In this document: positions 1-21,329 of the stretch, in pieces
How positions within the stretch are numbered: position 1 is the first letter of the stretch
How the letters are laid out: the number at the start of each line of letters is the position of its first letter
Virus record (IMG/VR): IMGVR_UViG_3300012920_000340
Coordinates: 1-21,329 of that record
Source of the DNA: a virus
Length of the DNA stretch: 21,329 nt
Reading direction: 5' to 3' (one strand)
The notes under the pieces: generated by a model
Seen by the model: the letters and a program-made list of their open reading frames with translations, nothing else
The model's database searches: none
What the model was told of the DNA's origin: nothing
Translations under genes and position numbers: made by a program

Positions 1-75
1 CTAAATTTCAAAATTTTTTTCATAGTTACAATATATTTTACCTTGTCGTATTTAGTCTGTACGATGTGAGTAACT

Positions 76-93
76 AGATACACTTGTGTAACT
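76..93. promoter_or_regulatory. Operator-like dyad over the first early promoter
   Basis: This is an 18-bp near-palindrome, AGATACACTTGTGTAACT, with one mismatched pair around a central TT. Its right half CTTGTGTAACT (83-93) recurs at 920-930, and a related inverted half-site AGTAACACAAGG lies at 3183-3194. It overlaps the -35 box proposed at 84-89, as a repressor site would. No binding protein can be shown from the sequence; the MarR-like protein at 1156-1614 is the obvious candidate. Confidence 0.4.
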
Positions 94-112
94 AACAATA
101 GTGTGAGATAAT
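84..112 (+). promoter_or_regulatory. Host-type sigma70 promoter, early leader
   Basis: TTGTGT (84-89), a 17-bp spacer and GATAAT (107-112), with TG at 104-105 one base before the -10 box, form an extended -10 promoter. Transcription would start near 119, just ahead of the small reading frame at 130. A second promoter with the same -35 box, spacing and extended -10 lies at 921-949, which strengthens both. A phage of this type needs host RNA polymerase for its first transcripts. Confidence 0.5.
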
Positions 113-129
113 GTTTTTAATGTTTAAGA

Positions 130-303
130 ATGAGTCTTAAACAGAAACTTAACAACCAAGTAAATAACTTGGTTCGTGTTGAGAAGCTAATATTGAGAGA
201 GCTAGCTGGGTTCTATCCAAGAGTCCAGCTAGCATTACTTATAACGAATAAGCAATTTTTATATAGCTTATGTAAACCAGTTTACCATGTGAAAATGTGG
301 TGA
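130..303 (+). CDS. Small early protein of unknown function (57 aa)
   Basis: The frame opens with ATG at 130 and ends with TGA at 301-303, giving 57 residues that start MSLKQKLNNQVNN. It is basic and largely amphipathic or hydrophobic (for example LRELAGFYP, then LALLITNKQFLYSL) and could form helices. I do not recognise a family. There is no clear Shine-Dalgarno sequence, but the proposed transcription start near 119 would leave a leader of about ten bases. Part of the gene (201-233) can fold into a 9-bp stem, GCTAGCTGG with CCAGCTAGC, around a 15-base loop. The position matches the small host-interaction genes at the early end of T7-like genomes. Moderate confidence because the evidence is an open frame plus a promoter. 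Confidence 0.45.
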   Translation: MSLKQKLNNQVNNLVRVEKLILRELAGFYPRVQLALLITNKQFLYSLCKPVYHVKMW

Positions 304-305
304 TG

Positions 306-359
306 TAGGACCTGCAAGTTGTCTACTGTATGCCTTTCGTCTATGGCCTGCAGGTCCTA
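306..359. repeat. Perfect 11-bp inverted repeat (hairpin), 32-base loop
   Basis: TAGGACCTGCA (306-316) is exactly complementary to TGCAGGTCCTA (349-359). It begins two bases after the stop of the 57-aa gene. It is not followed by a T run, so a simple intrinsic terminator is unlikely. It may be a structured RNA element or processing site in the early transcript. No large open frame crosses it. Confidence 0.55.
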
Positions 360-445
360 ATAATACGATAGGAGACACTCGTAACTTTTCTATAAAATCC
401 CATAAGTTTTTGCAGTTTACCGCAGATAACTAGGATTTATAAGAT

Positions 446-520
446 GTGAGTAAAGTGGATAGAAAAATATTTATTTTGTTCTTACTTTGTTCTTATTGTG
501 TTATTATAAAATTGCAGTAG
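446..520 (+). CDS. Possible 24-aa hydrophobic peptide
   Basis: GTG at 446 to TAG at 518-520 encodes 24 residues, beginning MSKVDRKIFILFLLCSYC. It has a short charged start followed by a stretch hydrophobic enough to span a membrane. An AGGA lies at 432-435, somewhat far from the start. The DNA contains a tandem near-repeat, TTTGTTCTTAC then TTTGTTCTTAT (475-496), so the open frame may be a by-product of low-complexity sequence. Nothing else supports expression; this is a weak call. Confidence 0.2.
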   Translation: MSKVDRKIFILFLLCSYCVIIKLQ

Positions 521-544
521 AGATAATAGTAGGGAGTTAATTTG

Positions 545-567
545 GAGACTACTAGATGTAGTAACTC
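545..567. repeat. Small hairpin in the early leader
   Basis: GAGACTAC (545-552) pairs with GTAGT (558-562) and, across a two-base AA bulge, with CTC (565-567), around the loop TAGAT. The stretch 521-603 holds no open frame that I can support. The hairpin precedes the RBS-like AGAAGGA at 591-597. Confidence 0.3.
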
Positions 568-603
568 AATACTCTCTTACAGTTGTCTGTAGAAGGAATT
601 GAT

Positions 604-852
604 ATGAAAAATATTTCTTTTGCAGGTGCTGCAAGGCTTGAGAGGTACAAATGGCTGAACTCAAGTAACAGTACTTGTTTGTAAGAGAACGAGACTGCAC
701 AAAACTATCTCGGGAGGATGGATTTGTAAGCAGCCAAACTGTGGACGCCTGATAACGAGTTTACTCGGAGGCTCAAAAAGTTCCTCAGTTTGCTTATAGA
801 ACAGGAGCTAGTACGAATACGTACTGGTTCACCAGCTGATACAGGTTGGTAA
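604..852 (+). pseudogene. Open stretch interrupted by two in-frame TAA codons
   Basis: ATG at 604, behind AGAAGGA (591-597), starts a 26-codon frame ending with TAA at 682-684. The same frame continues with 14 sense codons, a TAA at 727-729, and 40 more sense codons to TAA at 850-852. Both internal stops sit in the same context, TTTGTAAG. The last segment reads like protein (AAKLWTPDNEFTRRLKKFLS, then LLIEQELVRIRTG), with alternating charged and hydrophobic residues. A strong GGGAGG directly abuts an in-frame ATG at 718. Options are a decayed small gene such as a regulator or excisionase, a 26-aa leader peptide followed by untranslated RNA, or stop readthrough. Other genes here use TAA as an ordinary stop, so a changed code is unlikely. 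I recognise no family. Confidence 0.3.
805..830. repeat. 11-bp hairpin with AATA tetraloop
   Basis: GAGCTAGTACG (805-815) pairs with CGTACTGGTTC (820-830) around AATA. The inner six pairs are all Watson-Crick, and the outer five include G-T wobbles, which favours an RNA rather than DNA role. There is no T run after it. Confidence 0.45.
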
Positions 853-884
853 AGGTGCGTAATATAATCTTACCATATCAGCTG
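833..884. repeat. Two-part stem-loop before the second early promoter
   Basis: CAGCTGATA (833-841) pairs with TATCAGCTG (876-884), and inside it TGGTAA (847-852) pairs with TTACCA (870-875), leaving a 5-base bulge on one side and a 17-base apical loop. It starts two bases after the hairpin at 805-830, so the two could stack in the early RNA. A TAA and the end of the interrupted frame lie inside it. Confidence 0.45.
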
Positions 885-895
885 TAACTAACTTA

Positions 896-930
896 AGTAA
901 CACACGGGCGTTAGAAACCCTTGTGTAACT
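896..930. promoter_or_regulatory. Operator-like dyad over the second early promoter
   Basis: AGTAACACACGGG (896-908) and CCCTTGTGTAACT (918-930) are inverted copies matching at 11 of 13 positions, nine bases apart. The right half contains the -35 box (921-926) and shares CTTGTGTAACT with the dyad at 76-93. This fits a repressor site but could also be an RNA hairpin. The DNA-binding candidate encoded nearby is the MarR-like protein at 1156. Confidence 0.45.
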
Positions 931-949
931 GAAAGGATTATGCTATAAT
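921..949 (+). promoter_or_regulatory. Host-type sigma70 promoter before the regulator-integrase genes
   Basis: TTGTGT (921-926), a 17-bp spacer and a perfect TATAAT (944-949) with an upstream TG (941-942) make a strong extended -10 promoter. Start of transcription is expected near 956. That lies just inside the 53-codon frame starting at 950, so either that frame begins at an internal Met (1010) or it is read from longer transcripts. The promoter would drive the MarR-like gene and the integrase. Confidence 0.6.
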
Positions 950-1111
950 ATGATAGAACTAAATCTTTATTTTTGGAAGCTGGCAGTAATCAGCTATCAA
1001 AATTTAAATATGAAGTTTTGCTGTTATAAGGATGGACCAGATACAGTAATCGAACTAGGTAGATTTGAATTTTATATCATACCTCGACATTCAGTATCTT
1101 TTAATTCCTAA
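950..1111 (+). CDS. Small protein of unknown function (53 aa)
   Basis: ATG at 950 to TAA at 1109-1111 gives 53 residues. The second half, DGPDTVIELGRFEFYIIPRH, has the look of a small beta-rich fold. AAAGGA (933-938) lies 11 bases before the start. The TATAAT box at 944-949 ends at the A before this ATG, so transcripts from that promoter would begin inside the frame. Those transcripts could only use the internal ATG at 1010, which would give 33 residues. I recognise no family. The frame sits directly ahead of the regulator gene. The real start is uncertain. Confidence 0.4.
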   Translation: MIELNLYFWKLAVISYQNLNMKFCCYKDGPDTVIELGRFEFYIIPRHSVSFNS

Positions 1112-1155
1112 GACATTAGGTCTACAGCAAGCAATGGAAGAAGAAAGGTATTTTT

Positions 1156-1614
1156 ATGTTACTTCTAAACGCCTTGACTACTAAAAGTCCGTTACAGGAT
1201 TTTTTATTTAATGCAGTCGAAGCACAAGAAACACACAATACTACTTTTACTGTTAATCACATGTGTATACTCAGAGAGTTATACGTTGCACATCTATACT
1301 TTCAAGACGGAAGGTTTGATACGAACGTAGTACCTTTGAAACACATAGAAGAAAAATATCGTGTACCCAAATACATAGCTTCACGTAACGCTAAGATGTT
1401 ATCTACTGAAGGTATCAAAGATAAGACTATCAAAGGTGTTACAGGAACTAAAGGGTTACGAGAAGGGAAAGGGTTCTTAACTATAGTGCCGCTTTCAGAA
1501 AAAAATACTATTGAAGGAGCAGCTTTCGATAGTCGTAACAAAGGAATGAAGCTCACAAAGAAAGGAGAAAGGGTTTGTGAGATTTTATTTCAATCAATTA
1601 AAAGGCAAGTGTAA
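1156..1614 (+). CDS. MarR-like winged-helix regulator, putative lysogeny control protein
   Basis: This 152-residue protein reads like a winged helix-turn-helix. A helical N-terminal half is followed by PLKHIEEKYRVPKYIASRNAK (about 60-80) as the likely helix-turn-helix, and then the wing and closing strand, DSRNKGMKLTKKGERV (125-140), which resembles the D-R-x-x-x-x-L-T-x-x-G pattern of MarR-family proteins. AAGAAAGG (1141-1148) is a good ribosome site seven bases ahead of the ATG. The stop overlaps the integrase ATG (TAATG), so the two are translationally coupled. Next to an integrase, downstream of a promoter overlapped by a dyad, a role as repressor or as an integration/excision control factor is likely. 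The family match is by eye; no ligand or target site can be assigned. Confidence 0.55.
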   Translation: MLLLNALTTKSPLQDFLFNAVEAQETHNTTFTVNHMCILRELYVAHLYFQDGRFDTNVVPLKHIEEKYRVPKYIASRNAKMLSTEGIKDKTIKGVTGTKGLREGKGFLTIVPLSEKNTIEGAAFDSRNKGMKLTKKGERVCEILFQSIKRQV

Positions 1615-2837
1615 TGACAAACGTAAACATAACGAAGCAAGCAGTAATCGAACTCGTAGAAAATGCAAAAGGTTTGCAGGTGCGAGGTAAGATTATTAGA
1701 GTAGAAATAGTACGTAGAAAATTAGGGATATATGAAACTGAAAAGTTTCCTTTAACTATGGCTGGCTTTACTCAAGCCACACAATGGCGTGATGAAATAG
1801 TTCACAAGATAGAAAATGGATTACCTCTTAAGGTATCTAAGAAATCTATTACCATTGCTGAGGCACTTACTAACTGTGATAATGATGTTGATGTAGGTTG
1901 GAATAAAACCTGCAGCAGTAACTGGTCGCAAGTTGGTTTTCAAAAAGGTAAGATGGCTGAAACTTATTTTGGTCCTAAGTTTTTAATTGAGGATATAGAC
2001 TCAGTTAAAATCAAGGAATACAAAACCTATCTTAAAGGTCTCAAGCGAGGCAAGCAGGGTGGTTTGATGAAGAATAGTACAGTTAATAAATACCTTGATG
2101 CACTTAGAAAAATACTACGGGTAGCTGAGGACGATGGTAAGTTCAGTGGAGACCCAAGTAAATCACCACCTAAAATTTCTAAGTTGACATATGACTTAGC
2201 GGAGTCTCACCATAGAGGATTTTTCTTTGACCTTGAAGCAGGTGTAAATGAAGAAAAAGATTTTTATGATGCTGCTAAAATATTAGGTGGTAAGTATCTT
2301 GAGCTAGCTAAACTCGTTAGGTTTGGAGTTAAATCAGGAATGCGTATTAATGAAATACTTACTCTACTATGTAGAGATATTAACTTAACACGTAATACTA
2401 TTAACATCTCAGGCACTAAGACAAAGAACCATGAGAGAAGAACTCTCAAGTTTGATGCTGAGTTAAAAGCTATTATCAAATACTTTATGGGTAATAGAGT
2501 AGGGAAGCATACTCTAATACAATCTAAATATCCTGCTTATAACAAACGTGATGGTGAATTTCACATTTGGAATAACAGTAAGATAGATAGATATTTTGCT
2601 ACAGTAAAAGCTCATGCTGGAATTGATGATGATGATTTAACATTCCACAGTAGCAGAAACACATTCATACTTCGTGGCTTAGAAGAAGGTATCAAGCCAC
2701 ATATAATGATGCGTCTTGTAGGTCATAAAAATATTGAGACTACAATGGGTTATGTTTCAAAGCAGCTAAGGTTGGTATCTGATAAGGACCTTGAGGCTTA
2801 CAAACATCCTGCAGATGCAACAATAGTAGGAGTATAA
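1614..2837 (+). CDS. int: Tyrosine-recombinase integrase
   Basis: This 407-residue phage integrase catalyses site-specific recombination between attP and a host attB. The catalytic pattern is complete: Arg244 (SGMRINEIL), a Lys near 269-271 in the beta hairpin, His345 and Arg348 (FHSSRNTF), His371 (LVGHKN) and the nucleophile Tyr380 (TTMGYVS). Residues about 80-200 form the core-binding SAM-like domain, and the first 70 residues probably bind the arm sites. Start and stop overlap the regulator gene upstream, with AGG (1604-1606) as ribosome site. A tRNA-Leu gene begins 43 bases after the stop, the classic integrase-attP arrangement. The full-length gene indicates a phage able to lysogenise. 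Confidence 0.95.
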   Translation: MTNVNITKQAVIELVENAKGLQVRGKIIRVEIVRRKLGIYETEKFPLTMAGFTQATQWRDEIVHKIENGLPLKVSKKSITIAEALTNCDNDVDVGWNKTCSSNWSQVGFQKGKMAETYFGPKFLIEDIDSVKIKEYKTYLKGLKRGKQGGLMKNSTVNKYLDALRKILRVAEDDGKFSGDPSKSPPKISKLTYDLAESHHRGFFFDLEAGVNEEKDFYDAAKILGGKYLELAKLVRFGVKSGMRINEILTLLCRDINLTRNTINISGTKTKNHERRTLKFDAELKAIIKYFMGNRVGKHTLIQSKYPAYNKRDGEFHIWNNSKIDRYFATVKAHAGIDDDDLTFHSSRNTFILRGLEEGIKPHIMMRLVGHKNIETTMGYVSKQLRLVSDKDLEAYKHPADATIVGV

Positions 2838-2841
2838 ATGT

Positions 2842-2869
2842 TTGATTCTAGTTCTAATTCTACTATAAG
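2842..2869 (+). promoter_or_regulatory. Host-type promoter for the tRNA gene
   Basis: TTGATT (2842-2847), a 16-bp spacer and TATAAG (2864-2869) lie just after the integrase stop. Transcription would start near 2876, five bases before the mature tRNA 5' end. This suggests the tRNA is expressed rather than being only an attachment sequence. The -35 match is moderate. Confidence 0.4.
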
Positions 2870-2880
2870 GGTTACTAAGT

Positions 2881-2965
2881 GGCCCGATGGCGGAATGGTA
2901 GACGCAACGGACTTAAAATCCGTGCCCTTTTGGGAGTGCTGGTTCAAGTCCAGTTCGGGCTACCA
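2881..2965 (+). tRNA. tRNA-Leu (anticodon TAA), probable attP core
   Basis: The cloverleaf is complete. The acceptor GGCCCGA pairs with TCGGGCT, followed by discriminator A and an encoded CCA. The D stem GCG/CGC encloses GGTAGA. The anticodon stem ACGGA/TCCGT encloses loop CTTAAAA with anticodon TAA. A long variable arm contains CCC/GGG, as in class II leucine tRNAs, and the T arm GCTGG-TTCAAGT-CCAGT is standard. G1-T72 is a wobble pair. It reads UUA, a frequent leucine codon in this AT-rich genome. Its place between integrase and polymerase suggests that it carries the crossover sequence for integration into the host's own tRNA-Leu gene, restoring it. The exact core cannot be set without the host sequence. 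Confidence 0.93.
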
Positions 2966-3004
2966 ATACAAAGGACTAGAATATACTTGTACTTATTTAT
3001 GTCT

Positions 3005-3046
3005 AACTGTCGTACAACTGTCGTATTATGGCGTACAGGTACGACA
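3005..3046. repeat. Cluster of TGTCGTA/TACGACA motifs, candidate integrase arm sites
   Basis: AACTGTCGTA occurs twice in tandem (3005-3014 and 3016-3025), 11 bp apart, so both face the same side of the helix. An inverted TACGACA follows at 3040-3046, within a short palindrome CGTAC-AG-GTACG (3032-3043). Two more TACGACA copies lie at 3215-3221 and 3227-3233, 12 bp apart. Clustering beside the tRNA and integrase fits arm-type integrase (or excisionase) binding sites. This is a pattern-based proposal. Confidence 0.45.
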
Positions 3047-3056
3047 CAAGGCGTAA

Positions 3057-3135
3057 GTTTTTGTGAGTGGCACGTAACGGGAAAGACTTAAAATCTCTTA
3101 ACATCTCGAAACACACGTGCCGCTTACTCAAAAAC
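3057..3135. repeat. Long imperfect inverted repeat between tRNA and RNA polymerase
   Basis: GTTTTTGTGAGTGGCACGT (3057-3075) is an imperfect inverted copy of the sequence at 3115-3135 (ACGTGC, CGCTTACTC, AAAAAC), with two unmatched bases and a 39-base spacer. It could be a hairpin between the tRNA and the polymerase gene or part of attP architecture. The interval 2966-3252 contains no gene that I can support. Confidence 0.4.
3108..3120. repeat. 13-mer GAAACACACGTGC, copy 1
   Basis: The same 13 bases occur at 5800-5812. The two copies lie in the intergenic regions on either side of the phage RNA polymerase gene. They may be part of a regulatory site or phage promoter. The surrounding bases are less similar. 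Confidence 0.4.
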
Positions 3136-3182
3136 ATAAGTAAATAGCCCATTATCAGGGGTATATTTACACTCTCTCAATA

Positions 3183-3210
3183 AGTAACACAAGGGTATCT
3201 ATTCCTTGTG
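3183..3210. promoter_or_regulatory. Operator-like site upstream of the phage RNA polymerase gene
   Basis: AGTAACACAAGGG (3183-3195) closely matches the left arm of the dyad at 896-908. CACAAGG (3188-3194) and CCTTGTG (3204-3210) form a perfect 7-bp inverted repeat with a 9-base spacer. On the reverse strand TTGTGT with TAAATA 17 bp away (3164-3169) could be a weak leftward promoter. The site is 43 bases before the polymerase start, where a lysogenic repressor would act. Confidence 0.35.
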
Positions 3211-3252
3211 AAAATACGACAACTTTTACGACACGTTTTTGGAGTAATTGGT

Positions 3253-5799
3253 ATGGAAAATACACTGAAAGACTTACTTGAAGTAGGTATTGGCGGTCAT
3301 GCTAAACATGAAAGCAAAGAGACTTACCTCAAGAAACTAGATAGAGAACTAGAACTAGAAGAAAAAATGATGACGGATGGAAGAGATTTGTTCATGCGTC
3401 AGTACAGAAATAAGAAGCAGAAGCAAAGAGATAGCTCAAGCATATATGGTATACAGATGTTGAAGGCCAGCATCCAACCTATATCAGATGCAATAAGAGA
3501 GTATGTAGGTAAATCATTCTCAGGTGGTAGAGGTAGAATAGATAAATCAGCTCACTATCTTAAGATGCTTGACCCAGATACTGCAGCATACATAGCACTA
3601 AGAAGTGTGCTAGATAGTATAACTCTCAGACAAACTTTAAACAAGGCAGCCATGAGAATATCAGGATGTCTCGAGGACCAAGTAAGGTTTACCAAATTTG
3701 AAAAGGAATGTGAGCCGCTGTTTAAAGTGGTATCAAAAAGTCTAAAGGGTAAGCAGAGTTATTTATATAAACATCGTATTATGGTGAGATACATGAACAA
3801 AGCTAACGTAGTTTGGGATGCGTGGCCAAGCAATGACAAACTGCATCTTGGTACAAGATGTATAGATTTTATCAGAGAACATACTGGTATTATCGAGATA
3901 GAAAAGAAGAGGATGGGTAAGAATAATACTCCATTCTTTGTAACAGCTACGCCTAAAACACTGGATTGGATAGAGAATAAACTAGCCAAAACCAGCGTGC
4001 TTCAGCCAAGCTTTTACCCTACAATTATTGAACCTCAGAAATGGATACATCCATTCAGAGGAGGGTATCACTCACCGCTCATACGACAAATGACACTGAT
4101 AAAAACTAGAAACCAAAACTATTTATCAGAGATGTCTAATAGAACTGAGGAGATGAAGCCAGTTTATGATAGCACTAACGCACTTCAAGATACTGGATGG
4201 CGTATAAATTCTAAGGTGCTGCAGGTGCTGGATACTATGTATTCTCAAAACCATGTAGTAGGTAAGATACCTACAAAGTATAACCATGAAAAACCTGCTA
4301 AACCTAACAACTTACAAGGTAAGGAGTTTGAAGAGTGGTTAAAAAATAATAAGGAAGAGTGGATAAACTGGAAGAGAAGAGCAACAAAGATTGATGATAT
4401 AAACCACGCTCAAACATCTAAGCGAATGCAAATGACTAAGATATTGGAGCTTGCAAAAGCTAGAGAGAATGAACCAGAAATATTTTTTCCTCACCAGTTA
4501 GACTTCAGAGGTAGAGCGTATCCGATACCAATGTTTCTTAATCCTCAAGGTATAGAATACTCACGTGCTTTATTAGAATTTAGTAAAGGTATGAGGATGG
4601 GTAGCAATGCAGACAGTGCAAGGTGGCTAGCTATACATGGAGCAAATCAATATGGTGAAGATAAATGCACACTTGATGAAAGAGTAGAGTGGGTAAAGAA
4701 TAACCAAGAAGAAATATTACAATCCGCAAAAGAACCTTTGACTTGTAACTTTTGGAAAACTGCAGACAAACCTTTTTGTTTTCTTGCATTTTGTTTTGAG
4801 TGGGCTGGTTACATAGCTAATGGTGATAATCATTTAACACATATACCAGTGTCAGTTGATGGTTCATGTAATGGTCTACAAATATTTAGTTTACTATTGC
4901 GTGATGAGATTGGAGGTGAAGCAACAAACCTTATACCAAGTAGTAAGCCTCAAGATATTTATGGAATAGTTGCAGATAGAACTATTAAAATTCTTAAGGA
5001 AGAAGTTGATGAACCATTTAGAGAAAAATGTAAATGGTCCAAAAAACAAATGGCTGATATGTGGCTGTCAGTTGGTATTGATAGAAAGATTTGTAAGCGG
5101 CCAGTTATGATAGTTCCTTACAGTGGCACAATGTACAGCTGCAGGGAATACATAGAAGATTATCTAAGAGATGATGCTAAGACAAATCCATTCGGTGATG
5201 ATTTACTTTATCCTACAATTTATTTAGCACAAATTATTTGGCAGCAGATAGATACCACAGTTGTGAAAGCAAGAGAAGCTATGGAGTGGCTCAAGCAAGT
5301 AACAAGATTAGCAGCACTTGAGGACTTACCTATTACATGGAGTACGCCTTCAGGGTTTCAAGTCATTCAAGCATACAGAGAAGTAACAGCTAGAAGAATA
5401 GAAACTAAAATGTCAGAGGGTATTGTTAAGTTAAGTCTACAAGAAGATGGGCAACAACTTAATAGACGTAGACAAAAATCAGGTTGCTCTCCTAACTATG
5501 TACACTCACTTGATAGTGCAGCTATGGCTCTTACTGTATGTAAAATGAAATCACAGGGAGTACATCACTTCGCTATGGTTCATGATAGTTATGGAGTACA
5601 CGCAAGTAATGTACAAAAATTATCTAAATGTTTACGTCAGGTATTCGTAGAAATGTTTCAGGATGATTTACTTGAGAAGTTCAGAGATGAAATCTATGCA
5701 CTGCTTAGTGTAAAGAACCAGAAAAAAATACCTCCTTTACCAGCTAAAGGTAATCTCAATTTAGAAAAGGTTTTAGATAGCGATTATTTCTTTGCATAA
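3253..5799 (+). CDS. Single-subunit (T7-type) DNA-dependent RNA polymerase
   Basis: This 848-residue polymerase would transcribe the phage's middle and late genes. All hallmarks are present: motif A VDGSCNGLQ with catalytic Asp536, motif B RKICKRPVMIVPY with Arg611, Lys615 and Tyr623, motif C VHDSY with Asp778, and the C-terminal FFA resembling the FAFA end of T7 RNA polymerase. The region matching the T7 promoter-specificity loop is about 721-745. I chose ATG 3253 because GGAG (3241-3244) lies eight bases ahead; an in-frame GTG at 3208 has no ribosome site and lies in the repeat region. The gene stands alone between two intergenic regions that share a 13-mer, and directly follows the integrase-tRNA module. 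Confidence 0.97.
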   Translation: MENTLKDLLEVGIGGHAKHESKETYLKKLDRELELEEKMMTDGRDLFMRQYRNKKQKQRDSSSIYGIQMLKASIQPISDAIREYVGKSFSGGRGRIDKSAHYLKMLDPDTAAYIALRSVLDSITLRQTLNKAAMRISGCLEDQVRFTKFEKECEPLFKVVSKSLKGKQSYLYKHRIMVRYMNKANVVWDAWPSNDKLHLGTRCIDFIREHTGIIEIEKKRMGKNNTPFFVTATPKTLDWIENKLAKTSVLQPSFYPTIIEPQKWIHPFRGGYHSPLIRQMTLIKTRNQNYLSEMSNRTEEMKPVYDSTNALQDTGWRINSKVLQVLDTMYSQNHVVGKIPTKYNHEKPAKPNNLQGKEFEEWLKNNKEEWINWKRRATKIDDINHAQTSKRMQMTKILELAKARENEPEIFFPHQLDFRGRAYPIPMFLNPQGIEYSRALLEFSKGMRMGSNADSARWLAIHGANQYGEDKCTLDERVEWVKNNQEEILQSAKEPLTCNFWKTADKPFCFLAFCFEWAGYIANGDNHLTHIPVSVDGSCNGLQIFSLLLRDEIGGEATNLIPSSKPQDIYGIVADRTIKILKEEVDEPFREKCKWSKKQMADMWLSVGIDRKICKRPVMIVPYSGTMYSCREYIEDYLRDDAKTNPFGDDLLYPTIYLAQIIWQQIDTTVVKAREAMEWLKQVTRLAALEDLPITWSTPSGFQVIQAYREVTARRIETKMSEGIVKLSLQEDGQQLNRRRQKSGCSPNYVHSLDSAAMALTVCKMKSQGVHHFAMVHDSYGVHASNVQKLSKCLRQVFVEMFQDDLLEKFRDEIYALLSVKNQKKIPPLPAKGNLNLEKVLDSDYFFA

Positions 5800-5812
5800 G
5801 AAACACACGTGC
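5800..5812. repeat. 13-mer GAAACACACGTGC, copy 2
   Basis: This is an exact second copy of the sequence at 3108-3120, starting at the first base after the RNA polymerase stop codon. It lies about 10 bases ahead of the promoter-like GACACTATA. Confidence 0.4.
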
Positions 5813-5816
5813 TTCT

Positions 5817-5840
5817 ATTACCCGACACTATATAATATTA
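5817..5840 (+). promoter_or_regulatory. Candidate promoter before the ssDNA-binding protein gene
   Basis: CCGACACTATATAATATTAG (5822-5841) contains GACACTATA (5824-5832), the same nine bases as the core of the SP6 phage promoter and close to the T7 consensus end CACTATA. It also contains TATAAT (5831-5836), but no good -35 lies 16-18 bp upstream, so a phage-polymerase promoter is somewhat favoured over a host one. The position, right after the polymerase gene and before the replication genes, is where the first phage-polymerase promoter is expected. I found no convincing second copy in this window. Confidence 0.35.
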
Positions 5841-5864
5841 GACTCAACACTTTTTGGAGAATGT

Positions 5865-6446
5865 ATGACAAGTACAAATATTGTTACACCCAAAGGTGTA
5901 TTGGTGTATCCGCATTTAAACAAAGCAGATACTAAGTTTGACAATGCAGGGGTATGGCGTGCTAATTTAAGACTTACAGCTGATGAAGCTCAAAGTCTGA
6001 AGAAGTCTATTGATGAAGCAATGGAAGCCAACGCTGATGAATTGACTAAACAAAAAGGTAAGAAGGTAAAGATTGCAAATCCTCCTTACAATGAAGATGA
6101 AGATGGTAACTTCGTCTTTACTTTCAAAATGAAAGCTTCAGGCACTAGACCTAATGGTGAGAAGTGGGAACAGAAACCTATATTGTATGATGCAAAAGGT
6201 AATGTATTTCAAGCCAATGGTAAAACGATATGGGGTGGAACAAAAGCTAAAGTAGCTTTTCAAGTATCACCTTACTTCGTAAGTTCTATAGGTGCTGGAG
6301 TGTCTTTAAGATTAAAGGCAGTTCAAATAATAGAACTTGTAACTGGTGGCGATGATGCTTCTTCTTATGGTTTTACTGAAGAAGAAGGTTTCGTTGCAGA
6401 GCAGAAAGCGAATGAAGAAGAAACTGAGACACTCAGCGACTTCTAA
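5865..6446 (+). CDS. Single-stranded DNA-binding protein, T7 gp2.5-like
   Basis: This 193-residue protein would coat ssDNA at the replication fork and recruit polymerase and helicase. The N-terminal part (KGVLVYPHLNKADTKFDNAG) and the central strands are those of gp2.5-type OB-fold proteins of marine T7-like phages. The end is strongly acidic and closes with SDF, like the acidic tail with final Phe through which T7 gp2.5 contacts its partners. TGGAG (5855-5859) precedes the ATG. The final 35 bases overlap the start of the endonuclease gene. The order RNA polymerase, SSB, endonuclease, amidase matches T7. Confidence 0.85.
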   Translation: MTSTNIVTPKGVLVYPHLNKADTKFDNAGVWRANLRLTADEAQSLKKSIDEAMEANADELTKQKGKKVKIANPPYNEDEDGNFVFTFKMKASGTRPNGEKWEQKPILYDAKGNVFQANGKTIWGGTKAKVAFQVSPYFVSSIGAGVSLRLKAVQIIELVTGGDDASSYGFTEEEGFVAEQKANEEETETLSDF

Positions 6447-6825
6447 GTATCGTTCAGGTCTTGAAGAAGAAATAGCTAAACAGCTTAAGAATTGTAAATG
6501 CGATTTCGAATATGAAACATTAACAATTCAATACACAAAACCAGAACAGAAAGCTCGTTACACTCCAGACTTCATACTTGAAAATGGAATTATCATTGAG
6601 GGTAAAGGTCAGTTTGTAACGAGCGATAGAAAAAAGCATCGACTCATAAGAGAAGAGTTTGGAAATAAATATGACATACGATTTGTATTCTCAAATCCAA
6701 ACCAGCGTATCGGTAAGAAAAGCAAAACTACTTATGGTGATTGGTGCAAAAGATATGGCTTCAAATACGCAACAAAATTTATTCCGAAGGAGTGGCTAAA
6801 AGAAAATGGCAAGACAAACAACTGA
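6412..6825 (+). CDS. Endonuclease I, T7 gp3-like Holliday-junction resolvase
   Basis: This 137-residue nuclease would resolve branched DNA and take part in host DNA breakdown. It aligns by eye with T7 gp3 along its length: RSGLEEEIAKQL with Glu18, YTPDFIL with Asp53, and the paired IEGKG with Glu63 and Lys65, which match T7 Glu20, Asp55, Glu65 and Lys67. SDRKKHRLIREEF and the C-terminal KFIPKEWLKE are also conserved. The frame is open further upstream, but ATG 6412 gives the family's normal length; earlier Mets add a basic, low-complexity segment lying in the SSB gene. The start is inside the SSB gene, and the end overlaps the amidase gene by 20 bases. Confidence 0.93.
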   Translation: MKKKLRHSATSKYRSGLEEEIAKQLKNCKCDFEYETLTIQYTKPEQKARYTPDFILENGIIIEGKGQFVTSDRKKHRLIREEFGNKYDIRFVFSNPNQRIGKKSKTTYGDWCKRYGFKYATKFIPKEWLKENGKTNN

Positions 6826-7342
6826 TTATATTTTTGTACATTGTTCAGCAACAAAACCTTCTATGGATATAGACGCTAAAGAGATTGACCGATGGCACAG
6901 AGAACGAGGCTTCTTAAAAATTGGATACCACTTTGTCATTAAAAGAGATGGCACAAAAGAAACTGGTAGAGATTTAATGGAAGCTGGTGCTCACGTAAAA
7001 GGATACAATCACAAAAGCGTAGGGATATGTATGGTAGGTGGAGTTGCAGAGCATGATGTAAATGAACCGCAAGATAATTTTACAAATGAACAATATCTTA
7101 CTTTGAAAAATCTTCTTATAGATTTGAAAGAACAATTTCCTACAGCGGAAATTGCAGGGCACAATGAAGTAGCAAACAAAGCTTGTCCTTCTTTCAATGT
7201 TAAAGAGTGGGCACTAAAAACTGGAGTACTTAAACCAGTGCAAGTTACAACGCCTGAAGAAAAAGAAGAAATAGAAAAGAACAGAGAACTTTTTAGAAAG
7301 CAGAACAATGCTAGATTTAAAGGACAACGAAAAGAAGAATGA
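6806..7342 (+). CDS. N-acetylmuramoyl-L-alanine amidase, T7 gp3.5-like lysozyme
   Basis: This 178-residue zinc amidase cleaves the amide bond between muramic acid and L-alanine in peptidoglycan; in T7 the same protein also inhibits the phage RNA polymerase. Zinc ligands His12 (FVHCSAT), His119 (AGHNEV) and Cys127 are present, with the catalytic Tyr41 and Lys125, in T7 spacing. The protein extends about 30 residues past the catalytic domain in a highly charged, Glu/Lys-rich tail that I do not recognise. The gene overlaps the endonuclease gene before it and the primase-helicase gene after it. Whether the polymerase-inhibiting role is kept cannot be seen. Confidence 0.93.
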   Translation: MARQTTDYIFVHCSATKPSMDIDAKEIDRWHRERGFLKIGYHFVIKRDGTKETGRDLMEAGAHVKGYNHKSVGICMVGGVAEHDVNEPQDNFTNEQYLTLKNLLIDLKEQFPTAEIAGHNEVANKACPSFNVKEWALKTGVLKPVQVTTPEEKEEIEKNRELFRKQNNARFKGQRKEE

Positions 7343-8897
7343 CTTTATAAGACATGAACCTTGTCCGAGTTGTCATAGTAAAGATAACTTAGCTAGATAC
7401 TCGGATGGTTCAGCTTATTGTTTTGGATGTTACTACTCTCAAAAAGCGGATGGCAAGGAAAGGAAAATAAAAAAATTAGATATGGATTTTTTAGAAGGTG
7501 AATATAAAAATTTAGAAAAACGTAAACTGTCCTCAGAAACTTTACGTAAGTTTCAATATCAAATTGGCAAGGACGTTCACATAGCAAACTACTTAAATAA
7601 ATATAATGAAGTAGTTGCACAGCATATAAGAAAACCTAACAAAGAATTTTCTTGGAAGGGAAACTTAAATAACATCTTACTATTTGGTCAGCATCTATGG
7701 CGTGATGGTGGTAAGCAAGTTGTTATAACTGAGGGTGAGATAGATTGTATGACTATTTCACAATACGTATTTAATAATAAATGGCCAGTTGTAAGTATAC
7801 CTTCAGGCGTACAATCAGCTGCTAAATATGTAGCTCAACAAATAGAGTGGTTAGAACAATTTGAAAGTGTAATCTTTTGTTTTGATAATGATGAACATGG
7901 TAAAGCTGCAGCTTTAAAATGTGCTGCACTTCTTACTCCACGTAAAGCTAAGATAGCAACAACAACACTTAAAGATGCAAGCGATATGGTCCAAGCAAAT
8001 AAAACAGCGGAGCTGGTTGATTGTGTTTATGGTGCAAAAATTTATAGACCAGATGGTATTGTTCAAGGAAATGAAACTTGGGATTTACTTATTGAAGAAG
8101 ATAAAAGTTCAACAAGTAATTATCCATTCAGCGGTCTTAACAATAAACTAAATGGACTAAGGTTAGGTGAGATTGTTACATTTACTGCAGGTACTGGCAT
8201 AGGAAAAAGCCAAGTGTGTAGAGAGATTGCATATCATCTCACAAGAAACAAACAACAAATTGCATACATAGCTTTAGAAGAAAATGTAAAAAGAAGTATT
8301 AGGGGTATTGTTGGTTTGGAACTAAACAAGCCTATACATTTACCAGATGTATTTGAAACAATAGATGGTGATGAACTAAAAAAAGCATGGACCAATGTTT
8401 CTAAGTATATAAATTTTTATAATCACTTTGGTTCTACTGATAGTAAAAACTTACTTAGTAAAATAAAATATTTTGTTACTGCATTAAATTGTAAGTGGGT
8501 TGTATTAGACCATGTAAACATTGCAGTATCAGGTATTGATGATGGAGATGAGCGTAGATTAATTGATAACATTATGACTAGGCTAAGAAGTTTAGTTGAA
8601 GAGTTACAGTTTGGTTTGATACTTGTTTGTCATTTAAAGAGACCAGTTAATTCTAACAAAGGACATGAAGAAGGTTTGAATACTTCTATGTCTCAACTTA
8701 GAGGTAGCTCAGGTATAGGACAGCTCACAGATATTTGCATAGGCTGTGAAAGAAATCAGCAAGATAATGAAAACTCTAACAGAATGACGTTACGTATTCT
8801 CAAAAATAGATTCAATGGCACTACAGGTATAGCAACATACCTAACATACAATCATGAAACTAATAGATTGATTGAACAAAACTATGACTTTGATTGA
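7308..8897 (+). CDS. Primase-helicase, T7 gp4-like
   Basis: This 529-residue bifunctional enzyme makes RNA primers and unwinds DNA as a ring helicase. An N-terminal zinc finger has Cys19, Cys22, Cys38 and Cys41. The Toprim fold of the primase follows, with Glu142 (ITEGEIDCM) and Asp193/Asp195 (CFDNDEHGKAA). The helicase has Walker A AGTGIGKS (294-301), Walker B WVVLDH with Asp401, and the DnaB-family stretch SQLRGSSGIGQLTD (462-475). The tail ends in acidic residues around Phe (YDFD), as in T7, where the acidic tail contacts the polymerase. Start ATG 7308 lies in the amidase gene (35-base overlap) and yields a complete zinc finger. Confidence 0.95.
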   Translation: MLDLKDNEKKNDFIRHEPCPSCHSKDNLARYSDGSAYCFGCYYSQKADGKERKIKKLDMDFLEGEYKNLEKRKLSSETLRKFQYQIGKDVHIANYLNKYNEVVAQHIRKPNKEFSWKGNLNNILLFGQHLWRDGGKQVVITEGEIDCMTISQYVFNNKWPVVSIPSGVQSAAKYVAQQIEWLEQFESVIFCFDNDEHGKAAALKCAALLTPRKAKIATTTLKDASDMVQANKTAELVDCVYGAKIYRPDGIVQGNETWDLLIEEDKSSTSNYPFSGLNNKLNGLRLGEIVTFTAGTGIGKSQVCREIAYHLTRNKQQIAYIALEENVKRSIRGIVGLELNKPIHLPDVFETIDGDELKKAWTNVSKYINFYNHFGSTDSKNLLSKIKYFVTALNCKWVVLDHVNIAVSGIDDGDERRLIDNIMTRLRSLVEELQFGLILVCHLKRPVNSNKGHEEGLNTSMSQLRGSSGIGQLTDICIGCERNQQDNENSNRMTLRILKNRFNGTTGIATYLTYNHETNRLIEQNYDFD

Positions 8898-9165
8898 TGA
8901 AGATGAAATAATAAATGGATTTGTTTCACAAATTTTAGAACAAGACTCAGACTTTTTACTTATGTCTGAGGAAGAACAAGAAAAAATTTATGGTATTTAT
9001 ACCTTATTACTAACTGCTCTTCACAGAGCACTATCGTATGAGAATGTTTATCCAGTTGTATATGCTAATGATGCTGCTTCTAAAAAAGTAGTTGAGCGAG
9101 CAATATCAAATGTAGCAACACTCATACCAGAAATCTCTCGTATTACAGTTTCTCTCGTACACTAG
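8884..9165 (+). CDS. Hypothetical protein between helicase and DNA polymerase (93 aa)
   Basis: ATG 8884 overlaps the end of the helicase gene by 14 bases, and the frame ends seven bases before the DNA polymerase start. The product is acidic at the start (MTLIDEDEIINGF, then MSEEEQEKIYG) and mostly helical. No catalytic motif or membrane segment is visible. I do not recognise the family. Its place inside the replication operon suggests a small replication or host-interaction factor, which is only inference. An in-frame TTG at 8872 would add four residues and is less likely. Confidence 0.75.
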   Translation: MTLIDEDEIINGFVSQILEQDSDFLLMSEEEQEKIYGIYTLLLTALHRALSYENVYPVVYANDAASKKVVERAISNVATLIPEISRITVSLVH

Positions 9166-9172
9166 AGGAAAC

Positions 9173-10948
9173 ATGAAACTTATATTTGATTTAGAGACCG
9201 ATGGTCTCTTACAAGAATTAACTAGAATACATTGTATAGCTGCTAAAGATGTAGATACAAAACGTGTATATAGTTTTAGACCTAGCGAGGTTGAAACAGG
9301 ATTACAATTACTTAGTGAAGCAGATGAAATTATTGCACATAATGGTATAGCTTTTGATATACCTGCAATCAAAAAGCTTTATCCGCAATGGAAAACAAAA
9401 GCTAAGATAACAGATACTTTAATTTTATCTAGGTTGATATGGCCTGATTTAAAAACAAAAGATTTTGCAGTAAGCAATAGACATGGGTTTGATTATAGAC
9501 TTATTGGTTCTCATTCTTTGAAAGCATGGGGTAGACGTCTCAATGTTTTGAAAGGAGACTTTGCTGAAAACACTGATTGGCTGCAATGGTCTGAAGAAAT
9601 GCAAACATATTGTGTGCAGGATGTAGAAGTAACTTTTGCATTCTTCCAAGAAATATCAAAGAGAAATTATTCTCAAGCTGCAATAGATTTAGAACATGAG
9701 TTTGCACAATACATATTCTTACAAGAACAAGTTGGATTTTGTTTTGATACTAACAAAGCTTTAGCATTACAACAAAAGCTAACTAAGAGAAGGCTTGAAC
9801 TAGAAGAAGAATTACAAAAAATATTTCCTCCTATTCAAAAAGATTTAGGAGAGTTTATTCCTGCTAGAGATAATAAAACTTTAGGCTATGTAAAAGGTGT
9901 AGCTATTCATAAATGGGAAACTGTTAAGTTTAATCCTAACAGTAGACATCACATAGCAAATAGGTTGAAAGATAAATATAACTGGAAACCAAAAGCATTT
10001 ACGCCTGATGGTAAAGCACAAGTAGATGAAAAAGTTTTAGATAGTTTAGAATATCCTGAAGCTAAAACATTATCTGAGTTTTTACTGATACAAAAAAGAA
10101 TTTCTCAATTATCGGAAGGTAATTCTGCATGGTTAAAACTTACTAATAATAATAAAATACATGGGCACGTGAATACACTTGGCACAGTTACTGGCCGCTG
10201 TACTCACAATAAACCTAACATTGCACAAGTTCCTGCAGTTGGTACTCCTTATGGTGAAGAGTGCCGCTCACTTTTCAATGTGCCTGATACTTTCAAACTT
10301 GTAGGAGTAGATGTTTCAGGATTAGAGTTACGTTGTTTAAGTCATTACTTAGCAAGATTTGATAATGGTGAATATGTAAAGCAAGTTACTGAAGGAGATG
10401 TACATACATTTAATCAGAAAGCTGCAGGTTTACGTAGCCGCTCTTTAGCAAAACGAGTTATCTATGGTTTGATTTATGGTTGCGGTGATGCACGCATGGG
10501 TGAAATAGTAGGTGGCACAAAAGCAGATGGAAAGAAAGTTAAAGAAACTTTATTTAAAAAAATTCCTGCGTTGCCTAAACTTACTGAAGCAATCAGACAA
10601 AAAATAGAAACATCTAAATATATAAAAGCTTTAGATGGTAGACTACTACATTGTAGGTCTGCACACTCAGCTTTAAATTTTCTTATTCAAAGCTGTGGAA
10701 GTATACTTGTTAAAAGAGCAACAATAATACTTCATAAAAAATTACATGAACAATTTGAGTTTCTCAAAGACTTTGCAATGGTTGCACATATACACGATGA
10801 AATGCAGTTGCAGGTTAGAGAGGATTTAGCAGATACAGTTGGTGAGTTAGCTGTAGATGCAATCAAAGAAGCTGGCGAATATTACAATCTACGTTGTCCA
10901 CTTGATGGAGAATACAAGGTTGGTAATAACTGGGCAGAGACACACTGA
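9173..10948 (+). CDS. Family A DNA polymerase with 3'-5' exonuclease, T7 gp5-like
   Basis: This is the 591-residue replicative polymerase. The proofreading domain has DLETDGL (Asp6, Glu8), HNGIAFD (Asp62) and YCVQDVEVT (Asp150). The polymerase domain has motif A VGVDVSGLEL with Asp380, motif B SLAKRVIYGLIYG with Lys427 and Tyr431, and motif C AHIHDEMQL with Asp542. GAGG (9165-9168) precedes the ATG. It is clearly shorter than the roughly 700-residue T7 enzyme. One place of loss is between FPP (218-220) and FNPNSR (253-258), where T7 carries its thioredoxin-binding segment: only about 30 residues lie here against roughly 70 in T7 as I recall it. The C-terminus overlaps the likely start of the next gene. 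Confidence 0.97.
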   Translation: MKLIFDLETDGLLQELTRIHCIAAKDVDTKRVYSFRPSEVETGLQLLSEADEIIAHNGIAFDIPAIKKLYPQWKTKAKITDTLILSRLIWPDLKTKDFAVSNRHGFDYRLIGSHSLKAWGRRLNVLKGDFAENTDWLQWSEEMQTYCVQDVEVTFAFFQEISKRNYSQAAIDLEHEFAQYIFLQEQVGFCFDTNKALALQQKLTKRRLELEEELQKIFPPIQKDLGEFIPARDNKTLGYVKGVAIHKWETVKFNPNSRHHIANRLKDKYNWKPKAFTPDGKAQVDEKVLDSLEYPEAKTLSEFLLIQKRISQLSEGNSAWLKLTNNNKIHGHVNTLGTVTGRCTHNKPNIAQVPAVGTPYGEECRSLFNVPDTFKLVGVDVSGLELRCLSHYLARFDNGEYVKQVTEGDVHTFNQKAAGLRSRSLAKRVIYGLIYGCGDARMGEIVGGTKADGKKVKETLFKKIPALPKLTEAIRQKIETSKYIKALDGRLLHCRSAHSALNFLIQSCGSILVKRATIILHKKLHEQFEFLKDFAMVAHIHDEMQLQVREDLADTVGELAVDAIKEAGEYYNLRCPLDGEYKVGNNWAETH

Positions 10949-11334
10949 AACAAAATGATACATCCGACTTTGATTTAGATTTAAAGTTTGGAAAGAAACA
11001 TGAACGACAAATAGCAAAGCTGTTAGGTCTTAAGGAAGAACAGGTCGAAGTTAAAACAGAAAGAGACTGGTGGGCTACTACAAAAAATCTTTGTATTGAA
11101 GTTGAAAGAAGAGGGAAGCCTTCAGGTTTATCTGTAACTAAAGCTCAAGTGTGGGTTCATGTTTTAAGTAAAGGTAACAAACAGTTACTACGTCTTGTCT
11201 TAGATGTTGAAGTTCTCAAGAAGCTTGTAGAAAAATTTAAAAACAACTGGAAGATGGTTGGAGATAGAAGAGAAACAAAAGCAGTACTTATAAAATGGAA
11301 GGAGATTATAAATGCACTTGCCGAAATGTATTAA
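10945..11334 (+). CDS. PD-(D/E)XK-like nuclease with non-canonical start
   Basis: The frame is open from 10930 and reads as protein from about 10950 (SDFDLDLKFGKKHERQIAKL), yet contains no ATG, GTG or TTG before 11149. Starting at GTG 11149 would cut away the conserved part: EVKTERDWW, then NLCIEVERRGKPSGLSVTKA. This combination (Glu20 in the first helix, Glu35-x-Lys37, Asn48, Glu52-x-Glu54, and a G-x-P-S-G turn) resembles PD-(D/E)XK nucleases found beside phage polymerases. The best guess is CTG at 10945, overlapping the polymerase stop (CTGA), giving 129 residues. A frameshift from the polymerase frame or a sequence error would also explain it. The coding call is good; start and exact activity are uncertain. 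Confidence 0.6.
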   Translation: MKQNDTSDFDLDLKFGKKHERQIAKLLGLKEEQVEVKTERDWWATTKNLCIEVERRGKPSGLSVTKAQVWVHVLSKGNKQLLRLVLDVEVLKKLVEKFKNNWKMVGDRRETKAVLIKWKEIINALAEMY

Positions 11335-11632
11335 ACTTGGACCTTTTGAAATTAAAATTAAATCACTAGACCCTGAGATAGCTGCAGATAATTTTGAAGA
11401 AGGTAGTTTTAATCCAACTACTAGAACAATCTACATAGATAAAAACATAATTCAAAAAGGCGGTAGTGATTTAATAAATGTGTTGATACATGAACTGTTA
11501 CACGCCTCTTATTATAAAAATAATTTTAATCCTGCTTCTACTGAAGAGGATTTAGTCAATGGTTTCAGTAATGACCTTACTGAGTTACTCACTCGAGAAA
11601 AGCTTTTCGACATTATAAAGGAAACAAAATGA
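11312..11632 (+). CDS. HExxH putative zinc metallopeptidase-like protein
   Basis: This 106-residue protein has the zinc-binding signature HELLH (His60, Glu61, His64) in a helix, preceded by a strand-rich part (TRTIYIDKNIIQ) and followed by a helix with TEEDLVNGFSNDL, where an acidic residue could be the third ligand. The layout resembles small SprT/ImmA-type metallopeptidases. AAGGAG (11299-11304) is a strong ribosome site seven bases ahead. The gene overlaps the nuclease end by 23 bases and the exonuclease start by four. Substrate is unknown; cleavage of a host or repressor protein is possible but not shown. Confidence 0.75.
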   Translation: MHLPKCIKLGPFEIKIKSLDPEIAADNFEEGSFNPTTRTIYIDKNIIQKGGSDLINVLIHELLHASYYKNNFNPASTEEDLVNGFSNDLTELLTREKLFDIIKETK

Positions 11633-12405
11633 CTTTAGATGCGAATAAAAGAACTATGCTAGTTGATGGAGATATACTGGCGTATATGTGTTCGGCTCAA
11701 ATGCAAGAACCTATAAAATGGGATGATGATATTTGGACCTTACACGCAAGCGAAAGTAAAAGCATAGATAAGCTAGCTGATACTTTAACATACTATTCTC
11801 AAATACTATGGTGCAACAATATAGTTATTGCTCTTTCTAGCAAAACTAATTTTAGAAAAAAACTTAGCCCATTATATAAGTACAATAGAAGAAACATTCA
11901 AAAGCCTCTTACATATTTACCTTGTAGAGAGTGGATGGAAAAAAACTATAAGACTTATAAGTATGATTATTTAGAAGGAGATGATGTTCTTGGAATACTT
12001 GCTACATCAGATATTATTGAAGGAGACAAAGTAATACTTACAAAAGATAAGGACCTTAAAACAATACCTTCTACTATTTGGTTTATGCAAGGCGATGATT
12101 ATACAATCATTGATGAGCAAGAAGCAGACTATAATCATATGCTACAAACTTTAGCTGGAGATGCAACTGATGGATATTCAGGTTGTCCTTCAGTTGGAAT
12201 GAAAACTGCAGCAAAAATTCTTGAACCACTTAAAGGTAACAAAGAAGCTATGTGGGAAGCAGTAGTCAAAAGATACAAAGTAAATAATCTCTCAGAAAAA
12301 TTCGCTTTACTCCAAGCGAGGCTCGCACGAATTATTCGTTCAGACGAATACAACTTTGAAAGAAAGAGACCTATATTATGGCGAACAAAACAGAGGACTT
12401 CTTAA
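11629..12405 (+). CDS. 5'-3' exonuclease, T7 gp6-like
   Basis: This 258-residue FEN-type exonuclease removes RNA primers and degrades host DNA. It has the metal-binding pattern of the family: Asp13 and Asp15 (LVDGDILAY), EGDDV with Glu116, Asp118 and Asp119, TKDKDLKTIP with Asp140 and Asp142, and GDATDGYSGCPSVGMKTAAK with Asp178 and Asp181 leading into the helix-hairpin region. ARIIRSDEYNF near the end also matches T7 gp6. AAGGA precedes the ATG, which overlaps the previous stop (ATGA). The last 28 bases overlap the next gene. Confidence 0.93.
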   Translation: MTLDANKRTMLVDGDILAYMCSAQMQEPIKWDDDIWTLHASESKSIDKLADTLTYYSQILWCNNIVIALSSKTNFRKKLSPLYKYNRRNIQKPLTYLPCREWMEKNYKTYKYDYLEGDDVLGILATSDIIEGDKVILTKDKDLKTIPSTIWFMQGDDYTIIDEQEADYNHMLQTLAGDATDGYSGCPSVGMKTAAKILEPLKGNKEAMWEAVVKRYKVNNLSEKFALLQARLARIIRSDEYNFERKRPILWRTKQRTS

Positions 12406-12647
12406 GAGAAGCAATGACTATCACTACTGAGAGAAATAAAACTCATGGTGATAGAATTAAAAATCATGGAAACATATCTCAACTATGGAGCTGGTATTTA
12501 AAAAAAGAAGTAACAGCATACGATGTAGCAATGATGATGAGTTTACTAAAGATAGCACGTACTAAAACGGGTAATCCTAATAAAGATGACATAGTTGATG
12601 GTGCAGCATATCTAGCAATAGCTGGAGAAATAAGGTTCGATGATTAA
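12378..12647 (+). CDS. DUF6378-like phage protein (89 aa)
   Basis: The protein has the pattern I associate with the phage family DUF6378: ERNKTHGD, then LWSWYLKKEVTAYDVAMMM, LLKIARTKTG, and DDIVDGAAYLAIAGE. The paired acidic and His positions in two helices recall MazG-like all-alpha folds, but I cannot confirm catalysis. The start lies within the exonuclease gene and the end overlaps the next gene by eight bases. The role is unknown; nucleotide metabolism is a guess from the context and fold impression. Confidence 0.75.
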   Translation: MANKTEDFLREAMTITTERNKTHGDRIKNHGNISQLWSWYLKKEVTAYDVAMMMSLLKIARTKTGNPNKDDIVDGAAYLAIAGEIRFDD

Positions 12648-12852
12648 AAAACTATTTACCGACACCTTAAAGACTAACGAAATTACTCCTATGCCTCTAA
12701 TAAAAACAAATTTGTTAGAGGCTTTAGATAGCAGGTTTCCTGAGAAGTCAGCTGATTTAAGTTGGAGTGAAAAAGAAGTCTGGTTTAAAGCTGGCCAAAG
12801 GTCAGTTGTAAATTTTTTAATTAAAACACTTAAAGAACAAGAAGAAGAATAA
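12640..12852 (+). CDS. Hypothetical protein (70 aa)
   Basis: ATG 12640 overlaps the previous gene, and the TAA shares a base with the next ATG (TAATG). The central stretch LLEALDSRFPEKSADLSW, followed by SEKEVWFKAGQRSVVNFL, looks conserved in style with small proteins of other T7-like marine phages, though I cannot name a family. It ends in an acidic EQEEE tail. It has no membrane segment and no visible active site. Confidence 0.75.
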   Translation: MIKKLFTDTLKTNEITPMPLIKTNLLEALDSRFPEKSADLSWSEKEVWFKAGQRSVVNFLIKTLKEQEEE

Positions 12853-13067
12853 TGTGTCTAGGTAGACCATCAGCTCCACCACCGCCACCACCTCCACCTT
12901 CTCCACCACCGCCAAGACCTACTAACACTCAAACAAGCCCTGAGCCTGCAGAGAGTGCAACAAGTAAGAATGCAAGTGGAAATGTAGAGGCCAAAAGAAA
13001 AGGTAGAAAAATATTACGTATACCTCTTCTCGAAGGTGAAGGAACTGGAGTTCAAGTACAAAATTAA
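12852..13067 (+). CDS. Proline-rich protein, possible T7 gp7.3-like tail assembly protein
   Basis: This 71-residue protein begins MCLGRPSAPPPPPPPPSPPPP and continues with a Thr/Ser/Glu-rich middle and a basic end, AKRKGRKILRIPLLEGEGTG. The layout (low-complexity start, then G-R-K-x-L-R-I and a Gly-rich tail) and the place directly before the portal gene match gp7.3-type proteins of T7-like phages, small virion proteins needed for tail assembly or host range. The identity is inferred from position and the C-terminal pattern. It is in the same reading frame as the portal gene, separated from it by a single TAA plus one codon. Confidence 0.6.
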   Translation: MCLGRPSAPPPPPPPPSPPPPRPTNTQTSPEPAESATSKNASGNVEAKRKGRKILRIPLLEGEGTGVQVQN

Positions 13068-13070
13068 TCT

Positions 13071-14636
13071 ATGAATGTAACAGCTCAAGGGCGATATGAA
13101 GCCTGCGAAGCTCAGCGTGAAACATTTTTAGAGAGAGCAAGGGATAGTTCAAAACTTACTTTGCCAACTCTAATACCACCAAGTAGCTATAGCAGTTCAA
13201 CAAGATACCCTCAGCCCTTTCAAGGGATTGGTGCAAGGGGAGTTAATAATTTAGCATCAAAACTTTTACTTTCTTTAGTTCCTCCCAACGCTCCTTTCTT
13301 TAGATTGAAGATGGATGATTTTGTCATTAAGGAAATCGAAGGTGATGAAAGTTTGAAATCCTCAATCGAGGAAGGGCTATCATCTATTGAAAGAGCTATC
13401 ATGACAGATATTGATGTGATGGCTGATAGAGTTGCAATTTTTGAATCACTAAAACATTTAATCGTAGCAGGAAATGTACTCTTATTTGTGGGCGAAGGTG
13501 GAATGCGAGTATTCCCCTTATCAAGATATATCACCAAAAGAGACCCAAGCGGTAACATCATGGAGATTATTACTAAAGAGTGTCTTTCTCCAACTACCCT
13601 TCCTGAAGAAATTAGAGAACCAGTAACTGGTCAATTAAAAGATGATGAAAAAACTGTAGATATATTTACTCATATTTACAGAGAAGATAATTTATTTAAA
13701 ATTTATCAAGAAGTAAAAGGTATGATGATACCTAATTCTGAAGGTAGCTTTCCTATAGATAAATCACCTTACATTCCTTTACGTTTTAATAGAGTAGATG
13801 GTGAGGATTATGGAAGAGGTTATGTAGAAGAATACTATGGAGACCTTAAAAGTTTAGAAGGATTGACTAGAGCAATCGTAGAAGGTTCAGCTGCAGCATC
13901 TAAAGTTTTATTTATGGTAGCTCCTAATGGTACTACACGTGCAAGAAAATTAGCTGAGTCTCCTAATGGTGCAATTATAGAAGGTTCATCAGGTGATGTT
14001 TCAGTTTTACAAGTAAATAAATTTGCAGACTTTAGAATTGCATATGACACTATGAATAGAATAGAAACTAGATTGCAGTTTGCTTTTCTACTTAATAGTT
14101 CAATACAAAGAAATGCAGATAGAGTTACAGCTTCAGAAATAAGATTTATGGCTGAAGATTTAGAACAAGCTTTAGGTGGTATATACTCAATACTATCACA
14201 AGAATTTCAGTTGCCTTTTGTTATGCGTAAGATGGCAATGATGGAGAACAACGACAAGTTACCTAAACTTCCAAAAGATGGAGTAAGACCAAGTATTGTA
14301 ACTGGGTTAGAAGCACTTGGTAGAGGTAACGATAAAAATAAATTAATAAGTTTCTTACAAACTTTGGCTGGTACACTTGGACCAGATACAATAGCTAAGT
14401 ATATAAATGTAACCGATGCTATTGCTAGACTTGCAACAAGTGAAGGAATAGACCCTAAAGGATTAGTAAGAAGCGAGCAAGAACTGCAACAAGAAATGGC
14501 AGCTATGCAAGCAGCACAGCAAGACCAACAATTAAATGATGCAGCTATTGCAGCTGGCACTAAAGTTGCTGGCAACATACCGCCTCAATCTCTCGGTGAA
14601 AGCTTACAACAATTACAAAATCAAATAGGACAATAA
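13071..14636 (+). CDS. Portal (head-tail connector) protein, T7 gp8-like
   Basis: This 521-residue protein forms the dodecameric ring through which DNA enters and leaves the capsid. The family's start is seen in RYEACEAQRETFLERARD followed by LTLPTLIPP, then the FQGIGARGVNNLASKLLLSL segment and DYGRGYVEEYYGDLKSLEGL. A Gln-rich C-terminal region (QQEMAAMQAAQQDQQ) is also usual. No Shine-Dalgarno is evident before ATG 13071; ribosomes may re-start from the preceding gene, which ends six bases earlier in the same frame. Confidence 0.95.
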   Translation: MNVTAQGRYEACEAQRETFLERARDSSKLTLPTLIPPSSYSSSTRYPQPFQGIGARGVNNLASKLLLSLVPPNAPFFRLKMDDFVIKEIEGDESLKSSIEEGLSSIERAIMTDIDVMADRVAIFESLKHLIVAGNVLLFVGEGGMRVFPLSRYITKRDPSGNIMEIITKECLSPTTLPEEIREPVTGQLKDDEKTVDIFTHIYREDNLFKIYQEVKGMMIPNSEGSFPIDKSPYIPLRFNRVDGEDYGRGYVEEYYGDLKSLEGLTRAIVEGSAAASKVLFMVAPNGTTRARKLAESPNGAIIEGSSGDVSVLQVNKFADFRIAYDTMNRIETRLQFAFLLNSSIQRNADRVTASEIRFMAEDLEQALGGIYSILSQEFQLPFVMRKMAMMENNDKLPKLPKDGVRPSIVTGLEALGRGNDKNKLISFLQTLAGTLGPDTIAKYINVTDAIARLATSEGIDPKGLVRSEQELQQEMAAMQAAQQDQQLNDAAIAAGTKVAGNIPPQSLGESLQQLQNQIGQ

Positions 14637-15332
14637 ATGGTAGATACAATCGAAATGAAAGATGATGGAGTTAGAGAAGCTCAATCACAAGAACAATTAA
14701 GCAATACAACTGATAGACCTAGTTGGTTGCCTGAGAAGTTTAACAATGCTGAAGATTTAGCAAAAGCTTATGGTGAATTAGAAAAAGCATATTCTTCTAG
14801 GCAAGAACCAATAACTCAGGAAACAGCTGAACAAGCTACAGGTTTATCACTTGATAATTATTACACAGAGTTTGCAGAAAATGGCGAACTTAGTGAAAAC
14901 AGTTATAATCAATTAGCTTCTCAAGGATTATCAAAAGAGTTAGTTGATAGTTATATAGAAGGACAAAGTGCAATAGCAGATAATCATGTACAACAAATAC
15001 AGAATGCTGCAGGTAGCACGCAAGACTATGAAAAGATTACTCAGTGGGCAGGCTCAAACTTACCTGAAGCTGAAGTAGAAACTTTCAATAATATTGTAGA
15101 GAACGGAACTGTAGAAGAAGCAATGATGGCTGTTACTGGTTTAAAAGCTAGATATAACAATCAAGTTGGAATGCAGCCAAAGATTTTACAAGGTCAAGTA
15201 TCTGCTCCTACAAGTGCTTATCAATCCACCGCTGAAATAATTTCAGCAATCAATGACCCAAGATACAATGTAGATACAGCGTATCGTAAGTCAGTTGAAG
15301 ATAAAATAAAGAGGTCAAATGTTTTGGGATAA
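14637..15332 (+). CDS. Capsid assembly scaffolding protein, T7 gp9-like
   Basis: This 231-residue acidic, Gln/Glu-rich, mostly helical protein lies between portal and capsid. The motif PSWLPEKFNNAEDLAKAYGE near residue 30 is typical of scaffolds of this group. A basic C-terminus (YRKSVEDKIKRSNVLG) would contact the capsid protein. The start codon follows the portal stop directly, with AGGA (14627-14630) as ribosome site. The end overlaps a small membrane-protein gene by 14 bases. Confidence 0.9.
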   Translation: MVDTIEMKDDGVREAQSQEQLSNTTDRPSWLPEKFNNAEDLAKAYGELEKAYSSRQEPITQETAEQATGLSLDNYYTEFAENGELSENSYNQLASQGLSKELVDSYIEGQSAIADNHVQQIQNAAGSTQDYEKITQWAGSNLPEAEVETFNNIVENGTVEEAMMAVTGLKARYNNQVGMQPKILQGQVSAPTSAYQSTAEIISAINDPRYNVDTAYRKSVEDKIKRSNVLG

Positions 15333-15432
15333 ATTAAAAACTTTTTGGAACTTTGTAAAACCAGATAATCAAAATTTAATTTGGATTGCTGGAGTTATGT
15401 TCCTATTAGTTCTCCTAACTATAATATTCTAA
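15319..15432 (+). CDS. Small single-span membrane protein (37 aa)
   Basis: ATG 15319 to TAA 15430-15432 encodes MFWDKLKTFWNFVKPDNQN followed by one hydrophobic segment, LIWIAGVMFLLVLLTIIF, that reaches the C-terminus. GAGG (15311-15314) precedes the start. The last base of its stop is the first of the holin ATG (TAATG), so the two are coupled. A role in lysis, as a second holin, antiholin or spanin-like helper, is inferred from this neighbour; the sequence alone only shows a membrane peptide with an aromatic, amphipathic N-terminal part. Confidence 0.7.
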   Translation: MFWDKLKTFWNFVKPDNQNLIWIAGVMFLLVLLTIIF

Positions 15433-15848
15433 TGATACAATTATTAGGAGCAGCTTCTCCTATAATATCTGCATTATTTAAAACAGTAGATAAGGTAGTA
15501 GATAGCAAAGAAGAAAAAGATAAAATTAAAGCAAAGATACAAGAACAAGCTTTAGCTGGAGAGATGAAAGAAATTTCTACTGCAGCTAATATTATTCTAG
15601 CTGAAGCTAAAAGTGAAAGTTGGATTGCTCGTTCTTGGCGTCCTTTGTTAATGATGATTGCTATTATAATTATAGCAAACAATTATTTAATAGTTCCATA
15701 TGCAAACGCATTCTTTGGCGTAGGCATACACTTAGATTTACCTGATGCTTTGTGGACCTTACTAACTATTGGAGTTGGAGGTTATACGTTGGGTAGAAGT
15801 TCTGAAAAAATTGCAGACAAACTTAAAAAACCAAAAGGAGATATATAA
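15432..15848 (+). CDS. Holin of the 3TM (GTA-type) family
   Basis: This 138-residue protein would permeabilise the inner membrane at lysis so that the amidase reaches the wall. An N-terminal hydrophobic stretch (MIQLLGAASPIISALF) is followed by a charged helix (DSKEEKDKIKAKIQEQALAG), then ESWIARSWRP with the hydrophobic LLMMIAIIIIANNYLIV, and a last segment ALWTLLTIGVGGYTLGRS. This is the pattern of the 3TM holin family described from gene transfer agents. I start at ATG 15432, which overlaps the stop of the small membrane protein. An earlier in-frame TTG at 15381 would lie within that gene. Confidence 0.85.
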   Translation: MIQLLGAASPIISALFKTVDKVVDSKEEKDKIKAKIQEQALAGEMKEISTAANIILAEAKSESWIARSWRPLLMMIAIIIIANNYLIVPYANAFFGVGIHLDLPDALWTLLTIGVGGYTLGRSSEKIADKLKKPKGDI

Positions 15849-15952
15849 TGGCTTATGGTAAGATGATGTCAAAACCTAAAAAGATGAAACAGCAAGCAGC
15901 TATTGCTATCAGTAAAAAGAAAAGAAAAGGTCTTAAAATTAAAAAGAAATGA
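15848..15952 (+). CDS. Very basic 34-aa protein
   Basis: ATG 15848 shares a base with the holin stop, and GGAG (15837-15840) lies seven bases ahead. The product, starting MAYGKMMSKPKKMKQQAAIA, is almost half Lys/Arg, with a C-terminal KKKRKGLKIKKK. Such a peptide could bind nucleic acid or sit in the virion with the DNA. No family is recognised. Its stop overlaps the next start (ATGA). Confidence 0.6.
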   Translation: MAYGKMMSKPKKMKQQAAIAISKKKRKGLKIKKK

Positions 15953-16113
15953 GTATGACACCCGAAATGAAAAAGAAGCTTAAAGTTCATAGTAAACATC
16001 ATACTGCTAAACATATGGCGGTAATGAATGCTATGATAAGAAGCGGAAAATCCTTTAATCAAGCACATCGTGCAGCTTTAAAAATTGAGCGTAAAGGAAA
16101 ACAAACCACTTAA
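15949..16113 (+). CDS. Small basic His/Lys-rich protein (54 aa)
   Basis: The frame starts at ATG 15949, overlapping the previous stop, or at the second Met two codons later. KLKVHSKHHTAKHMAVMNAM followed by IRSGKSFNQAHRAALK resembles a type of short protein I have seen in many tailed phages, with two helices and a G-K-S/T-F-x-x-A-H turn. The function is unknown. It belongs to the run of small genes between scaffold and capsid. Confidence 0.65.
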   Translation: MSMTPEMKKKLKVHSKHHTAKHMAVMNAMIRSGKSFNQAHRAALKIERKGKQTT

Positions 16114-16345
16114 CAAACCCATAAGGGAAGTTAAGGGTAATAAAAAATTTAAAGTTTTTGTAAAAGATAAAAAGACAGGAAACATAAAGACTATCAGATA
16201 CGGGGATGCAAATATGCGAATACGTAAAAATAATCCTGCAGCTAAAAAAAGTTTTATTGCTAGACATTCTGCTATCTTAGCGAAAGTAACTGGTCAGAAA
16301 AATTTATCGCCCGTGTATTGGGCGTTACGTTCTTGGAAAACATAA
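16085..16345 (+). CDS. DUF5872-like protein, TTG start (86 aa)
   Basis: The stretch KTIRYGDANMRIRKNNPAAK followed by KSFIARHSA and YWALRSWKT matches the conserved pattern (R-x-G-D-x-N-M-x-I-x-x-x-x-P-x-x-x-x-S-F-x-A-R-H and a Trp-rich end) of a small phage family that I associate with DUF5872. It is common in marine podo- and myoviruses and its function is unknown. No ATG precedes the conserved part; TTG 16085, within the previous gene, is the best start and gives 86 residues. Some members contain a Cys pair that is missing here. The gene ends at the stem-loop before the capsid gene. Confidence 0.7.
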   Translation: MSVKENKPLNKPIREVKGNKKFKVFVKDKKTGNIKTIRYGDANMRIRKNNPAAKKSFIARHSAILAKVTGQKNLSPVYWALRSWKT

Positions 16346-16365
16346 CCACCTCTTATTAGAGGGGT
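16345..16365 (+). terminator. Stem-loop after the small-gene cluster, possible weak terminator
   Basis: ACC-A-CCTCT (16345-16353) pairs with AGAGGGGT (16358-16365) around TATT, eight pairs with one bulged A. It is followed by GCTTTCTGTT, a poor T run, so it may attenuate or mark RNA processing before the capsid gene. It begins in the stop codon of the gene upstream. The 113 bases up to the capsid start hold no gene. Confidence 0.4.
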
Positions 16366-16458
16366 GCTTTCTGTTACTATTATCACAAGCCTCTTGCGAG
16401 AGACAACTTTTGAAAACGTAAAGAATGATAATCAACATTTATTATAAGGAAATATAAT

Positions 16459-17412
16459 ATGGCAAACGCAACTGTAAGCTTTCTTGGTAAGGCTAATAAT
16501 ACGGGTGATGATAATGCCTTGTTTCTTAAAGTATTTTCTGGTGAAGTATTAGCAGCATTTGCTAAGCAAAACAAAATGTTACCAATGACTATGGTAAGAA
16601 GTATTGCTAGTGGTAAATCTGCACAGTTCCCAGTGTTTGGTAGAGCAGCAGCAGCTGAGTATCACACTGCAGGTAACGAAATTACTGGTCAGGTAATACA
16701 ACAAAATGAGAAGATTATTACTATTGACGATTTACTTATCTCGCACAGTTTCATATCTGAACTGGACGAGGCAAAAGTACATTATGATTATAGAACAATC
16801 TACTCAAAAGAAATGGGTGAAGCACTCGCAAACAAAATAGACCAACACTTGTTACAACTTGTAGTACTAGCTGCTAGAAGCAGTGCAACTACAAATGGTA
16901 CAGGTAGTGGTAATGTCATTGTCGATGCAGACGCAAACACAAATGCAGCAAGTTTAATTACTTCTATATTTGAAGCGGCTGAAGATTTAGATAATGACAA
17001 TGTTCCTTCAGAAGATAGGTTCTGTGTTATGACTCCAAACTTGTACTACAACTTAGTACAAAACGACAAAATCTTAAATAGAGACTTTGGCGGACAAAAT
17101 GGCGTCTACGCAGAAGGTTCAGTCTTAAAAGTAGCTGGTATCAATATTGTGAAAAGCAATACTGCAGCAACTGCATTTACAGACCAATCTTCAGCATCAA
17201 ACACAGGCCAGAATAATGATTATCGTGGAGATTTCTCAACTACTCAAGCAGTAGTATTCCACAAATCAGCTGTCGGTACTGTAAAACTAAAAGACTTAAA
17301 GATGGAATCTGAATACGACATACGTAGACAGGGCACGTTGATGGTCGGAAAACTAGCGTATGGACATGGTATCTTAAGACCAGAGTCAGCGGTAGAAATC
17401 AAAACATCATAA
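16459..17412 (+). CDS. Major capsid protein, T7 gp10-like
   Basis: This 317-residue HK97-fold shell protein fits the capsid proteins of T7-like marine phages: GKSAQFPVFGRAAAAEYHTA near residue 55, IDDLLISHSFISELDEAKVH, and the C-terminal SEYDIRRQGTLMVGKLAYGH. AAGGA (16446-16450) lies eight bases ahead of the ATG, a strong site in keeping with high output. The gene stands alone between the stem-loop at 16345 and a strong terminator at 17427, so its transcript can be made in excess, as with T7 gene 10 and its terminator. No frameshifted longer form is apparent. Confidence 0.96.
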   Translation: MANATVSFLGKANNTGDDNALFLKVFSGEVLAAFAKQNKMLPMTMVRSIASGKSAQFPVFGRAAAAEYHTAGNEITGQVIQQNEKIITIDDLLISHSFISELDEAKVHYDYRTIYSKEMGEALANKIDQHLLQLVVLAARSSATTNGTGSGNVIVDADANTNAASLITSIFEAAEDLDNDNVPSEDRFCVMTPNLYYNLVQNDKILNRDFGGQNGVYAEGSVLKVAGINIVKSNTAATAFTDQSSASNTGQNNDYRGDFSTTQAVVFHKSAVGTVKLKDLKMESEYDIRRQGTLMVGKLAYGHGILRPESAVEIKTS

Positions 17413-17426
17413 TCTTTAAATCAAGT

Positions 17427-17474
17427 GCTAGCTCCCGTGAACCAAAATGGGGAACTACGGAGCTAGCCATTTTT
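17427..17474 (+). terminator. Intrinsic terminator after the capsid gene
   Basis: GCTAGCTCC (17427-17435) pairs perfectly with GGAGCTAGC (17459-17467), extended by two pairs after a bulged C, with an 18-base loop and a following ATTTTT (17469-17474). It corresponds in place to the T-phi terminator of T7, which also follows the capsid gene. The next gene begins five bases after the T run. Confidence 0.85.
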
Positions 17475-17478
17475 CCAA

Positions 17479-18090
17479 ATGACACAAACAAATACAACTG
17501 AGCTAGAAGCAGTAAATACTATTCTATCTGCTATTGGTGAAGCTCCTATAAATTCTTTATCAGGAACTTTACCTATTGATGCAACTCAAGCTAAAAACTT
17601 ATTAGCTGAAGTAAGTAGAGAGATACAAGCTGCAGGCTGGCACTATAACAGTTTTTACGAATACACATTAAGTTTAGATACAGATAGCAAGATACCACTA
17701 GCTGAAAACATTATGAGAGTGGACCTTGATATAAGTAAATATCCTCAAAGTGAATTAGATGTAATAAAAAGAGGAAGCTTTCTCTTTAATAAAAAAGGCA
17801 ACACTTTTACTTTTAGTAAAGCACTAGAAGCTAAGGTTGTTTTGTTTTTACCTTTTGACGAACTACCTGAGAATGCAAGACGATACATTGTAATACGTGC
17901 TGCAAGAATGTTTCAGGATAGATTACTTGGTGCAAACACTTTACATGGATTTCAAGTTCAAGATGAACTCAATGCACTTGCAGTTTTAAAACAAGAAGAG
18001 GCAGAAACTGCAGACCATAGCATCTTTAATAACCTAGATAGCTTCAGCATAATAAACAGAAAACAAGATACAGATACTAACTTATACTAA
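17479..18090 (+). CDS. Tail tubular protein A, T7 gp11-like
   Basis: This 203-residue protein would form the gatekeeper ring under the portal. TELEAVNTILSAIGEAPINS at the start, followed by EVSREIQAAGWHYN, is the typical beginning of the family, and RRYIVIRAARMFQDR is also typical. The ATG lies only five bases beyond the T run of the capsid terminator and has no Shine-Dalgarno, so efficient translation probably needs read-through transcripts. It ends coupled to the next gene (TAATG). Confidence 0.93.
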   Translation: MTQTNTTELEAVNTILSAIGEAPINSLSGTLPIDATQAKNLLAEVSREIQAAGWHYNSFYEYTLSLDTDSKIPLAENIMRVDLDISKYPQSELDVIKRGSFLFNKKGNTFTFSKALEAKVVLFLPFDELPENARRYIVIRAARMFQDRLLGANTLHGFQVQDELNALAVLKQEEAETADHSIFNNLDSFSIINRKQDTDTNLY

Positions 18091-20489
18091 TGCCACTAAT
18101 AAATCATTCTATACCTAATTTAATTAATGGCGTGTCTCAACAAAGTGAAAGTTTGAGACTAGGCTCTCAAGCAGAAAGTCAAATAAATGGTATATCAAGT
18201 GTAGTAGAAGGTCTGAAGAAAAGAACGCCTACAGAGTTTATTAAGAAAATCTCAAGTACAGGTCTTACTAAACCTTTTATACATACAATAAATAGAGATA
18301 GTAATGAGCGTTACATTGTAATCATAACTCAAAATGACATTGAGGTTTATGGTATTGATGGAACTGAGTATACTGTAAATAAACCTGCAGGAACTGCTTA
18401 CTTAAATGAGTCAGACCCCAAAGCTGTATTTGAAGCACTAACTATAGCAGACCATACTTTTATTATTAATAAAAATAAAACTGTAGCTATGGATAGCACA
18501 GTAACTGCAGCTAGGCCTTTTGAAGCTGTTTATTCTGTACTTCAAGGAGTAACACAAACAGAATACAATATAATTATTAATGGAACGACATATACATATA
18601 CCACTTCATCAAGTGCCTCAGCATATCAAACTACTGAGATAGTAGACCAATTAATCTCTAATATTGGTTCTTTATCTGGTTTTACAATTACAGACTTAGG
18701 TTCAGATATACACTTCTCGAGTGCCTCAGATTTTACAATAAAAGCTACAGATGGTTTTGGTAATCAAGCATCTCAAGTAATAAAAGGCTCAGCACAAAAG
18801 TTTTCTGATTTACCTACAAAAGCAGTAAATGGATTTGAGGTAGAGATTACTGGAGACAACTCTAATGCTTTTGACAACTATTATGTTAAGTGGGTATCAG
18901 GTGGAAACAATGATGAGGGCTTCTTTCAAGAATGCCAACTATCAGGATTAAAAGATAGTCTTGATGTTTCTACAATGCCACACTTATTAATAAGACAAGC
19001 AGATGGAAACTTTAGATTTGTTCCTGCTAATGGCTCTACATATACAATAAGTGGCACTGATTTTTCAGTTCCTGAGTTTGGAAGTAGGGTAGCTGGTGAT
19101 TTAGTTTCTGCTCCCGAACCTTCTTTTGTTGGTCAAAAAATATCTGATATATTCTTTCATAGAAATAGACTAGGTTTTATATCTGATGAAAGTATTGTTA
19201 TGTCTAGGGCAGGCGAGTTTTTTAAATTCTTTCCTGAAACAGTAACAACTATATTAGACTCAGACCCAATAGATGTAAACGTATCACACGTTAAAGTTTC
19301 TAAGTTAAGACACGCAATACCTTTTAACCAAGAACTGCTTTTATTCTCAGACCAAACACAGTTTGTTTTATCAGGTGCAAACATTCTTACTCCTTCTAAT
19401 GTTGTAATAAATGCTACTACTGAATTTGAAACATCACTAAATGCTAAGCCCGTATCAGCTGGTAGAAACGTATTCTTTGTATTTAACAAAGGTAACTTCT
19501 CAGGCGTAAGAGAATACTTTGTTGATGCTGATAGTGATACGAATGATGCCGATGATATAACTGGTGCAGTTCCTAAATATATTCCTAAAGATGTTTTTAA
19601 ACTTGCTATAGCAACTAACGAAAACTTTTTAGCTGTCTTATCAAGTGAAGAAGAAAATTGTTTGTATAATTATCAATGGTATATTTCCAACAATCAAAAG
19701 TTACAAAGTGCTTGGCACAAGTTTACTTTTGGAACTGCAGCTAATACAAAAATATTAAACTGTGATTTTATAGAAACAGATTTATTCTTATTAGTAGAAA
19801 GAACAGATGGAGTGCATATAGTAAAAATGCAGATAGCTCCTGCAGTTGTAGATACTGATGCTACATATCTTACACATTTAGATATGAAAGTTAATGAGAG
19901 TTCAACTGGCTTAACTAAATCTTACAACTCAGGTACTAATCAAACTACAGTTACACTTCCGTATAAAATTTATAATGATATGCAAGTTGTTACTCGTAAT
20001 GTTTCTGGTAGTTCTACTATTGCTGGTGAAATTATTACACCCGTATCGGCAACAACTGGTCAGAATACTATAGTCCTTACTGGAGACCAAACTTCTACTA
20101 AGTTTTTTATAGGAGAAAAATATACTTTTGAATACGAGTTCTCTCAACAATATCTAGCTATAGGCGGTGGCCAAAGAAGTAGGACCAATATTAAAGAAGG
20201 CAGATTACAAATTCGTAATTGGTCTGTAGGTTTTGATAATAGCGGACACTTTAAAGTAAACATCACTCCAAAGAATAGAAGCACTACTACAGAAATATTT
20301 AATGGTGCAGTTGTTGGTAGTGGAACTATTAACGGAATAAATCTTGAAGATGGAGATTTTACTTTTGCAATACAATCAAGAAACGAAGGCTTAGTTGTTA
20401 AATTGACTAATAGTGAATACTTACCTTCCAACTTTATAAATGCGGAATGGCAAGGTTTCTATAATCAAACATCATCACAAAATGCTTAA
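18090..20489 (+). CDS. Tail tubular protein B, T7 gp12-like
   Basis: This 799-residue nozzle protein of the short tail begins with the family signature SIPNLINGVSQQSESLRLGSQ and continues with KRTPTEFIKKI. KISDIFFHRNRLGFISDE and SVPEFGSRVAGD are further conserved parts, and the C-terminal SRNEGLVVKLTNSEYLPSNF is also typical. The length is in the usual range for the family. Start and stop each overlap the neighbours by one base (TAATG), giving a coupled gp11-gp12-gp13 set. Confidence 0.95.
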   Translation: MPLINHSIPNLINGVSQQSESLRLGSQAESQINGISSVVEGLKKRTPTEFIKKISSTGLTKPFIHTINRDSNERYIVIITQNDIEVYGIDGTEYTVNKPAGTAYLNESDPKAVFEALTIADHTFIINKNKTVAMDSTVTAARPFEAVYSVLQGVTQTEYNIIINGTTYTYTTSSSASAYQTTEIVDQLISNIGSLSGFTITDLGSDIHFSSASDFTIKATDGFGNQASQVIKGSAQKFSDLPTKAVNGFEVEITGDNSNAFDNYYVKWVSGGNNDEGFFQECQLSGLKDSLDVSTMPHLLIRQADGNFRFVPANGSTYTISGTDFSVPEFGSRVAGDLVSAPEPSFVGQKISDIFFHRNRLGFISDESIVMSRAGEFFKFFPETVTTILDSDPIDVNVSHVKVSKLRHAIPFNQELLLFSDQTQFVLSGANILTPSNVVINATTEFETSLNAKPVSAGRNVFFVFNKGNFSGVREYFVDADSDTNDADDITGAVPKYIPKDVFKLAIATNENFLAVLSSEEENCLYNYQWYISNNQKLQSAWHKFTFGTAANTKILNCDFIETDLFLLVERTDGVHIVKMQIAPAVVDTDATYLTHLDMKVNESSTGLTKSYNSGTNQTTVTLPYKIYNDMQVVTRNVSGSSTIAGEIITPVSATTGQNTIVLTGDQTSTKFFIGEKYTFEYEFSQQYLAIGGGQRSRTNIKEGRLQIRNWSVGFDNSGHFKVNITPKNRSTTTEIFNGAVVGSGTINGINLEDGDFTFAIQSRNEGLVVKLTNSEYLPSNFINAEWQGFYNQTSSQNA

Positions 20490-20953
20490 TGCCTTATATA
20501 AAAATTACAGACGTAAACGATGTAAAGTTTCTAAGTAAAAATTTACGTAAAGAAGATATAGATGAAATAAAAGCTAACAGTAATTCTAATCCGTATCACG
20601 CTTTATACACTGGTTACAAATATTCTCATTTACCTCTAACAATTATGAATGATGAAAATATTCCAGTAATGATTTTAGGAGTCATACCTCATGGAAAAAA
20701 CTTAGGTATGATATGGCTTTTAAGTTCACCTGAAATAAAAAATATATCAATGCCCTTTCTACGTAACTGTAGAGGAGTGTTAGATTTATTTCATAAGTCT
20801 TATCCAGTTTTATACAACTATATTGATGCACGTAACACAGTACACGTGAACTGGTTAAGATGGCTAGGATTTAATTTTATAAAAGTGCATCAACAATTTG
20901 GTTATGAAAAAAGAAAATTTATTGAGTTCGTAAAATGTGTAGTCCAACAATAA
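20489..20953 (+). CDS. Internal virion protein A, T7 gp13-like (GNAT-like)
   Basis: This 154-residue protein lies at the gp13 position. Its layout resembles small GNAT acetyltransferase-like phage proteins: IMNDENIPVMILGVIPHGKN and GMIWLLSS give the strand-turn-strand pattern, and the C-terminal NYIDARNTVHVNWLRWLGF recalls the end of the GNAT fold. T7 gp13 is needed for assembly of infectious particles. Whether it is enzymatic here is not known. The start is coupled to gp12 (TAATG), and the end overlaps the next gene by 19 bases. Confidence 0.8.
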   Translation: MPYIKITDVNDVKFLSKNLRKEDIDEIKANSNSNPYHALYTGYKYSHLPLTIMNDENIPVMILGVIPHGKNLGMIWLLSSPEIKNISMPFLRNCRGVLDLFHKSYPVLYNYIDARNTVHVNWLRWLGFNFIKVHQQFGYEKRKFIEFVKCVVQQ

Positions 20954-21329
20954 TATTAAGTGCAGCCAGTACTGGCTTGCGTATAATGTCTGATAGACAA
21001 GAAGCTAAGGCAGAGCAAAGACGCGCTCAACTTCAAGGTGAGATTGCAGAGAATGCAAGAATACAAAAAGAGAACCAAGAAAATTTAAGACTAAGACAAA
21101 TAGCAATACGTAAGAAAGATAAGGTTTATGATTTAAGCGTTGAAGCTAAAGAGAAGAGAGGAACTGCTCTAGCAGCTGCAGAAAGTGTAGGTGGTAAAGC
21201 ACTAGATAGAGTAATTAATAATTACTTTAGACTTGAAGGAAAGTTCTCTTCACAAATTTTAGCAAACTTGGAAGCAGAAATAAATCAATCTAATGAAAAC
21301 AAAAAGTTATTTGCACTCGAGCAGGAAGC
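20935..21329 (+). CDS. Internal virion protein B, T7 gp14-like (partial, cut by window end)
   Basis: ATG 20935, inside the gp13 gene, opens a frame that runs to the window end (131 codons plus two bases). The start MCSPTIILSAASTGLRIMSD is typical of gp14-type core proteins, followed by a long Gln/Glu/Arg-rich helical region (EAKAEQRRAQLQGEIAENAR). T7 gp14 is ejected into the host with gp15 and gp16 to form a channel for DNA entry. The 3' end is missing only because the window stops. Confidence 0.88.
   Translation, partial: MCSPTIILSAASTGLRIMSDRQEAKAEQRRAQLQGEIAENARIQKENQENLRLRQIAIRKKDKVYDLSVEAKEKRGTALAAAESVGGKALDRVINNYFRLEGKFSSQILANLEAEINQSNENKKLFALEQE

Follow-up and report, generated by a model that had tools for sequence, protein, structure and literature searches.

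In the T7-like phage LUZ100, a gene for a MarR-type protein and the integrase gene (int) are co-transcribed from a host promoter, host polymerase is proposed to read this cassette through into the RNA polymerase gene, and the MarR protein is proposed, with reference to earlier work on temperate T7-like phages, to repress the phage polymerase during lysogeny; no lysogens were obtained (PMC10134795). T7-like cyanophages integrate, yet no stable lysogens of them were obtained, and the study reported no repressor homologues (PMC8776855); we find that those cyanophages carry a MarR gene beside int. For phage HTVC022P, high early expression of MarR in lytic infection was interpreted as aiding takeover (PMC12753301). 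MarR genes are annotated upstream of int in HTVC200P, HTVC119P, HTVC021P, HTVC109P, HTVC019P, CRP-113, S-SRP02, P-SSP7 and LUZ100. The question that we address is whether int-bearing T7-like phages are truly temperate and what represses them (PMC10134795, PMC8776855).

We analyzed a 21,329-nucleotide stretch of viral DNA (IMG/VR record IMGVR_UViG_3300012920_000340; hereafter the window), in which an open reading frame lies between an early region and an integrase gene. A prior sequence-only reading had proposed this frame as a candidate lysogeny switch on the premise that T7-like pelagiphages lack a candidate repressor. That premise is outdated, because T7-like phages were known to have a MarR regulator 5' of int: the gene is annotated beside int in many relatives, and the idea of a MarR-int switch is already published for LUZ100 (PMC10134795). 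What is new is a diverged subfamily of the regulator, a set of concrete predicted operators with a link to a phage promoter, and a same-branch prophage bearing the marks of tRNA-dependent lysogeny. We consider it probable (roughly 0.7) that the regulator is a divergent MarR lysogeny repressor that acts through palindromes of about 20 bp in a temperate T7-like phage. Feature coordinates are collected in Table 1.

Table 1. Features of the window, with the evidence on which each assignment rests
Feature	Position	Strand	Evidence or remark
Predicted operator, 20/20 match to TAGWWACACNNGTGTWWCTA	75..94	.	early region
Predicted operator, 18/20 match to TAGWWACACNNGTGTWWCTA	912..931	.	upstream of regulator-int cassette; shared 20-mers
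Extended -10 element TGCTATAAT, putative cassette promoter	941..949	+	direct sequence reading; adjoins operator
Conserved small ORF (53 aa) that opens the cassette	950..1111	+	relatives' ORFs at same place
MarR-type winged-helix regulator, 152 aa	1156..1614 (incl. stop codon)	+	AlphaFold2 (AF2), structure match, profile match
Tyrosine integrase, 407 aa	1614..2837	+	Pfam PF00589, E 9.9e-21
Complete phage-borne tRNA-Leu(UAA)	2881..2965	+	predicted replacement of broken host gene, by analogy with AG-914-F14
TGTCG/ACGAC repeats, candidate integrase arm sites	3008..3045	.	similar repeats in L019, L026, L027
Predicted attP core CTTAAAA, tRNA-Leu(UAA) anticodon loop	3087..3093	.	identical 7 bp at AG-914-F14 junction
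Weaker operator-like site, 15/20 match	3106..3125	.	core 3108-3123, 3 mismatches
Predicted operator, 18/20 match to TAGWWACACNNGTGTWWCTA	3182..3201	.	upstream of polymerase gene; shared 20-mers
ACGAC repeats, candidate integrase arm sites, opposite side of core	3216..3232	.	
T7-like RNA polymerase, with ATG 3253 as revised start	3253..5799	+	PF00940, E 4.9e-110; start by L019 alignment
Predicted operator, 18/20 match to TAGWWACACNNGTGTWWCTA	5798..5817	.	abuts first phage promoter after polymerase gene
Putative phage RNA polymerase promoter TTACCCGACACTATATA	5818..5834	+	conserved position in relatives
Second phage promoter-like element, 2 mismatches	12655..12671	+	also in L059 at 16222

A diverged MarR-type regulator directly upstream of the integrase

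The regulator frame opens with ATG, and its stop codon TAA (1612-1614) shares one base with the integrase ATG (1614-1616), an overlap that the sequence-only reading had described correctly. Homologues stand directly upstream of int in the IMG/VR contigs L019 (51% identity) and L026 (43%) and in a prophage of AG-914-F14, a single-cell genome of an uncultured alphaproteobacterium (58%), with int immediately 3' in each; because of this, sequence comparison identifies ORF 1156-1614 as a real gene. Searches with the 152-residue protein alone returned no match in Pfam, none by tblastn in 50,697 phage records and no relative in IMG/VR, with only phrog_9665 at E 0.12 in PHROGs and chance-like matches among PDB sequences, the best of them designed Pizza proteins. 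Relatives were reached by using the neighboring RNA polymerase as the query, which led to same-branch contigs (L019, L020 and L022), and a broader polymerase profile gave 37 loci.

AlphaFold2 produced a useless model from the single sequence (pLDDT 34.8) and, given an alignment of 12 homologues, a confident winged helix with the flanking helices of the MarR family (pLDDT 84.8, pTM 0.80). The best 50 Foldseek matches in the PDB were MarR-type regulators, at modest E-values (from 5e-3), and among the matches listed by VIA-align nearly all were MarR-type winged helices, with E. coli MarR at Z 11.2 (1.5 Å over 77 residues, 23% identity). MepR was matched at 1.8 Å over 81 residues, and the top viral structure matches were phage MarR proteins and P-SSP2 gp0.7. 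PF12802 was matched by 8 of the 12 alignment members and phrog_9665 by all 12, although the window regulator itself reached neither beyond the values given above. Compared profile to profile, the window subfamily and ten known T7-like MarR proteins gave Prob 96% and score 56, against Prob 9% and score 23 for the best of 100 column permutations, indicating homology to the phrog_9665 regulators. Because the fold matches and the profile comparison agree, we place the regulator, on sequence and modeled structure, in the T7-like MarR family as a strongly diverged member, kin of the regulators found upstream of int; the winged helix first proposed from the letters is thus borne out. Pfam gave no XRE/lambda-type helix-turn-helix and no CI peptidase domain, either of which would mark a CI-type repressor, and the fold matches MarR-type proteins.

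The window shares the layout of the MarR-integrase module of temperate T7-like phages (LUZ100 gp10-gp11, HTVC019P, HTVC200P, P-SSP7 gp0.7; phrog_9665), in which a protein of MarR fold is encoded directly 5' of int and co-directionally, int lies 5' of a T7-like polymerase gene, and a tRNA-Leu is nearby in several members. It differs in the length of the regulator (152 aa versus about 110), which has a longer N-terminus and a wing insertion, and in its divergence beyond the reach of database models. The tRNA of the window follows int on the + strand, whereas in LUZ100 and HTVC200P it lies between MarR and int. Across the loci, tRNA-Leu was seen on the minus strand at the MarR-int junction in L002, L004, L009, L035, L039, L044, L048 and L051, and on the plus strand after int in the window, L005-L007, L031, L033 and L036.

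Polymerases among the most similar to that of the window belong to the Stopavirus/Fussvirus pelagiphages (HTVC011P, HTVC041P, HTVC025P, Gjalp). Like the window, HTVC011P, HTVC025P and HTVC041P have tRNA-Leu after int, and members of this group carry a divergent MarR-like frame 5' of int that is annotated as hypothetical or as another protein. Their regulator is only remotely similar to that of the window and, unlike in the window, the RNA polymerase of HTVC025P, HTVC041P and Gjalp is split into two frames.

The gene had been expected only in integrase-bearing relatives, and its distribution tracks that of int. Among Pelagibacter records, tblastn detected 22 with an HTVC019P-type MarR and 22 with its integrase, the same 22 by name, and whole-record HMM searches of the int-less phages HTVC031P and Eistla recovered neither gene; the phages in this comparison are related and do not represent independent events. 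HTVC142P and HTVC168P, whose polymerases are among those similar to that of the window, are absent from both tblastn lists. ProddE (L003) has int and lacks MarR; the interval from its int to its polymerase gene encodes a CI-type repressor (4867-5637), as though CI had moved into the vacated repressor slot.

A small ORF and a putative promoter at the start of the cassette

The first gene of the cassette is a conserved ORF of about 54 residues, with 68% identity between the window and the AG-914-F14 prophage (L067 3227-3391), 40% with L026 (353-508) and 30% with L031 (4323-4508), and with no match in Pfam or PHROGs. Similar-sized frames stand at the cassette start in LUZ100 (gp09), L039, L044, L035 and L048, where alignment is too weak to argue for homology. 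The sequence-only reading had placed a promoter before the cassette. An extended -10 element makes one plausible; its -35 (TTGTGT, 921-926) is poor, which is why a consensus promoter scan did not list it. At position 950 the small ORF's ATG directly adjoins this element, in an arrangement that looks alike in the AG-914-F14 prophage, and a transcript from the putative promoter would therefore begin within the ORF; either the cassette promoter or the small-ORF start is misassigned. Between the early region and the cassette (540-890) lie about 350 bases without a convincing ORF or an Rfam match.

Predicted operators recur at control points, one of them abutting a putative phage promoter

We compared four control regions: those of the cassette (800-960), the polymerase gene (2966-3252), the polymerase-ssb interval (5800-5864) and the left end (1-129). 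The 20-mers common to them gave a sum of best pair matches of 94, compared to 82.9 +/- 1.8 in shuffled sequence, and 0 of 200 shuffles reached 94. The palindrome TAGWWACACNNGTGTWWCTA at up to 3 mismatches occurs 4 times in 21.3 kb (0.23 expected), but this pattern came from the same sites, so that the region-sharing shuffle test is the fairer one. The sites first named at 896-908/918-930 and 3183-3195 therefore exist and are related beyond chance, 896-908 being a left half-site beside the predicted operator 912-931. The half-sites described as near the polymerase gene (3183-3210) are real, and their placement can be refined: alignment indicates that the polymerase most likely starts at ATG 3253 and not at GTG 3208, so that they lie upstream of the gene, and the equivalent sites at 75-94 and 5798-5817 had been missed.

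Relatives have palindromes of their own, different in sequence, at the corresponding control points. In HTVC041P, TTGCACNNGTGCAA occurs at 1473, 1497, 4040, 4095, 4146 and 6809 (6 found versus 0.44 expected); L031 has seven copies of TGCACNNGTGCA (0.26 expected), and L026 two exact copies of GTAGTGCTTGCACTAC. The Stopavirus/Fussvirus palindromes as a group (TTGCACNNGTGCAA or GACACNNGTG) occupy the same places as those of the window and differ from its operator in sequence. The core CACNNGTG (CAC-NN-GTG) ranked first for enrichment among 64 split palindromes, being 14.5-fold denser in control regions than elsewhere, with 24 of 60 matches falling in 4.5% of the sequence (p=3.6e-17, a statistic that ignores relatedness); this count covered 24 phages or fragments, in which MarR and int were seen wherever the upstream region was present. 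The region-sharing test was not significant for AG-914-F14, and automatic palindrome discovery yielded no convincing or shared operator in LUZ100, HTVC019P, CRP-113 or P-SSP7.

The element TTACCCGACACTATATA, which resembles T7-class promoters, stands in matching position after the polymerase gene in L019, L020, L024-L027, L031 and L059, on the + strand only. The SP6 promoter reads ...GACACTATAG. In LUZ100, phage promoters are found at both equivalent places, 5' and 3' of the polymerase gene. The repeated AACACACGKG motif was also considered as the phage promoter and was ruled out, because TTANCCGACAC is conserved there in relatives with unrelated palindromes. In five phages with differing operators (the window, AG-914-F14, L019, L026 and L031), the predicted operator abuts the promoter, its center lying 17.5-21.5 bp upstream of the promoter CAC, and a bound dimer would therefore sit on the promoter's upstream edge. 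To judge from sequence, these operators are newly described here, and one of them is tied directly to a phage promoter.

A related prophage is integrated within a host tRNA-Leu(UAA) gene

When 84,980 species genomes were searched, AG-914-F14 proved to encode a polymerase with 85% identity across its C-terminal half, within a 36.7-kb T7-like prophage (G005:C5 61683-98375; L059, L066, L067). On one side, host genes identified by sequence (rpsD, purB, map and others) run to within about 200 bp of the polymerase gene, and the other end of the element carries the regulator, int (48% identical to the window integrase) and a complete tRNA-Leu(UAA), followed by host genes. The host tRNA-Leu(UAA) is split at the 7-bp core CTTAAAA, and an intact tRNA-Leu gene is restored when the flanks are joined. 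The AG-914-F14 relative is thus an integrated prophage, in which the polymerase gene lies at one end and the regulator-int module at the other. Apart from the phage's own copy, no intact tRNA-Leu(UAA) was found in the assembly, which may be incomplete. In L024, another IMG/VR contig, the polymerase gene is preceded by an apparent 5' tRNA-Leu half (anticodon CAA; 50-130), possibly the left end of another prophage.

The window matches this prophage in its tRNA-Leu(UAA), its CTTAAAA core and the flanking TGTCG/ACGAC repeats, and by analogy we infer that the window phage integrates as the AG-914-F14 relative does. The complete tRNA-Leu at 2881-2965 was ruled out as attP, because the phage tRNA is intact in the prophage, whose junction core (CTTAAAA, 7 bp) is distinct from it. 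The prophage looks like a case of tRNA-dependent lysogeny outside the Actinobacteria, in whose phages that mode was described (Guerrero-Bustamante and Hatfull 2024, PMC10865867), here in a T7-like phage of an alphaproteobacterium. A short core and a host tRNA that is not rebuilt are seen in the AG-914-F14 relative; the window shows only the matching core and tRNA.

Proposed mechanism and alternatives

MarR-family regulators act as dimers on palindromes of 16-20 bp. We infer that the regulator binds the palindromes of the window and that its binding represses. It would be produced together with the integrase, and during infection transcription by host polymerase would run through the cassette into the RNA polymerase gene. 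Binding to the palindrome before its own cassette would give autoregulation, and binding at two further places, upstream of the polymerase gene and bordering the first promoter that depends on this polymerase, would thereby block the polymerase and its positive feedback. Once the phage has integrated at the tRNA-Leu(UAA) anticodon loop, the polymerase gene would lie just downstream of the host tRNA promoter, with the regulator-int module at the far end of the prophage. The operator that separates the split tRNA from the polymerase gene would then keep host read-through out of it, while the phage tRNA-Leu would substitute for the broken host gene. By analogy, the proposed repressor would resemble lambda-type CI in being autoregulated and in using palindromic operators at early promoters, and would differ from it in having a MarR fold with no CI-like domain and in targeting a phage-encoded polymerase and its promoter.

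A more speculative extension, which we hold to be possible though somewhat doubtful, is that integration is itself part of the switch. With the attP core placed between int and the polymerase gene, integration would cut the latter off from the early cassette and bring it under the host tRNA-Leu promoter, the MarR operator serving as the barrier. Silencing in such tRNA-dependent lysogeny would be part topological and part the work of a fast-diverging MarR repressor, whose private operators would define immunity groups.

The same observations could be read as those of an early-gene timing regulator that acts in every lytic infection, turning down early host-polymerase promoters and helping the handover to the phage polymerase, with its link to int reflecting only shared early transcription. 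Strong early expression of the HTVC022P MarR in lytic infection (PMC12753301) would fit such a role, as would the full predicted operator at 75-94, which belongs to the early region and is remote from both int and the RNA polymerase gene. However, HTVC031P and Eistla, T7-like pelagiphages with no int, are also without the gene and yet need early-to-middle switching, and the MarR and int sets coincide among the Pelagibacter records. A pro-lytic factor should also leave the first phage-polymerase promoter unblocked, yet one operator abuts it; we consider a pure timing role unlikely.

Two further explanations leave the palindromes or the protein with another function. If the palindromes were bound by the phage polymerase or by some host factor, with the MarR protein acting elsewhere, it would be no surprise that they are not evident in every MarR-bearing phage; but their sequence varies among phages while their place and distance from the promoter are kept, as expected for a diverging phage-encoded repressor, and the polymerase promoter TTANCCGACAC stays constant among relatives whose palindromes differ, which makes such a binder quite improbable. 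Small winged-helix proteins serve as excisionases, and a directionality factor that bends attP in place of repressing transcription would suit a gene adjoining int and a site (3182-3201) between the predicted attP core (3087) and the arm-like repeats (3216-3232). We give this very little credence, as the equivalent sites at 75-94, 912-931 and 5798-5817 are far from attP and both structure and sequence match MarR.

Significance

For the question of whether int-bearing T7-like phages are temperate, reading the regulator as a lysogeny repressor supplies one named protein to test in vitro together with four short DNA sites and a phage promoter, and the same branch supplies an integrated prophage. 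Because the family diverges beyond database models, these data also suggest that repressors annotated as hypothetical proteins are common in these abundant marine phages.
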